A stretch of 64,000 nucleotides of DNA, from positions 62,001 through 126,000 of the forward strand of contig NZ_JAGSYC010000026.1 in the NCBI RefSeq assembly GCF_025685545.1. Reading direction: 5' to 3'. The notes beneath the pieces are model-generated. The model was given only the letters and a program-made list of their open reading frames with translations. It did no database searches and had not been told where the DNA came from. The DNA is from Granulicella paludicola. GTDB lineage: Bacteria > Acidobacteriota > Terriglobia > Terriglobales > Acidobacteriaceae. The translations under genes and the position numbers were made by a program. Each line of letters starts with the position of its first letter. The first letter of the stretch is position 1. Shown piece after piece: positions 1 through 64,000 of this stretch.

Positions 1-483
1 TTCGTTATCGGTGGGCCGATGGGCGATACCGGCCTCACTGGTCGCAAGATCATCGTCGATACCTACGGCGGCATGGGCCGTCATGGCGGCGGCGCCTTCA
101 GCGGCAAGGATTCGACCAAAGTCGATCGCTCGGCTGCCTATATGGCGCGCTACGTTGCGAAGAACATCGTCGCTGCGGGTCTCGCAGACCGCTGCGAGGT
201 ACAGCTTGCCTACGCCATCGGCGTGGTTGAGCCGGTTTCGATCCGCATCGACACCTTCGGTACAGGCAAGGCTTCGGAAGCTCGCCTCATCGAGCTGGTC
301 CGCGAGAACTTCAAGCTGACGCCGAAGGGCATCATCGAGAGCCTCGACCTGCGCCGCCCGATCTTCAAGAAGACCGCTGCGTACGGCCATTTTGGCCGCT
401 CGGGCGACTCCTTCACGTGGGAAGCAACCGACAAGGCTGAGGCGCTGAAGGCTGGCGCTCAGGCTGAGCTCGCTGCCAAGTAG
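1..483 (+). CDS. metK: S-adenosylmethionine synthase, C-terminal part (5' end outside window)
   Basis: The frame is open from base 1 and reads [14 protein letters not shown] onward, so the gene starts upstream of the window. About 160 C-terminal residues of a roughly 390-residue enzyme are present. The family signature around GGGAFSGKD and the following [10 protein letters not shown] segment are intact. The enzyme makes S-adenosylmethionine from methionine and ATP in the cytosol and works as a tetramer; the ATP- and metal-binding N-terminal domain lies outside the window. The frame ends at TAG and is followed 18 bases later by a strong hairpin. Identity is very secure because of the signature. 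Confidence 0.97.
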
Positions 484-500
484 TCAGTCAGTACGAAAAC

Positions 501-532
501 AAAACGGGCGATCCGCCAGGATCGCCCGTTTT
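501..532. terminator. Bidirectional intrinsic terminator between metK and the S53 protease gene
   Basis: A perfect 14-bp inverted repeat (501-514 with 519-532) has a GCCA loop. It begins with AAAA and ends with TTTT, so it can act on both strands. It lies between two convergent genes. Confidence 0.85.
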
Positions 533-550
533 GCTTTGAAGATGACAGCT

Positions 551-3067
551 CTAGTTGATGGTGACAGCAAAGATGGAGCTAGCTGTCGCCGAAGAGGAGC
601 TGCCCGTTAAGGTGACGGTGTAGTTTCCAGCGCTACTCTTGGGAACAGGCGTTGAGATCGTAGTCCCGGAGTTTCCGCTGCAACCCATCAGTGTCGCGAC
701 AGACGACATAGCAAGGACCATCAACGCGAGGCTCGGCCAGGAACGGCGTCGGGGTGCGAAGGCCATAAGCAGCGCGAAGATTGCGCCTCCGCCCAGTGTG
801 GCGGCGTAGATAGAGTTGTGCTGCATCGATACTGGTGTCGAAGCCGTTGCCGTGGTCGACGAGATGGTCACAACTGCGTTCGCGTTGCCAGTGGCCGTCA
901 AGGTGACAGAGCCAGGACTGATCGCGCAACTTGGCTGATACGCCGCGGTGCTCGTGCTGACCGAGCAACTTAGCGAAACGGACCCGGCAAAGCCGTTTAC
1001 CGACGTGATGACGATGGCGTCAGTATTGCCTGACGTGGCGCCTGAAATGAAGCTCAGCGAAGGAGTGCTTGCCGCAACGCTGAACTGCGTGGTGGCAGCG
1101 GTGATGAACTTTGCCACATCGAGCGAGCCCAACCCGGTCGCCTGGTCATATCCTGCTATGACCGCGTAACCCGCAAGCCCCCCGGTGAGAGCGGTGGAGC
1201 TTGGCGTGCTGTTATTGCACATAGACGCGACCGAGACAGAACAGTTGCTGACGCCAGAGGTAGCCACGGTCACGTCGTGAAAGGCAGATGGTGCCGTCTG
1301 CGCCACGCGATATAGTAACGGATTCAGGTTGCCCTGGGCTGCGCCAGCTTTCGTATTGAGCAGCGCGGTGATCGAGGCCATGGCAGGCGCAGCCGCCGAG
1401 GTGCCAGCTAGATACTCGTAATAGCCATTTGCACAGTTTCCGCCGGAGTACGCCAGGCACGAGTAGTAGGCATCGTGCACGGCAGAGCTGAAGGAGACAT
1501 CAGGCTGGTCGCGAAAGCCGTCTGCCGGAACGCCGACGCCTGTCTGCCACGTGGGCTTGGCAATATACTGGCTGACGCCGCCACCACCCGCCTGCACATC
1601 GTAGCTCGTCACGCCATTGGACACGTTCGCTGGCTCGTTCCATGCGCCCTCCGGGATATAGGACAGCACCGAGGAAAGTCCGGAGGAGTTAGTAGACGAC
1701 CAGTAGAGCGACGCGCTTGTTGCGTCGTTGAACTCGGTGCCTCCCACGCAGGTGTCATAGCTTGAAGAACAAATGTAGTTCACGCTGCGGACCGGAGTGT
1801 TCGCAGGCGCAACAGCGAAATCCGAGGCACACCCAGCCGCCCCGGAGTCTCCAGCGCATACAAACGTGGAGATGCCTTCCGCTGCCGCGGTTTGGAAGAG
1901 GGTGTCCCAGGCCGCCGTATTCGCGGCGGTATGCACGGCCTCACAACCATAAAACGAGATGGACATAACGGGGTCGAGCAACGTGTTCACGTTGTACGAA
2001 GCCGCTGCCATGATGCCCCCTGTTGAATTGGGCGCCACCACAAGATCAGTGACCGCTCCCGGAGCTGTACTGAGCGTGCGGTTCACGTCAAGCGTCGATT
2101 CGAGCTGGTCACCGTTGCCCGTCTGTCCTGGGTCCGTACCCGTTGCAAGAATCGTGTTTAACTTATAGTTTGTCACCCCAACTTTTGCGGCCCACTCAGA
2201 AATATCCGTCGCTGCAACGTCAGAGCGATCTATGACAGCAATGTGCTGTGCGTTTCCACCGATCGTTGCCCCGGTGTTGCCGCTGGCATAGACACTGCCG
2301 ATGTCATACAGCACGCTAAAGTCGTTCGGCGTAATAAGGTGCGTTCCATTGCTGGCGGTATAGAAGGGACGAAGGTTCTCGCCGACGGCCGCCGAACTCT
2401 GCTCCAGATGTCCCACCCCGCCGTAGGCAGCTGGCTCAGGCTGTAAATCGTCGAGGCCGTCGATGTACCGAAGTACGCCAGCAAACGCAGCGGGCATCGA
2501 CGGCTCTTTATTGAGAGCAAGATGCTCTCTGCCTTGTCTTCCGTAATAGCTGAAGCTGGTTTGAAACGCGCTGCCAATCTTCGATACCGGCCCCGTGACA
2601 CGGAGCACCATGCGGCTCGGTGAGGTGTCATCCACCGTCAGCCCTTGCGCAGTAACCCAGGAAGCGATAGCACTGACATCCGCCTGTGTCGGCCCATACA
2701 TCTGCCCGATCTGTTGCGGGGTTAGCCAGTGGTGATAGAGCGGTGATGCAGGGTTCTGCTGATCTGCAAGAAGCTGCTCAAAGGCCGCCTGCACGTTTGG
2801 ATCGCGCTGCAGGATGAACGATACGTGCATCGTCGTCAAAAGGTCGACTCGAAGGGGAGAGAGGTTTTCGCTCCCTACCCAGGCCGGCACATGCCCCTTC
2901 AATATCGCCTGCGAAGAAAGGTTGGCGTGTGCTGGAATGCGGTCCCTCTGCACAGGAGTCTTGAGAGAGACCTGACTATGCATGGGAAGCGTTGGACCAG
3001 AGGCTGCGAAAAGACCGAAGGCGACTGCCAGCAGAACTCGACAGGAGACAGGAGACGCGAGACGCAT
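551..3067 (-). CDS. S53 family (pro-kumamolisin/sedolisin) exported serine-carboxyl protease
   Basis: The 838-residue product starts with a signal peptide (about residues 1-30). An activation domain (about 60-210) follows and contains HHWLTPQQIG, typical of pro-kumamolisin. The catalytic domain runs to about 655. The S53 residues are visible: Glu323 and Asp327 in LESTLD, the oxyanion Asp407 in CAGDSGA and the nucleophile Ser557 in GTSAAAPAMA. Asp598 and the GYDQATGLGSLD segment fit the C-terminal calcium site. Residues about 660-838 form an extra region: an Ig-like half, two hydrophobic segments (757-771 and 778-794) around APRRRSW, then GCSG and a final beta-rich stretch. Such proteases cleave proteins at acidic pH, here probably at or outside the cell surface. 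The start is supported by AAGGAAG just upstream of ATG. Confidence is high for the family and low for the tail. Confidence 0.93.
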   Translation of the reverse strand: MRLASPVSCRVLLAVAFGLFAASGPTLPMHSQVSLKTPVQRDRIPAHANLSSQAILKGHVPAWVGSENLSPLRVDLLTTMHVSFILQRDPNVQAAFEQLLADQQNPASPLYHHWLTPQQIGQMYGPTQADVSAIASWVTAQGLTVDDTSPSRMVLRVTGPVSKIGSAFQTSFSYYGRQGREHLALNKEPSMPAAFAGVLRYIDGLDDLQPEPAAYGGVGHLEQSSAAVGENLRPFYTASNGTHLITPNDFSVLYDIGSVYASGNTGATIGGNAQHIAVIDRSDVAATDISEWAAKVGVTNYKLNTILATGTDPGQTGNGDQLESTLDVNRTLSTAPGAVTDLVVAPNSTGGIMAAASYNVNTLLDPVMSISFYGCEAVHTAANTAAWDTLFQTAAAEGISTFVCAGDSGAAGCASDFAVAPANTPVRSVNYICSSSYDTCVGGTEFNDATSASLYWSSTNSSGLSSVLSYIPEGAWNEPANVSNGVTSYDVQAGGGGVSQYIAKPTWQTGVGVPADGFRDQPDVSFSSAVHDAYYSCLAYSGGNCANGYYEYLAGTSAAAPAMASITALLNTKAGAAQGNLNPLLYRVAQTAPSAFHDVTVATSGVSNCSVSVASMCNNSTPSSTALTGGLAGYAVIAGYDQATGLGSLDVAKFITAATTQFSVAASTPSLSFISGATSGNTDAIVITSVNGFAGSVSLSCSVSTSTAAYQPSCAISPGSVTLTATGNANAVVTISSTTATASTPVSMQHNSIYAATLGGGAIFALLMAFAPRRRSWPSLALMVLAMSSVATLMGCSGNSGTTISTPVPKSSAGNYTVTLTGSSSSATASSIFAVTIN

Positions 3068-3182
3068 AAAACTTCCTTGGGCGGCGTGGGGAAAGATAGC
3101 AAAACTATACCGCCATCAATAGAAGTTCGCCACCAATTGTTTCCATCTTCATCTTGTCCACTTTGTTCTTTCGGTCATGACC

Positions 3183-4436
3183 TTAGCGGGGCACACTCTC
3201 GATCGATACATGCCTGATGACCACCGGTGTCAGCGGTTTGTTGTGGGCGTCGCGAGGCACGCGCGCGATCTCTTCCACCAGTTTCACCGAGGCGTCGTCA
3301 CACTGACCGAAGATCGTGTAATTGCCGTCCAGGCGATGCACGGTGTGCTCGGTGATGAAGAACTCGCTCTCGTTCGTTCCGGGTCCAGAGTTCGCATAGG
3401 CCAGCCGCCCAGGGCGATCGAAGGTAAGCCCCGGCACGATCTCGTTGTCGAACTTGAAGCCGAGGCTGCCACCACCTTCAGGATCGCCGGGCATGTCCGC
3501 GTTCTGCACCATGAAGTCAGGGATCACGCGACCGAAGCTCAACCCTTCGTAGAACTTCTTGCCACGCACCTCCGCATGCGTAGCGGGACTCTTGAATGGC
3601 TTTGTACCCTGCGCAAGTCCGATGAAGTTCGCCACCCCGATCGGCGCCTCTTTACTGAACAGCCTGCAAGTGAAGGTTCCTTTGCTCGTCTCGATCTGTA
3701 CGGTTGGCCCGGTCGGTTCCGGCGGTGCGACAGCCGGCGCAGGCAACGGGGGCACTGAGAGCGTCGCTTCCCCCGCGATAGGCCCCGCAGGCGCAGGCAG
3801 CGGCTGGCCTTCTGCGACGATGACCACCCGACGCAGCACCACGGGCTTCACTGGATGATTGTCTGTGCTCATCAGCTCATGCGAGATGCTGCGCGCCACC
3901 TCGATGGAATCCTTGTCGCACTGGCCGAAGACCACCGCACGCTTGCTGTATTCCAGATCTGCATCCTGAAGTATCCCGATGATCGAGCTGCTTTGCGCAC
4001 CCTTCACGACCATCGCAATCAGGCGCCCAGCACGGTCGACATCGAGCCCTGTCTTCTCTGGAGTTACGGACGGCCCCGCGATGCCTGTACCCACCGCCGC
4101 GCGGTCACCAGCGGTGATGCCAACCGTCATACCGAAGACCTGCGTGCCGTCGTAAAACGGCTTGCCCTGCTGCACGACGCTGGAGGCGTCGGCCCAATCT
4201 TTCTTCCCTTGCGCCAGCGCGATGAAGTTGGCCGTCGTGATAGGTGCCTGCTTGCTGTACAGCCTGCAAACGACACGTCCCGACGACGTGTCGAAGACTG
4301 CCATCGGCCCTGTCGGCTCGACAATCACATGGCCTTTCGCCGTTCGATGGCCCTGCGCCGCGCCGTGGGGAACGCTGAGAAGCGACACGAGGAAAGCGAC
4401 GCCAGTAGCGAGAGAGAAAAACCTCGGTTTGTGCAT
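3183..4436 (-). CDS. Exported tandem cyclophilin-type peptidyl-prolyl isomerase
   Basis: The 417-residue product has a signal peptide (about 1-28) and two cyclophilin-like domains (about 43-205 and 245-412) joined by a Pro/Ala-rich linker (212-241). The second domain keeps the catalytic core FGRVIPDFMVQ (Arg303, Phe308, Gln311), then SEFFITE and LDGNYTIFGQ. The first domain keeps the fold landmarks SKQAPITTANFIALAQG and VVFGQCD but has FGMTVGITAG where the catalytic Arg/Phe/Gln segment should be, so it is probably inactive. The likely role is proline isomerisation during periplasmic protein folding. The gene is divergent from the transglutaminase-like gene at 4623. Spacing between the purine-rich AGAGGG and the ATG is very short, so the exact start is less certain. 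Confidence 0.9.
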   Translation of the reverse strand: MHKPRFFSLATGVAFLVSLLSVPHGAAQGHRTAKGHVIVEPTGPMAVFDTSSGRVVCRLYSKQAPITTANFIALAQGKKDWADASSVVQQGKPFYDGTQVFGMTVGITAGDRAAVGTGIAGPSVTPEKTGLDVDRAGRLIAMVVKGAQSSSIIGILQDADLEYSKRAVVFGQCDKDSIEVARSISHELMSTDNHPVKPVVLRRVVIVAEGQPLPAPAGPIAGEATLSVPPLPAPAVAPPEPTGPTVQIETSKGTFTCRLFSKEAPIGVANFIGLAQGTKPFKSPATHAEVRGKKFYEGLSFGRVIPDFMVQNADMPGDPEGGGSLGFKFDNEIVPGLTFDRPGRLAYANSGPGTNESEFFITEHTVHRLDGNYTIFGQCDDASVKLVEEIARVPRDAHNKPLTPVVIRHVSIESVPR

Positions 4437-4442
4437 CCCTCT

Positions 4443-4495
4443 GTGATATCACGGCCTCCCACGAGATTTGCCATTAATGCGAAAGTGATATCGTC
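4443..4495. promoter_or_regulatory. Two copies of gtgatatc between divergent genes; possible operator
   Basis: A perfect 10-bp palindrome gtgatatcac sits at 4443-4452, just upstream of the cyclophilin ATG. The half gtgatatcg is repeated at 4485-4493, 42 bp away (about four helical turns). The placement between divergent genes fits a regulator site, but such short repeats also arise by chance. Confidence 0.2.
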
Positions 4496-4622
4496 GGCTG
4501 ACACACACATTCCGCGCCCCGTCTGCGCGCGAAGGCACCCCGCATCCTCTTCCGGGCATCTTAATTCTCCAGGCTCATACACTTGTCTGCGTCCTTAACT
4601 CCACTTCTGCACGAGGTTCCAT

Positions 4623-5522
4623 TTGCGAATCCAGTCCCAATACGACATCCACTTCGAGTTGCAGAAGCCCACGCCCATCGTCTCGATGCTGCGTCTCCAT
4701 ACCAGCGTGCTGCCGACCCTGAAGGGCGTAGAGAACTGCACCGTCGAGTCCTCAGGCAGCGCGGCGCCAATCGCCGTCACAGAATATACAGATGTCTTCG
4801 ATAACCGCTGTTCGCGCTTCGTCGCGCCTCCGGGCCTGCTGATGCTGCGCGGGAGCTACATCACTGAGTCTCCCGAGCTGCGTGACCCGCAGGGCTTCGG
4901 CCTGCCCACCACGCCAGTGGAAGATCTTCCCTCCGATGTGCTGCAGTTCCTCGTACCCAGCCGCTATTGCGAAGTCGACCGCTTCGGCGCCATCGCGCAG
5001 GATACGTTTGGACATCTGGGTAGCGGCTGGGCTCTCGCCGCCAGCATCCGCGACTGGGTGCACGAAAAGGTGAGCTTCAACTATCAGATGGCACGCGCCA
5101 CCAAGACCGCCATGGACGTTTACACCGAGCGCGTCGGCGTCTGCCGCGACTTCCAGCATCTCGCCGTGACATTCTCACGCTGCATGAATATTCCTGCGCG
5201 CTACGTGACCGGTTACCTCGGCGACATCCGCCTGCCCTATAGCGGCGTTGGCGACTTCAGCGCCTGGTATCAGGTTTGGCTCGGCGGCAAGTGGTGGGAC
5301 ATGGATGCTCGCCACAATGATCCTCGTTTCGGCCGTACGCTGATGGCCGTTGGTCGCGATGCTGCCGACGTCGCCATCACCACCAGCTTCGGCAATGCGG
5401 ACCTGCGTAAGTTCTGGGTGGACTCCGTCGAAATCGACGCTGAAGGAAAACCTGTCCCGCTTCCAGTGAAGTTCACCGCGGACAACGCCGTGCCTCCCCA
5501 GCCGACGACTGCGACCACCTAA
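4623..5522 (+). CDS. Transglutaminase-like (COG1305) protein with altered catalytic His
   Basis: The 299-residue product has an N-terminal beta-rich region (about 1-100) and a transglutaminase-like core. The core nucleophile is Cys174 in GVCRDFQHLAVTF and the acid is probably Asp228 in DMDARHN. The position that normally carries the catalytic His (usually HAW) is Ser213 in GDFSAWYQVW. Papain-like members of this family act as amidases, proteases or acyl transferases. Loss of the His would impair that chemistry unless another residue replaces it. The start is TTG with GAGG six bases upstream, and no ATG fits the conserved N-terminus. There is no signal peptide, so it is probably cytosolic. The stop codon overlaps the stop of the convergent receptor gene by 4 bp. 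Confidence 0.85.
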   Translation: MRIQSQYDIHFELQKPTPIVSMLRLHTSVLPTLKGVENCTVESSGSAAPIAVTEYTDVFDNRCSRFVAPPGLLMLRGSYITESPELRDPQGFGLPTTPVEDLPSDVLQFLVPSRYCEVDRFGAIAQDTFGHLGSGWALAASIRDWVHEKVSFNYQMARATKTAMDVYTERVGVCRDFQHLAVTFSRCMNIPARYVTGYLGDIRLPYSGVGDFSAWYQVWLGGKWWDMDARHNDPRFGRTLMAVGRDAADVAITTSFGNADLRKFWVDSVEIDAEGKPVPLPVKFTADNAVPPQPTTATT

Positions 5523-8368
5523 AAGTAGAACGCCGAGCGAAACCGGATCACGCGGTTCGCCGCCGGGTTTGCATCAAAGAATGAGGTCAGTGTCGTCGAC
5601 TTGCCGAAGTATGGCGACGTGAGGACCCCAATCGGTGGCCCCGGATTCACATGGTTAAATACGTTGTCGATACCCATGCCAATCTGTAGGCGATAGCGCT
5701 TCGGAGGAAGGTCAGCCTTCGCAACCGGCTTCGCGGGCGTTGCGGCATCACCTGGCTTGGCAGGAGGCGACGGTGGGGCGGGTGGACGCGGTCCAAAGTG
5801 GAAGCTCTTGCTTGCATAAAGTTCCGTATAGGCAAGACCCGGAGCGTTGCCATAGTTGATTGGGATGATCGTCTGGCCCGCTATCGGACTAGTATCGAAG
5901 TTCCCGAACGCCGTCTTCACCACCGAGCTGCGCGTGAGGTCTGTAGCAAACGCAGGGCGGTCGTTGTAAATGGTATCGCCATTGTTGTCCTGCCCCGTGG
6001 TGATGTCGAAGTATGTATGCCCACTGAGTGCGACAAAGCCGTTGATCTGAACATCCCATCCCGGTTCCGCGTTGAAGCCCGTGAACAGCTGCCGCGGCGA
6101 GTATCCACCAGCAAACGGACCTTTGTCCGCTGCTAGGTCATAGCTGTTCGATGCGAAGACATTTGCACCAAAGGCATCGGCGTCCTGGTGTGAAAGTCCT
6201 CCCCAGGCCCACACCGACAGCTTTTTCGTCAGGTTCAAATTGGGGTTGAAGCCAAGCGTGTGGCCGTTGCTGACGCCGCCCGAGGAAAACTGATACACAT
6301 TCTGGTGCCCGCCCAGCGGACGCGTGCCGTTCGGCAGAGGCGCATTGATATTGAGCGAATCGAACTGATGAATCGAGCGCCGCTGCATGTACATCACGGA
6401 GAGACTGCCCCACTTGCCCAAGGAGTGGTCGACGGAGAGCAGCCCCTGCATCCGCTGCGAAGCGCGCAGGTGTGGGTCGATCTGATACACGGTTGAAGCC
6501 GAAGCCGAGAGCCCCGCCGTGCTAGGCGGTGTCGTCGTGTTCGGGTTGTATTGGTCCGAGCTTGGGTTCGCGAGATAGTACACCTGCTGCGACACACCAT
6601 TCTGCCGTAGCGATTGCAGGATGTTTGAAGAGGTGAAGCGTGTGTAGAAGAAGCCCGCTCCACCCCGCACCACGAATATCGGTTCCTTCGCCTTGGCGTT
6701 ACGTTTGAAGGAGTACGCGAACTCAAGTCGCGGCCCAAGGTCGAGATGGTCGGGGATCGCCGACTGGCTTTCAACGCGCAGCCCATACGTGAGCGTCAGG
6801 TTCGGCGTAGCCTTCCACTCGTCCTCGGTATACACTCCCAGATCGCCGGTGAGGAGCGAAGCTGACGGCTGTCCCTTCGACACCGTGAGCTGCGTCGCTC
6901 CGCCGCAGGTCGGCGTCCCATCGGTGCCGATCACGCAGGTGGCTCGGATAGTTGCATCGCTCGCACCTGCGGCCAGCCCTTGCTCCGTGAGCTGATACGC
7001 CGTAAGACTGTTGAAGGTGAACTGCCCGTTGTAACCCGCGCTCGAAAGGTTTGCATCGCGCGTAAGCCGATAACGGCCGCCCGTGCGGATGAAGTGTTTG
7101 CCTTCGGTGATCGAGAACTCCTCCCGAAACTCGAAACGGTCCTGGTTGTCGTCCAGCGCCTGCGAGTAGTTACCACCGCTGGTGAACGCTCCTTGCACCA
7201 CAGTCGCCGTCGCGGACGAGTTCGGGTCCTGCCGGCTTCGCGTGCGGATGTACTGGAACGCAGAGTCCGATACGACCTTCGCCGAGAAGACATGCGTGTC
7301 CGTCATCTGGAGCGTCTGTGTGCGGGAATCGCTGTTGAATCCCGCCTCTGGCAGCACAAACTGACCAACACCGCCGTTCGTCGTACTGACATCGTTGAAG
7401 ATGTAGCGTCCGATGAAGGTGTCCTTCGTGCCGAACTGACGATCGAAACGGATCGTATACATCTGACTGAGGATCGGAGCCGACACCGCGAGCGAAACAG
7501 GACCACTGAGCGTCGTCGCGTTGACGACTGCATTCTGAGCTTGATCGTTGCGCGTCATCGAGAAGAAATAAGAACTCTTCTTGCCGAGCGGCCCGCTGAG
7601 GTCTGCGTTGATATAGCTGTTGTGATACGCAGGCTCAGGGCCGTTGTTATACGGATTGTTGCCATTCAGCGCCTTGTCTCCAAAGTTGCCTGCAACATCG
7701 CCCTGCAGCTTGTTGGTGCCGGGCTTGGTGAATATCTCAATGCGGCCGCCACCGAACTGATCGAACTGTGCCGACATTGGGTTCTGGTTGATGCGAATCT
7801 CGCGAATATTCTCCTTCGGCGGCATCGCTCCGCCGGAAAATCCATCCACGAAGATCTGCGGCGGGTTCGTCGGATCGGTACCCGCCAGAGCATTCAACTG
7901 CTGCGTCATCACGGCCGGATCGTCCGAGAAGGTGTCGAGCTTTTTGCCGGAGAAGACCAGCGCGCTCTTGTTAGCCCCACCCTCCGTGCTCAAACCCTCT
8001 TCGCTGTTGACCTGCACCTGCTCCTCTTCCGAGGCAACCGAGAGCGTAACGTTCAGCGTGGCATTCTTTACCGAAAGCGAAACGGCGTTGCGAATGACTG
8101 TGCGAAAGCCTTCCGCTGAGACGATCAGCTGATAGCTTGCAGCTGGAACCTGCAGACTGTAATGTCCCGTTTCGTCCGTGTTCGTCTCGCTATCTTGACT
8201 GGGAGAGTGCAGGTGCAGCGTTGCATGAGGAATCGCTGCGCCTGAAGGATCGAGCACCGCACCACTGACGACGATCTCGCCCGTCGCCGCAGCCTTCTGC
8301 GCAAAGGACAGCCTGGAGCGGCACAACACGAAGAGGCATGCGCACAGAAGTTGCGGGATACGTTTCAT
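5519..8368 (-). CDS. Oar-like TonB-dependent outer-membrane protein with carboxypeptidase-regulatory-like domain
   Basis: The 949-residue product has a signal peptide (about 1-23) and a carboxypeptidase-regulatory-like beta-sandwich (about 30-115, GAVLDPSGAAIPHATL). A plug-like region around 130-230 includes VDGFSGGAMPPKENIREI and the GGGRIEIFTKPGTN segment. A long beta-barrel follows and ends in RFRSAFYF with a terminal Phe, as outer-membrane barrels do. A Pro/Ala-rich loop near residues 860-885 is low complexity. The substrate is unknown; relatives are thought to import oligosaccharides or peptides. AGGA lies about seven bases before the ATG. The hydrolase gene upstream on the same strand is separated by a terminator, so this is probably a separate transcript. 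Confidence 0.9.
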   Translation of the reverse strand: MKRIPQLLCACLFVLCRSRLSFAQKAAATGEIVVSGAVLDPSGAAIPHATLHLHSPSQDSETNTDETGHYSLQVPAASYQLIVSAEGFRTVIRNAVSLSVKNATLNVTLSVASEEEQVQVNSEEGLSTEGGANKSALVFSGKKLDTFSDDPAVMTQQLNALAGTDPTNPPQIFVDGFSGGAMPPKENIREIRINQNPMSAQFDQFGGGRIEIFTKPGTNKLQGDVAGNFGDKALNGNNPYNNGPEPAYHNSYINADLSGPLGKKSSYFFSMTRNDQAQNAVVNATTLSGPVSLAVSAPILSQMYTIRFDRQFGTKDTFIGRYIFNDVSTTNGGVGQFVLPEAGFNSDSRTQTLQMTDTHVFSAKVVSDSAFQYIRTRSRQDPNSSATATVVQGAFTSGGNYSQALDDNQDRFEFREEFSITEGKHFIRTGGRYRLTRDANLSSAGYNGQFTFNSLTAYQLTEQGLAAGASDATIRATCVIGTDGTPTCGGATQLTVSKGQPSASLLTGDLGVYTEDEWKATPNLTLTYGLRVESQSAIPDHLDLGPRLEFAYSFKRNAKAKEPIFVVRGGAGFFYTRFTSSNILQSLRQNGVSQQVYYLANPSSDQYNPNTTTPPSTAGLSASASTVYQIDPHLRASQRMQGLLSVDHSLGKWGSLSVMYMQRRSIHQFDSLNINAPLPNGTRPLGGHQNVYQFSSGGVSNGHTLGFNPNLNLTKKLSVWAWGGLSHQDADAFGANVFASNSYDLAADKGPFAGGYSPRQLFTGFNAEPGWDVQINGFVALSGHTYFDITTGQDNNGDTIYNDRPAFATDLTRSSVVKTAFGNFDTSPIAGQTIIPINYGNAPGLAYTELYASKSFHFGPRPPAPPSPPAKPGDAATPAKPVAKADLPPKRYRLQIGMGIDNVFNHVNPGPPIGVLTSPYFGKSTTLTSFFDANPAANRVIRFRSAFYF

Positions 8369-8481
8369 AAACTTTCCTGGAGAGCTAACTGAAATGCTAT
8401 CTGCGCGTTTAGACCACCTATCCTAAAGACGGTTAGGTCAGAGCTGAAATTATTTTCAAAATTCTTTCTTACCGTGTAACC

Positions 8482-8512
8482 AAAAAAGACGCCCCGAAAT
8501 CTCGGAGCGTCT
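8482..8512 (-). terminator. Rho-independent terminator of the C45-like hydrolase gene
   Basis: Read on the minus strand, an 11-bp stem (one U-G pair) with a GAUU loop is followed by six T residues. It begins 24 bases after the stop of the gene at 8536-9966. Confidence 0.88.
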
Positions 8513-8535
8513 CTCCATCGAGCTCGACTAGTTCC

Positions 8536-9966
8536 TCAGCGAGAAGCCACTGCAATCGGAGAAGCCTTCTCTCCGGCATGGAAGTTCGTCCACGGGCCTG
8601 CCTTCATATCATGCAGGATCGGCTTCTGCCAGGCGAACTGAGGATGCTCCACAAAGTACGGTGCTGCGAAAAAGTCTTCTCCGCAGGGATGTCCTGCGCG
8701 CGCAATGAAGCTCATCTTCTCCGCCATGTTCGCGTCCATCACCTTGCCTGTAACAGCGCCCGAAGCAGCGAAGGGAGGATTGTCCCACACCGGCTCGCCG
8801 ATCGACGAGGTCTCTTCATGTCCGCACAGACTGCGCTTGCCGGCTTCGATCTTCTTATCGAAGCTGTCGTAATGGTCGGAGAGGTACGCCTCAGCGAGAG
8901 CGGTATCGAGCTTGCCATAGTGCTTCTGCATGAACTGCTCGGCAGTGATATGGCGCGCGTTCATCGAGCTCGACATGTTCTTCGGATCAAAGCCACTGGT
9001 GTCGTCCTTGATGATCGCCGGGTCGGCAACAAAGTTCGCCGAGACGAAGTAGCCGTCCTTCTTCTTTGTCAGCGGCGTGTGGTGAAGTCCCAGTTCGAGG
9101 TAGGCGATCTCGTTCGTCTTGCGATCGCCGATCATCCACGAGTTCGCGTAGCCGCCGTTGTTGCCCTTGCGCATGATCGCCGCGTACTCGTCGATCGAGG
9201 TCGCATATTGCATGGCCTTACGCGAGCGCTGGAACTCCGGCGTAGCGTTGGGATCGAAGACGTTGATCTGCGGCAGCGTGGTTTCAGTGATCATCAACCC
9301 GCTGGCATTGACGCCGAAGTCGTCCTGGCTGGTGATGATGCCCGCCGCGCCGTCCATCAGGAAGTGCTGGCCCTTGCTGGGCACGATGTCGAAGATGTAA
9401 TTCCAGCGCTCGCCTTCGGCATACGAAGACCAGTTGCTGTGCGCTATCACGATCTTGCCGTCCTTCGTCGCAGACCCCGTAGCGATAAAGGCGCTGCATT
9501 TGCCGGGAGCCTTCGCTCCAGCAGGCACAGGCTTCTTCTGCTTCTGCAGCATCCACGGAAGGTAGTAATCCGTCAGTTCAAGCTGTCCGTTCATCGCCAC
9601 AACGTCCCAGACATCAAGCTTGGAGCCGTGCGCCTTCAAGCCATCCGCGATGCCCTGCAGTTCGGCCTGATATTCAGGGTCGAGGTGGGGCCACAGCACC
9701 GTCTTGCCCGCGTCGCGAAAGAAGGCCCAGTCTTTGTGTAGCGTCGTCTTGTTCTCGAGTTGGAATACATGGAGGTTGTCTTCGATCTGCGCGGTGAGCA
9801 GATACCCATGCTGAAACCCGATCTGTTCCGGCGTCCCAGCAAGATGAACGTAGGTCCAACCACCCTCGTCGAACTTATAGGCACCGTCGAGGCGACTGTC
9901 CGGCGCGGGTGCGGCAAAGGCGGCGATAGAGCTGAAGGCAAGTAAGGCGAGGGCTGCAAGGCGCAT
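8536..9966 (-). CDS. Exported C45 / phospholipase-B-like Ntn-hydrolase
   Basis: The 476-residue product has a signal peptide (about 1-19). Its body resembles the C45 acyltransferase and phospholipase-B-like (LAMA) group of N-terminal-nucleophile hydrolases. Features include GFQHGYLLTAQIED near 50-63, a likely nucleophile Cys157 in PGKCSAFIATG, then HSNWSSY and DFGVNASGLMITETTL. If it follows the family it self-cleaves before Cys157 and hydrolyses an amide or ester in the periplasm; the substrate cannot be told from sequence. A good AGGAG lies about nine bases before ATG. It lies upstream of an Oar-like receptor on the same strand, with a terminator between them. The family call is fairly sure, the activity is not. 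Confidence 0.8.
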   Translation of the reverse strand: MRLAALALLAFSSIAAFAAPAPDSRLDGAYKFDEGGWTYVHLAGTPEQIGFQHGYLLTAQIEDNLHVFQLENKTTLHKDWAFFRDAGKTVLWPHLDPEYQAELQGIADGLKAHGSKLDVWDVVAMNGQLELTDYYLPWMLQKQKKPVPAGAKAPGKCSAFIATGSATKDGKIVIAHSNWSSYAEGERWNYIFDIVPSKGQHFLMDGAAGIITSQDDFGVNASGLMITETTLPQINVFDPNATPEFQRSRKAMQYATSIDEYAAIMRKGNNGGYANSWMIGDRKTNEIAYLELGLHHTPLTKKKDGYFVSANFVADPAIIKDDTSGFDPKNMSSSMNARHITAEQFMQKHYGKLDTALAEAYLSDHYDSFDKKIEAGKRSLCGHEETSSIGEPVWDNPPFAASGAVTGKVMDANMAEKMSFIARAGHPCGEDFFAAPYFVEHPQFAWQKPILHDMKAGPWTNFHAGEKASPIAVASR

Positions 9967-10140
9967 AGCAGAGGTCTCCTACGTGAAGCGTGAGTTGAGT
10001 GTATGCGAAACAAGCCCAGCCGCGAACGGGAAAACACTTTGGCTGCAAGGAACGGAGTGCGACGCTCGGCCTCGCGGTGCAGCATACTGGTTATGACGAA
10101 TCTTTCGAGTATTTTCAGCGCTGAGACAGGACTTACGACT

Positions 10141-11223
10141 ATGGCAAAACAGAACAGCAATGCGGCGACCCCGGTCTTTGCGGGCAAGGCGTGGCAGCAG
10201 GTGCTGGCCCGCGATGCGTCCGCAGACGGACAATTCGTGTATGCCGTGAAGTCCACCGGAATCTACTGTCGGCCAAGCTGCGCCAGCCGCAAGCCGGAGC
10301 GCAAGAACGTCAGCTTCTTCCCGAACCCCGCGCTGGCCGAGGCCGCTGGCTTTCGCGCCTGCCTGCGCTGCGAGCCGCTGCTCGCCGCGCCGAAGGAAGA
10401 TCCGCAGGCGGACGCCATCAAGAAAGCTGCCGAGTACATGGCCGCACATGCGGGACAGCGCAAGTCGCTGGACCAGGTCGCAGAGGCTTCCGGCTTGGGC
10501 CGCTTTGCCTTGCAGCGCGGCTTCAAGCGCGTGCTGGGTGTTACGCCTGCGGAGTTCGCTCGCGAGCAGCGCAAGGACCGTTTCCGCGACAAGGTGCGTG
10601 AACCGAAGCTGCGCGTAACCGACGCCGTGTACGAGGCGGGATTCGGCTCCAGCAGTCGGGTCTATGAAAACGTTGACGCGTTGCTGGGCATGAGTCCAAC
10701 CGCGATGAAGCTGGGCGGCGCTGGGGAGACGATTCGCTACGCCATGGCAGAGTCTGTGCTGGGCCGCGTGTTAGTGGGGACGACCGAGCGCGGACTGTGC
10801 GCCGTGCTGTTTGCCGAGTCCGACGCAGAGGCAGCAGTGGATCTGCGCGAGCGGTTTCCGCAGGCAGTGTTGCGGCGTGACGATGCCGAGCTGAAGGACG
10901 CCGTCGAGTTTGTGGTGGACCGGCTATACGAGAGCTCTTCTGCAAGCACGCTTCCCTTCCACGTCCGCGCTACAGCGTTCCAGCGGCGCGTGTGGGAGGC
11001 GCTGCTGGCTATTCCACGCGGTGAAACGCGAACCTACGCCGAGATAGCCGAAGCGATCGGCTCTCCTAAGGCTGTGCGCGCTGTAGGAACAGCCTGCGGA
11101 GCGAACGTGCTGGCCGTGGTGATTCCCTGCCATCGCGTGGTGGGGGCCGATGGTCGACTGACCGGTTATCGCTGGGGTACGGAGCGTAAGCGGCAACTTC
11201 TAGAGATGGAGCAGGAGTCCTAA
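10141..11223 (+). CDS. ada: Bifunctional Ada: methylphosphotriester/O6-methylguanine DNA methyltransferase and AraC-type activator
   Basis: The 360-residue product (E. coli Ada has 354) has the three expected parts. The N-terminal zinc domain has Cys43, Cys47, Cys74 and Cys77 (TGIYCRPSC and CLRCEP), Cys43 being the likely methyl acceptor. An AraC-type helix-turn-helix lies at about 90-185 (LDQVAEASGLGRFALQRGF). The C-terminal methyltransferase has acceptor Cys330 in VIPCHRVV. It repairs alkylated DNA and, once methylated, activates alkylation-response genes. The frame is open from 10003, but the ATG at 10141 with AGGA nine bases upstream gives the family N-terminus; the extra residues upstream look unlike protein. 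No alkA or alkB lies beside it. Confidence 0.95.
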   Translation: MAKQNSNAATPVFAGKAWQQVLARDASADGQFVYAVKSTGIYCRPSCASRKPERKNVSFFPNPALAEAAGFRACLRCEPLLAAPKEDPQADAIKKAAEYMAAHAGQRKSLDQVAEASGLGRFALQRGFKRVLGVTPAEFAREQRKDRFRDKVREPKLRVTDAVYEAGFGSSSRVYENVDALLGMSPTAMKLGGAGETIRYAMAESVLGRVLVGTTERGLCAVLFAESDAEAAVDLRERFPQAVLRRDDAELKDAVEFVVDRLYESSSASTLPFHVRATAFQRRVWEALLAIPRGETRTYAEIAEAIGSPKAVRAVGTACGANVLAVVIPCHRVVGADGRLTGYRWGTERKRQLLEMEQES

Positions 11224-11319
11224 CGAGGTCCGGACCGCAACAAGTTCGGCGTAAAGGCGTCTAAAATTGACGTAGCTGCTTCTTGGCAGCGCGCCTCTGC
11301 GCTTACAGGTCCTCGCTCG

Positions 11320-12525
11320 ATGAAACTGCGTCCCGTTGTTCTGGTTCTCCTGATCCTGGCTGGCTTTTACTACCTGACGTCGCGGCTGATTCCTCAGGGC
11401 GCGCTGGCTGACATCATGGAACACAAGCTGGCCGAGACAAAGGGCCTGATCGTGAGTGGACCGATCAACCACTTCGGTCTCACCGAAGCCAACGCCGCGC
11501 CGACCGTCGATGCGGAGGAGCAGCAAAATATCGGCGTCTACAAGAAGGCGCTGCCTTCGGTGGTGAACATCACCTCGACGCAGGTCGCGTACGACTTCTT
11601 TTACCGCGCGTATCCACAGCAGGGACAAGGTTCCGGCTTCATTCTCGACAAAGACGGGCACATTTTGACCAACAACCACGTGGTCGAAGGCGCGCAGCAG
11701 GTCGAAGTAACACTTTCGAATCAGAAGAAGTACAAGGCGACTGTTGTAGCTGTCGATAGGACGCACGACATTGCGCTGCTCCAGATCCATAACGTAACGA
11801 ACCTGGAGCCTGCGACTCTGGCGGATTCAGCTGGCTTGCTGGTAGGACAGCGTGTGTACGCGCTGGGCAATCCGTTTGGCTTCTCGGGCACGATGACGCG
11901 CGGCATCATCTCGGCGCTGCGTGCGGTGCAGCTGCCGAGTGGCGTGAAAATCGACAATGCGATCCAGACGGATGCTTCGGTGAATCCGGGCAATTCCGGC
12001 GGGCCGCTGCTGAACTCGCATGGAGATGTGATCGGCATCACGACGATGATTGCGACCAATCCGAACGGCAATGCGGATCAGTCTGCTGGTATTGGATTTG
12101 CGATCCCGATTGCTACGGCGAAGGCTGTTCTAGGCGACTTCGCCAAATACGGTCATGTTCGTCGGCCTTCGCTGGACATTGTGACGATTCCGATTGGGCC
12201 GGATATTGCGGAGGAGCTTGGCTTGCCTTCGATGCCGGGAATCCTTGTGGAACGAGTACTTCCGGGCGGAGCAGCCCAGATTGCGGGCATTCATGGCGGA
12301 ACGCAGCGCATGTATATGGGTAACGAGCCGGTGATGCTTGGCGGCGATCTGATCGTCGGAATGGACGGCGATGAGGTTGCTTCTCCGCAGGATCTTGGCA
12401 ACGCGCTGAATGAGCATCATCCTGGCGATGTGGTGACGATTGTGGTTTTCCGGGGACAGAAGAAGATGTCGTTCAAGGTGACGCTGTCGGATGCGAAAGA
12501 AACCGCGAATGGGCAGACTGCCTGA
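11320..12525 (+). CDS. HtrA/DegP-type serine protease with one PDZ domain
   Basis: The 401-residue product has an N-terminal hydrophobic anchor (about 5-20), a trypsin-like domain (about 75-275) and a single PDZ domain (about 285-390). The catalytic triad is clear: His120 in TNNHVV, Asp150 in RTHDIALL and Ser226 in NPGNSGGPL. With one PDZ domain and an uncleaved-looking anchor it resembles DegS or HhoA-like quality-control proteases facing the periplasm, degrading or sensing misfolded envelope proteins. It begins 96 bp after ada. The SD is weak. Whether it is a DegS-type sensor or a general protease cannot be decided here. Confidence 0.93.
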   Translation: MKLRPVVLVLLILAGFYYLTSRLIPQGALADIMEHKLAETKGLIVSGPINHFGLTEANAAPTVDAEEQQNIGVYKKALPSVVNITSTQVAYDFFYRAYPQQGQGSGFILDKDGHILTNNHVVEGAQQVEVTLSNQKKYKATVVAVDRTHDIALLQIHNVTNLEPATLADSAGLLVGQRVYALGNPFGFSGTMTRGIISALRAVQLPSGVKIDNAIQTDASVNPGNSGGPLLNSHGDVIGITTMIATNPNGNADQSAGIGFAIPIATAKAVLGDFAKYGHVRRPSLDIVTIPIGPDIAEELGLPSMPGILVERVLPGGAAQIAGIHGGTQRMYMGNEPVMLGGDLIVGMDGDEVASPQDLGNALNEHHPGDVVTIVVFRGQKKMSFKVTLSDAKETANGQTA

Positions 12526-12812
12526 CCCCTCCCCCCTCTCCCCCTGACTTTAAGTCCTAAAGTCTTGACGGGCTGTGGGTTAGGTCTGGACTTCGGGCCA
12601 GCAGACTGCAGTGAAAACTGTCTTGCTTTTGCGCCTTTACTTAATTATAGAAGATTGGGATGGGCAAACATCCATTGCTATTCTCTTTTGAATGTGTTGG
12701 TTAGAAGATTTGGGGGTCGACAGGTTTTGGTGGCGTTGGCGGCCTCCAAGTCCATTGCGGCGGTATCGGTTGGAAAGAGGCAAGCGGTATGCACAGCGAT
12801 GGGCGTTTGCGG

Positions 12813-12869
12813 GGTCCTTCGACTTCGTTTGTCGCAAGATGCCGCGCCAAACTCCGCTCAGGATGACAG
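12813..12869. repeat. Possible dispersed intergenic repeat (gtccttcgactt ... cgctcaggatgaca)
   Basis: The two halves gtccttcgacttcg and ccgctcaggatgacag match a pattern I recognise from intergenic regions of many environmental bacterial genomes. Here they are separated by about 25 bases that may be an insertion. Only one copy is in the window, so repetition cannot be shown. Confidence 0.3.
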
Positions 12870-12920
12870 CTTCCGATTAGGGCAACGGTACGGAACTCCA
12901 GCAGACCAGAGCAGAAGCAG

Positions 12921-12953
12921 AACGGCCCGGAGCTTTGGAAGCTCCGGGCCGTT
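12921..12953 (-). terminator. Strong hairpin closing the Oar-like gene at 12971
   Basis: A perfect 15-bp inverted repeat (12921-12935 with 12939-12953) has a 3-base loop. It lies 17 bases after the stop of the minus-strand receptor gene. The T-tract is poor, but the stem is very stable. Confidence 0.75.
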
Positions 12954-12970
12954 CCAGGTTCAGGTGAGGT

Positions 12971-15900
12971 TTAGAAGAACAGCTTGGCGTTGAACTGCAT
13001 CTGACGTGCCGTGTAGAGGCCGTTGTTCGTGCCGCTGGTGGCGCCGAAGGCAGCGAGACGCTGCGCCACGGTGGTGCCAGTGCTGAGGTTCGGGTTGGGG
13101 GCGATGCAGCCCTGTAGGACAGAGCCGGTGGGGACCGATGTGTTCTGGCAGGTGACGGTGACGGTGCCGGTGGAGCTGGTACCTGCGCCGCTGAGGTACT
13201 GCGACAGGGTAGCCACCTGGCCGGTGACGACGGTGTGGTTCAGGAGGTTGAAGGCATCCGCCTGGAACTGCATGTAGATCTTGCCGTGGATGGGGAAGTC
13301 GCGGGAGACGCGGAAGTCGAAGTCGTTGAAGCCCACACCGATGATGCTGTTGCGACCGACCTGGGGAGGACGACCGGTCGTGGCTACACCCGAGCCAGAG
13401 CTCATCGCGCCGCCGTAGATACCGCCGTCGTCGCCGTAGCTGGAGGCGCTGGTCGAACCGGAGTAGACCGTACCGCTCATGGAGAGGAAGAGAGGCTGAC
13501 CGGCCGAAGCGATCTCCGAACCGGAGAAGGTCCAGTCGTCGATAGCGTGCTTCAGGATGCGGTTGCTCTCGAAGAGGCGCGGCTTGTAGACGAAGGTGAG
13601 GGTGAAGCGGTTGCGGATGTCGATGTCGGACAGGCCGTTTTCTGCGCGCTGGTTGTTGGGATCGAGCGCCGGGTCGCCGCCGTAGAAGGTGCCGTTCGCG
13701 CCGCCGACCTGGCCGGTATCGCTGGCGTGAGACCAGGTGTAGTTGAGGATGGCCTCAAAGCCGTTGGCGAAGGGGCGGCGGACGGTTGCGGCTGCCGAGT
13801 TGTACCAGGTGTTGGCCTTGGAGAAGCCGACGTTGTAGGTAGCGATGTTCGGGTTAATACGGTCAGAGGGCAGGTAGACGGGAACAGTCAGCTGCTTCGT
13901 CACGTTGTTGTTGATGTCCTGCACGTTGTAGGTGCGGAGACCGTGGGGCGTCTGACCGAGCAGGTTGGCATCGATGAAAACCGGCAGACGCATACCGCGG
14001 GTGCCGACGTAGCCAACGGAGAGGGACATCTTGCCGGGAAGCGCCTGCTCGACGGAGAGATCTGCTTCGTGCGCGTAGGGCGGAACGAAGTTGGGGTCCA
14101 GACCGTGGAAGCTCTGAGCACCGGCGAGCGCAGGGCCGTTGACCGTGGGAACGGTGCCGCCGTTCGGAACGAGCGAACCCGAGATCGAAGGGCCGGTCGG
14201 CTGGAAGGGAACGTTGGGGAAGCGGAGCGTAGCTGCCTGCGTACCCGTTCCGGGGACAGCGTTGCAGGAGACGGTGGTGGTGGCAGTCTTGGTAGCACCG
14301 CAACCGGCGTAGTTGTAGTTGATCTGGACGACGCCGTTTTCTACGCGGTCAGCATAGTAGGTGCTGCCCTGGTTGAGAGCGGAGAAGAGACCGTAGCCAC
14401 CGCGAACGACGGTACCGGTGTAGGGCTCCCATGAGAAGCCGACGCGGGGCTGAACGCGGTTGAGGACGTTCTTGATCTGCTGGCTATAGGTGGGGAACGG
14501 GTTGCCGTAGACCAGCGGGTTGATGCCCGCGGGCGGGGTGGTGTACTGCGGAGCGGGGGTGAGCTGAACGTCGTAACGGACGCCAGCAGTGAGGGTGAAG
14601 TTGTGAGCGAGCTTCCACGTGTCTTCGGCGAAGCCGTCGATCATGTTCATGTAGAAGTCGTCCTTACCCTGCTGACCGGCTGCGGTGTTGATGCGGTCGA
14701 CGGTCTGGACGAAGCTGGTGTAGTGGTAGCCAGCGAAGGGATCGGTATCGCCTGCCTGACCAGCGAACGCATCCTGCACGTAGGACTGGAAGTTGGCGTT
14801 GTTGTTGGTACCGGAGTAGCTGTAGATGCCGCCGCCCTGGAAGAGGTTGATCATGACCTCGTGGACGTTGTTGTAGTCGCCACCGAACTTGAAGGTGTGG
14901 TGACCGTGGGTCAGCGAGAAGACATCGGTGAACTGGATGCGGTGCTCGTCGGGCTCCGCTACGCGGGGCAGAGCGTTGGGCATGCCGAAGGTGACGAGGC
15001 CAGTGCCGACCGAGGGTCCGGGAGCGTTGGCACCGGCGGTCTCAAGATCTCGACCGTACTGGAAGTGGATCTGGTTGACGGCATTATTGCCGATCTGGGT
15101 GGTGAGGCCGGCGACGAGAAAGCGCTCGTGGTAGCTGGTGGGCGCGTTGGTCGAGGGCGAGCTGTTGGTGAAGGTGTTCGCCGGGCTGTAGCCGTAGGTG
15201 GAATCGAAGTCGACGAAGTTGTAGTCAACGAAGGCATCGTTCTTCGAGTTGATGTGCCAGTCGACGCGCGGGAAGAAGAGGTTCTGCTTCTGGAAGCGGC
15301 CGGGGGCTGCGCTGGACTGCGCCTGCAGGAAGGTGATAGCGGAGAGACACTGGGTGGCGGTGATGCCGAAGGTCTGCGTGTAGCCGGTGGTTCCGACGAC
15401 CGGGCACTGCGCCGGAGACGCGGTGTTGTTGGTGGTGTAGGAGCCGGTGGAGGTGGGGGTGATGGTGTTGGAGTCCGAGTAGAGGACGCGGCCGACCTTG
15501 CGGAAGCCGTCATAGGTGAAGAACAGGAAGAGACGGTCCTTCATGATCGGGCCGCCGATGGAGCCACCGAACTGGTTCTGCTGGTGGATGGGCTGCGTGA
15601 GCAGGAAGGGCGTGCCGCCGTTGTGCAGGGCCTGGAACTTGCTGTAGGGATCGAGCGCGTTGAGGTCGGGGTAGCGGAGCAGGTAGAAGAGATCGCCGTG
15701 GATGGCGTTGGTACCCGACTTGGTGATGGCGTTGACCTGACCACCAGCAGCCTGACCGAACTCGACGGAGTAGTTCGAGGTTTCAGCCTGGAACTCCTTG
15801 ATGGAGTCGATGGAATAAACGTAGGGTGCGCCGGAGGAACGGCCGCGAGCCTCAGAGAACAGCATCTGGTTGTTGTTGGAACCGTCGACGTAGTTCTGGT

Positions 15901-16462
15901 TGTAGAGGCCGGAGATGCCGTGGAAGCTGACGAGACCGGAGCCGCCGTCCTGAACGACGTTGGGGGTATTGAGAACGAAGGCCGACCAGTTGCGGGTGGC
16001 GACGGGGAGGTTCTCAAGCAGAGCGGGATCGAAAGTCTGCGAGACTTCGGTCTTCTGGGTGTCGAGGATGGGGGTCTCGGAGGTGACCTCAACGACGGAG
16101 GCTACGGAGCCAGCGGGCAGGGTCTCGTTGATGGTGAGCACCTGGCCGACGGTGAGCAGGAGGTTCTTCTGGTCGACCTTGCCGAAGGAGGCGCCGGTGG
16201 CGCTGACGGTGTAGTGGCCGGGAACGAGGAATGGGGCGTTGTAAAGGCCGGCGCCGTCGGTGGTGAGCGTACGGGAGACGCCGGTATCGGTGTTGGTCAC
16301 GATGACCGTGGCGCCGGGGACGGCAGCGCCCCCATTGTCGGTGATGGTGCCGGTAATGTTGCCGTTACCAGAGGTCTGGGCGGCAAGCGGTAGAGCAGCA
16401 GCGAAGGCAAACGCCGAACAGAGAGCGGCGGTACGCAGACGGGCTGAGAAGAGGTTAGACAT
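12971..16462 (-). CDS. Large Oar-like TonB-dependent outer-membrane protein
   Basis: The 1163-residue product starts at the ATG at 16462, which has AGGAG nine bases upstream and gives the signal peptide MSNLFSARLRTAALCSAF. The frame is open further upstream, but the extra residues do not look like a leader. A carboxypeptidase-regulatory-like domain (about 33-115, GTITDNGGAAVPGATV) and a plug region with ENLPVATRNWS and GGQVNAITKSGTN follow, then a long barrel ending in QMQFNAKLFF. It is probably a TonB-coupled transporter or surface protein of unknown ligand. It is oriented like the downstream hairpin and stands alone as a transcription unit. Confidence 0.92.
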   Translation of the reverse strand: MSNLFSARLRTAALCSAFAFAAALPLAAQTSGNGNITGTITDNGGAAVPGATVIVTNTDTGVSRTLTTDGAGLYNAPFLVPGHYTVSATGASFGKVDQKNLLLTVGQVLTINETLPAGSVASVVEVTSETPILDTQKTEVSQTFDPALLENLPVATRNWSAFVLNTPNVVQDGGSGLVSFHGISGLYNQNYVDGSNNNQMLFSEARGRSSGAPYVYSIDSIKEFQAETSNYSVEFGQAAGGQVNAITKSGTNAIHGDLFYLLRYPDLNALDPYSKFQALHNGGTPFLLTQPIHQQNQFGGSIGGPIMKDRLFLFFTYDGFRKVGRVLYSDSNTITPTSTGSYTTNNTASPAQCPVVGTTGYTQTFGITATQCLSAITFLQAQSSAAPGRFQKQNLFFPRVDWHINSKNDAFVDYNFVDFDSTYGYSPANTFTNSSPSTNAPTSYHERFLVAGLTTQIGNNAVNQIHFQYGRDLETAGANAPGPSVGTGLVTFGMPNALPRVAEPDEHRIQFTDVFSLTHGHHTFKFGGDYNNVHEVMINLFQGGGIYSYSGTNNNANFQSYVQDAFAGQAGDTDPFAGYHYTSFVQTVDRINTAAGQQGKDDFYMNMIDGFAEDTWKLAHNFTLTAGVRYDVQLTPAPQYTTPPAGINPLVYGNPFPTYSQQIKNVLNRVQPRVGFSWEPYTGTVVRGGYGLFSALNQGSTYYADRVENGVVQINYNYAGCGATKTATTTVSCNAVPGTGTQAATLRFPNVPFQPTGPSISGSLVPNGGTVPTVNGPALAGAQSFHGLDPNFVPPYAHEADLSVEQALPGKMSLSVGYVGTRGMRLPVFIDANLLGQTPHGLRTYNVQDINNNVTKQLTVPVYLPSDRINPNIATYNVGFSKANTWYNSAAATVRRPFANGFEAILNYTWSHASDTGQVGGANGTFYGGDPALDPNNQRAENGLSDIDIRNRFTLTFVYKPRLFESNRILKHAIDDWTFSGSEIASAGQPLFLSMSGTVYSGSTSASSYGDDGGIYGGAMSSGSGVATTGRPPQVGRNSIIGVGFNDFDFRVSRDFPIHGKIYMQFQADAFNLLNHTVVTGQVATLSQYLSGAGTSSTGTVTVTCQNTSVPTGSVLQGCIAPNPNLSTGTTVAQRLAAFGATSGTNNGLYTARQMQFNAKLFF

Positions 16463-16491
16463 AGGTTGGCACTCCTGAAGTGTGTTGCGAT

Positions 16492-16527
16492 TGGGATTCC
16501 CCTTGCGGGGAGGCCTTGCGAATCCCA
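16492..16527 (-). promoter_or_regulatory. Nested hairpin in the probable 5' leader of the Oar-like gene
   Basis: The 8-bp inverted repeat tgggattc/gaatccca (16492-16499 with 16520-16527) encloses a smaller cccc-ttgc-gggg hairpin. It sits 30-65 bases upstream of the ATG at 16462. It could influence translation or stability of the receptor mRNA; a role is inferred only from position. Confidence 0.3.
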
Positions 16528-16694
16528 CGGCGATCGTGCGCCTGCGGGTTCAGTTAGCGAGATATTTCGGTTTTAAGTGACAAGACTATGCTCTCTGATC
16601 GACGGGGGAGTGTCAATCAAAAGCGCGTGAATTGAAGGTCGCAGGGCGATTGTTCTGAGGGGAATGCGGGGCGTCTGGGCGGAAAACCAGAGCC

Positions 16695-17096
16695 CTAGTG
16701 GAGGGTTTTGGGGATGACGGCGTACTGGAGGAGGGTTTCGAAGGGGACGACGTTCAGGGTGGCCTCGTGGGTGGATTCGAGGACGACGGGGCAGGCGGCT
16801 CCGGCCTGGACGACCTGCAGCCAGCGGGCAGCGCAGACGCACCACTGGTCTCCGGGATGGAGGCCGGGGAAGCCGTACTGCGGCATGGGCGTGGAGAGGT
16901 CGTTGCCGAGATGGGCGGAGACGGCGAGGAACTCCTCTGTGACGACGCAGCAGACGGTGTGCATGCCGAGATCGTTGGGCCCGGTGTTGCAGCAGCCGTC
17001 GCGATAGAAGCCGGTGACGGGGTCAGCGCTGCAGGGTTCGAGGGGTTGGCCGAGCACGTTCTTCTTCGGAGCCATCTGCGGATCGGTCGTTGCCAT
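16695..17096 (-). CDS. DUF2237 family cysteine-rich protein
   Basis: The 133-residue product matches DUF2237 over its whole length: NVLGQPLEPCSADPVTGFYR, then DGCCNTG, GMHTVCCVVTEEFL, GNDLSTP, FPGLHPGDQWCVCAARW and a VLESTHEATL tail. Conserved Cys pairs (DGCC, TVCC, WCVC) and several His suggest metal binding or redox chemistry, but the function of the family is unknown. There is no signal peptide. A TTG start at 17117 is possible; the ATG at 17096 (MATTDPQ) is preferred because the family homology begins soon after it. It lies between an Oar-like gene and the kinase operon, with no obvious partner. Confidence 0.88.
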   Translation of the reverse strand: MATTDPQMAPKKNVLGQPLEPCSADPVTGFYRDGCCNTGPNDLGMHTVCCVVTEEFLAVSAHLGNDLSTPMPQYGFPGLHPGDQWCVCAARWLQVVQAGAACPVVLESTHEATLNVVPFETLLQYAVIPKTLH

Positions 17097-17185
17097 GAGG
17101 TGATTGTAGAGGAACAACGGAGTGAGCAGACGGAAGTGAGGAGACAGGAGTGAAAAGCAACGGAGAAGAGGAGATCGCGGCGTGA

Positions 17186-18738
<1,553 letters not shown>

Positions 18739-18757
<19 letters not shown>

Positions 18758-19161
18758 TGATTCAGGAGCAGCCAGTACATGCCGAGCTGCCGCGTGGCCT
18801 CTGCGAAGTCGGTGAAGTTTACCGGCTTGCGGATATAGCTGTTAACCCCGAGACGGTAGCTGGAGACGATGTCGCGCTCCTCGTCGGATGAGGTGAGGAC
18901 GACAACGGGCATCAGCGCGGTCTTATCACTGGCGCGGATGTTGCGGAGGACCTCAAGACCTTCAACCTTGGGCAGCTTGAGATCGAGCAGGACGAGCTGG
19001 GGCGCGTTGCGCTTGCCGTCAACGATCTCCTGCATAAAAGCGATGGCTTCGGCGCCGTCGCGGGCTACGTGAATATCGTTAGCAACGTTGGCTTTGCGCA
19101 GGGCGCGAATGGCCAGAGCTTCGTGATCGGGATCGTCTTCCACAAGTAGGATCATGGGCAT
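18739..19161 (-). CDS. Single-domain response regulator (Rcp1/CheY-like)
   Basis: The 140-residue product is a lone receiver domain with acidic pocket EDD at 8-10, phosphoacceptor Asp60 in VLLDLKLPK, Thr90 in VVVLTSSDEE and Lys112 in YIRKPVNFTDF. There is no output domain. Rcp1-like regulators of this type pair with phytochrome-like kinases whose HisKA and HATPase match the kinase immediately upstream. It begins 39 bp after that kinase and overlaps the next gene by 19 bp, so the middle of a three-gene relay is the natural reading. The ATG at 19155 is an alternative start. Confidence 0.93.
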
Positions 19162-19199
19162 CAGCTATTTCTCAAGACGGTGAGTACTGCGTGTTAGGT

Positions 19200-20621
19200 T
19201 CAGCCGGCGATGGGGCCGTCGGCGAGGGTGAAGTAGAAGTTGGCACCTTTACCAGGCTCGCTGAAGGCGCCCATGCTGCCATGGTGACGGCGGATGATGC
19301 GCGAGACGGTCGCGAGCCCGATGCCCGAGCCTTTGAAGTCACGATCACCGTGCAGCCTCTGGAAAGCGGTGAAGAGGCGGTCAACGTACTGCATGTCAAA
19401 GCCGGCACCGTTGTCCTGAACAAAGTATACGGTCTTCCCTGCCAGCTCGCCGGTGCCGGGACGGCCGCCGAATTCGATCTGCGGATCGGAGACCTTCGAG
19501 GTGAACTTGAGGGCGTTGCCGATGAGGTTTTCAAGTACATTGCGCAGCAGGCGGGAATCGCCGTTGGCGTGCAGACCTGGCTGTGCAGTGAAGGTGACCG
19601 ACCGTGCTGGCTCGGCCCCCTTGAGCTCCTGAAAGACGAGCGTGGCCATCTGGGAGAGATCGATGTCCTCGTGCTGGAGCTCGGTGCGGGTGACGCGGGA
19701 GAGTTGCAGGAGGGCGTCAATCAGCGAGCCCATCCGCTGAACCCCTGCGCGGACGCGATTGATATAATCCTGACCTTCTCCGGAGAGCTTGTCGGCGAAG
19801 TCCTCCTGCAGCGCGAGGGAGAAGCCGTCGATGGTGCGGAGCGGAGCGCGAAGATCGTGGGAGACGGAGTAGCTGAACGCCTCAAGCTCTTTATTGGAGG
19901 ATTCGAGCTCGCGGGTGCGGAGTTCGACGCGCTTTTCGAGATCGGTATTGAGGAGGGCGATCTCGGCGGCGCGGTCGGCAAGGGTCTGACGGTCGCGCAG
20001 GACGCGGATGAGCAGCTCAGCGGCGGCGGCGAGCAGGAAGATATCGAGCAGAGAGGCGCTGAAGAAGCTGACCCAGACGAGAACTTCCGCGTGGTGGACT
20101 TCGCGGGTGCGGTCGTTGAGCAGCCGCTGCTCTTCCTCTTCGATCCGATCGATGCAGTAATAGACGCTGGGTAGGCCGTCGGGCGAATCAGAGAGGGAAG
20201 GCTGCAGCGCGGTCATATCGAGCGGCCCCGCCATGCCGCTGCGCATGGCGACGGCAGTCTCCAGCGCGGCACGCTTGATGAGGATGCGCTTTTTGAGATA
20301 GAGGATGCGGTTCTGCTGAGCAGGATTATCGATGGTCAGCTTTTGCAGTTGTACAAGCTCGGAGTCGATGGTGCCCTTGGCCTGATGAAAGCGCTCGACG
20401 TAGGAAGGGTAGCCGGTGAGGAGGTAGGCGCGGACGGCGCTGTTGCCCTGACTGATTTCGAGATCGATTGCGCGGGTGTGGGTGATGACTTCGAGGGTAT
20501 GAGCGCGCCACCCCTGCACCAGAAAGAGGGTGTGCAGGGTCTTGACCGCAAACAGGGTGTTGAGCAACACCACAATCATCGCGCCGAACATCGCGACGCG
20601 ATACCAACCGCTCGTTCTCAT
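19200..20621 (-). CDS. CHASE3-domain membrane histidine kinase
   Basis: The product has about 473 residues from the ATG at 20621. An N-terminal transmembrane segment (about 10-30) is followed by a helical periplasmic region of CHASE3 type (about 35-180, RAIDLEISQGNSAVRAYLL). A second membrane segment (about 183-206) leads to a coiled coil (LLNTDLEKRVELRTRELE). The HisKA has its phospho-His in YSVSHDLRAPLRTIDGF. The HATPase contains NLIGNALKFTSK, DNGAGFD and GSGIGLATV. The kinase core is of the phytochrome/bacteriophytochrome type. The frame extends to 20726, but that would lie within the upstream terminator. GGAG five bases before 20621 favours this start; 20654 is possible. It senses an unknown signal and likely phosphorylates the adjacent receivers. 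Confidence 0.9.
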   Translation of the reverse strand: MRTSGWYRVAMFGAMIVVLLNTLFAVKTLHTLFLVQGWRAHTLEVITHTRAIDLEISQGNSAVRAYLLTGYPSYVERFHQAKGTIDSELVQLQKLTIDNPAQQNRILYLKKRILIKRAALETAVAMRSGMAGPLDMTALQPSLSDSPDGLPSVYYCIDRIEEEEQRLLNDRTREVHHAEVLVWVSFFSASLLDIFLLAAAAELLIRVLRDRQTLADRAAEIALLNTDLEKRVELRTRELESSNKELEAFSYSVSHDLRAPLRTIDGFSLALQEDFADKLSGEGQDYINRVRAGVQRMGSLIDALLQLSRVTRTELQHEDIDLSQMATLVFQELKGAEPARSVTFTAQPGLHANGDSRLLRNVLENLIGNALKFTSKVSDPQIEFGGRPGTGELAGKTVYFVQDNGAGFDMQYVDRLFTAFQRLHGDRDFKGSGIGLATVSRIIRRHHGSMGAFSEPGKGANFYFTLADGPIAG

Positions 20622-20700
20622 ACGGACTCCATCGAGTCTTGATGCGAGTTTCATGTCGATGGTTGCCTTTGCGATTTGGAGGCTTAGTGGAGCGGATTGT

Positions 20701-20742
20701 CTTCCAAAAGCATACGGTACGGCCAAGGGCCGTACCGTATGC
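20701..20742 (-). terminator. Rho-independent terminator of the ABC-F gene
   Basis: A perfect 15-bp stem (20710-20724 with 20728-20742) has a 3-base loop and is followed on the minus strand by TTTT. It lies 21 bases after the ABC-F stop and separates that gene from the kinase operon. Confidence 0.9.
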
Positions 20743-20763
20743 AGAGAAAAGATTGGATTAAAG

Positions 20764-22401
20764 CTACCTGGAGGTCATGGCCAACTGCTGCTGGTATTCC
20801 TCGTAGGGGCCCTTATGGTCGGTGATGTGGAAGTTGTCGGGGCCGCCTTCGAAGTGCCAGATGTGGGTGCCGGCCTCTTCGATCAGGTCCTGATCGTGCG
20901 TGACGAGGAAGACGGTGCCTTCGTACTTCTGGATGGCCTGGTTCAGGGCGTTGATGCTCTCAAGATCCAAGTGGTTCGTTGGTTCGTCGAGGACGAGGAC
21001 GTTGGGCTTCTGCAGCATAATCTTGCAGAAGAGCAGGCGGGCGGCTTCGCCACCGGAGAGCGCGTCGGTCTTCTTGAGGCCCTCTTCGCCCTTGAAGAGC
21101 ATCTGGCCGAGGATGCCGCGAATGTCTTCCTTGGCGGCCTTGGGGTCGTACTGGTGCAGCCAGTCCTGGGCGGTCATGCCCATCTGGATGCTGCCCTTGT
21201 GGTCCTGAGCGAAGTAGCCGATGGAGACCTCGTGGCCCCACTTGACGGTGCCGGAGTCGATGGAGACGTCCTTCTCTTCGACGCCAGGGCCGTTGGCGAG
21301 CAGGGCTTTGAGCAGCGTGGTCTTACCCTGACCGTTGCGGCCGATGAGGACGACCTTCTCCCCGCGCTGAACGATGCCGGAGAAGTTGTTGATGACGTGC
21401 TCGGTCTTGCCGTTGGGCTGGGCGTAGCTCTTATTGACCTTCTCGAACTCGAGGACGGTCTTGCCGGAGGGGCGCTCCAGCTTGAAGGCGATGTAGGGGC
21501 GCGCGATGTTGGAGCGGGCAAGATCGCTGGTGGCGAGGCGCTCGACTTCCTTCTTACGCGAGTTCACCTGCGAAGAACGTGTACCGGCGGAGAAGCGGGC
21601 AATGAACTCATTGAGCTGCTCGATCTTCTTTTCGCGCTGCGCGTTCTGGCTCTCGATGCGGCTGCGGACTTCGGTCTTCTGGAGGACCATCTCGTCGTAA
21701 CCACCGGTGTAGGTGATGATCGTCTCGTAGTCGATGTCGGCGATGTTGGTGCAGACATTGTTCAGGAAGTGACGGTCATGCGAGATGGTGATGACGGTGC
21801 CCTTGTAGCGGACGAGGAAGTCCTGGAGCCAGTGGATGGATTCCAGATCGAGATAGTTCGTAGGCTCATCGAGGAAGAGGGCGCCGGGGTTGCCGAAGAG
21901 GGCCTGCGCGAGCAGGACGCGGACCTTCTGGCCGCCCTGGAGCTCGGACATCTTGCGCTCGTGGAGCTCGTCGGGGATGTCGAGGCCCTGGAGCAGGACG
22001 GCTGCATTGGCTTCGGCTTCGTAGCCGTCCTCATCGCCGACGGTTCCTTCGAGCTCGCCGAGGCGGGAGCCGTCTTCGTCGGTCATCTCGGGCTTGTTGT
22101 AGATGACCTCGCGCTCTTCGAGGGCCGCCCAGAGGGCTTTGTTGCCCATGATGACGGTGTCGATGACGCGGTAGGCGTCGAACTCGTACTGGTCCTGCTT
22201 GAGGACGCCGAACTTGCGGGGGCGAACGACGGTGCCCTTCTGGGCGTCGATTTCGCCGGTGAGGACCTTCATGAAGGTGGACTTGCCGGCGCCGTTGGGG
22301 CCGGTGAGGCCGTAGCGACGGCCGTCAGTAAACGTCACGGAGACGTCTTCGAAGAGGAGCTTCGCGCCGTAGCGCATGGTGACATTGGATACAGAAATCA
22401 T
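20764..22401 (-). CDS. ABC-F family ATPase, YbiT-like
   Basis: The 545-residue soluble protein has two ABC domains without membrane segments. Walker A motifs are GPNGAGKST and GRNGQGKTT, signatures are ELQGGQKVRV and LSGGEAARL, and Walker B motifs are LFLDEPTNYLD and LVLDEPTNHLD. The interdomain linker (about 240-310) is charged and helical, as in ABC-F proteins. Residue patterns such as VSNVTMRYGAKLLFEDVSV and ISHDRHFLNNVCT follow E. coli YbiT closely. ABC-F proteins act at the ribosome, freeing stalled complexes or tuning translation. The GTG at 22404 directly precedes the ATG used here. No clear SD is visible. Confidence 0.93.
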   Translation of the reverse strand: MISVSNVTMRYGAKLLFEDVSVTFTDGRRYGLTGPNGAGKSTFMKVLTGEIDAQKGTVVRPRKFGVLKQDQYEFDAYRVIDTVIMGNKALWAALEEREVIYNKPEMTDEDGSRLGELEGTVGDEDGYEAEANAAVLLQGLDIPDELHERKMSELQGGQKVRVLLAQALFGNPGALFLDEPTNYLDLESIHWLQDFLVRYKGTVITISHDRHFLNNVCTNIADIDYETIITYTGGYDEMVLQKTEVRSRIESQNAQREKKIEQLNEFIARFSAGTRSSQVNSRKKEVERLATSDLARSNIARPYIAFKLERPSGKTVLEFEKVNKSYAQPNGKTEHVINNFSGIVQRGEKVVLIGRNGQGKTTLLKALLANGPGVEEKDVSIDSGTVKWGHEVSIGYFAQDHKGSIQMGMTAQDWLHQYDPKAAKEDIRGILGQMLFKGEEGLKKTDALSGGEAARLLFCKIMLQKPNVLVLDEPTNHLDLESINALNQAIQKYEGTVFLVTHDQDLIEEAGTHIWHFEGGPDNFHITDHKGPYEEYQQQLAMTSR

Positions 22402-22482
22402 CACTACTATTTTCGCATGGACGCGGGCCAGTGATGAAGGCAGCCGCGTGAATCGTGGCGATTTTGCTGGCTTAAACGTGCT

Positions 22483-22502
22483 GGCCGGACAGAAGTCCGG
22501 CC
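22483..22502 (-). terminator. GC-rich hairpin downstream of the 36-residue small ORF
   Basis: A perfect 8-bp stem ggccggac/gtccggcc with a 4-base loop lies 46 bases after the small ORF stop on the minus strand and precedes the ABC-F gene. A short TTT follows at some distance, so termination is plausible but not certain. Confidence 0.4.
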
Positions 22503-22548
22503 CTGGTCGTGAAAAAAGGTGGGTCGATCAGGGTAGGTGAGCCTGTGC

Positions 22549-22659
22549 TTAGAAGCACTCGCCGCAGGGTTCCTGCCGAGCGGCAGACTTGCGGTTCTTT
22601 GCGACGAAGTATTCAGCAGCAACAAGAGATACAGGCAAAAGAAGGAAAAGGATATCCAT
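22549..22659 (-). CDS. Small membrane microprotein (36 aa) with C-terminal CGEC motif
   Basis: This gene is too short for usual ORF cut-offs. On the minus strand AGGAGG lies four bases before an ATG that opens a 36-residue frame. The protein begins MDILFLLLPVSLVAAEYFVA, a single hydrophobic helix, continues with a basic stretch KNRKSAAR and ends PCGECF, so Cys32 and Cys35 form a CxxC pair at the C-terminus. Positive residues after the helix suggest the C-terminus stays in the cytosol. The near-perfect SD and the clean hydrophobic-then-charged design argue for a real gene. It resembles no family I can name; the opening resembles tiny CcoS-like proteins, but no oxidase genes are near. It lies upstream of the ABC-F gene in the same direction. 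Confidence 0.6.
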   Translation of the reverse strand: MDILFLLLPVSLVAAEYFVAKNRKSAARQEPCGECF

Positions 22660-22849
22660 ACGCCCTCCTAAAGGGTGTTCGTGCCGGAAAGGTTGAAGGT
22701 TTCAGGTGACGCACGCTTGTGGCTGCGTGCTTATGTATGTATAGACGCTCGACGGGAGCGAAGAGTTACATAGAATTTTTCGTGAGGCGGAACCTAAGGA
22801 AGGAAAGAAGGGAGGCGGCGTGGAGTCCGCACTCCCTCTGCTGATTGGA

Positions 22850-23602
22850 TTACTGGAGGCCGCCGGAGACTCGAATTACTTGGCCGGTGATCCAGCGGGC
22901 TTCATCCGATACGAGGAGCGCGACGGCGTCGCCGATATCGGAGGCCTCGCCGATGCGGCCAAGCGGCGTCTGTGCGAGCATGCCGACTACGAAGGGATCG
23001 TCCATCTTGATGCCCATGGAGGCAAAGCCTTCGGTGTTGACTGGGCCGGGGTTGACAGAGTTGACGCGGATCTTCAAGGGACCAAGTTCACGCGAGAGAA
23101 CCTGGGTGATGGTGTCGACCGAAGCCTTGGTAGCCGCATAGATCGAGGTTCCAGCACCGTTGACGTGGCTGGCGACGCTGCCGATGTTGATGATGCTGCC
23201 ACCCTTGTCTCCGAAGGCAGATGCGGCGGCCTGCGAGGCCAGAAGGAGACCGAGGACGTTGGTGTCGAACTGGCGGCGATACTCGTCTTCGGTAAAGGCG
23301 GAGAGCGGGCCAAAGGCGTAGACGCCCGCGTTGTTCACGAGGATGTCGACGCGTTGGTAGGTCTTGAGGGCCTCGGTGAAGAGGCGGGTGACGTCTGCGG
23401 ACTTCGCGACCGAGCCTTGCACGGCGATGGCCTTGCCGCCGGCGGCTTCGATCTCGGCTACGGTTTTATCCGCGCCGGACTTGTCGGAGGAGTAGTTGAC
23501 GACGACGGAGGCGCCATCCCGTGCGAGGGACTTTGCGATGCCTGCGCCGATGCCTTTGGACGCACCGGTGACGACGGCGACTTTACCTGCGAGCTTGCTC
23601 AT
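22850..23602 (-). CDS. Short-chain dehydrogenase/reductase (FabG-like)
   Basis: The 250-residue product is a classical SDR. The cofactor motif is TGASKGIG (12-19), followed by NNAG at 90-93, and the catalytic Ser142, Tyr155 and Lys159 (IYAATK). It ends with the RVSGGLQ tail common in this family. It reduces or oxidises a carbonyl/alcohol using NAD(P)H in the cytosol; the substrate is unknown. The frame reaches 23716, but the ATG at 23602 begins the family N-terminus MSKLAGKVAVVTG and has AGAGG upstream. The ArsR-type regulator just upstream on the same strand probably controls it or is co-transcribed with it. Confidence 0.92.
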   Translation of the reverse strand: MSKLAGKVAVVTGASKGIGAGIAKSLARDGASVVVNYSSDKSGADKTVAEIEAAGGKAIAVQGSVAKSADVTRLFTEALKTYQRVDILVNNAGVYAFGPLSAFTEDEYRRQFDTNVLGLLLASQAAASAFGDKGGSIINIGSVASHVNGAGTSIYAATKASVDTITQVLSRELGPLKIRVNSVNPGPVNTEGFASMGIKMDDPFVVGMLAQTPLGRIGEASDIGDAVALLVSDEARWITGQVIRVSGGLQ

Positions 23603-23731
23603 GGGGTGAACCTCTTCTCTTTCGAATTCGGAAAGCGCCGGATAATTCGACGCACATCGAATTGATGTCGGAGAAGAGCCAGAGGATGCGGAACGTTTCG
23701 ATAAATGTCGAAACAAGTTTGCGGGCGGGGC

Positions 23732-24034
23732 CTAGTCGCCGATGAAGCGAGCCAGTTCGTCGAGATAAGCCCGCCAGACGTGGCGCGCGAGCCGGTAGGA
23801 GGGATGGGGGCCTGCGGTGGCGATCTCGATCAGGCCTGCGTCCCGGAGTTCTCGGATGTGATGGGCGATGGTGGCGGGACGGAAGGGGTCATGCGCATAG
23901 AGCTTGCTGGTGGGGAGATTGGCGTTGGACGCAATCTGCTGCAGGATGGCGAACCGGTACGGATCAGCGAGGGCCCGGGCGATAGCGTAAGTCTGGTCGG
24001 CTTGCATTTTCGGAAAAGTGGCAACCATATTCAT
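23732..24034 (-). CDS. ArsR-family winged-helix transcriptional regulator
   Basis: The 100-residue product is one winged helix: ALADPYRFAILQQIA, then the recognition helix region PATIAHHIRELRDAGLIE and a wing with GPHPSYRL. The ArsR metal-binding ELCVCDL motif is absent (KLYAHDPFRPATI at that place), so it is probably not a metal sensor. Spacing of 129 bp to the SDR in the same direction suggests a small regulator-enzyme unit. No SD stands out; the ATG at 24028 is an alternative. Confidence 0.85.
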   Translation of the reverse strand: MNMVATFPKMQADQTYAIARALADPYRFAILQQIASNANLPTSKLYAHDPFRPATIAHHIRELRDAGLIEIATAGPHPSYRLARHVWRAYLDELARFIGD

Positions 24035-24213
24035 CGGATGGCTGCCTGAGGTCGCTCGTTATCTGGCGGCGTTTATTCGTTCGTGCCTCACGTTCGCAAA
24101 TGGGAATGGCGTTCCTGTTTGGGCGAGACTGCGTTACGAAGAGGGAGATAGGCACCGAGTGCAGGGTGGGCGTATAACGGTGGGGTTTCCAGAGAAAGCA
24201 ATAGGAGAGTGCC

Positions 24214-24630
24214 ATGAGGACCAACCTGCATTTGGTGTTTCCCGGGAGCTGTACAGAGGCGTTTGCGTTCTACGAGACGGTGTTCCAGAGCAAGAGCACC
24301 TTCAAGATGACGTACGGCGAAGCGCCTGCGGAGATGCCAACGCCCGAGGGAGCAAAAGACCTGGTGATGCATACGGCAATGCCGCTGGGGAGCATGACTC
24401 TGATGGGCTGCGATGCTCCGCCGCATATGGGCGAGCCGAAGATGGGCGGATTCCATATTTCGGTAGACATGCCGGACGAGGACGAGGTGCGGCGCATCTT
24501 CGCCGCACTGAGTGAGGGCGGGAGCGTGCAGATGCCCCTGACGCCGACCTTCTGGACGCCTCTGTTCGGCATGTGCAAGGACAAGTTCGGTGTGGAGTGG
24601 ATGGTGAGCGTTCCGGGGCCGGAGATGTAG
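24214..24630 (+). CDS. PhnB-like VOC-fold protein
   Basis: The 138-residue product belongs to the VOC/glyoxalase superfamily, PhnB subgroup. It opens with NLHLVFPGSCTEAFAFYETVF, has a central HTAMPLGSMTLMG and a second half GGFHISVDMPDEDEVRRIF, and ends FGMCKDKFGVEWMVS. The single-chain two-repeat fold usually forms a metal-dependent dimer, but many PhnB-like proteins have no known activity. AGGAG is present before the ATG. It is divergent from the ArsR regulator. Confidence 0.88.
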   Translation: MRTNLHLVFPGSCTEAFAFYETVFQSKSTFKMTYGEAPAEMPTPEGAKDLVMHTAMPLGSMTLMGCDAPPHMGEPKMGGFHISVDMPDEDEVRRIFAALSEGGSVQMPLTPTFWTPLFGMCKDKFGVEWMVSVPGPEM

Positions 24631-24663
24631 CGCTTCGCTGCTTCTGGTAGTCTGCGCTTTACG

Positions 24664-25314
24664 ATGACTCCGCAAGCACCTATCAGTTTTCACCGCGCCG
24701 AGTATGGAGGCGAAGCCATTTCAATGATGCGTTGCCGCTGGTGCGGACGTGGCCTTGATGGCGAGTTCTTTCGCGCGAACGGGGACATGATTTGTGCGGT
24801 GTGTGCGGAGCGGGCGCGGGCGGCACTGCCGCGCAACGACCGCAATGTGTTTGCGCGAGCTGCGGGTGCAGGGGTTCTGACAGCTCTAGCTGCGAGCCTG
24901 GTGTACCTGATGCTGGTGCGGCTGATGAGCTTCGATCGCTATGGATTTGTTATGGCCTTTGGAGCGATCGGCGTGGGCTACGCGATTGGCTATGCGATGC
25001 GACAGAGTGCACGAGGCGCAGGCGGGAGGCGCTATCAATGGACCGCTGCGGTACTGACGTATGTCGCGATCACCGTTGTGTTTTCAGCCATGACGCTGGC
25101 GGTGGCAGACCTGCCGTTTTGGGCGTATCCGGCTCTGGCGCTGGCTCCTGTAGCCGATTTGTTTCTGGGGCATTTTCAGCTGGGCGCGACGGAGATCTTC
25201 TTTGCTTCGATCGGGATTCGATGGGCGTGGGGGTTGCTGCGGGCGCATCCGCTGAAGGTGACGGGGCCGGAGCGGCTGGTGGCGGTGGAAGAGCCGGGGA
25301 AGTCTGTGGCCTAA
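24664..25314 (+). CDS. Membrane protein with N-terminal zinc-ribbon-like motif
   Basis: The 216-residue product has Cys24/Cys27 (CRWCG) and Cys44/Cys47 (CAVC), a treble-clef or zinc-ribbon spacing, followed by about four or five hydrophobic segments (about 66-90, 95-112, 126-147, 150-170 and 175-190). The loop [14 protein letters not shown] is basic and probably cytosolic. I do not recognise a named family. Proteins with this design are common in Acidobacteriota as uncharacterised membrane proteins. An internal ATG at 24724 (MMRCRWC) is an alternative start. Its stop overlaps by 4 bp the stop of the convergent VIT-type gene. Confidence 0.75.
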
Positions 25315-25844
25315 GAGTTGCCGATGAGGACGCCCGCGGCGAAGACGAGGCCTCCGCCGACGATGACCTGAATGCAAGAGAGCGCGAAGCCGGTGGCCAT
25401 GTACTTGTAGCGAATCCAGGAGATGACCAGCAGCTCCAGCCCGACGACGAGGTAGGCGAGGGTGAGCGCGGTGTGGACGTTCTGGATGAGGAACGGCAGT
25501 GTGTGCAGGAAGCCGCCGAGGAAGGTCATACCACCGGTGATGAGGCCTCGCGCGACTGGGTTCCCGCGGCCGGTGAGCGCGCCGTCGTCGGAGAGACCTT
25601 CTGAGAAAGCCATCGAGATGCCCGCGCCGACGGCGGCAGCGAGGCCGACCAGCAGAACGGTGTGGGATTTATGCGTGGCGAAGGCCGTCGCGAAGATGGG
25701 GGCGAGCGTGGAAACGGAGCCGTCCATGAGGCCAGAGAGGCCTGGCTGCACGACGCGGAGGAGGAACTGCTTTTCGTCTCCGTTGGCGCCGGAGAGCTTA
25801 CTGAGGTCAGAGAGGATTTCGCTCATATTTCTATTTTGAAGCAT
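25311..25844 (-). CDS. VIT1/CCC1-type (MbfA C-domain-like) iron/manganese transporter
   Basis: The 177-residue product corresponds to the membrane half of MbfA and other VIT1/CCC1 transporters. Visible features are [20 protein letters not shown], the motif [19 protein letters not shown] and three further hydrophobic helices with HTLPFLI and [13 protein letters not shown]. This half moves Fe2+ or Mn2+ out of the cytosol. The rubrerythrin/ferritin-like domain found in front of it in MbfA is missing; only about 30 residues precede the transporter. Starts at 25844 or 25826 are both possible, neither with a good SD. Confidence 0.85.
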
Positions 25845-25864
25845 GAGCGCGACGGCCTAAATGA

Positions 25865-25901
25865 CGAATCGGACAGGCTTTTGATGGCACTGTCCGATTC
25901 G
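25865..25901 (-). terminator. Hairpin downstream of the GH15 gene
   Basis: A perfect 12-bp stem (25865-25876 with 25890-25901) has a 13-base loop and begins 23 bases after the GH15 stop on the minus strand. The T-run is weak, but the stem and position fit a terminator. Confidence 0.65.
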
Positions 25902-25924
25902 GGGATTTCGAGATGCGGTTGAGG

Positions 25925-28414
25925 TCAGGCCTTCGGTTTATCGGCTGCGGTTCCCTGCTTTGGAGCTTCGGTAAGCAGGTCGATCTCGTAGTTGCGGCCG
26001 AGCCAGCGATCGCCGTCGGCCCAATGCAGGGTGAAGACGATGTTGCCGCAACCATCGCCGGTGGTGGGGATGTCGAGATAACTGCCGGCGCGACCGACAT
26101 TGCGGGAGTCCGCTGCGTTTTTGGTCGCCCAGTTGTCGAGGGTATAAACCACACGGAAGGGGTTGGGATCCATGATGCGCAGTGTGCCGCCACACGCCAT
26201 CGCGCTGATGGGCCGCGAGAGCTGGAAGATCTGCAGGTTGCTCTTGAAGGTGCGCTTGCCCGAAGGCACCGCGTAGCGCTCTTCGACGACGGAGATGCGG
26301 TCGAAGACCTTGCCATCGGTGACGGAGCGGAGCAGCTTGAGGTACTCGGCATGGGCCCAGACGAGGGGCTGAGCTGAGCCTGCGGAGCGACCGAAGAACA
26401 TGCCCTTGTCGGGGATATCGGCGTAGTCCCAGATTTGCTCGGGCAGCATCTTGCCGCGAGAGCTGAACTGCTCGAGAGCGGTGATGTAGAGCGAGACATC
26501 GTTGCCTGCGGCGAGTTCGTAGTGAGCTCGTTCGCCGGTCATGATGGGCCATGCGCGACCCTGGCCGGAGCCGTTGTACGGTCCGCCATCCTTCTGCTGA
26601 CCGTAGCCATCGTGGTTGTAGCGACGCCAGCAGGGGCCGTACGGAGTGTCGATTTTGAGGATCTTGTCGACGACCTTCAGCGAGTGGATGATGAGCGGGT
26701 CATCGGCGCGGCGTACGCCGTAGCGGACGAGTTCGAGGAAGCCAGCGTCGATGATCTCGCGGGCTTCGAAGTCAAATTTTTCGCCGGGTTCGCGGTTGGA
26801 GATGTGCAACATGCCGAGCGGGATGTCGTTATTGTGGAACGGCTCGCCTTCAGCAGGCGGACGAATCCGCATGTAGTGGTACGGCACGTCGGGGTCGAGG
26901 ATGCCGCGGTTCGTGGTGGTCCACTCATCGAGGTGGGCTTCGAGCCAATCGGCGTAGTCGAGCAGGAACTGGCCAAGCTCGGACTGGGCTGCGTTGTTCC
27001 CTGCGCTTCCCTGCGCGCTGGCGATGTCCGCTGCGCATACGAGAGCGGATATGACGGTGGCGAGAGTGGAGGGCGAGTAGCCGGGGTTCTCTTCCCAGCG
27101 CTCCTGCTGCGTGACCGGAGCGTAGCGCACCAGGAAGGAGGAGGCGGCGGCGACGAACGGCAGAATGTCGAAGTTGCCGAGGCCGTCGGCCTTCCAGAGA
27201 CGCCACGCAAGCATGATGGGAAACGCGACTTCGTCGAGCTGAATACCCTGCCAGTAGGGCGTACCGTCGATCCAGAAGTTCTGCGCAAAGCCGCCGTCGG
27301 GATGCTGGGTGCAGGCGAGGTAGAGCAGAGCGCGGAGAGCGGTATCAACGCGGCCGCAGGCGAGCATGGCGGTGGCGGACTGCACCATGTCGCGGGTCCA
27401 GACGAGGTGATAGCCGCCGAGGTCGTCGTCGGACTTGGAGGCTCCCCAGGGAATGGAGGCGGAGGCGATGAAGGCGCCGGAGTAGCTCTTGTCTTCGTGG
27501 GTGAGGATGACAGCATGCGAGGCACGCATGAGCTTGCCGCCGTCGGTGGAGGCCGCCTCAAGCTGGACCGGGGGCAGGGCTCGCTGCCACTGGGCGATGA
27601 AGCGTTTGCGGAGATCGTCGTAGGGCTGCGCGAGCGACTCCATCATTCCGGTGAGAGCGGAGTGGTGGCCTTCGCCGGGGGCGATGGCGATGGTGAACTC
27701 GCGATACCGGGCGACGTCGATCTCACCCATCAGCGCGAGGTTGCCCTCGAGCGCCTGGCCGAAGTTCCAGGCCATGCGCATGTGGTGGAGGAGATCCTGA
27801 TAGCCGTCGCTGGTGCCGACGTAGCCGCAGCTAGAGCGAGAAAAACCACAGCTGACGCCGAAGGCGAGCGAGAAGCGGTTCTTCCAGGCGAGCATGCAGC
27901 GCTTACCGGCGACATCGAGCGAGCGGGCGGAGTTGCCGTTGCCGCCGCCATCGAGGTGGGGCGCGAGCAGGGCGTAACACTTGAGCTTGGAGAGTACAGA
28001 CTCGTCGCCGGTGATCTTCACGTTCATCAGCACGACGGCGTGGTGCGGGTTGGAGATGAACTCCTTGGTGACGGTGTAGCGGCCGGTGGGGTCTGTGGCC
28101 TTTACACGAACGGCGAGCGCGTTGTGGTCGATGTACTCGAAGTCGTAATCGAAGTTGCGCTTCTCTTCGTGGAAGAAGGTGGCCTCATCCGTGAAGAGGA
28201 GTTCCATGTCGCGGGTCTGCGGCCGGTCGATGGTGGGATAGTAGATCTCGTTCAGCGTGCCATGGGAGAGGGTGTACCAGATGCGGCTACTGGCGGCGTA
28301 GGCTGTGGCGACGGCGTCTTTGCGGCTGGAGGTCCAACGTGGCTCGAGGCCGGGGCCTCCAAAGGCGGGACCGTCGTCGTCCAGCCACCGATAGTTTCCG
28401 ATCGAATCGCTCAT
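25925..28414 (-). CDS. Glycoside hydrolase family 15 (glucoamylase / glucodextranase-like)
   Basis: The 829-residue protein has the bacterial GH15 layout. An N-terminal beta-sandwich (about 15-285, GLEPRWTSSRKDAVATAY) is followed by an (alpha/alpha)6 barrel (about 290-690). Barrel landmarks are GYHLVWTRDMVQSATAML, then QERWEENPGYSPST with the likely general acid Glu441, GQGRAWPIMTGERAHYELA, and MLPEQIWD with the likely base Glu659. A C-terminal beta-rich domain (about 715-815) resembles glucodextranase. It releases glucose from alpha-glucans. There is no signal peptide, so it probably acts in the cytosol on stored or imported glucan. It appears to be a single-gene unit. Confidence 0.93.
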   Translation of the reverse strand: MSDSIGNYRWLDDDGPAFGGPGLEPRWTSSRKDAVATAYAASSRIWYTLSHGTLNEIYYPTIDRPQTRDMELLFTDEATFFHEEKRNFDYDFEYIDHNALAVRVKATDPTGRYTVTKEFISNPHHAVVLMNVKITGDESVLSKLKCYALLAPHLDGGGNGNSARSLDVAGKRCMLAWKNRFSLAFGVSCGFSRSSCGYVGTSDGYQDLLHHMRMAWNFGQALEGNLALMGEIDVARYREFTIAIAPGEGHHSALTGMMESLAQPYDDLRKRFIAQWQRALPPVQLEAASTDGGKLMRASHAVILTHEDKSYSGAFIASASIPWGASKSDDDLGGYHLVWTRDMVQSATAMLACGRVDTALRALLYLACTQHPDGGFAQNFWIDGTPYWQGIQLDEVAFPIMLAWRLWKADGLGNFDILPFVAAASSFLVRYAPVTQQERWEENPGYSPSTLATVISALVCAADIASAQGSAGNNAAQSELGQFLLDYADWLEAHLDEWTTTNRGILDPDVPYHYMRIRPPAEGEPFHNNDIPLGMLHISNREPGEKFDFEAREIIDAGFLELVRYGVRRADDPLIIHSLKVVDKILKIDTPYGPCWRRYNHDGYGQQKDGGPYNGSGQGRAWPIMTGERAHYELAAGNDVSLYITALEQFSSRGKMLPEQIWDYADIPDKGMFFGRSAGSAQPLVWAHAEYLKLLRSVTDGKVFDRISVVEERYAVPSGKRTFKSNLQIFQLSRPISAMACGGTLRIMDPNPFRVVYTLDNWATKNAADSRNVGRAGSYLDIPTTGDGCGNIVFTLHWADGDRWLGRNYEIDLLTEAPKQGTAADKPKA

Positions 28415-28724
28415 TGCGCTTAAGACTACAGCCGTCGCGGTTCGGATACAGGATGTCAGCAGAAATTAACCTCGAGTTACGCTTACCGCACAGCGGGATC
28501 GGAAACACGGAGAGGGCGATGTTGATGGGGCGGTGGTAGGCTCAATTTGTCACGCCGAGGCGATGCCGATATGCATCCAATCGGTGATGTGGGTTCTACC
28601 GGGCTAAGACTCGTGGAGCCAAGGATCTGCGGAGGATGCCCTCCGCTACTACTGGCGGCGGTCCTGTTGACCGCGCCTCAACGCAACCGAAACACATTTT
28701 GACGAACGACAAAGGAGCAACTCC
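28415..28724 (+). promoter_or_regulatory. 310-bp leader/intergenic region upstream of sod with two hairpins
   Basis: No gene is visible. It must carry divergent promoters for the GH15 gene and sod. Close to sod are two hairpins: gcggagg/cctccgc at 28629-28646 and gcggtc/gaccgc at 28658-28674. The sod SD AAAGGAG is at 28711-28717. The hairpins may be leader structure; no promoter could be assigned with confidence. Confidence 0.35.
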
Positions 28725-29336
28725 GTGGCCTTCGAACTACCTCCCCTTCCTTATGACTACGCTGGACTCGAACCGACGATCGACGAAGCGACGATGAAGC
28801 TGCACCACGACAAGCACCACCAGACGTACGTGACGAACCTGAACGGCGCGGTGGAGAAGTATCCCGACCTCGGCTCGAAGACGCCTGAAGAGCTGGTGTC
28901 CGATTTGGCGAGCGTGCCTGAGGACGTGCGTACTGTCGTCCGCAACAACGGCGGCGGCCATGTAAACCACACCATGTTCTGGGAGATCATGAAGCCCGGT
29001 GGCGGTGGCGAGCCGAGCGGCGACATCGCTGCCCAGATCAAGGCCGACTTCGGTGACTTTGCGGACTTCAAAAAGAAGTTCAACGAGGCGACCGCAAAGC
29101 AGTTTGGCTCCGGCTGGGGCTTCCTGGTGTTCAAGGGCGGCAAGCTGGAGATCGTGACGAAGCCGAATCAGGATTCGCCGCTGTCCGATGGCCTGTACCC
29201 GATCCTGGGCAACGACGTCTGGGAGCATGCGTACTACCTGAAGTACCAGAACAAGCGCCCCGACTACCTCGCAGCCTGGTGGGATGTCATCAACTGGGCC
29301 GAAGTGAACAAGCGTTTCGCGACGGCGAAAAAGTAG
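28725..29336 (+). CDS. sodA: Superoxide dismutase, Fe/Mn family (probably Mn)
   Basis: The 203-residue product matches Fe/Mn SOD throughout. Metal ligands are His27 (KLHHDKHH), His82 ([10 protein letters not shown]), Asp164 and His168 ([11 protein letters not shown]). Gly residues before His82 and Gln149 in NQDSPL favour manganese, though metal use must be measured. It converts superoxide to hydrogen peroxide and oxygen; no signal peptide, so cytosolic. The start is GTG with AAAGGAG seven bases upstream. A terminator follows within 20 bases, so it is monocistronic. Confidence 0.96.
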
Positions 29337-29351
29337 CGTTTCGCTGGAACG

Positions 29352-29384
29352 GAAGAGGCCGCCTTGGGGCGGCCTCTTCGTTTG
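29352..29384 (+). terminator. Intrinsic terminator of sod
   Basis: A perfect 12-bp stem gaagaggccgcc/ggcggcctcttc with a TTGG loop is followed by gtttg. It lies between convergent sod and the TPR gene and may serve both. Confidence 0.85.
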
Positions 29385-29399
29385 TGGTGAGAGCCTTTC

Positions 29400-31235
29400 T
29401 TATCGATGTACTGAAGCCATGACCGACTGACCGGTAAGGTACTGGTGCGCGTGGGCCAGCTCCGGAGCGGCGGCGTCGGCGTTGCGCCAGGCGTCAAGGA
29501 ACTTCACATATTCGTCGCGGGCGATCTCGGTGTGGTGTTCAGCCTCGCTGCTGAGAGCCATGCCGTAGAGCGCGAAACCGGAGTTGGGGCGGTCGGCGAG
29601 AGCTGCAGCGAAGGCTGCGTGCGCGCCTTCCGCGTCGCCTGCGTTAAGCAGGGCGAAGCCTTCGGTTTCGCCGACGGGACGGATGTAGGTTGGCGGCTCG
29701 CGGTAGCCTAACTTCTTCTCTTCGAGCGCGGCCTGGGTGAAGAGCTTCTTCGCTTCCGGCAAATTCTTTTGATCCGCCAGGATGGAAGCTCGGAGTTCCA
29801 GCGACATGATGGAGAGGCTGGCGAGCAGCGGCTCGGGCATGGCATCCGGCATGGACATCGCCATGACAGGGTCACCGGGCTTGGGCTTTTTCTCCTCAGG
29901 CTTCAGCTCGTCCTTGATGGCCTGGGTCTTGTGCCAGAGATCGGCGTCGAGTTCGTTCGAGGTCGCCTGTGCGGTCTTGAGGTCGCCACTCTTCACCGCC
30001 AACATGCCGGTAGCGAAGGTCTTCAGTTCACCGGAGAGAAAGACGAGGTTCTCGAGCTTCGCATCGGGCTTGCTATCGGCGAGCAGTGATTCGACGGCGC
30101 GCCAGTTGCCCGTGCGCAGAGCAATAGGCAGCTGCGTGTTGACGCGCGTCATGCTGTCGCGAGGAGCGAAGGTGTAGAGCGTGTCGACGAACTCGCCGCG
30201 AGCGCCAGCGAGCTTGCCGGACAGCGAGGAAGCCTCCTGCAGCTTGCCTTCCTGCATGAGGTTGTCGATGCCGTACATGAGGTTGTGGACGTAGTTCCAG
30301 TCGTCGTCGACCGCGACGTGCTGTGCGCGCATGTAGGCTTCATCAACGGCGGTGGACTTCGCAAACCAAATGTCGGCATCGGCGTAGTCGCCGGTGCGAT
30401 AGAAGATATGGCCGGGCATGTGGACCATGTGGCCGGAGGCGGGCGAAAGGCTCGCGAGGCGCTTGGCGCTTTCGATAGCGCGCTCGGGGTGATTGCTGGG
30501 CTCCATCGCGTGGATCCAGTAGTGGTTGACGGCGGAGTCGTTCGGGTCGGTCTTGAGGACGTCGGCGAGGATCTCGATAGCCTTTTGCGTGCCGGGCTTA
30601 GGGTCGCCTGCATCGGTGTAACCGTCTTCGAGCGATAGAGCGAGGAAGATCTTCGCCTGATTGTCTTTGGGGTCCTTCGCGACGGCCTTGCGCCAGAGCT
30701 GGGTGGCCTTCGATTCGACCTTCGGGTCGGGCGGTGCGCTGCCCTGATCCTGGTCAGCGACCGTGGCTTCTATGTAGAGCCGTTCCTGCTTGCTGGCGTG
30801 GCTCTTCAGTGCAACCGCTTTATCGAGCGCGTTCTTCGCGTAACTACTCTTGTTATCTGTGTGGTAGAAACCCATCGCGCCGGAGAGTCCCCAGTAGCAC
30901 ATGGCACACCTGGGATCGACGCGGATGGCCTGCTCGAAGGAGCGGGCGGCCTCGTAGTTCCAGAAATCGTGCTGCTCGTTCAGTCCCTGGTCGAACCACA
31001 TCTGCGCTTCGGGGGTTGCGATGATCTTGAGGTGGCTGTTGCCGAGGCCGTCGATCCTGAGGGGCGCGGGCAGGCTCTCTGGCGGAGGCACCGCGACCAT
31101 TTTCCCCATGTCATGGCCGGACATGCTCATCTGGGAGGAGCCCGGGACCGTAATCAAGAGGCAGCTGCAAAGTGCGGTCAGAAGTGCTGCAGACTGACGG
31201 ACAAGAGCGGAAGAGCGGAAGGTTTTACAGCGCAT
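29400..31235 (-). CDS. Exported TPR protein rich in His and Met motifs
   Basis: The 611-residue product has a signal peptide (about 1-34) and then MSMSGHDMGKM (36-46). Tetratricopeptide-like helices run through about 75-310 and 480-590. Characteristic blocks are DPRCAMCYWGLSGAMGF (a CxxC at 111-114), HYWIHAMEPSNHPERA (His239, His243, His250) and GHMVHMPGHIFYRTGDY (His270, His273, His277). A second Met-rich stretch MAMSMPDAM is near residue 460. This family is widespread and uncharacterised. The clustered His and Met suggest copper or another metal, an inference only. GAGG lies seven bases before the ATG. It is convergent with sod. Confidence 0.82.
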   Translation of the reverse strand: MRCKTFRSSALVRQSAALLTALCSCLLITVPGSSQMSMSGHDMGKMVAVPPPESLPAPLRIDGLGNSHLKIIATPEAQMWFDQGLNEQHDFWNYEAARSFEQAIRVDPRCAMCYWGLSGAMGFYHTDNKSSYAKNALDKAVALKSHASKQERLYIEATVADQDQGSAPPDPKVESKATQLWRKAVAKDPKDNQAKIFLALSLEDGYTDAGDPKPGTQKAIEILADVLKTDPNDSAVNHYWIHAMEPSNHPERAIESAKRLASLSPASGHMVHMPGHIFYRTGDYADADIWFAKSTAVDEAYMRAQHVAVDDDWNYVHNLMYGIDNLMQEGKLQEASSLSGKLAGARGEFVDTLYTFAPRDSMTRVNTQLPIALRTGNWRAVESLLADSKPDAKLENLVFLSGELKTFATGMLAVKSGDLKTAQATSNELDADLWHKTQAIKDELKPEEKKPKPGDPVMAMSMPDAMPEPLLASLSIMSLELRASILADQKNLPEAKKLFTQAALEEKKLGYREPPTYIRPVGETEGFALLNAGDAEGAHAAFAAALADRPNSGFALYGMALSSEAEHHTEIARDEYVKFLDAWRNADAAAPELAHAHQYLTGQSVMASVHR

Positions 31236-31475
31236 GAATACCTCTTCGCCGTCTTTTTGAACGAGTGATCGTTAGAAGACGTCGTGTCAAAATCATAAGC
31301 GCGACGCGCGGGAACACGGTAGGATGAAGGCACAATCTGCTTGTTCGGATAAGTAGAGTAGTCAACTTCGCACGACAATGCCGCTTACCGCACAGAATAT
31401 CGTGTTGCGACAGAGTCGTGCGATGCGTCTTTCGCGTCTCATCCCTGAGCGAATCATCAACTCCTTGAGGCACCT

Positions 31476-34400
31476 ATGTGGATTGTCCGGCTGGCGCTTC
31501 GCCGCCCTTATACGTTTGTCGTTCTGTCGATCCTGATCGCGCTGCTGGGTATCGGCTCGGCAATTGAAACGCCCAAGGACATCTTTCCGTACATCAACAT
31601 TCCCGTGGTCACGATCGTGTGGACGTACAGCGGCCTGACTCCGGCGGAGATGACGGGACGGGTGGTGACGCCCTGCGAACGCGCCCTGACCACAACCGTA
31701 AACGATATGGAGCACACTGAGAGCGAGAGCTATCAGGGTGTCTCGATCATCAAGGTGTACTTCCAGCCGAATGTGAAGGTGGAGCTGGCGTTGGCGCAAG
31801 TGACGGCGATTGTGCAGACAATTCTGCGTACGCTGCCGCCGGGTAGCTTTCCGCCGTTTGTGATTAAGTACGATGCCTCGTCGGTGCCAATTCTGCAGCT
31901 GGCGTTGAGCGGGCAAGGGCTGAGTGAGTCCGATCTTTACGACGACGGCCTGCAGTTCATTCGGCCTCGCCTGGCGAATGTAAAGGGCGCAAGCGTTCCT
32001 CTGCCCTTCGGCGGCAAGGTGAAGCAGGTGATGGTCGACACCGATCCGAACCTCCTGTTTTCGCACCATCTGAGTGCCACCGATGTGGGCACGGCGATTG
32101 CACAGCAGAACCTGATTCTTCCGGCCGGCACCGCGCGCATGGGCGACCGCGAGTATGTCGTGAAGACGAACTCGAGCCCCGACGAACTGAGCGCGCTGAA
32201 CGATTTGCCGGTGCGGGCTGCGAACGGGGCAGTCGTGTACATCAAGGACGTGGCGCAGGTCCACATGGGCTTTGCCGAGCAGACGAACATCGTCCGCGAA
32301 AATGGCAAGCGCTCTGCCCTGCTGACAGTGCTGAAAAACGGCGACACCTCAACCCTGGATATCGTGTCGCAGACGAAGGACATGATTCCGCGGCTGAAGG
32401 CGGGCCTCGGCAACCTGACGATTACGCCGCTGTTCGATCAGTCGATCTTCGTACGAAGTTCGATCAGCGAGGTCGTTCGTGAAGCTACGATCGCTGCCGT
32501 GCTGACGGGCCTGATGATCCTGCTGTTCCTCGGCTCATGGCGGTCGACGGTGATCGTGTGTATTTCGATTCCGCTATCCATCGCGACGTCTCTCATCATT
32601 CTTTCGGCGCTGGGCGAGACGATCAATGTAATGACGCTGGGCGGTCTCGCTCTGGCCGTCGGCATTCTTGTCGACGACGCGACCGTCGAGATCGAGAACA
32701 CGCACCGCAACATGCAGGAGAAGCTGCCGCTGACGAAGGCGATTCTGCATTCGGCGCAGCAAGTGGCAGCGCCGGCGTTCGTATCGACGCTATCGATCTG
32801 CATCGTGTTCGTCCCGGTGGTGCTGCTGACCGGCGCAGCGAAGTTCCTGTTCACCCCGCTGGCAGAGGCTGTGGCCTTCGCGATGATGGCCAGCTACTTC
32901 CTTTCTCGAACGCTGCTGCCGACGATGATGCACTTCCTACTGGGTAGCGAGATCAAGCTTTACCAGGATCCGAAGTTTGCAGAGGAAGAGGAGCGGAGGA
33001 GCTTCATCTGGCGGTGGCATTCCAAGTTCGAGCGGCAGTTCGAGAAGTTTGCGCATAAGTATGCGAACCTGCTGGACTGGTGCCTTGAGAACTCGACCAT
33101 CACACTGTGTCTGTTTGGCTTGCTGGTGGTAGTGAGTCTGCCGATGATCTTCTTTATCGGCCGCGACTTCTTCCCGTATGTCGACTCCGGGCAGATGAAG
33201 CTGCATGTGAATCCGCCACAGGGTCTGCGCCTTGAAGATTCGGAGCAGTATTTCGCGGCGGTGGAGAAGGAGATTCGTACGCAGATTCCTGCTGATCGCG
33301 TGGACCTGATTCTCGATAACATCGGCCTGCCAGGCAGCGGTATCAATCTTGCGTTCGGTAATTCAACGACGATCTCGAACTCTGACGGTGACATCTCCAT
33401 CGCATTGAAGCCGGGATCGAAGGACACGCAGATGTACACGCGTATTCTGCGCGACGATCTGACAAAGAAGTTTCCGGATGCTACGTTCTTCTTCACACCG
33501 GCGAACATGACCAACCAGATCCTCGACTTCGGTCTGCCCGCTCCGATCGACCTGCAGGTGATTGGCAACGGCAAGGGCAACTACGAGCTGGCGAAGAAGC
33601 TGGAGAAGCAGGTAGCGGAGATACCGGGTGCGGTCGACGTGCATCTGCATCAGCAGGTCGATTACCCGACGATGCAGATCAACGTGGACCGAACGAAGGC
33701 TCGGCAGATTGGACTTACGCAGCAGGACGTGGCGCAGTCCACACTGATCTCGCTGACCGGTACAGGGCAGACGGCACCGAACGAGTGGCTGAATCCGGCG
33801 ACGGGCGTGAACTACCAGATCGTGACGCAGACGCCAATCTATCGCAACAGCAACCTGCAGGAGTTGGCGCGTACACCGGTTACCTCGCCCAGCGGCAATG
33901 CATCGCAATTGCTCGGCAACCTTGCGAGCTTCCGCCGCGACCGCTCGCCGATCATCGTGGACCACTACAACATTCAGCAGGTCTTCGATGTCTATGCTGA
34001 CGTGGACAAGACCGATCTGGGCAGCGTAGCAAGTTCGATCCAGAAGATCATCGACGACACGAACAAGACGCTGCCGAAGACGACGCAACTCGCACTACGC
34101 GGCGAAGTGAAGACGATGAATGATTCCTTCATTCGCCTGGGTATCGGCATCATCTTCGCGATCATGCTGGTGTACCTGCTGATGGCGGTGAACTTCCAAT
34201 CGTGGCTCGATCCGCTGATTATCCTGATGGCGATTCCGTGCGCGTTCTGCGGCATTCTATGGATGCTGTTCATCACGCATACGACGTTCAGTGTTCCCAG
34301 CCTGATGGGCGCGATCATGACGATCGGCGTAGCAACGGCTAACTCGATTCTGATGGTGGTGTTCGCCAACGATGAAAGGCTCGCAGGCAAGGGCCAGCGA

Positions 34401-34721
34401 GAGGCTGCTCACAATGCGGGGCACACGCGTTTGCGGCCAGTCATCATGACGGCGCTGGCGATGATCATTGGCATGTTGCCCATGGCGCTGGCACTGGGTG
34501 AAGGTGGCGAGCAGAACGCTCCGCTGGGTCGGGCTGTTATCGGCGGTCTGATGTTCGCGACGCTGGGAACGCTGTTCCTGGTGCCGACGATCTACTCGCT
34601 GCTGAAGAAGCATGCACCGATCGACTATTCGAAAGAAATTGATGAAGAGGCTGGTCCTGAGTTGAGCGGACATCCGGAAGCGGGTGGCCACCACGACAGA
34701 CCGCAGGAGCAAGGAAGCTAA
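31476..34721 (+). CDS. RND-family efflux pump, inner-membrane subunit
   Basis: The 1081-residue product has the RND pattern of 12 membrane helices and two large periplasmic loops. The first helix is at about 10-30. The TM4 motif GGLALAVGILVDDATVEIEN carries the paired Asp of the proton relay. In TM10 the segment is GVATANSILMVVFAN, lacking the Lys found in AcrB at this place. The C-terminus is hydrophilic with GHPEAGGHHDRPQ. It exports an unknown substrate using the proton gradient. It is the first gene of a three-gene operon: its TAA shares a base with the next ATG (TAATG). GAGG lies just before its ATG. Confidence 0.95.
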   Translation: MWIVRLALRRPYTFVVLSILIALLGIGSAIETPKDIFPYINIPVVTIVWTYSGLTPAEMTGRVVTPCERALTTTVNDMEHTESESYQGVSIIKVYFQPNVKVELALAQVTAIVQTILRTLPPGSFPPFVIKYDASSVPILQLALSGQGLSESDLYDDGLQFIRPRLANVKGASVPLPFGGKVKQVMVDTDPNLLFSHHLSATDVGTAIAQQNLILPAGTARMGDREYVVKTNSSPDELSALNDLPVRAANGAVVYIKDVAQVHMGFAEQTNIVRENGKRSALLTVLKNGDTSTLDIVSQTKDMIPRLKAGLGNLTITPLFDQSIFVRSSISEVVREATIAAVLTGLMILLFLGSWRSTVIVCISIPLSIATSLIILSALGETINVMTLGGLALAVGILVDDATVEIENTHRNMQEKLPLTKAILHSAQQVAAPAFVSTLSICIVFVPVVLLTGAAKFLFTPLAEAVAFAMMASYFLSRTLLPTMMHFLLGSEIKLYQDPKFAEEEERRSFIWRWHSKFERQFEKFAHKYANLLDWCLENSTITLCLFGLLVVVSLPMIFFIGRDFFPYVDSGQMKLHVNPPQGLRLEDSEQYFAAVEKEIRTQIPADRVDLILDNIGLPGSGINLAFGNSTTISNSDGDISIALKPGSKDTQMYTRILRDDLTKKFPDATFFFTPANMTNQILDFGLPAPIDLQVIGNGKGNYELAKKLEKQVAEIPGAVDVHLHQQVDYPTMQINVDRTKARQIGLTQQDVAQSTLISLTGTGQTAPNEWLNPATGVNYQIVTQTPIYRNSNLQELARTPVTSPSGNASQLLGNLASFRRDRSPIIVDHYNIQQVFDVYADVDKTDLGSVASSIQKIIDDTNKTLPKTTQLALRGEVKTMNDSFIRLGIGIIFAIMLVYLLMAVNFQSWLDPLIILMAIPCAFCGILWMLFITHTTFSVPSLMGAIMTIGVATANSILMVVFANDERLAGKGQREAAHNAGHTRLRPVIMTALAMIIGMLPMALALGEGGEQNAPLGRAVIGGLMFATLGTLFLVPTIYSLLKKHAPIDYSKEIDEEAGPELSGHPEAGGHHDRPQEQGS

Positions 34722-36352
34722 TGGCCGACGAGCGTTACGACACACACGACCACACCGACACCGAGCATCGCCTTCCTGCACCGCCGGAGAGCGGGCCTGC
34801 GCACGCGCTGACCGACGGGCACGACTACTATCCGCCTGCACGTCAAAGCGGCGAGCACAAGGAAGGACACGGCAGCCGCAAGCCGCTGTTCTGGTTTGTC
34901 GTTATCTTCCTGCTGCTGGTCATCGCGGTCCTGTTCTTCGGATGGATGGAGCGGCACGGCGATAGCGAAGACACAAAGAAGCGTGCAGACGCGGCGAAGA
35001 ACGCGAAGCCGATCGTCGAAGCGACAAAGTTGCAGCAGCCATACTCCAAAGCCGGCCTGGTGGTGCCGGGTACGACGATCCCGCTGACGCAGGCTTACGT
35101 GTACGCGCGCGCCAACGGCTACCTGAAGAAGCGGTACGTCGATATCGGCGACAAAGTAAAAGCCAACCAACTACTGGCGATCATCGATGCGCCCGATCTT
35201 GACGCACAGGTCTCGCAGGCACGGCAGCAGGTAGCGCAGGCGGAGCAGCAGCTGGAACAGCAGAGGTCGCAGCTGGCCCTGGCGACCGTGACGGTGCAAC
35301 GGTATCGTGTTCTGGTACAGAAGGGTGTGTTCAGCCGCCAGGATGGCGATCAACAGGAGACGAACTACGCTTCTGCCATCGCGAATGTTGCCGCCGCACA
35401 GCGCAACGTCGATGCGTATAAGGCCAATCTGCAGCACCAAATGGCGCTGCAAAGTTACGAGCAGGTGCGCGCGCCATTCGCTGGCGTGATCACCGAGCGC
35501 GACGTAGATGAAGGCGCACTGATCTCGGCTGCGGGCGGGACGTCGGGCGCTCCGGCAGCAGCTCCGCAGGGGCAGAGCTCTAGCACCGGCGGCTCTGCGC
35601 AGGCGGGACAATCGAACAGCGGAGGAAGCTCGGGCAGCTCCGCATCGACAGCGACCTCCGCGCAGACACCCGGACAGGGCGGCCCGCTGTTTGGCATTGC
35701 GCAGGTGCAGCGCTTGCGGATTTTGGTCTCGGTACCGGAAGGATATGCAGCTGCCATCCACACCGGCCAGCAAGCTCCAGTCGCTTTCCAGGAGCTTCAG
35801 GGAGCACCGGTCTACGCGGAGGTTTCCCGTACTTCGAACTCGATCGACGCAAACACACGCACCATGCTGGTGGAGTTGCAGCTGGATAACTCGCAGGGCA
35901 AGCTGATCCCCGGTATGTATGCCGTGGTCACCTTCCCGCCTGCCGCAGGAACGCAGGTTCCTCTGCTGGTGAGTGGCGATGCGATTGCGATTCGGCACGA
36001 TCAGTCTTCTGTGGCGACGGTGGTCGATGGCAAGATTCACTATGTGCCAGTGACGCTCGGCCGCGACTTCGGCACAGCAGTCGAGATTATGACTGGTCTG
36101 AAGGCCGGCGATGTGGTCGTAACCGATGTGACCGATGATGTGGTCGAGGGCGCTCCGGTAGAGGTGCATGAGGCGAAGTCGCCGGAGCAGAAGCCGATGG
36201 CGGCACCGGCACAAAATACACCGCCCGGTGGCAGCACACAGTACGGCAATCAGGGCATCACTGACCAGAATCTGCAGGGACAGCAGACGCAGCAGAATCA
36301 GGGTAAGGGCAGCAACAACAGCAAAAGCAAGAGCAGCGCGAGCAAACCATGA
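34721..36352 (+). CDS. RND efflux periplasmic adaptor (HlyD/MFP family)
   Basis: The 543-residue product has a His/Asp-rich cytosolic N-terminus (1-52), one membrane helix (55-75) and the adaptor body. The body shows a lipoyl-type segment YVYARANGYLKKRYVDIGDKV, cut here to ANGYLKKRYVDIGDKV, a coiled coil at about 160-245 and EQVRAPFAGVITERDVDEG. A Gly/Ser/Gln-rich insertion (about 271-321) interrupts the beta-barrel part before FGIAQVQRLRILVSVPEGY. The C-terminus is Gln/Ser/Lys-rich low complexity. It bridges the pump and outer-membrane factor. Its start overlaps the pump stop, and its stop overlaps the next start (ATGA). Confidence 0.93.
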   Translation: MADERYDTHDHTDTEHRLPAPPESGPAHALTDGHDYYPPARQSGEHKEGHGSRKPLFWFVVIFLLLVIAVLFFGWMERHGDSEDTKKRADAAKNAKPIVEATKLQQPYSKAGLVVPGTTIPLTQAYVYARANGYLKKRYVDIGDKVKANQLLAIIDAPDLDAQVSQARQQVAQAEQQLEQQRSQLALATVTVQRYRVLVQKGVFSRQDGDQQETNYASAIANVAAAQRNVDAYKANLQHQMALQSYEQVRAPFAGVITERDVDEGALISAAGGTSGAPAAAPQGQSSSTGGSAQAGQSNSGGSSGSSASTATSAQTPGQGGPLFGIAQVQRLRILVSVPEGYAAAIHTGQQAPVAFQELQGAPVYAEVSRTSNSIDANTRTMLVELQLDNSQGKLIPGMYAVVTFPPAAGTQVPLLVSGDAIAIRHDQSSVATVVDGKIHYVPVTLGRDFGTAVEIMTGLKAGDVVVTDVTDDVVEGAPVEVHEAKSPEQKPMAAPAQNTPPGGSTQYGNQGITDQNLQGQQTQQNQGKGSNNSKSKSSASKP

Positions 36353-38499
36353 CCCCTCGTAATAAGTATGCATACCGAAAGGGCGCGCTGGCAGCGGCGT
36401 TGATGCTGACCGGCGGCGCGATGCGAGCACAGTCGCCTTCGCCGGCGCTGCCGCCGCAGACGCAACTCCCCGCGCTAAGCCCGGCGCCGACGCAGAGTTC
36501 GGTACCGCCTGATCCTGCGAAGAACAACCCGCAGACTATCGTGAGCCCGCTCGCTGGCCGCGTACAGACGCCGGATGCACCCACGCCGCAGATGCGTCAC
36601 GCGGAGGAGACGAACGCTGCGCCCACGCGCGAGGCTGTGCGGGGACTGACGCCGTCGTTTCTCGGCTTCCTCGGGCCGTACCATCCTGCTACCGTGCCGC
36701 CGCTGTTCCCCGGCGATGCTACTCGACTAAAGGCGCTGGTGCGTGATGGCAAACTTTACCTCACGCTGCAGGATGCACTCGCGCTTGCACTAGAGAACAA
36801 TCTCGACGTAGAGACCGAGCGCTATAACCTTGTACTGGCGCAGACCGACAGCGTCCGTGCGGCTGGTGGTGGAAGCCTTCGCGGGATCGACTACACCGTG
36901 CAACTACCGCCGAACGGCGTGGGCGGCCCAGGTTCGCCACTGCTGAATGCGAGCACCGTCAATCCGAATCCGACGACGCCGACGGTGACCGACCTTACGA
37001 GTTTGAATTCGACAGCACAGCAGACGCAGTCGCTCGCCGAGACGACGACAGCGTATGCCACGGGTCCGAACATTCCACTGTTCGATCCGCAGTTCATTCT
37101 GGACGGTGGCTACCTGCGCCGCTCGAACTCGGTGACGCTCACTTCGACGACTACCGCAACTGGGACTGGTACTGGCACAGGTTCCACGAGCGGAGTCGTT
37201 CAGACGCAGCCGCTGGACTTTGTCGCTGCGAACGCCGCGTATTTGCAGGGATTTTCGACTGGCCTGCAGTTGGAGGCGCTCGGCAACAACGCCTCCGCTG
37301 TGCAGTATGGGTCGACAAAGCAGCTTGATCCTTTCTCTTCTCCCAGCGCTTCGGTCACGCTGACGCAGCCTCTGCTGCGCGGCTTTGGTCGAGGCGTGAA
37401 TCTTCGTTACCTCCGCATCGCAAGCGCCGACAAGAAGATCTCTCGCCTGCTCTTTGAGCAGCAGGTGATGGAGACCATCTATGGCACATCGCGGCTGTAC
37501 TTCGATCTGGTGTCGCTGGGCGAGAACGTGCGTGTGCAGCAAGAGTCGCTGCGTGCCGCGACGAAGGTACGCGAGGACGATGAGAACCAGGAGCAGCAGG
37601 GCACGCTGGCTCCGATTGAGCTGACACGTGCACGAGCGCTCGAGAGCTCCACGCGCTTCGCGTTGATCCAGGCACAGGGACTGTACAAGCAGGAAGAGAT
37701 CATTCTGCGAAATGAGCTGCTACGCTCTGCTTCGCCTGTGTTCCAGGCAGAGCTCGACAGCTTCAAAGAGATTGTGCCGACCGACACCATCACCGTTCCT
37801 GCACAGCTTGAGGATTTGAACGTGCCGACGCTGGTGGGTGAAGCGCTGACGCAACGTCCGGACCTGGCGCAGGCTTCGCTGCAGGTGGAAGCTGGCAAGA
37901 TCAGCGCGCGTGCAAGCCGTAATGCTGCGCTGCCACAGCTGAACGTTTACGCGAATGCAGCAACACGCTCTGCCAGCGAACAGCCGTACGAGACGCTCGG
38001 CAGCACTGGCACGGGCCTGCCGACGAACCCGACGCTGCTCTCCACGGGCGGCACCCGGGTTTCGACGATCTACCAGGCGGGCGTGCAGTTGACGCTGCCT
38101 TTGCGCAATCGGGTAGCCGAGAGCGATGCTGCTCGCGATACCGTGCAGTTGCGGCAGGTGCAGAGCCGCACGGAGAAGCTTTCTGCGACGGTGCGCCAGG
38201 ATGTAGAGACGGCGGTAGTTGCTCTACAGACGGCGCAGGCCTCTTATGAGGCTGCAGCGCAGAGCCGCGATTATCAGTCGCAGCTGCTCGACGCAGAGCG
38301 CGACAAGCTCTCGGTAGGGCAATCCACTGCTGCGAACGTGTTGCAGAATGAGGCTTACCTGGCGCAAGCGCGATCGACTGAAATTGCGGCGCGATCGAAC
38401 TGGATCAAGGCACGCATTCAACTCGACTACGCGCTGGGCGATCTGCTGGAGAAAAATCACATCGAGCTGGATGACGCGATCCGAGGCAATCTTCGCTAA
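36349..38499 (+). CDS. TolC-like outer-membrane efflux protein
   Basis: The 716-residue product has a signal peptide (about 1-28) and a long Pro-rich segment (about 29-80), then two outer-membrane-efflux repeats (about 135-425 and 460-705). Landmarks are LTLQDALALALENNLDVETE and LTQRPDLAQASLQVEAGKI. It is about 200 residues longer than typical TolC. The extra length is in the N-terminal Pro-rich part and in a Thr/Gly-rich insertion near 260-285 (TATGTGTGTGSTSG). It forms the outer-membrane exit duct for the pump encoded upstream. The 4-bp overlap with the adaptor gene shows coupling. It ends five bases before a very long inverted repeat. Confidence 0.93.
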   Translation: MTPRNKYAYRKGALAAALMLTGGAMRAQSPSPALPPQTQLPALSPAPTQSSVPPDPAKNNPQTIVSPLAGRVQTPDAPTPQMRHAEETNAAPTREAVRGLTPSFLGFLGPYHPATVPPLFPGDATRLKALVRDGKLYLTLQDALALALENNLDVETERYNLVLAQTDSVRAAGGGSLRGIDYTVQLPPNGVGGPGSPLLNASTVNPNPTTPTVTDLTSLNSTAQQTQSLAETTTAYATGPNIPLFDPQFILDGGYLRRSNSVTLTSTTTATGTGTGTGSTSGVVQTQPLDFVAANAAYLQGFSTGLQLEALGNNASAVQYGSTKQLDPFSSPSASVTLTQPLLRGFGRGVNLRYLRIASADKKISRLLFEQQVMETIYGTSRLYFDLVSLGENVRVQQESLRAATKVREDDENQEQQGTLAPIELTRARALESSTRFALIQAQGLYKQEEIILRNELLRSASPVFQAELDSFKEIVPTDTITVPAQLEDLNVPTLVGEALTQRPDLAQASLQVEAGKISARASRNAALPQLNVYANAATRSASEQPYETLGSTGTGLPTNPTLLSTGGTRVSTIYQAGVQLTLPLRNRVAESDAARDTVQLRQVQSRTEKLSATVRQDVETAVVALQTAQASYEAAAQSRDYQSQLLDAERDKLSVGQSTAANVLQNEAYLAQARSTEIAARSNWIKARIQLDYALGDLLEKNHIELDDAIRGNLR

Positions 38500-38503
38500 G
38501 AGG

Positions 38504-38570
38504 TCGCCATCACCAGTAATCACAAAGGCCCTCCGCGATGGAGGGCCTTTGTGATTACTGGTGATGGCGA
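38504..38570. terminator. 31-bp perfect inverted repeat, bidirectional terminator between efflux operon and typA
   Basis: The left arm 38504-38534 pairs perfectly with the right arm 38540-38570 around a 5-base loop. The inner part (aaaggccctcc/ggagggccttt) is a classic two-way terminator. The outer 20 bp on each side make it much longer than usual. It begins 4 bases after the TolC-like stop and ends 3 bases before the typA stop. Confidence 0.85.
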
Positions 38571-38573
38571 AGG

Positions 38574-40406
38574 TTACTCGAGTGTGCTGCCGCCGCGCGT
38601 ACCCTTGGGACGACGGTTCGCCGCGAGGATCTTCTTACGCATGCGGAGCGACTTCGGCGTTACCTCGACGAGTTCGTCGTCTGCGATGAACTCAATTGAC
38701 TGCTCCAGCGTGAGAGCCTTGAACGGAACGAGTCGGACCGCGTCATCCGAGCCAGAGGCGCGCATGTTGGTCAGCTTCTTTTCGCGAACGCAGTTCACGT
38801 CAAGATCGTTATCGCGCGAGTGTTCGCCGATGATCATGCCCTCGTAGACCTCCACGCCGTCGCCGAGGAACAGGATGCCGCGCTCTTGAGTTCCATCGAG
38901 GGCATACAGGGTCGTAATGCCCTGGCGATCGGAGATCAGCGCGCCGGAAGGACGCTGCGGGATCTCGCCCTGGTAGGGAATGTATTCGCCTGCGATCGAG
39001 TTCATGATGATGGTGCCGCGGGTCTCGGTCAGCATTTCGTTGCGCAGACCGATGAGGCCGCGCGACGGGACCTTGAACTCCATGCGGATACGGCCGGAGC
39101 CGTGGTTCGCCATCTTGGTCATCTCGCCTTTTCTCGGTCCCAACTTCTGGATGACCGTACCCGAGAACTCTTCAGGAACGTCAACCGTAAGGACTTCGGA
39201 GGGCTCCATCAGAGCGCCATCGACACGCTTGGTGACGATGGTGGGACGCGAAACCATGAGCTCGAAGCCTTCGCGACGCATCATTTCGATGAGCACGGAG
39301 AGCTGCAGTTCACCACGGCCCAGCACCTTGAAGTTATCCGGAGTACCTGTGTCTTCCACGCGGATGGAGACGTTGGTCAGCAGCTCGCGCTCAAGGCGCT
39401 CCTTGATGTTACGGCTGGTGACGAGCTTGCCTTCCTTACCGGCGAAGGGGCCGTTGTTGACCGAGAAGACCATCGCGATGGTCGGCTCGTCAATCTTGAT
39501 GATCGGCAGCGGCTTGGGGTTCTCGAGAGCGCAGAAGCTCTCGCCGATGGTGATCTCGGGGATACCGGCTACGGCGATGATGTCGCCAACGGTGGTCTCC
39601 GTGGTGTCAACGCGCTTGAGGCCGTCGAAGGTGAAGAGCTTGGTGATCTTTACGGTTTCGAGCTTGCCGTCGACCTTCGAGAGATTGATCTCCTGGCCGA
39701 TCTTGAGCGTGCCGTTGAAGACGCGACCGATGGCGAGACGACCGAGGTAATCGGAGTAGTCGAGGTTCGTGACCAGCACCTGCAGGTCGCCATCAGCGGT
39801 GCCAGGCGCTGCGGGGATCGTCTTGAAGATCAGCTCGAAGAGCGGCTGCAGATCGGTACCCGGTACAGCCAGGTCCATCGTCGCGGTGCCAGCCTTGCCG
39901 TTCGTGTAGATGACCGGGAAGTCGAGAACTGACTCGTCGGCATCGAGATCGATGAACAGGTCATAGACCTCGTTCAGTACTTCCTGGGGACGTGCATCGG
40001 GACGATCGATCTTGTTGACGACGACAATCGGGGTCAGCTTCGCTTCAAGCGCCTTTGAGAGCACGTAGCGGGTTTGCGGCAGCGGACCTTCCGAAGCATC
40101 CACGAGCAGAACGACGCCGTCGACCATCTTGAGAGCGCGCTCTACTTCGCCGCCGAAGTCGGCGTGGCCCGGGGTGTCGACGATGTTGATCTTCGAATCC
40201 TTGTAGTGGATGGCCGTGTTCTTGGCGAGAATGGTGATACCACGCTCTTTTTCGAGGTCGTTGGAGTCCATGACGCGCTCGACGACGGCTTCATTTGTGC
40301 GGAAGGTACCGGACTGGCGCAGCATGGCGTCGACGAGGGTAGTCTTACCGTGATCGACGTGGGCGATGATGGCGATATTACGAATGGCTTCTGTTGAAGT
40401 GCTCAC
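38574..40406 (-). CDS. typA: TypA/BipA ribosome-associated GTPase
   Basis: The 610-residue product is a translational GTPase. G motifs are [24 protein letters not shown] and [10 protein letters not shown]. Domain II, the EF-G-like domains and the BipA-specific C-terminus follow (about 200-600), with [16 protein letters not shown] and [13 protein letters not shown] typical of the family. It binds 70S ribosomes and assists large-subunit assembly, especially under stress or cold. The start is GTG ([13 protein letters not shown]) and no SD is visible. Its terminator is shared with the efflux operon. Confidence 0.96.
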
Positions 40407-40733
40407 AGCGGAGGGGGTTTCCTATTCTGACAGTCTGGTGTTGCGGTCTGGAAAATCGTTGGCTAGTACGGGAGTCTCGTTTTACGGAGTTGCCGCGTAC
40501 AGGCGGCACGCACCGAGCGTCAGCCAAGGATCGTACGCAGACTCGCGCGGGTCTTCGCGGGTCTTCACAACAGGACAAAATGGCGAAGAGCGCGTCACCT
40601 TTATTCTACCTGAGACGACCCTGTCTTCGATGCCTGTTCGCTTCAATAGCCGATGAATCACAATTTTGGAGGGCGGGATTTCTGCTGCGGAGGACGTCCC
40701 GAACTCCGTGAGCATCCCCTATACTGAACGCTC
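40407..40733. promoter_or_regulatory. 327-bp divergent promoter region between typA and the ATP-grasp gene
   Basis: No gene is visible. A TATACT hexamer at 40720-40725 lies only eight bases before the ATP-grasp ATG, and no SD precedes that ATG, so a leaderless transcript is possible. No matching -35 box is clear. The typA GTG also lacks an SD. Confidence 0.3.
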
Positions 40734-42221
40734 ATGGACAATATCTCGGCTGATGCTCTGCAGAAAGTTCAATCTGGCCAAATAGATCTCGCTGCGCTGA
40801 AGAAGTATGCGCTCGACCACGCGTACGACGAGATGTTTGCCGCACCGGGACAGCTGCGCGAAAACTATATGCCGCTGCTGGACCACTTCGGCTCGCTGCC
40901 GCCCGATGAGTTGCAGCGCCGGAAGCAGGCTGCGGACCTCAGCTTCCTGAATCAAGGGATCACCTTTACGGTCTATGGTCGCGAAGAGGGCACGGAGAAG
41001 ATCTTTCCGTATGACCTGATCCCGCGGATCATCACCTCTGCGGAGTGGGAGAGGGTCGAGCGCGGCCTGACGCAGCGCATCACCGCGCTGAACCTGTTCC
41101 TGAAAGATATTTATAACGATGGCCGCATCCTGAAGGACGGCATCGTACCGCGAGAGCTGGTGTATAGCTGCCCGCAGTATCGCCGCCAGATGATGGGCCT
41201 CGAAGTGCCGCGCAATGTGTATGTTGCGGTCTGCGGCACCGATCTGATTCGCCTGGAAAACGGCGACTTCGTCGTGCTCGAAGACAATCTCCGCGTGCCC
41301 TCGGGGGTGAGCTACATGCTCACCAACCGGCGCGTGATGAAGCGGATCTTTCCGCAGCTCTTTCGGCATTACAACGTGAAGCCGATCGAGCAATACACAC
41401 AGTTGCTGCTGGGCACGCTGCGTTCACTCTCTCCGGAGGGCCGCCCCGAGCCGAACATCGTGCTGCTCTCGCCGGGCGTCTTCAACTCGGCGTACTTTGA
41501 GCACGCGTACCTTGCGCGCCAGATGGGCATCGAGCTGGTCGAAGGCCGCGATCTTGTAGTGCACGACAACATCTGCTACATGCGGACAACCAGCGGCCTG
41601 CGCCGCGTGGACGTGATCTATCGCCGCGTGGATGACGACTTTATCGATCCGCTCAGCTTCCGTCCGGATTCGATCCTTGGCGTGGCTGGTCTCTTCAATG
41701 CGTACCGCGCTGGCAACGTCACGCTGGCGAATGCCTTTGGCACCGGTGTCGCGGATGATAAGGCGCTATACGCATTCGTGCCGAGCATCATCAAGTACTA
41801 CCTCAGCGAAGAGCCGATCCTGCAGAACGTGAAGACCTACCTCTGCGCGATCGACAAAGAGCGGGACTATGTAATCGCCAACCTCGACAAGCTGGTGGTG
41901 AAGGCGGTGGGCGAATCCGGCGGCTACGGCATGCTGATCGGCACGCAGTCCTCGAAAAAGGAGCGCGAGGTCTTCGCTGAGAAGATCAAGGCGAATCCAC
42001 GGAACTACATTGCTCAGCCGACGATCAGCTTCTCGCGAGCTCCGTGCCTCATCGGCGACGAGTTCGAACCGCGCCATGTCGATCTGCGCCCCTATGTGCT
42101 GTACGGAGATAAAGTGCGCATCGTGCCCGGTGGCCTGACGCGCGTTGCTCTCAAGCAGGGCTCGCTTGTTGTAAATAGCTCGCAGGGTGGCGGCAGTAAG
42201 GACACCTGGGTGCTGAGCTAG
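40734..42221 (+). CDS. Circularly permuted type 2 ATP-grasp protein
   Basis: The 495-residue cytosolic protein matches the permuted ATP-grasp family formerly split as DUF404 and DUF407. Landmarks are [20 protein letters not shown] near the start, [20 protein letters not shown] (the nucleotide/metal-binding end of the fold), [20 protein letters not shown] and [19 protein letters not shown]-grasp enzymes join a carboxylate to an amine through an acylphosphate. In this family the product is unknown; gene-neighbourhood studies propose peptide or amide bond formation with alpha-E and transglutaminase partners. Both partners lie downstream here but after two other genes. Confidence 0.94.
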
Positions 42222-42277
42222 CTGCGATAAACTAGACGCAGAGGCCTACGCAGTCACGGCCCAACAGGAACAGGGGT

Positions 42278-43426
42278 ATGCGAGCAGGTACGGTGGTTCG
42301 AAACATCTTCTCCTCAGTCAGAGCAATCGCTCTGGTGTGCCTTGTGCTGGGAGTGCGCTGTGCCCACGCCGACGACCTGAAGCCGCGCGTCATCGTCTTC
42401 GTCCACGGCCTGCATGGTGACCGCGAGACCTGGGTGGGAGCGAACGGTTCTTACTGGCCCGATATGCTGCGCGTCGATCCGCGCTTTCAAAAGTCCGATG
42501 TCTTCGTGTCCGCCTATCCCACACCTTCCTCCAGTGGACAGTACTCCACCAAGCAACTGGCGGATCGGCTTTGGAAACAACTAAAAGATAACCGCGTCTG
42601 GGATCATCGCGAGGTCGTGTTTATCGCTCACTCGCTGGGCGGGCTGATTACGGAAGAGATGCTGCTCAGCCATCCGGCCGAGGCTGCGAAGACGCGCTTC
42701 ATCGTTTCGTATGCCACGCCTCATGAGGGCTCGTTTGTCGCCAGCTTCGCGAAGATCTACGACAGCGATCCCCTGCTGACCGATCTGAGCGACAGCAATG
42801 ACAACAGCTTTCTGCAGAATCTGGAGTTGCAGTGGCGTAGCAATCCAGTGGATGTGCGCATTCATCGCTACTGCGCGTATGAGACGCTCGACACTGCTGC
42901 AGGCGAAGGCATTGGGCGTTATCTGCGAGCGCACACGCGTGTTGTCAGCTATTACAGCGCCACCTACGGCTGCGACACGGACACGCCGCCGCAGAAGATC
43001 AACGCCGACCACATCGGCATCGTGAAGCCTACGGACCGCAACTCCGACGCCTATGCTTTTTTCTCGCGCGTCTACCATGCGAACCCAATCCTCGACATCA
43101 CTGAGTCCATGCGTGACTACAAGGTTGGCGGTCTCAACGTCGACTGCAACAAGACGGCATCGAGCAACGATCTTCAGGTACCTGTGGCGCTCGACCCGAG
43201 CCTGCATGAGCACGTGCTGAGCGCAACGGCGGAGCTTGTCGATCGCCAGAAGATTCGTGACGTGACTGACCCGATTGTGACGAAGATCGATCCCAATGGC
43301 GTCGCGCACGTAAGCTACTCGTTTCGAGGTGATGGCCGCGGACTGGGCATACTCGGCTGCCCTGCTGGTCATGCTGCGGTGCTCGTCCACTTCAAGGTCC
43401 GCAGCGAGATTCCGGAGAAGGAATAG
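42278..43426 (+). CDS. Exported alpha/beta hydrolase (lipase/esterase-like)
   Basis: The 382-residue product has a signal peptide (about 12-31, cleaved near CAHADD). The hydrolase core includes the oxyanion loop VFVHGLHGD (41-48), nucleophile Ser119 in FIAHSLGGLITEEML, and the likely catalytic His245 in NADHIGIVKP. The C-terminal 120 residues are beta-rich and unassigned. It hydrolyses an unknown ester or amide in the periplasm. It sits between the ATP-grasp and alpha-E genes. Its stop shares a base with the GTG start of the next gene, so those two are probably coupled. AGGA lies about eight bases before the ATG. Confidence 0.88.
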   Translation: MRAGTVVRNIFSSVRAIALVCLVLGVRCAHADDLKPRVIVFVHGLHGDRETWVGANGSYWPDMLRVDPRFQKSDVFVSAYPTPSSSGQYSTKQLADRLWKQLKDNRVWDHREVVFIAHSLGGLITEEMLLSHPAEAAKTRFIVSYATPHEGSFVASFAKIYDSDPLLTDLSDSNDNSFLQNLELQWRSNPVDVRIHRYCAYETLDTAAGEGIGRYLRAHTRVVSYYSATYGCDTDTPPQKINADHIGIVKPTDRNSDAYAFFSRVYHANPILDITESMRDYKVGGLNVDCNKTASSNDLQVPVALDPSLHEHVLSATAELVDRQKIRDVTDPIVTKIDPNGVAHVSYSFRGDGRGLGILGCPAGHAAVLVHFKVRSEIPEKE

Positions 43427-44607
43427 TGCCGAATGATGGTGCTGCGATATCTCGTGCGATACGCTTGAGTATGTCCAGCTTGTCTATATCCAGACGGACC
43501 AGCGCCCTTTGCTGTGGCCTGATGATTGCCAGCCTCGCCGCCCCCGCGCAGAAGGTCGTGCTGATTGATCAGGACGGCTCTGGCCCCGGTGGCAGCAACC
43601 AGATGTCGATGATGGTGCTGCTGCAATCACCGCAGGTAAAGGTACTCGGCATCACCATGGTTAGCGGTAATGCGTGGGAGCCGGAAGAGGTAAACCACAC
43701 GCTCCGCATGCTGGAGCTGATCCATCGCACCGACGTTCCAGTTGTGCCAGGTGCTGTCTTCCCTCTGCTGCGCACGGAAGAAGAGTCCAACGAAGAAAAG
43801 GCGACGCTCGGCACGCAGCCCTGGTATGGCGCGTGGGGAGATGTTGCCACGAAGACCAGCGAGCGCACCAGCGCACAGCCGTATCACGGCCCCTTCGTCG
43901 TTCCGAAGCAAGCCGAAGGCGAGCCCACCACCAAGCCGCTCGATGAAGATGCCGCGCATTTTCTCATCCGGCAGGTACACGCGCATCCACACCAGGTAAC
44001 GATCTATGCCGGTGGCCCGCTCACGAACATTGCACTAGCGCTCGCCATCGATCCGCAGTTTGCCGAACTGACCCAGGGCATCGTCATCATGGGCGGCAGC
44101 CTTATGCCCATCACCGATGATCCTGAGTTCGCGACACATCCGCGCCATGAGTTCAACTTCTGGTTCGACCCCGAGGCCGCGCACCTCACCTTCCGCGCCA
44201 AGTGGCCGCGCATCGATCTCACCACCGTAGATATCAGCGTCAAAACACGCTTCACTGAAGCGATGTACGCCGACATTAAGACCTCACCTTCTCCCGCCGC
44301 GCAGTACATCGCGCGCTATACCGGCGAGTTCTACTACCTGTGGGACGAGCTCGAAGCCGCGTCCCTGCTGGACCCGAAGATTATCACCAAAGAGCAGATG
44401 CTTTACGTGGACGTCGACACCGGCCGTGGCCCCAACTACGGAGACACCCTTACATGGACAGCAGCCAACAAACCCAAACGCGCGATGACACCGGTGCACG
44501 TGCAGCAGGACCTCGACTCCACCCGCTTCAACACACTCTTTGTGAATTTGATGAAAGCGGAACCGCTGCCGACTTCGCCGCCACTGCCCTCGGAACGTGT
44601 AAAGTGA
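43426..44607 (+). CDS. Exported nucleoside-hydrolase-family protein with non-canonical Asp motif
   Basis: The 393-residue product belongs to the inosine/uridine-preferring nucleoside hydrolase fold: VKVLGITMVSGNAWEPEEVN, YAGGPLTNIALALAI, GIVIMGGSLM and EFNFWFDPEAAHLTF. The usual N-terminal DTDPGxDD calcium/ribose motif is replaced by DQDGSGPGGSN, lacking the paired Asp, so catalysis may differ. The GTG start has GGAG eight bases upstream and overlaps the previous stop. An ATG at 43471 gives a shorter signal peptide (SRRTSALCCGLMIASLAAPAQ region). Either way export is predicted. It would cleave the N-glycosidic bond of exogenous nucleosides if active. Confidence 0.85.
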   Translation: MPNDGAAISRAIRLSMSSLSISRRTSALCCGLMIASLAAPAQKVVLIDQDGSGPGGSNQMSMMVLLQSPQVKVLGITMVSGNAWEPEEVNHTLRMLELIHRTDVPVVPGAVFPLLRTEEESNEEKATLGTQPWYGAWGDVATKTSERTSAQPYHGPFVVPKQAEGEPTTKPLDEDAAHFLIRQVHAHPHQVTIYAGGPLTNIALALAIDPQFAELTQGIVIMGGSLMPITDDPEFATHPRHEFNFWFDPEAAHLTFRAKWPRIDLTTVDISVKTRFTEAMYADIKTSPSPAAQYIARYTGEFYYLWDELEAASLLDPKIITKEQMLYVDVDTGRGPNYGDTLTWTAANKPKRAMTPVHVQQDLDSTRFNTLFVNLMKAEPLPTSPPLPSERVK

Positions 44608-44648
44608 ATGCACAACCATTCGCATTAGGCAGGAAAGGAGCCGACTCG

Positions 44649-45632
44649 ATGCTGTCTCGTGTCGCTGACTCGCTTTATTGGATGAGCCGTTACCTGGAGC
44701 GTGCGGAACACACCACGCGGCTGCTCGATGTAAACCTGAACCTGATGCTCGATGAGACCAGCAACAGCGCGGATCATCGCTGGCCTCGTCTGCTGCAATC
44801 GCTGGGACGCCCTCGCCGCTTGAAATGGGAGGGCAATCCCTACACGCTCGCACATACGCTCACCTTCGATCTGACGAATCCAGCTTCGGTCGTCGCCTGC
44901 GTCATCTCGGCGCGAGAGAACGCTCGCCATATGCGCGAGCAGATCTCCACCGAGCAGTGGCACCGCCTGAATTCGCTCTATCTCGAGGTCACGCGCCCCG
45001 GCTTCAAGAAAGAGATGCAGCTCGACGCGGAGAGCTCCACAGAAGGTCCCGTCGCTTTTCTGCAGCAGGTGATGGAGGCCGTCCACCAGTTTCAAGGGGT
45101 CACGGATTCCACCATGTCTCACGGCGAGGGCTGGCACTTTATCCAGGTGGGACGCTACCTAGAGCGCGCCACCGCGACGACCTTCCTGCTGGAGGCGTAC
45201 CACGAAGATCTCTGGGCGCATCCCGATCGTGCCGTCGATGGCAACGAGTATCTCGAATGGATGGGCCTGCTCCGTAGCGCCACGGCCTTCGAGGCGTACT
45301 GTAAGGTCTACACCGCAGACCTAACGCCTGAACGTATCCTCGAATTCATCCTGCTCGACCCCGAGTTTCCCCACTCAGTGCGCTTCTCCATTGACGCCCT
45401 GCACGCCGCTCTCGGCGCTATTCAACAGCAATCCGGCAAACGTCGCGCAGACGAGGTGCAGCGCCTGGCCGGCAAGCTCAGCGCCAGTCTAGCGTTCGCG
45501 AGCATCGATGAGATTCTCGACCGGGACGTCGTTGGCTACCTGCGCCGCATTCAGCAGCAATGTAACGCTATTCACAACGAGATCTATGAGCTGTATGTGA
45601 ACTATTCAATCCAGACCGCACTGGCTGGTTAA
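44649..45632 (+). CDS. Alpha-E domain protein (DUF403)
   Basis: The 327-residue protein is helical and matches the alpha-E family from its first residues, MLSRVADSLYWMSRYLERAE. Other landmarks are ENARHMREQISTEQW, FIQVGRYLERATATTFLL and the FILLDPEFPHSVRFSIDAL segment. Duplicated YWMSRYLERAE/FIQVGRYLERA repeats suggest two similar helical halves. No enzymatic motif is known. In conserved clusters it accompanies permuted ATP-grasp proteins and transglutaminases. The ATG at 44649 has AAAGGAG eight bases upstream; the longer frame from 44340 lies within the nucleoside hydrolase gene and is rejected. Confidence 0.93.
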   Translation: MLSRVADSLYWMSRYLERAEHTTRLLDVNLNLMLDETSNSADHRWPRLLQSLGRPRRLKWEGNPYTLAHTLTFDLTNPASVVACVISARENARHMREQISTEQWHRLNSLYLEVTRPGFKKEMQLDAESSTEGPVAFLQQVMEAVHQFQGVTDSTMSHGEGWHFIQVGRYLERATATTFLLEAYHEDLWAHPDRAVDGNEYLEWMGLLRSATAFEAYCKVYTADLTPERILEFILLDPEFPHSVRFSIDALHAALGAIQQQSGKRRADEVQRLAGKLSASLAFASIDEILDRDVVGYLRRIQQQCNAIHNEIYELYVNYSIQTALAG

Positions 45633-45668
45633 CTGCACTCGCTATCTCGAAGCATCATGGAGCGCCCG

Positions 45669-46652
45669 ATGTATTACTCGATCCGCCACCTGACGAAGTT
45701 CCTTTATAAGACGCCTGTGAGTGAGAGCATCATGGAGACGCGCATGCATCCGCGCTCCGACGCCATGCAGCGCTGCCTTACCTTCCAGCTCTCTGTCAGC
45801 CCTCGCTGCCGCGTATTCAGCTATCGCGATCACCTCTCCAACCAGGTTCATCATTTCGATATCCCGGGCCAGCACGGACAGCTTGTCATCGTCGCCGAAT
45901 CGCTCGTCGAAGTTGAACCGCACATCGAGATTCCGCCATCGATGCCTGACTCCGCGTGGGATGAGCTCGATCAGCTCGTCAGCGAGGGCGACTTCTGGGA
46001 GATGCTACTGCCCAGCGAGTTCGCCACACCCACGCCCGCGCTCGAAGCCCTCGCGGATCAACTCGACCTGCGCCGCCGCGACGATCCGCTCTCCGTGCTA
46101 CATCGCCTCAACGAGCAGCTCTTCCGCTACTTTGATTACAAGCCACAGTCCACCACGGCTGACTCGCACATCGACGAGGCGCTGCTGGCGCGAGCAGGTG
46201 TATGCCAGGACTTCTCGCACATCATGATCGCGTTAGTGCGTTCGCGCCTGCGCATTCCCTGTCGCTACGTCAGCGGCTACCTGTTCCACCGCGATGAGAA
46301 GGACCGTTCCGTCGCTTCGGCTACGCACGCCTGGGTGGAAGCGTTCCTGCCCGAATACGGCTGGGTCGGCTTCGATCCCACCAACTTCCTCGTCGCTGGC
46401 GACCGACATATCCGCACCGCGATCGGCCGTGATTACGCTGACGTGCCCCCGACGCACGGTATCTTCCGCGGTCGAACGAAGAGTGAGTTGAGCGTTGCTG
46501 TACGGGTAGAGCCCAGTGAAGGCATCCCCTCTCTCGACCGCGAACTTCCGGTCCCAGAAGACTGGTCGATGCTGGTAGAAAAGGCACAGGCCGTGCCGCA
46601 GTCCCCACCCGCACTATCCAGGCGCCAGATGCAGCAGTCGCAGCAGCAGTAG
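45669..46652 (+). CDS. Transglutaminase-like cysteine protease of the ATP-grasp/alpha-E cluster
   Basis: The protein has about 327 residues from the ATG at 45669 (GGAG six bases upstream); an ATG at 45657 adds four residues. The N-terminal beta domain (YYSIRHLTKFLYKTPVSES) is typical of this branch. Numbered from the longer start, the triad is Cys183 in GVCQDFSHIMIAL, His224 in ATHAWVEAF and Asp240 in VGFDPTN. All three are present, unlike the transglutaminase-like gene at 4623. The C-terminus is Gln/Ser-rich. It is probably a cytosolic amidase or peptidase acting on whatever the ATP-grasp protein makes. A terminator follows. Confidence 0.94.
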   Translation: MYYSIRHLTKFLYKTPVSESIMETRMHPRSDAMQRCLTFQLSVSPRCRVFSYRDHLSNQVHHFDIPGQHGQLVIVAESLVEVEPHIEIPPSMPDSAWDELDQLVSEGDFWEMLLPSEFATPTPALEALADQLDLRRRDDPLSVLHRLNEQLFRYFDYKPQSTTADSHIDEALLARAGVCQDFSHIMIALVRSRLRIPCRYVSGYLFHRDEKDRSVASATHAWVEAFLPEYGWVGFDPTNFLVAGDRHIRTAIGRDYADVPPTHGIFRGRTKSELSVAVRVEPSEGIPSLDRELPVPEDWSMLVEKAQAVPQSPPALSRRQMQQSQQQ

Positions 46653-46677
46653 CTCCAAAGGATCGATCAGCAAGTCC

Positions 46678-46712
46678 AAAGGGCCAGCATCCGCAGAGAT
46701 GCTGACCCTTTT
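46678..46712 (+). terminator. Intrinsic terminator of the ATP-grasp/alpha-E/transglutaminase cluster
   Basis: A 14-bp stem with one mismatch (46678-46691 with 46698-46711) is followed by a T-run (cccttttc). It begins 26 bases after the transglutaminase stop. Confidence 0.82.
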
Positions 46713-47127
46713 CAATTTGGGCTCTTAAGCCTCAAAGTCTTCAGACGGATATTAAAATATCCATTTTCCCGTATTTTGGGACGCCCAACCATCCATGCTT
46801 CATAGTTACGTGCCCTGAAAAGCTAGAAAAGTGTATCGACCTTCGACATACCTGGCTTTTCTTGTCTTGATCGCACCTCATGCTGCTCACCAAACTCGCG
46901 TCGTCGGGCGATTCTTTGGATGCCTCCAGACTAACCGCCGCTGTTGTTTGTAAATTGCACAAAAAGCAGGCAGCTGGGGTTTTTGAAGCGTTTTGGCAGA
47001 CGAATTGCTCTCAATAAGGATGAATTCCATATCCATCGTGGCCTGCACTTGCCATTTATAAGTCAATTCAGTTGTGCACTCCCGACCGATCACACTGTCG
47101 TATTTATTTGAGGAGACATTCCCAAGC
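46713..47127 (+). promoter_or_regulatory. 415-bp AT-richer upstream region of the third Oar-like gene
   Basis: No gene is visible. The region is clearly richer in A and T than its surroundings (for example around 46745-46790 and 46960-47110) and should carry the promoter of the receptor gene. An AGGAG at 47111-47115 lies 12 bases before the ATG at 47128. No -35/-10 pair was convincing. Confidence 0.35.
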
Positions 47128-50100
47128 ATGAAAACCTGGTTGAATAAACTACTTTTTCTAACTCTCGTACTGGTCCTTTCGGCCTCTATCGTCCGCGCTC
47201 AGGACTCGTCTACCGTAGTTGGCACCGTTACCGATTCCAGTGGTGCCGTCATCCCAGGTACGGTCGTCTTGCTGACCAACCCTGCCTCGAACGTGTCACT
47301 CAAGCAGACTACCGACAAACAGGGCGGTTACCGCTTCACCAGTGTGCCAGCTCACGAGGGCTACACCATCACCTTCACCCATAACGGTTTTGCTACCCGG
47401 AAGGTTGAAAACTTTCCCGTTGAGGTCGCTACGCCCCGCACCCAGGATGTGAAGCTGGTCGCGGGCAACACGGACACAGTGGAAGTCTCCATCGGTAACT
47501 CCATCACTTTGAATACCACCGATGCCTCCATCGGCAACAACGTCGATGTCGAGCAACTCAATGAGCTACCTGTTCAGGACCGTACCAGCGGCGTGACCAC
47601 TCTCTTCAGCCTCCAGGCTGGTGTGGATTTCAATTCAGGCTCCGTCACAGGTGCCCGTATCGATCAGACCGAAGTCACCCTTGATGGCATTGACGTCAAC
47701 GACATCGCGTCTGGAGCAACCTTCGCCATCATTTCAACCGCTCCCATCGACTCCGTTCAAGAGTTCGGCGGAACAGTTGCTGGCCTTGTGCCCGCTATTG
47801 GTACTGGTAGCGGCGGTCAGTTCCAGCTCGTCACCAAGAGCGGCACAAACCACTGGCACGGTAACATCAACGAATATCATCGCGACACAACGACCGTTGC
47901 CAACTCATGGTTCAATAACCTGGATACCGTCAAGCGCACCCCGCTCATTCGTAACCAGTTCGGCGGTAACGTCGGCGGTCCTATCCTGCACGATAAGCTC
48001 TTCTTCTTCTTCGAACTGAATGACTCTCGCATCATCCAATCGAGCACGGGTGAGACCATCGTTCCCTTGGCTAACCTCTACGGAGCTAACCCCACTCTCA
48101 ACTACATCAACAATACGACCAATCCTGCTACCGGCCAGCAATGCGATTCGACTGCCCGCCTTACCACGGCACCCACCTGCATCAGCTCCTTGAATGCAGC
48201 GGCAGTGCAGGCACTCGATCCTGCTAACCTCGGCTTCAACTCCTCCGTGCTAACGTTCCTTAACGCCCGCTACCAACCCCACGCTGTGAACGACACAGGC
48301 GCGGGTGATGGGGTGAATACTGGCGGTTATCGCTTCACTGTCCCCACCCCGGACATCGACACCACCTACATTGCCAAGGTCGACTACAACCTGACCCCCA
48401 AGCAGCACGTCTTCGCGCGCGCGACCATCAACCGGCGCAATGCTATCTCCAGTCTGCCTATATTCGACACGGATCCGGTCTCTCATCCTTACATCGACCG
48501 CAGCTACGGTTATGTCGTCAGCCACATCTGGACGATTGGCAACAATAAGGTCAACCAGTTCTACTACGGCGATAACATCTCCAAGTTGAGCTTCCCAAAT
48601 GCCTACAACCCGACCGGTGCCAATGAGTATAGCTTCAGTGGCCTTGGTGGTCCCTACACGGGTACGGATGGGCAGAAGCGCCGCGTTCCCATCCCGGAGG
48701 TTCGCGACGACTTCAATTGGCAGATTGGCACGCACAGCATCACCTTCGGCGGCCTCTTCAAGTTCATCAAGACCAACAGCAATCTGATCAATAACTTCAA
48801 CTTCGCTGGTGTGGGCCTTACCGGTCCCGTGATCGGCAATGGTCTTGACGCGGCTGTACGCCCAACGAACATTAGCGGCGACAGTAACGCGCAACTCGAA
48901 TACGACAACCTTTTCACGAGCGTGCTCGGTACCATCGGTACCATTTCGTCAAACTATAACTACGCCGTCGGCGGCGCCGCGCTGGCCCAGGGGGGCGGTG
49001 GCCCGCGTGCTTACCGTTACTTCCAGACCGAAGCATACGCGGGCGATACTTGGAAGATCACTCCTAAGCTGAGCGTCAGCTACGGTGTGCGTTACCAGCT
49101 CTACACCGTACCGTACGAAGCACACGGCCAGGAGTCGATCGAGCAAACCAACTCCACGGATCACAACCACACCACGCTCGATGCCTATGTAAAGGCCCGC
49201 CTCGCCCAACAGAACGCTGGCAACACGACAAATGCTGGTCTGCCTATCTATAGCGTCATACTCGGTGGCAAAGCTAACAATGCTCAGCCCCTCTACAACC
49301 CCTCGTACAAAGACTTCGCTCCTCGCTTTGGCTTCGCCTACCACGCGGCTCCCCGCACCGTCATCAATGGCAGCGCGGGTCTCGTGTACGACCGTACGGT
49401 CATCAATGCCATCAACTTCCTGCAGGATCAGATTTCCTATCTGTTCTCGAATACGCAGGTGAATAACTTCGGTGGAGCCACCGTGGATGGATCGCTTGCG
49501 TCCACGAATGCCGCCACTGGTGGTGTTCCTCGCATCAGTGGCACGATTGCAAGCACCACGGCCGCTTTCAACACGAGCCTGATCCCGGCGCCGGCCGCTC
49601 TAGCTGTGCCGTACACACCATACCTTGATGATGCCAATGGATCCCTGAACCAAACTCCGAACACGCTTTACGGCCTTGCTTCGGGCGAAACAAACTTTAT
49701 CATCAGCCCGAACCTCAAGGATCCTTATTCTATCGCCTTCAATGCAGGCATTGAGCAGCAGTTCAATGATCACTTGTTGTTAAAGCTCAGCTATGCCGGT
49801 CGCCTTGGCCGTCGTTTGCTGGCCGATGCGGACGGTGGCCAAGTCATTGACGTGCCGGACTACACTGGCAAGTCCACCCAGACCATGGCTCAGGCATTCG
49901 CCGCTATCACCACGGAGGCTCGTGCTGGCCAAACTCTAACCCCCCAGCCATGGTTCGAAGATGTGCTGGGTAACTTCAAATCGCGCGGCAGTAAGACAGC
50001 GCTCGCCGCTGCAATGGCTGGCAACAAGATCATTCGCGGCGATATCTCGGATGCACTCCAAGCGATGGCTTATTACTCGGTGAATGCCGGCTACACCAAT

Positions 50101-50958
50101 TTCCTGCCCACAAACATCGGCATCCCCTCGCAGTTCGGTTCCAACACCTTCCTCACCAACCAGGGCAACTCAAACTACAACGCTCTGCTGCTCACCCTTG
50201 AAAAGAGCACGTCATACGGTCTGAAGTTCGACTTCAACTACACGTGGTCGCACTCGATCGACAACACGTCGCTCAGCGCGAACGGCAATGCTCTTTTCTC
50301 CAACAGCGGCTTCATCTGCGATGTGCTTCACCCCCGCGCTTGCCGTGGAAACTCGGACTTCGATGTAACGCAGATCATCACCTCGGACTTCGTGTATGCC
50401 CTGCCTTTCGGTCGCAAGCGTCAGTACATGAACCACGCTCCCGTTTGGGCTGAAGAGCTTGCTGGTGGCTGGAGCGTTTCAGGTCTGCCCACGTGGCGCA
50501 CCGGTCTCGCTGTCACCCCGTACTCCTCCGCCTACCTTGCTTCTTTCGACAACCTTGACCCCGCTATCTACATTGGCGGCAATAAGGGTGATTTGAAGAT
50601 GCACGTGAACACCGACCACAGCTCCAACATCGTCTACGGCTTTGCCGGCGGCGCTGCTGGCGCTACCAAGGTATTCAATGAGTTCCGTGGACCGGTTGGC
50701 CTCGAGTACGGCAACCGTAATTTGCTTCGCGGACCTGGCTACTTCAACTTGGATATGGGCCTCGCCAAGAGGTTCCCGATCATCCCTTCGAAGGATCTCA
50801 ACCTGATCTTCCGCGCGGATGCCTTCAATATCCTCAACCACCCGTCGTTTGGAAACCCCGGAGTCAACATCGTGAACAACGCTTCTGCCTTTGGGCAGAT
50901 CGGCGGCACGGCGAGTTCTGCGCGCGTAGGTCAGTTCTCGGCTCGTATCGAGTTCTAA
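47128..50958 (+). CDS. Large Oar-like TonB-dependent outer-membrane protein
   Basis: The 1276-residue product starts at ATG 47128 with a signal peptide MKTWLNKLLFLTLVLVLSA (cleavage near VRAQ). A carboxypeptidase-regulatory-like domain (about 28-110, GTVTDSSGAVIPGTVV) follows, then a plug-like region with LNELPVQDRTSGVTTLFSL and GGQFQLVTKSGTNHWHG. A very long barrel ends in RVGQFSARIEF. It is the largest of the three receptors in the window and shares their layout. The ligand is unknown. The longer frame from 47074 is less likely because the signal peptide begins at 47128. A two-way terminator follows. Confidence 0.92.
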   Translation: MKTWLNKLLFLTLVLVLSASIVRAQDSSTVVGTVTDSSGAVIPGTVVLLTNPASNVSLKQTTDKQGGYRFTSVPAHEGYTITFTHNGFATRKVENFPVEVATPRTQDVKLVAGNTDTVEVSIGNSITLNTTDASIGNNVDVEQLNELPVQDRTSGVTTLFSLQAGVDFNSGSVTGARIDQTEVTLDGIDVNDIASGATFAIISTAPIDSVQEFGGTVAGLVPAIGTGSGGQFQLVTKSGTNHWHGNINEYHRDTTTVANSWFNNLDTVKRTPLIRNQFGGNVGGPILHDKLFFFFELNDSRIIQSSTGETIVPLANLYGANPTLNYINNTTNPATGQQCDSTARLTTAPTCISSLNAAAVQALDPANLGFNSSVLTFLNARYQPHAVNDTGAGDGVNTGGYRFTVPTPDIDTTYIAKVDYNLTPKQHVFARATINRRNAISSLPIFDTDPVSHPYIDRSYGYVVSHIWTIGNNKVNQFYYGDNISKLSFPNAYNPTGANEYSFSGLGGPYTGTDGQKRRVPIPEVRDDFNWQIGTHSITFGGLFKFIKTNSNLINNFNFAGVGLTGPVIGNGLDAAVRPTNISGDSNAQLEYDNLFTSVLGTIGTISSNYNYAVGGAALAQGGGGPRAYRYFQTEAYAGDTWKITPKLSVSYGVRYQLYTVPYEAHGQESIEQTNSTDHNHTTLDAYVKARLAQQNAGNTTNAGLPIYSVILGGKANNAQPLYNPSYKDFAPRFGFAYHAAPRTVINGSAGLVYDRTVINAINFLQDQISYLFSNTQVNNFGGATVDGSLASTNAATGGVPRISGTIASTTAAFNTSLIPAPAALAVPYTPYLDDANGSLNQTPNTLYGLASGETNFIISPNLKDPYSIAFNAGIEQQFNDHLLLKLSYAGRLGRRLLADADGGQVIDVPDYTGKSTQTMAQAFAAITTEARAGQTLTPQPWFEDVLGNFKSRGSKTALAAAMAGNKIIRGDISDALQAMAYYSVNAGYTNFLPTNIGIPSQFGSNTFLTNQGNSNYNALLLTLEKSTSYGLKFDFNYTWSHSIDNTSLSANGNALFSNSGFICDVLHPRACRGNSDFDVTQIITSDFVYALPFGRKRQYMNHAPVWAEELAGGWSVSGLPTWRTGLAVTPYSSAYLASFDNLDPAIYIGGNKGDLKMHVNTDHSSNIVYGFAGGAAGATKVFNEFRGPVGLEYGNRNLLRGPGYFNLDMGLAKRFPIIPSKDLNLIFRADAFNILNHPSFGNPGVNIVNNASAFGQIGGTASSARVGQFSARIEF

Positions 50959-50972
50959 CGCTAACGACAACA

Positions 50973-51006
50973 AACGGCCCTCGGTGGATATCCACCGAGG
51001 GCCGTT
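50973..51006. terminator. Bidirectional hairpin between the Oar-like gene and the DprE2-like gene
   Basis: A 34-base perfect palindrome (17 + 17) starts 14 bases after the receptor stop and is followed by ctcttt. It lies between convergent genes and can serve both. Confidence 0.85.
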
Positions 51007-51047
51007 CTCTTTGTACTGCGCAAAGCTCTCCGCTTCGAACGCTGGTC

Positions 51048-51884
51048 CTACAGATTCAGATTCTTAAATACAAACTCCGGAATGTGCGTAATCACGCCCA
51101 TGATGATTCGCCAGATGCCGGGCACGTAGACTACATCCGTTCCCTTATCGATGGCCCTCACCAGCGTCGCGGCGACTGTCTCGACATCGGCGAACTTACT
51201 ACTGCCCTTCATACCTTCAGTCATCGCCGTCTGCACCGGGCCTGGCTTAATCGTCATCACCGACACGCCTTCGCGGTCGATGCGATTGCGCAGGCCATCG
51301 ACGTACGCGCTCAGACCTGCCTTCGACGAGCCGTATACGTAGTTCGATTTGCGGCCTCGATCTCCCGCAACCGACGACAGTACAGCCAGTGTTCCATGGT
51401 GCCGCTGCGCGCAGTAGCCTGCGAGCCACGTAAGCAGGCTCACCACTGACACAAAGTTAGTCTGCAGAATCTTCTGCGCCTCAGCGAAGCTATGTTCTGC
51501 TTCGGTAGCATCGCCGAGCACGCCGAGTGCGATAAACACCACATCGAGTCCTCCGAGCGCATTCACCGCATGGGAGAGCACCTCGGCATGACGCGAACAA
51601 TCATCGAGATCGACTGCGGTCGTGTCCACGAAGCTCGCGCCACGCACGCTCAAATCGGCAGCGACGGCATTCAGTTTGTCTGCGCTGCGGCCGACGAGGA
51701 ACAGTTTGTCACCACGCGCAGCCCACAGCCGACAGGTCGCTTCAGCAATGCCAGAGGTCGCCCCCAGCACGAGGATGCGCCGTTGGCCGTCCGGTTGTGA
51801 AGACGCTGCCTCACCCTCGGACTCCGGCACATAACGCAGCGCGAGTTGCGGCTCCGATTTTTGCAGCTTCGGATCAAAGCTCAT
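51048..51884 (-). CDS. SDR oxidoreductase, DprE2-like
   Basis: The 278-residue product is an SDR with the cofactor motif LGATSGIAEATC and the catalytic region LSSVAGDRGRKSNYVYGSSK, which matches the DprE2 branch (decaprenylphosphoryl-2-keto-ribose reductase) better than ordinary SDRs. The C-terminal VYVPGIWRIIMGVITHIPEF is hydrophobic, as in that branch. It would reduce the keto intermediate made by the DprE1-like partner. The ATG at 51884 overlaps the DprE1-like stop by 4 bp (ATGA), so the two are coupled. Longer frames upstream lie inside the previous gene. Confidence 0.87.
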   Translation of the reverse strand: MSFDPKLQKSEPQLALRYVPESEGEAASSQPDGQRRILVLGATSGIAEATCRLWAARGDKLFLVGRSADKLNAVAADLSVRGASFVDTTAVDLDDCSRHAEVLSHAVNALGGLDVVFIALGVLGDATEAEHSFAEAQKILQTNFVSVVSLLTWLAGYCAQRHHGTLAVLSSVAGDRGRKSNYVYGSSKAGLSAYVDGLRNRIDREGVSVMTIKPGPVQTAMTEGMKGSSKFADVETVAATLVRAIDKGTDVVYVPGIWRIIMGVITHIPEFVFKNLNL

Positions 51885-53233
51885 CGCGCACCTCCATCGG
51901 CACCTACGACGCGCTCCCAGAATCCCGAGGTCAACGCCGGGTCTTTGTAGCGCGCTAGCTTTTCCCACTGAGGATAGAAGGCCTGGAACTGGGGCGCAGT
52001 CATGCGCGCGTCTTTGGCTGGATAGAGACGTCCGCCAAACTCCTGCGTCATGGAGGCGAGTCGATCAAACAGGGCGAAGCTCTTCTCTGGCTTGATCGGG
52101 AAATCGAGCGCGAGCGTGATGCCAGGCTTCGGGAAGCTCATCAGCCCCGGCGACTCCACCTCACCGAACACCTTCAACACGGCGAGGAAGCTGGCGAGGC
52201 CGGACTTCGCGACTTCCTGTAGACACGCGATGGTCCCCTCGCGCGCATGCTCCCACGGGATCACGTACTGGAACTGCAGCAGACCGCGCTTGCCGTACAT
52301 GCGGTTCCAGTGCTGTGCAATGTCCAGCGGATAGAAGAAGGGCTCGTAGTCCTGCAATGCACTCACACGCTGCTTCATCTGTTTGTGGAAGTACAACGTG
52401 TTGAATGCGCCCACCGTGTAGCGGTTGAGCGCAAAGCCCGGCAGCTCGAACGGGAAGACGAGCTTCGGCTTCGGCGAGGGCTTCAGCGCCGCAGGCACCT
52501 GCGAGTGGTCGCCCTGCATGAAGACCCCGCGCATGAAGTTTTTGCCTGTCGAGGTGACATCGATCCAGCTCACGGTGTACTCGATGTGCGCCGCCTGCTG
52601 CGTCAGCGAAAGGAACTCGTCGATACCGTGAAACTGTATGCCCTGAAAGTCGATCCTGCGGCTCACGATCGGTTTCAGTCTCAATTGAGCCCACGTTATG
52701 ACGCCGGTCAGTCCTAAGCCACCGATCGTGGCAGCGTAATAATCGGGATTATCTGTCCGAGAACAGTGCATCTGCTCGCCGTCCGATCGGACCAACTCAA
52801 ACTGAGTTACATGGTTGCCGAAGGTGCCCGCGAGATGATGGTTTTTGCCGTGGATGTCGTTTGCGATCGCGCCGCCAAGCGTTACATACTTCGTGCCCGG
52901 CGTCACCGGCAGAAAGTAGCCGCGCGGCACGGCGAAGTCCAGAATTTGCGCGAGCGTGATGCCAGCCTCTGCTGTCAACAAACCCGTCTCAGCATCGAAA
53001 CCCAGCAGGCGATTCATCGATGTCGTAGGCAGCAGCGTGCCTTCATTCAACAGGCACACATCACCATAGCTTCGGCCCATACCCACAGCGAGCGCTCCGG
53101 AGTGAGCTCCCTCAAGAACAGCGGGAAAGTCGCCCTGCCAGTGCAACGGCTTCAACGTGGCGTCATAAGACGGATAGCGCCCCCACGACTCAAACGGAGG
53201 TTTCACCGGGCCTGCTTCTTGCTCAAACGACAT
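51881..53233 (-). CDS. FAD-linked oxidase, DprE1-like
   Basis: The 450-residue product has the VAO-type FAD domain: AVGMGRSYGDVCL near 49-61 and GTKYVTLGGAIANDIHGKNH (113-132), with SWGRYP near the N-terminus. The C-terminal half carries GITLALDFPIK and GGRLYPAKDARM. Against mycobacterial DprE1, Lys407 lines up with catalytic Lys418. Ala375 occupies the place of Cys387, the residue targeted by covalent benzothiazinones. DprE1 oxidises a polyprenylphosphoryl ribose, and DprE2 completes epimerisation to arabinose. The Acidobacteriota substrate is not known. The SD is poorly placed. It lies between the SDR gene and the DprE2-like gene in one operon. Confidence 0.88.
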   Translation of the reverse strand: MSFEQEAGPVKPPFESWGRYPSYDATLKPLHWQGDFPAVLEGAHSGALAVGMGRSYGDVCLLNEGTLLPTTSMNRLLGFDAETGLLTAEAGITLAQILDFAVPRGYFLPVTPGTKYVTLGGAIANDIHGKNHHLAGTFGNHVTQFELVRSDGEQMHCSRTDNPDYYAATIGGLGLTGVITWAQLRLKPIVSRRIDFQGIQFHGIDEFLSLTQQAAHIEYTVSWIDVTSTGKNFMRGVFMQGDHSQVPAALKPSPKPKLVFPFELPGFALNRYTVGAFNTLYFHKQMKQRVSALQDYEPFFYPLDIAQHWNRMYGKRGLLQFQYVIPWEHAREGTIACLQEVAKSGLASFLAVLKVFGEVESPGLMSFPKPGITLALDFPIKPEKSFALFDRLASMTQEFGGRLYPAKDARMTAPQFQAFYPQWEKLARYKDPALTSGFWERVVGADGGAR

Positions 53234-53286
53234 ACCTCAAGCATAGCTGATGCAGGTATGCCGTTCAGGCTTTGAGCTTTACGACA

Positions 53287-54057
53287 CTACGACTTGGTGA
53301 ATCTCTCGCGCATGGCCTCGTTCATACCTTGGAACATGGCGTCGAACTTGCCTTCCTGAATGCCGCGGCGGCGGGCTACGATGTTCTCCACACAGACCTC
53401 CTGCGGCGTCGGCTGCTGCTTCAGCAGCTCCATCGTCTCGGCGATGAACGCCTTCAATGGCATCGCTCGTTCGTCCTCCGCACCGTCCATCAGGTCCGTC
53501 TGCACGTAGGGCGGAATAATCTCCAGCACCTCAGTCGTGGTGTCCTTCAGCTGGTAGCGCAGCGACTGCGTATACGAATGCAGAGCTGCTTTTGTCGCGC
53601 AGTAGGTCGGCGTAAATGCCAGCGGAACAAAGGCCAGCCCCGACGACACATTGATGATCGTCGACGATTCGTGCTTGCGTAGGAGAGGGAGCAGCGCCGC
53701 CGTGAGCCGGATAGGTCCCAGCAGGTTCGTGGTGATCGTCGCTTCGGCATCATTCAGATCATCCTGCTGGTGCAGCAGGTCTTCAGCTCGCATAATGCCG
53801 GCGTTGTTGATCAGTACGTTGATCGCCGGAAACTCCGAAGCCAGCCTTCCGGCGAGCCCGTGAATTGTCCTACGATCTTCAATGTCCAGCACAAGCGACT
53901 TCATGCCCGGATTGGCGGCGACCACCTCTTCCAGCAACGGCTTGCGCCGTCCGGCGATGATGACGTGATTGCCCAGCGCGTGCAGCGCCTCGGCGAGCCC
54001 TCGGCCGATGCCGGAGCCTCCGCCGGTAATAAGTATGGTGTTGCCAGAGATCTGCAT
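53287..54057 (-). CDS. Short-chain dehydrogenase (DltE-like)
   Basis: The 256-residue product is an SDR with TGGGSGIGRGLAEALHALG, then LINNAGIM, and the catalytic NVSSGLAFVPLAFTPTYCAT with Lys after it. This fits the DltE group, whose role is unclear. It has no membrane segment. It is 53 bp upstream of the DprE1-like gene in the same direction, so the three may form one operon, but no functional link is proven. Confidence 0.88.
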   Translation of the reverse strand: MQISGNTILITGGGSGIGRGLAEALHALGNHVIIAGRRKPLLEEVVAANPGMKSLVLDIEDRRTIHGLAGRLASEFPAINVLINNAGIMRAEDLLHQQDDLNDAEATITTNLLGPIRLTAALLPLLRKHESSTIINVSSGLAFVPLAFTPTYCATKAALHSYTQSLRYQLKDTTTEVLEIIPPYVQTDLMDGAEDERAMPLKAFIAETMELLKQQPTPQEVCVENIVARRRGIQEGKFDAMFQGMNEAMRERFTKS

Positions 54058-54159
54058 ACGAGTTAGATTCCTGATCCCCTTCTAAGGTTCACCCGCAAAT
54101 ACTGCACAGGCATCTTTCCGGGGCAATCCTTCCCGCTCAACCGACATTCGGCAACCTGA

Positions 54160-55077
54160 CTACTGGCAGAGCTTTTCCAACTTCTTATAGGGTTTCGTAT
54201 TGTCCGGAAAGTTCACGCCCTTGATTTTGGCCACCAGTTCCTCCAGAGTCCCGCCACCGGGATACCCGATGTTCGGGTCGAAGCTATACGCCGGGTCTTT
54301 CTGCGCCTGCTCCAGCGTTACAAACTCGAAGCCCTTTGACCGGAACAGCGCGATCAATCGCGGCAACATCTTCGCATCGAACGCGCCTACGTGCATCAGG
54401 AGGACATAGGGGATTTCATGGCCATATAACTGCTTGGAAAGATCACGAAATACTCCTATGAACTCGTCCGCCGTTTCCAGGTAGCTCTTTTCCAGATACG
54501 CCACGCCCGCGTCATCATGCTTTGCCATGCAGCGCGCATACGGCTCGTTCCAAAGGTAATCCTCAAAGTCCATGGTGACCTCGGCTACCTTGTATCCATG
54601 AGCGTTTAGATAGCCACGCACGGCCTGTCGCTTCGCCAGTGTGTCACCTTCGTCCAGGAACGGATATCGAAACCAGTGCCAGTCACCGTTCGGGTCCACC
54701 CTCTTCAAGATCGGCTCGTTAGCAGCGATGTCTTCCTCAAATCTCTCCGCTGACACTACATCTAGCGACAAATGCGAAAAAGTATGGCTGCCCAGCGGCT
54801 CCCCAGCTTTCACCCAGTCCTTCAAAATATCAGCCTGGTAGGGATAGCCCGTTAGCCGAAAGCCATTCACGAAGCCATACACCGGCGGCATCTTTTCGGC
54901 CTTCAAGGTCGCGAGGATCGACCGCACCACCTCCGGCCTTGCGACATCTGGAGGCAACGGTCCATGCGCGGGGAGATCGTCAAAGGTAAACGCCACCTGC
55001 GGCGTTTTTGTCTGTGCAATGGCGACACATACCGAGCCGAAAACGACTGCGGCGACAAGGATCCGGAACAGCTTCAT
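54160..55077 (-). CDS. Exported polysaccharide deacetylase (NodB domain)
   Basis: The 305-residue product has a signal peptide (about 1-22) and a NodB domain: FTFDDLPAHG (catalytic and metal Asp33/Asp34) and GSHTFSHLSL (metal His98 and His102). Later landmarks are FRYPFLDEGDT and YVLLMHVGAFDAKML. It removes acetyl groups from an N-acetylated polymer such as peptidoglycan or exopolysaccharide in the periplasm. The ATG at 55077 is preferred over a GTG two codons upstream. It is not clearly in an operon: a gap of about 100 bp precedes the downstream SDR gene, and the upstream rplT unit ends in a terminator. Confidence 0.9.
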   Translation of the reverse strand: MKLFRILVAAVVFGSVCVAIAQTKTPQVAFTFDDLPAHGPLPPDVARPEVVRSILATLKAEKMPPVYGFVNGFRLTGYPYQADILKDWVKAGEPLGSHTFSHLSLDVVSAERFEEDIAANEPILKRVDPNGDWHWFRYPFLDEGDTLAKRQAVRGYLNAHGYKVAEVTMDFEDYLWNEPYARCMAKHDDAGVAYLEKSYLETADEFIGVFRDLSKQLYGHEIPYVLLMHVGAFDAKMLPRLIALFRSKGFEFVTLEQAQKDPAYSFDPNIGYPGGGTLEELVAKIKGVNFPDNTKPYKKLEKLCQ

Positions 55078-55111
55078 CGCCACAGTGTAATGCGAAGAGT
55101 CTCCGCGTGCA

Positions 55112-55153
55112 GAAACAACAAAGGCGCGACCGAAGCCACGCCTTTGTTGTTTC
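55112..55153 (-). terminator. Terminator of the rpmI-rplT unit
   Basis: A perfect 15-bp stem (55112-55126 with 55139-55153) has a 12-base loop and lies 11 bases after the rplT stop on the minus strand. The arms carry their own A/T-rich ends. Confidence 0.82.
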
Positions 55154-55164
55154 GTGCAAAAGAC

Positions 55165-55548
55165 TTACGCGGTTGCGCGAGCCTTCTTGTCAGCGGCGAG
55201 AGCTGCCTTGGCCTGAGCGGCCAGAGCGGCAAAGCCTGCTGCGTCGTTTGCTGCGATATCGGCGAGAATCTTGCGGTCCAGACCGTTGCCAGCCTTCTTG
55301 AGGCCGTTGATGAACGTCGAGTAGCTCATGTTGTTGATGCGGCAGGCGGCATTGATACGCACGATCCACAGCGAGCGGAACTGGCGCTTCTTCTGCTTAC
55401 GGCCGATGTAGGCGAACTTCAGTCCGCGCTCTACAGCTTCCTGAGCAGCCTGGTACAGCTTGGACTTGGTGAGGAAGTAACCACTCGCGCGCTTGAGAAT
55501 CTTCTTGCGGCGGTCATTACGCTTTGTACTCCGTTTTACACGGGGCAT
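55165..55548 (-). CDS. rplT: 50S ribosomal protein L20
   Basis: The 127-residue product matches L20: [19 protein letters not shown], then [20 protein letters not shown] and [16 protein letters not shown] with [15 protein letters not shown]. The Ala-rich tail is a little longer than usual. L20 binds 23S rRNA and is needed early in large-subunit assembly; in other bacteria it also represses its own operon. A strong AAAAGGAG precedes the ATG. Confidence 0.98.
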
Positions 55549-55750
55549 GGTGATCTCCTTTTGCGTGTTTCGTTTGAGCGGATGGAGGTAAGGTGGCCTC
55601 TTCTCTCGCCTACAACTCCGAATCTCAGTGGATTGGCTTTGGCCTAATCCAGGGGCCTGAACGCATTTTGCGGCCCTTTCTATAGAAATCCAGCAATTCT
55701 GCTTTCTTTTCTATTGGCTTGATTCGAAAAACTCTAAATACCGCTACGCC

Positions 55751-55948
55751 TTAGGCGTAGGGCAGCATCCGGGCGATCTTCGGGGTATCCGCCACCGATA
55801 CGAGGACGATCTTGCCAAGCTTGGACTTGGTCTGATTCGACTTCGAGGTGAGGATATGGCGCATCTTCGCCTGGCCGCGCTTGAACTTGCCGGTACCAGT
55901 CTTCTTGAAGCGCTTTGCGGCGCCGGAGTGTGTCTTCAACTTTGGCAT
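55751..55948 (-). CDS. rpmI: 50S ribosomal protein L35
   Basis: The 65-residue product is full-length L35: [18 protein letters not shown], then [19 protein letters not shown]. It is a basic 23S rRNA-binding protein. It lies 202 bp upstream of rplT, a longer gap than the usual few dozen bases. infC (IF3), which normally precedes it, is absent; the divergent kinase gene at 56156 occupies that side. AGGA precedes the ATG by eight bases. Confidence 0.97.
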
Positions 55949-56155
55949 TGGGTTTCCTGCTCGATACAGCTATTGGACAACGTCTTCTAGAATAGCAGGT
56001 TTTTGAGCATTCCGGGCGCACTTCTCCCTTTTCTGACTCTCCACAATCTGATCCATCCCCAACCTCGTCCTTCTTGCAGGCCATCAGCCGACGCTCTGCA
56101 ATAATCCGGCATCTGATTGAGAGATTAAGATCTGTTCATAAAGGAAACACAGGAC

Positions 56156-58132
56156 TTGGAACCCTTCTCAGCATCTGCACCCATCCCTGCCCCCCGGGGT
56201 GAGAACGCGCGACAGTTTTGTGGATCCGGCGAGATGACCAAGCTCATTCGCGAATTGGATTGGTCGACAACGCCTCTCGGTCACGCCGAGACCTGGACCG
56301 ATACCCTTTTCAGCGCGATCAACATGATTCTCGCAGCGCCGGTCCCCATGCAAATTTTCTGGGGTCCTGAGCACGTCGTCATCTATAACGACGCCCTCAT
56401 GCCCATCATGAGCCATAAGCACCCAACCGCACTCGGCCAGCCTGCCCGGATCTGCTGGGCAGAAGCGTGGCCTATCGTCGGCTCCCAGATGCACAAGGTG
56501 CTGACCACCGGCGAGTCTGTCAACTACACCAACGTTCTGTTGCCCATCGCTCGTGACGGCAAAATGCAGGACATCTACTGGAACTACAGTTATAGCGCCT
56601 GGTACGGTACCGACGGCAAGATCGAAGGCATCCTCAATATCGCCTTCGACACAACCGACGCCGTCAGGGCCCGGCAACGCCTGCAGGAGTCAGAAGCCCG
56701 AGCCGTGCGCACGCTGCAAAGCATCGGCGATGCCGTGATTATCACCGATGCCGCCTCCCGCGTCACCCGTATGAATCCCATTGCCGAACAGCTGACCAGC
56801 TGGCCGCAGCAGGAGGCAGAAGGGCTACCACTGGCGCAGGTGTTCCACATCGTCAACGAAACCACCCGTGAGCTCGTCGAAATTCCCTCTGAGAAGGCCA
56901 TCCGCGTCGGCGAGGTCGTTGGGCTCGCCAACCACACTATCCTCATCGCCCGCGACGGCACCGAGATCAACATCGACGATAGCGGCGCTCCCATCCGCGA
57001 CGAGGATGGAAAGATCCTCGGCGGTGTGCTCGTCTTCCGCAACATCAGCGAACGCCGCCGCGCCGAGCGCGAGCGCAACGGTCTGAACGCCCGCCTCAAC
57101 CAGATCATGCGCGTGACCACCGATGCCATTGTTATCGTCGACCGCAACTGGGTTCTTACGTACATCAATCCCAGGGCCGAAGAGATCTATTCCGCGGGCG
57201 GCCCAGTTCTTGGAAAAAATCTCTGGGAACGCTTCCCGGGCGCCGTGTACGAAGGATCGCCCTATGTCGAGCACTACAACCGTGCCATGAATGACGGCAT
57301 CTCCGGCAGGTTCGAGGCCTATTACCCGGAGCCGCTGAACATCTGGCTGGAGATCGAGGTCTACCCAACGGCGGACGGCATCGTCACCTTCTCGCGCGAT
57401 GTCACCCAGCAGAAGCAGGCGACCAGCGCCCTCATCCAGACGGAGAAACTGGCCGCCGTCGGCAGACTAGCTGCTTCCATCGCCCACGAGATCAATAACC
57501 CGCTCGAGGCCGTCACGAATCTGCTGTACCTCGCACAGGAAAGCGATCAAACCGAGGAGATGAAGCGCTACATCACGACCGCCGAAGGAGAACTTCAGCG
57601 CGTCTCGGTCATCAGCAGCCAGACGCTCCGCTTCTATAAGCAATCCAGCTCACCGCGCGAGGTCACCTTTGACGATCTGATGGGAACGGTCCTTGCCGTC
57701 CACCACGGCAAGATCAACGCCGCGCAGATTCAGGTTGAACGCAAGGACCGCACGAATAAGTCCTTCCTTTGTTTCGATGGAGAGATTCGCCAGGTCCTCA
57801 ACAACCTCGTCGGCAACTCAGTGGATGCGCTGGGCACGGGAGGGCGCCTTCTGATCCGCAGTCGCGCGGCCACCGACCACCGCACCCAGCGAGTGGGCAT
57901 TGCCATGACCGTTGCAGACTCGGGCAGCGGCATAGATCCGGTCGCGCTGTCCCGGATCTTTGACGCCTTCTTCACGACCAAGGGCGCCATCGGCAATGGG
58001 CTAGGACTGTGGGTCAGCAAGCAAATCGTCGAAAACCACGCCGGCACACTGCGTGTTCGAAGCTCGCGTCGGCCTGGACGCCGAGGGACGGTCTTTACGC
58101 TCTTTCTGCCCTTTGAAGCAGTGAAACGCTAG
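56156..58132 (+). CDS. Multi-PAS sensor histidine kinase
   Basis: The 658-residue soluble kinase has three PAS-type sensor regions (about 25-175, 180-300 and 310-425). A HisKA with His444 in SIAHEINNPLEAV and an HATPase domain (NNLVGNSVDALG, DSGSGIDP, GNGLGLWV) follow. The N-terminal PAS begins in a conserved way, GEMTKLIRELDWSTTPLG, which needs the TTG start at 56156; an ATG at 56234 would cut into it. AAGGA lies about ten bases before the TTG. There is no membrane segment, so the signal is internal. No response regulator is adjacent. Its kinase core is closely related to that at 17186. Confidence 0.92.
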   Translation: MEPFSASAPIPAPRGENARQFCGSGEMTKLIRELDWSTTPLGHAETWTDTLFSAINMILAAPVPMQIFWGPEHVVIYNDALMPIMSHKHPTALGQPARICWAEAWPIVGSQMHKVLTTGESVNYTNVLLPIARDGKMQDIYWNYSYSAWYGTDGKIEGILNIAFDTTDAVRARQRLQESEARAVRTLQSIGDAVIITDAASRVTRMNPIAEQLTSWPQQEAEGLPLAQVFHIVNETTRELVEIPSEKAIRVGEVVGLANHTILIARDGTEINIDDSGAPIRDEDGKILGGVLVFRNISERRRAERERNGLNARLNQIMRVTTDAIVIVDRNWVLTYINPRAEEIYSAGGPVLGKNLWERFPGAVYEGSPYVEHYNRAMNDGISGRFEAYYPEPLNIWLEIEVYPTADGIVTFSRDVTQQKQATSALIQTEKLAAVGRLAASIAHEINNPLEAVTNLLYLAQESDQTEEMKRYITTAEGELQRVSVISSQTLRFYKQSSSPREVTFDDLMGTVLAVHHGKINAAQIQVERKDRTNKSFLCFDGEIRQVLNNLVGNSVDALGTGGRLLIRSRAATDHRTQRVGIAMTVADSGSGIDPVALSRIFDAFFTTKGAIGNGLGLWVSKQIVENHAGTLRVRSSRRPGRRGTVFTLFLPFEAVKR

Positions 58133-58187
58133 ATAAAGATGCCGGGAGCATTCAAGGACTGGCCGAACACTTTGTCCTTGACCACAT

Positions 58188-58218
58188 AAAAAGCCCTCCG
58201 AGAAATAGCTCGGAGGGC
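58188..58218 (-). terminator. Terminator of the HAD phosphatase gene
   Basis: A perfect 10-bp stem gccctccgag/ctcggagggc with a 6-base loop is followed on the minus strand by a run of T residues. It lies 18 bases after the HAD stop and faces the convergent kinase gene. Confidence 0.85.
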
Positions 58219-58236
58219 CATTTCTGCCGGTTGCGG

Positions 58237-58839
58237 CTACACCAGTACCCGCTCATGCGGCTGCGCGATCCGCACCGACGCCATACCCGCAGCCTTCGCT
58301 GCACGGATGCCGATCTCGGCATCCTCGAAGACCAGGCAGTCCTTCGCTGGGACACCCAGCTTCTCCGCCGCCATCAGGAACGGCTGTGGATCGGGCTTGC
58401 CGCGCTCATAGTCGCCCGCACATACCAGCACATCAAACAGGTGCCGAATCCCAAGGATGTTCAGCGACTTCTCAACAGACTCTCGTGTACTGCCGGAGAC
58501 CACCGCAAACGGAATCGTGCCATGCGTACGATGGATCTCTTCCAGCACCTCCGGCACGGCCTTCAGCTCGTGAATCAGATCGTAGTAAAGCTGCTCCTTA
58601 CGAACAGCGAACGGTTCCACGGGGATATTCAGCCCGTCGCGCTTGTTGATCGCCTCGACCGTGGCTCCTACCGTGACGCCACCCATGGAGTAGAAATACT
58701 GCTCCGTGAAATTTGTAGCCCCATACTCAGCCAGCGCCTTGGTCCAGGCCACAAAGTGCAGCGGCATGGAGTCGACGATCGTGCCGTCGCAGTCGAAGAG
58801 GTAAGCCTTGAAGTCACCAGGAGGAAGAGAAAGTCTCAT
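58237..58839 (-). CDS. HAD-superfamily phosphatase (beta-phosphoglucomutase-like)
   Basis: The 200-residue product has motif I LFDCDGTIVDS (Asp16 nucleophile, Asp18), the helical cap HFVAWTKALAEYG, motif II VVSGSTRESVEK, motif III GKPDPQPFLMAAEKLG and motif IV FEDAEIGIRAAKAAG. The cap type and sequence fit the beta-phosphoglucomutase / sugar-phosphate phosphatase branch. It acts on a phosphorylated metabolite in the cytosol. A GTG at 58857 is an upstream alternative start. Confidence 0.92.
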   Translation of the reverse strand: MRLSLPPGDFKAYLFDCDGTIVDSMPLHFVAWTKALAEYGATNFTEQYFYSMGGVTVGATVEAINKRDGLNIPVEPFAVRKEQLYYDLIHELKAVPEVLEEIHRTHGTIPFAVVSGSTRESVEKSLNILGIRHLFDVLVCAGDYERGKPDPQPFLMAAEKLGVPAKDCLVFEDAEIGIRAAKAAGMASVRIAQPHERVLV

Positions 58840-58937
58840 CTCTCCATTGTCTCGCACCCGCTACAGATCGGGAAACTATGGAACTGCAAGCCTCCTTTGC
58901 GCGTAGAGTCCTCCAACACTGAAAGCGAGACACATCC

Positions 58938-59429
58938 ATGAAGTTCCTGCGCCTGTTGACCACTACTGCCCTCGCTCTGCTGATCACCGGCCTCGCGCTC
59001 GCCCAGGCCCCGCCTCCGAAGGCCGAGCAGGATGCCCTCACAGCCACCGTCTCCGCTCTGGATACAAAGCTCTTCGACGCCTACAACCACTGCGATCTGA
59101 AGACGCTCGGCGATATGGTCTCCGACGACCTCGAGTTCTACCACGATCAGACTGGTCTCGCCGTCGGCAAAGCACCATTCCTCGCATCGATCAAGCAGAA
59201 CATCTGCGGCAAGGTCGAACGCAGCCTGAAGCCCGGTTCCCTGGAAGCGCACCAGCTCAAGAACTTTGGAGCCGTCGAGATTGGCGAACACTGGTTCCAC
59301 CATCCCGGACACGACGACACCGAAGGCGTAGGCATGGGCAAGTTCGTGATGATCTGGCAGGACAAGGATGGCGTCTGGAAGCTGACCCGCGTCATCAGCT
59401 ACGACCACGAATCGGCCCAGAAGAGCTAA
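58938..59429 (+). CDS. Exported DUF4440 (NTF2-like) protein
   Basis: The 163-residue product has a signal peptide (about 1-22, LALAQA) and an NTF2-like cone fold: LDTKLFDAYNHCDLKTLGDM, then VSDDLEFYHDQTGLAVGK and GVWKLTRVISYDH. DUF4440 proteins have no fixed function; some are small-ligand hydrolases or isomerases. Its stop lies three bases from the stop of the convergent DUF2251-like gene. Confidence 0.85.
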   Translation: MKFLRLLTTTALALLITGLALAQAPPPKAEQDALTATVSALDTKLFDAYNHCDLKTLGDMVSDDLEFYHDQTGLAVGKAPFLASIKQNICGKVERSLKPGSLEAHQLKNFGAVEIGEHWFHHPGHDDTEGVGMGKFVMIWQDKDGVWKLTRVISYDHESAQKS

Positions 59430-59432
59430 GTT

Positions 59433-59849
59433 CTAGGAGTAGCTGGCCGCCTCAAATTGCTGCAGCTTCGCCTCGTCCCAGGCGTGAGATTCCTTTCGCC
59501 ACGGATCGCCCTGCTGCCCCATGAAGTTGGGGAAGTCCATCCGGCAGAAGCTCTGCTTAGCGGCAAAATCAATCAGCGCCTGCGCCGTGCCATCGAGATA
59601 CAGCACGCACTGCTGCCCGTCGCGCGACCACTGGATCGCTGCGAGACGCTCCTTCTCGGGCTCCTGCAACGCGGACTTGTTGTAGATCAGCATCGAGTCG
59701 AGGATCGCATCCTGATAGTCCTCGTAGGAGCGATCGCACGCATAGAAGTACCCGGCAGGACCTTCATCCTCAAACACAGCAGTCCACGGCACCGCAGGGG
59801 AGGGTGAAGACAGAAAGGCACGACCGGGGGTAAACGTAAGCGAATCCAT
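59433..59849 (-). CDS. DUF2251-like hypothetical protein
   Basis: The 138-residue cytosolic protein contains PWTAVFEDEGPAGYFYACD and AILDSMLIYN, which resemble DUF2251, then IQWSRDGQQCVLYLDGTAQ and a Trp-containing tail. The function is unknown. It has no clear SD. The neighbouring genes give no hint about its job. Confidence 0.65.
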   Translation of the reverse strand: MDSLTFTPGRAFLSSPSPAVPWTAVFEDEGPAGYFYACDRSYEDYQDAILDSMLIYNKSALQEPEKERLAAIQWSRDGQQCVLYLDGTAQALIDFAAKQSFCRMDFPNFMGQQGDPWRKESHAWDEAKLQQFEAASYS

Positions 59850-59936
59850 ACCTATAGGGTAAAGGAACGGCAGATTTCAGGCACCGCCACGCGCAGCGCC
59901 ATTCTCTGCGCCCTCTTCCTATACCCTGTTAACTGA

Positions 59937-61142
59937 ATGAGATTGCGTGGCTTCTATATAGGTCGAGCTCAGCGTGTCGCTGCGTTCCTGTTGCTGGTAC
60001 TCTTCGCCGAGTGCCTCATCTCCATCCATGAACAGCCGCTTGACGCCAACGACTATCGTTACGCGCACTGCGGCCGAGAGATGTGGGAAGCCCCGTCCGT
60101 CCTGCAAGGCTACTTCACCACCTGCGGCAATCTGAACGGTGACGGCACCTTCGCCTATCGCCTCGCAGGCTTTCCTCTAACCGCACAGCGACTCGTGCTC
60201 CTCGGCATCGATCACCTGCGCAAGCCGGAGAACCGCCTCTACGCTGAAGGAAGCCTGAACGGTACCACTTGGGAGGCTCGTCACGAGCTGACAAACGTGA
60301 AGTATCTGCTGCGCATCCCCTTCGTACTCTTTGCGATCTGGCTTGGCGGAGGCCTTTGGTGGGTCTCGAAGCGTCTCTTCGGCCCGGAAGGCGGAGCCTT
60401 CGCGCTCGCGCTCTACATATTCAGCCCCGCGGTCATCCATTATGCGACGCACCCAAACAATGAGGTCCTCGCGATGTGGGGGCTCTACGGATTGGTTTAC
60501 ACAGCCATCGGTGTCGCGCACGCGCTACAGGGCCCGCGCAGCAAATGGAAGCCCCGCATCCTCCTGCTTACCGTCGCGCTCGGCCTTACCGCCACCGCGC
60601 ATCTACTGGCAGCTATGCTCGGCTTCCTCGCCGGAGCGATCTTCCTGTTCTACGTTGCCGAGCGACGCCGCGCTTACGTCTCGCAGATTCTCATCTTCGC
60701 CGCGCTCGGAGCGCTGGTGCTCGATATCGCCAGCTTCAACTTCCGTCCTTCGGCCTTCCTGTACATCTTCACCGGAGGCTCGGGCCGCTTCTGGTTCTCG
60801 CTCGACCTCGTCAGCCGACAGCTCTTCACTCTTAGCAACGCGGGCATCCTGGTCGCTGCCGCGGTCGCGTTACTGGTCTATGCAACAAGCCGCCGCAGCC
60901 GCTACTTCGGAAATACCACGCCGCTGTTGATCTCGCTCGCACTGCTGCCGCTCATCACCACTCAAGTCATCACCGCTCCCTGGTTCTGGGCGCTGCCCTT
61001 TCTCTTCACCTTCACGGGCGGTGTCTTCGCCGACGTTCTCGAAACCCGTCAGCGAAAGCTTTTCCTCGTGCTGACCATCGCCATCGTCATCACCCAGGCC
61101 GGACTTTGCTGGAGCACGATCTACGGCCTTATCGGCGCGTAA
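59937..61142 (+). CDS. Polytopic membrane protein of unknown function, possibly glycosyltransferase C-like
   Basis: The 401-residue product has about nine or ten hydrophobic segments and a large first periplasmic loop (about 32-105) with Cys and Asp/Asn residues (DANDYRYAHCGREMW). The later segments, for example LYIFSPAVIHYATHPNNEVLAMWG, recall GT-C/ArnT-type membrane glycosyltransferases. The usual catalytic DD motif of that group is not obvious, so the call is tentative. No SD is seen; TATACC at 59920-59925 could give a nearly leaderless transcript. Confidence 0.6.
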   Translation: MRLRGFYIGRAQRVAAFLLLVLFAECLISIHEQPLDANDYRYAHCGREMWEAPSVLQGYFTTCGNLNGDGTFAYRLAGFPLTAQRLVLLGIDHLRKPENRLYAEGSLNGTTWEARHELTNVKYLLRIPFVLFAIWLGGGLWWVSKRLFGPEGGAFALALYIFSPAVIHYATHPNNEVLAMWGLYGLVYTAIGVAHALQGPRSKWKPRILLLTVALGLTATAHLLAAMLGFLAGAIFLFYVAERRRAYVSQILIFAALGALVLDIASFNFRPSAFLYIFTGGSGRFWFSLDLVSRQLFTLSNAGILVAAAVALLVYATSRRSRYFGNTTPLLISLALLPLITTQVITAPWFWALPFLFTFTGGVFADVLETRQRKLFLVLTIAIVITQAGLCWSTIYGLIGA

Positions 61143-61314
61143 ACGAAGAATTTACTTTGGCGTGAAGATCAGCCTCTCCGCACAGACCAAAGTATGAAAA
61201 CATGGTGGCAAGACTCCGTTCAGCGTTATCCACCATGCAGCCTTCCACCGACGCATCCAATGCGTTAGCTGCTGCACGTTTGCAACGAGTTCCTGTACGA
61301 CTGAGGCTATTTCT

Positions 61315-63168
61315 GTGAACACGCAACACACCACTGCAACGCGCCTCACCTTCGCCCTGTCTCTTGCCCTGTTGAGTCTCTCCGGCTGCAAGCACCACGC
61401 GAAGGGCGGCATCACTGCCGCATTCTCCGGCACCGATTATCCCGGTCAGATTCAGGCCATTACAACCACCTCGCAGCTGGCCGACCTGCGCTGGCCAAAC
61501 TACAGCGAGTATCAGCAAAAGGTGCAGGACCTCTACAACGGGCGCGATAGCGGCACAGCCTGGATCGATGGCGATAAGGCCTCCGAGATCGCTCCGACCT
61601 CCGCAGCGACTCAGATGATCCAGATCTTCACCGATGCCGCGCAGAAGGGCCTTGACCCCGAAGACTACGACGCCTCTCGCTGGCCCGCGCGCCTGCAACG
61701 AATCGCAGACATCCGAAAGAAGAGCGACACCTCCTCTGACGCGCAGCGCGATGTAGCCCAGTTCGATGTAGCCCTCACTGTTTGTGCAATCCGCTATCTT
61801 TCAGACCTGCATCTCGGCCGCATCAATCCGCAGACGCTCAACTTCGACATCGATGTTCCCGGCAAGCGCGCCGCGTTCGATGTCGTGAAGCTGCTCAACG
61901 ACCAGGTGCTTTCCAGCAGCGATGTCGCCAATGTCGTCGCTTCTATTGAGCCGCAGAACCCGCTCTACAAGAACACCGAGGCTGCTCTTCCGCACTACCT
62001 CGAACTCGCGAAGCAGCAGGACGCAAACCCAACCGATCCGCTGCCCGGCCTGAACGGAGCGAAACCTATCGAAGCGGGCGGTCACTACGCCGCAACCGAT
62101 GCTCTGCTCACGCGCCTGCAGCTCGAAGGCGACTCCGATGCCTCCGAGACATCAGCCTCACCTGCAAACGACGCAAACGCAGCTGCGAAGCCAGCATCGA
62201 CCGCCTACACGAAAGCGCTAGCTGACGGAGTAAAGAAGTTCCAGGGCCGCCACGGCCTCACTGTCGACGGCAAGCTTGGTCAGGGCACCATCGACGCGAT
62301 GAACGTGCCGCTGCACGATCGCGTAAAGTCCATCGACGACGCTCTCGAGCGCTGGCGCTGGCTGCCGGACAACTATCAGCAACCACGCGTCTTCGTGAAC
62401 CTGCCCGAGTTCATGCTGCGCGCTTATGGAACCGATCATTCTCTAGCCTTCAAGATGCTCGTCATCGACGGTGAGGCTAAAGGCTTCCACGACACGCCCA
62501 TGTTCGTTCGCCTGATGCGCTACGTTGTCTTCCGCCCTTACTGGAACCTGCCGCCTTCGATCATCAAGAAGGAGATCGTACCGCACGTGCAGAAGAGCGG
62601 CATCGGCTACCTCACCTCGCACGATTACGAGATGACCGACCACAGTGGCAAGGTCGTCACCAGCGCAAGCGTCTCCGACATCGAACATCTGCGCTATGCC
62701 GTGCGCCAGAAGCCCGGACCGAAGAACTCGCTGGGCCTCGTCAAATTCCTCTTCCCCAATGAGTACGACGTCTACATGCACTCAACGCCGGAGTTATTTC
62801 TCTTCAACCTCACCCGCCGCGATCGCTCACACGGCTGCGTGCGACTACAGCATGCGGACCAGATGGCGTTGTGGGTGCTCGGTGGCGATCAGAAGGACCC
62901 CGAGAACCAGACGCGATGGGACGCTGACAGCATCCATGACGCAATGAACGCTGAGGACGAGAACAACAAGACATACGGCCTCAAAACCCCGCTGCCTGTC
63001 GTGCTGACCTACATGACCGCGATGGCCGATGAAGATGGCACCATGCACTTCTTCAATGACATCTACGGTTACGACAAGGACCTGAATACGGCGCTCGCCA
63101 AGGGACGTCCTTACGCGCAGGGCCCCGCGAAGATCAACCCAACCCTTGTAGCCGGAGAGACTGAGTAG
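61315..63168 (+). CDS. L,D-transpeptidase (YcbB/LdtD-like) lipoprotein
   Basis: The 617-residue product starts at GTG (GAGG eight bases upstream) and has a lipobox LLSLSGC near residue 24, so it is a lipoprotein. An alpha-helical scaffold (about 45-240) precedes a peptidoglycan-binding domain (about 300-340, KKFQGRHGLTVDGKLGQGTI). The YkuD domain (about 365-560) contains RDRSHGCVRL with catalytic Cys508 and the preceding HSTPELFLFNL. It crosslinks 3-3 peptides in murein or attaches proteins to it. Its last 35 bp overlap the convergent WYL regulator. Confidence 0.93.
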   Translation: MNTQHTTATRLTFALSLALLSLSGCKHHAKGGITAAFSGTDYPGQIQAITTTSQLADLRWPNYSEYQQKVQDLYNGRDSGTAWIDGDKASEIAPTSAATQMIQIFTDAAQKGLDPEDYDASRWPARLQRIADIRKKSDTSSDAQRDVAQFDVALTVCAIRYLSDLHLGRINPQTLNFDIDVPGKRAAFDVVKLLNDQVLSSSDVANVVASIEPQNPLYKNTEAALPHYLELAKQQDANPTDPLPGLNGAKPIEAGGHYAATDALLTRLQLEGDSDASETSASPANDANAAAKPASTAYTKALADGVKKFQGRHGLTVDGKLGQGTIDAMNVPLHDRVKSIDDALERWRWLPDNYQQPRVFVNLPEFMLRAYGTDHSLAFKMLVIDGEAKGFHDTPMFVRLMRYVVFRPYWNLPPSIIKKEIVPHVQKSGIGYLTSHDYEMTDHSGKVVTSASVSDIEHLRYAVRQKPGPKNSLGLVKFLFPNEYDVYMHSTPELFLFNLTRRDRSHGCVRLQHADQMALWVLGGDQKDPENQTRWDADSIHDAMNAEDENNKTYGLKTPLPVVLTYMTAMADEDGTMHFFNDIYGYDKDLNTALAKGRPYAQGPAKINPTLVAGETE

Positions 63169-63871
63169 TATCTCCGGCCTTGGCCTTCGCGCGCATCAGC
63201 TTGCTCAGATCCTCGAGCCGCTGTCCGCGTTTCTGCGTGAAATTTTCGCCGGTCAGCCTAAACTCCGCGATACGGTCGATGCGGAAGATGCGGAAGTCGT
63301 CGCGCAGCTCGCACCAGGCTGCCAGCGTCCATACGCCAGACCAGAACGTCAGCGCAAGTGGTCGCACCCTGCGATTTTTCGCCTGCGATTCGTCCTCGCC
63401 GAGCTTGGTGTAGCGGAACTCAGTCACGATGCGATCAAGGCAGGCAGCGTGAAGCTGATCCAGCAGTTTGCGCTGCGCTGCGGTCATTACGAAGTCCGGC
63501 GCATACAGCGCAATCGCATCCAGCTTTGCCGCCAACTCTGCAGGCAACACCGCCTCAATGCGGGCCAGCGCGGAGCTCGCAGCGACCACGCTCTCCGCAC
63601 CGCCCCACGCCTTCACCAGCCGCGCGCCCAGCACCAGCGCCGTTAATTCCTGTGGAGTAAACATAAGTGGAGGCAGGTCGAACTCGCGTCGCAGCGTATA
63701 GCCGACACCGGCTTCGCCTTCAATCGGCTGACCGGCAAGTTGTAGATCACGCACGTCGCGATAGATCGTGCGCTCCGACACCTGCAGTCGCTCCGCCAGC
63801 GCGCGGGCTGTCTTCAGCCGCCCGGAGCGCAGCATCTGCACGATGCGAAAGAGCCTGTCGGCACGCCTCAC
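63134..63871 (-). CDS. WYL-domain transcriptional regulator (YafY-like)
   Basis: The 245-residue product has an N-terminal winged helix (about 1-60, ERLQVSERTIYRDVRDLQLA), a linker region and a WYL domain (about 140-225, RVRPLALTFWSGVWTLAAW). WYL proteins bind small ligands or nucleic acids and control nearby genes. It starts 15 bp after the stop of a VOC gene on the same strand, so the pair is probably an operon. Its 3' end overlaps the L,D-transpeptidase gene. Confidence 0.9.
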   Translation of the reverse strand: MRRADRLFRIVQMLRSGRLKTARALAERLQVSERTIYRDVRDLQLAGQPIEGEAGVGYTLRREFDLPPLMFTPQELTALVLGARLVKAWGGAESVVAASSALARIEAVLPAELAAKLDAIALYAPDFVMTAAQRKLLDQLHAACLDRIVTEFRYTKLGEDESQAKNRRVRPLALTFWSGVWTLAAWCELRDDFRIFRIDRIAEFRLTGENFTQKRGQRLEDLSKLMRAKAKAGDTTQSLRLQGLG

Positions 63872-63886
63872 GCGCGCGCCTCGGAT

Positions 63887-64000
63887 TTAGAACAAGCGAC
63901 TGTGCAAGCCAATGTGGTTCCCTTCCGAGTCCTGCATCTGCGCATAGTAGCCATAGCCACCTGGAATCTCCGTGCGCGGCACCAGCACCTTCACACCCGC
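63887..64000 (-). CDS. VOC-family protein, C-terminal fragment (runs off the window)
   Basis: The last 37 codons before the stop read AGVKVLVPRTEIPGGYGYYA and then QMQDSEGNHIGLHSRLF. The pattern PGGYGYYAQMQDSEGNHIGL is the usual C-terminus of small glyoxalase-like VOC proteins. The rest of the gene is beyond base 64000. It is cotranscribed with the WYL regulator, a common pairing. Confidence 0.8.
   Translation of the reverse strand, partial: AGVKVLVPRTEIPGGYGYYAQMQDSEGNHIGLHSRLF

Follow-up and report, generated by a model that had tools for sequence, protein, structure and literature searches.

A gene for a predicted single-pass membrane microprotein beside a probable ArsR-type HTH–SDR unit in some acidobacteria

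Bacterial membranes hold several small single-pass regulators, such as KdpF, CydX, MgtS and AcrZ. These proteins are a few tens of residues long, form one helix, and are often encoded beside, or co-regulated with, a larger system. The small hydrophobic toxins of type I toxin-antitoxin pairs share this outline, and the cbb3 oxidase maturation protein CcoS/FixS (PF03597, TIGR00847) has a short N-terminal hydrophobic segment of the same kind. The microprotein described here comes from a 64,000-nt stretch of acidobacterial DNA, the whole of which is called the window. It resembles each of these in build but differs from the KdpF/CydX/MgtS/AcrZ type in that no Pfam or NCBIfam model matches it above cut-off and no membrane complex is recognised adjoining it. 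It is unlike CcoS/FixS in that the weak match extends over 13-15 residues, leaves the tail unmatched, scores below the curated cut-offs and is found in one of 11 members. The closest counterparts of the locus as a whole are the ArsR-type HTH–SDR pairs of the same family, which present an HTH gene, a repeat and an SDR gene in the same order at many loci; unlike these, the locus adds a peptide, no example of which came up behind the 26 SDR loci, out of 30, that lie outside known cassettes, by a filter that missed one true copy.

The microprotein gene in the window

The gene occupies positions 22549-22659 on the minus strand, with its ATG at 22659-22657 and its TAA at 22551-22549 (the plus-strand reading of this interval is a different frame), and its Shine-Dalgarno sequence AGGAGG (22664-22669, minus strand) stands 4 nt before the ATG. 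The product, MDILFLLLPVSLVAAEYFVAKNRKSAARQEPCGECF, has 36 residues and ends in CGECF. The original prediction had placed this frame, its AGGAGG and its ending exactly, and had described a hydrophobic helix, a basic stretch and a terminal CxxC, each of which is present in the window copy: the best 15-residue hydropathy mean is 2.29, the stretch KNRKSAAR follows the hydrophobic helix, and CGEC lies near the C-terminus. An AlphaFold2 model built with six sequences comprises one helix, residues 3-28 (mean pLDDT 72, pTM 0.36), and a tail of low confidence. Hydropathy and model together predict one hydrophobic helix of membrane-spanning length.

Across the 64 kb, this is the one frame of 25-60 codons whose ATG lies 3-11 nt behind an exact AGGAGG. 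Forty order-1 simulated windows contained 1.4 such frames each, and 0.025 per window (1 in 40 windows) with a segment mean of at least 2.0; the status of the microprotein as a gene follows from homology and selection rather than from this count. Pfam and NCBIfam yielded no match above cut-off, and the matches from a PDB profile search (two, E 1.6 and 4.9) and from a plasmid collection (three, E 3-4) were at chance level. We found no published description of the microprotein, and take this as weak support for its absence from print.

Relatives, purifying selection and the variable tail

The microprotein occurs in 10 of the 28 genomes of the genus (the window's own, G000, among them) and in one genome of another genus (G353), giving 11 members. 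A single-sequence search of the 28 genus genomes detected two confident relatives, in G010 (58% identity, E 2.2e-9) and G025 (53%, E 4.8e-8), and weak matches that included G026, G002 and G023 (E 0.07-0.2). The same peptide build was read in the DNA before the ABC-F gene in seven of the 28 (G000, G010, G025, G026, G021, G024, G002), three of these 28 loci having less than 1 kb of upstream DNA. A profile of those seven peptides and that of G023 then recovered three members from outside its eight rows, G022 (E 5.8e-10), G001 (E 7.3e-9) and G353 (E 1.2e-6), all directly 3' of an SDR gene. Across the family, 11 of 398 genomes matched at E 1.2e-6 or better, the next match standing at 9.3e-4. An 11-member profile found no new strong member in 397 genomes of the order (next E 0.0019 and 0.008), and in 399 genomes of the class it returned the five members drawn there and four weak matches (E 6.5e-4 to 2.7e-3); as the class search drew part of the genus only, five strong matches in 399 genomes are not a prevalence. 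The weak matches at all three levels (E 6.5e-4 and worse) cover the model in part or lie inside longer frames. Eleven genomes is a lower bound, because divergence may carry so short a family out of reach of these searches and not every genome is complete.

The 11 members cannot be counted as independent, since G010 and G025 form one close set and G021, G022 and G001 another; the peptides closest to that of the window are in G010 and G025. Bryocella elongata DSM 22489 (locus L155) is a named strain that carries the gene. All 11 copies have GGAG shortly before the ATG, and the stop codon is TAA in 10 and TAG in one. These comparisons identify the microprotein as a real gene, taxonomically restricted to some acidobacteria, and homologues, selection and hydrophobicity together uphold the original claim of a membrane-type microprotein.

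Substitutions were assessed by Nei-Gojobori counts with a one-sided binomial P. By this measure the frame is under purifying selection in relatives, as three close pairs attest: G010/G025 (8 of 12 changes synonymous, pN/pS 0.14, P 0.0012), G022/G001 (pN/pS 0.25, P 0.0017) and G021/G022 (pN/pS 0.21, P 0.00013), the last two pairs having one genome in common. The substitution-ratio check proposed at the outset is thus borne out in these pairs (0.14-0.25) but not in those that include the window copy, which are more divergent and not significant (pN/pS 0.51 and 0.59, P 0.07 and 0.10). From their pN and pS values, G021/G001 stands at about 0.43 and G000/G026 at about 0.53. The other frames give no selection signal except one antisense frame, where the signal is similar and stop codons interrupt five of the 11 members (G026, G002, G023, G024, G022).

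Among the 11 members, M1 and P9 are invariant and V13 and Y17 nearly so. Tails vary in length, Cys pattern and charge (+2 to -4). At least one tail Cys is found in 10 of the 11, G024 being the member without Cys, and residues 1-20 hold a Cys in none. The expectation that relatives would keep both the frame and its two Cys held for the frame; the two Cys are kept in G010 and G025 and not beyond them. CxxC, which the original prediction had noted at the C-terminus, is confined to three members (G000, G010, G025), and the members without it display C, CC, CxxxC or CCxxxxC, with no conserved spacing.

The ArsR-type HTH, the shared repeat and the SDR gene

A stronger association of the microprotein than that with the ABC-F gene, and one absent from the original prediction, is with an ArsR-type HTH gene, an SDR gene and a shared repeat. 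The SDR oxidoreductase gene of the window (22850-23602, minus strand) encodes 250 residues and matches NCBIfam NF005559 above cut-off; a same-strand SDR gene lies just 5' of the microprotein in 10 of the 11 members, at a gap of 85-200 nt (that of G002 was read from the peptide and repeat scans). The HTH protein (23732-24034, minus strand; 100 residues) matches Pfam HTH_20 above cut-off and an NCBIfam ArsR/SmtB model below cut-off (E 1.3e-11). Its homologue is present in nine of the 11, before the SDR gene or, in G024, before the microprotein gene. G010 and G025 lack this HTH at the cassette and have there another ArsR-like HTH, divergent, with genes behind it that we take to be SRPBCC-like. 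In G024 (locus L109) the SDR gene is absent between the HTH and repeat and the microprotein, and the genome has a further SDR gene, also with the repeat, at another site (G024:C69:79167-79916).

The members share an upstream repeat, as an ArsR-controlled unit would. The repeat, TTCGATNNNNGTCGAA, is perfect in 10 of the 11 and degenerate only in G353. It lies upstream of the SDR gene, and two matched copies stand 51-53 nt apart in G000, G002, G021, G023 and G001. The window's proximal copy, TTCGATGTGCGTCGAA (23646-23661, minus strand), is a putative operator of the HTH protein; the distal copy, 51 nt from it, reads TTCGACATTTATCGAA on the gene strand (23697-23712, minus strand). In G024 the HTH gene and repeat directly precede the microprotein gene, and by eye a second, degenerate copy can be made out some 50 nt from the first. 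The 28 genomes contain 44 repeat sites against 9 for the reversed pattern, an excess that may be overstated, since the reversed control has the same letters and other dinucleotides (no TCGA). A count by hand assigned 20 of these sites to a place just upstream of the microprotein gene (1) or of an SDR gene of the type described here (19).

Much of this arrangement extends beyond the microprotein. An SDR matching at E 1e-72 or better occurs in 106 of 300 family genomes. Among the best 30 SDR loci of those 300 genomes, one of them the window's, an HTH match accompanies 22, and the looser repeat TTCGA-N6-TCGAA occurs within 600 nt of 18, the other 12 lacking it; L158, an extra 31st row, has both. 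As the HTH gene and repeat accompany so many SDR loci in the family, HTH, repeat and SDR make up a wider unit to which the peptide was added in some lineages. Four of the 30 loci are known cassettes (the window's and those of G002, G010 and G023). Our filter gave no candidate peptide 3' of the other 26, and it also passed over the true copy in G010, whose weak Shine-Dalgarno sequence it did not accept. With the looser repeat standing before many family ArsR–SDR pairs (L187-L215), a regulon larger than the cassette may share it as an operator.

In a tree of 37 SDRs, the 10 that adjoin a peptide do not cluster in a single clade. At least five label changes are required by the supported branches, as against a mean of 9.1 for shuffled labels (0 of 500 shuffles were as low as observed). 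The window's SDR groups with those of G003 and G098, neither of which showed a microprotein next to it, although the window's peptide has its closest relatives in G010 and G025. We take this to mean that the SDR was exchanged at its locus and the peptide apparently remained, a loss-rich history being also possible.

Between the SDR stop codon and the microprotein gene, a weak hairpin is predicted at 22808-22838 on the minus strand (z -1.85; position computed by hand), with a longest uninterrupted stem of 7 bp and no TTTT in the next 8 nt. A hairpin can form in all 10 loci with an SDR (z -1.44 to -6.43, at most the first 100 nt being folded), those of G000 (-1.85) and G025 (-1.44) being weak and short of z -2, and between G022 and G001 paired changes are seen by eye on both arms. 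Such a hairpin could end transcription before the microprotein gene. TTTT follows the longest stem within 8 nt in 0 of 10 loci before a microprotein, as against 8 of 27 SDRs without one (Fisher P 0.079); this absence is only suggestive, hinting at read-through, and transcriptional read-through past the hairpin is possible. As hairpins also follow SDRs that lack the microprotein, the hairpin is not special to the cassette. Those after the SDR genes of L102-L108, L110-L112, L158 and L187-L215 differ in sequence, and the TTTT tails of the eight without the microprotein are terminator-like.

Possible roles of the microprotein

That the frame is a chance or non-coding ORF is the least credible of the readings considered: G+C-rich DNA abounds in short ORFs and the window-copy ratios are not significant, but homology, selection in close pairs, the Shine-Dalgarno sequence and gene order all contradict it. 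Almost as improbable is a diverged CcoS/FixS. The N-terminus of the microprotein does match weakly, by residues 2-16 to Pfam FixS (E 0.13) and by residues 1-13 to NCBIfam ccoS (E 0.18), yet both matches are below cut-off, FixS reaches E 1 or better in one of the 11 members, and the FixS model run on the window's whole genome gives nothing over cut-off and two weak matches elsewhere. Membership was rejected at the sequence level, at 12.5 bits against 23.1 for PF03597 and 11.5 against 28.35 for TIGR00847. No cbb3 oxidase or CcoI copper ATPase gene was recognised among the mapped neighbours, many of which are ORFs without identity. A small hydrophobic toxin of a type I pair, which would fit in outline by its size, its build of one hydrophobic helix with a short polar tail, and its patchy distribution, is improbable to a lesser degree. 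Within 22380-24250 there is one sigma-70-like promoter match, at 22749-22776 on the plus strand, and it points away from the microprotein gene; Rfam matched no family over 22380-23750, and a place in an enzyme cassette would be unusual for such a toxin.

Two neighbours might each claim the peptide. The next gene downstream encodes an ABC-F ATPase (20764-22404, minus strand; best NCBIfam model NF011646, below cut-off), and an effect on its expression had been suggested, as would follow if translation of the microprotein, as a leader peptide or an upstream ORF, controlled that gene. By the maps made, ABC-F is indeed the next same-strand gene in eight of the 11 members. In G001, G022 and G023, however, 1.6-5 kb separate the two, yet the microprotein is conserved there, directly 3' of the SDR gene, and selection acts on its amino acids; moreover, ABC-F is present in all 28 genus genomes, 18 of which give no confident microprotein match. 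Because ABC-F can be 1.6-5 kb away, we consider the leader idea very unlikely, and the ABC-F neighbour is probably not functionally tied to the microprotein. A dedicated partnership with the SDR, in which the peptide would anchor the enzyme to the membrane or regulate it directly, is less readily dismissed, and we rate it as unlikely. In its favour, 10 of the 11 members have the peptide gene immediately after an SDR gene, and 67 named ABC-F loci (eight from other phyla, some with short flanks) divide into four with SDR and microprotein, one with the SDR only (L158), one with the microprotein only (L128) and 61 with neither, the five carriers (L115, L119, L128, L155, L177) being already among the 11 members. 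Against it, the adjoining SDRs are not one clade, the window's grouping instead with those of G003 and G098; G024 keeps the peptide without an adjoining SDR, though it has one with the repeat elsewhere; and L158 retains HTH and SDR with no microprotein seen.

The best reading of the microprotein is as an accessory gene of an ArsR-controlled SDR unit. This reading draws on homology, close-pair selection, the Shine-Dalgarno sequence, gene order and shared repeats, all of them features of the DNA compared. With moderate confidence, mechanism included, we propose that this single-pass membrane microprotein is the product of the last gene of a cassette of ArsR-type HTH, repeat (putative operator), SDR and microprotein. 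The HTH protein would bind the repeats and repress; a signal would lift this repression and the SDR would be made, with the microprotein following by read-through past the hairpin. The peptide would enter the inner membrane through the helix that contains Pro9 and expose a short tail, whose terminal thiol or thiols may act through partner contact, metal binding or modification. Because the peptide is retained next to different SDRs, and in one case with none, a part in the same stress response, played at the membrane, is more likely for it than the role of a dedicated SDR subunit. A bolder and more tentative proposal is that the stable part of the ArsR-operator cassette is a membrane microprotein of an undescribed, thiol-tailed family: the enzyme gene would be exchanged or lost as peptide and operator persist, and the peptide itself would perhaps be a stress-induced membrane effector, not the helper of a single enzyme.

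Annotation readily overlooks genes of this length, and here sequence evidence alone establishes one and names its probable regulator and regulatory site. If the peptide does outlive its enzyme neighbours, it would offer a handle on the acidobacterial membrane response to the signal of the ArsR-type regulator. Of the surrounding genes, we take some to encode SRPBCC, histidine kinase, GH15 and SOD proteins, and presumably a VOC protein, whose NCBIfam match is below cut-off. Positions 25311-25844 encode a 177-residue protein whose match, below cut-off, is to positions 154-318 of the model for the iron exporter MbfA, its C-terminal half; homologues of this protein lie near the cassette in several genomes.
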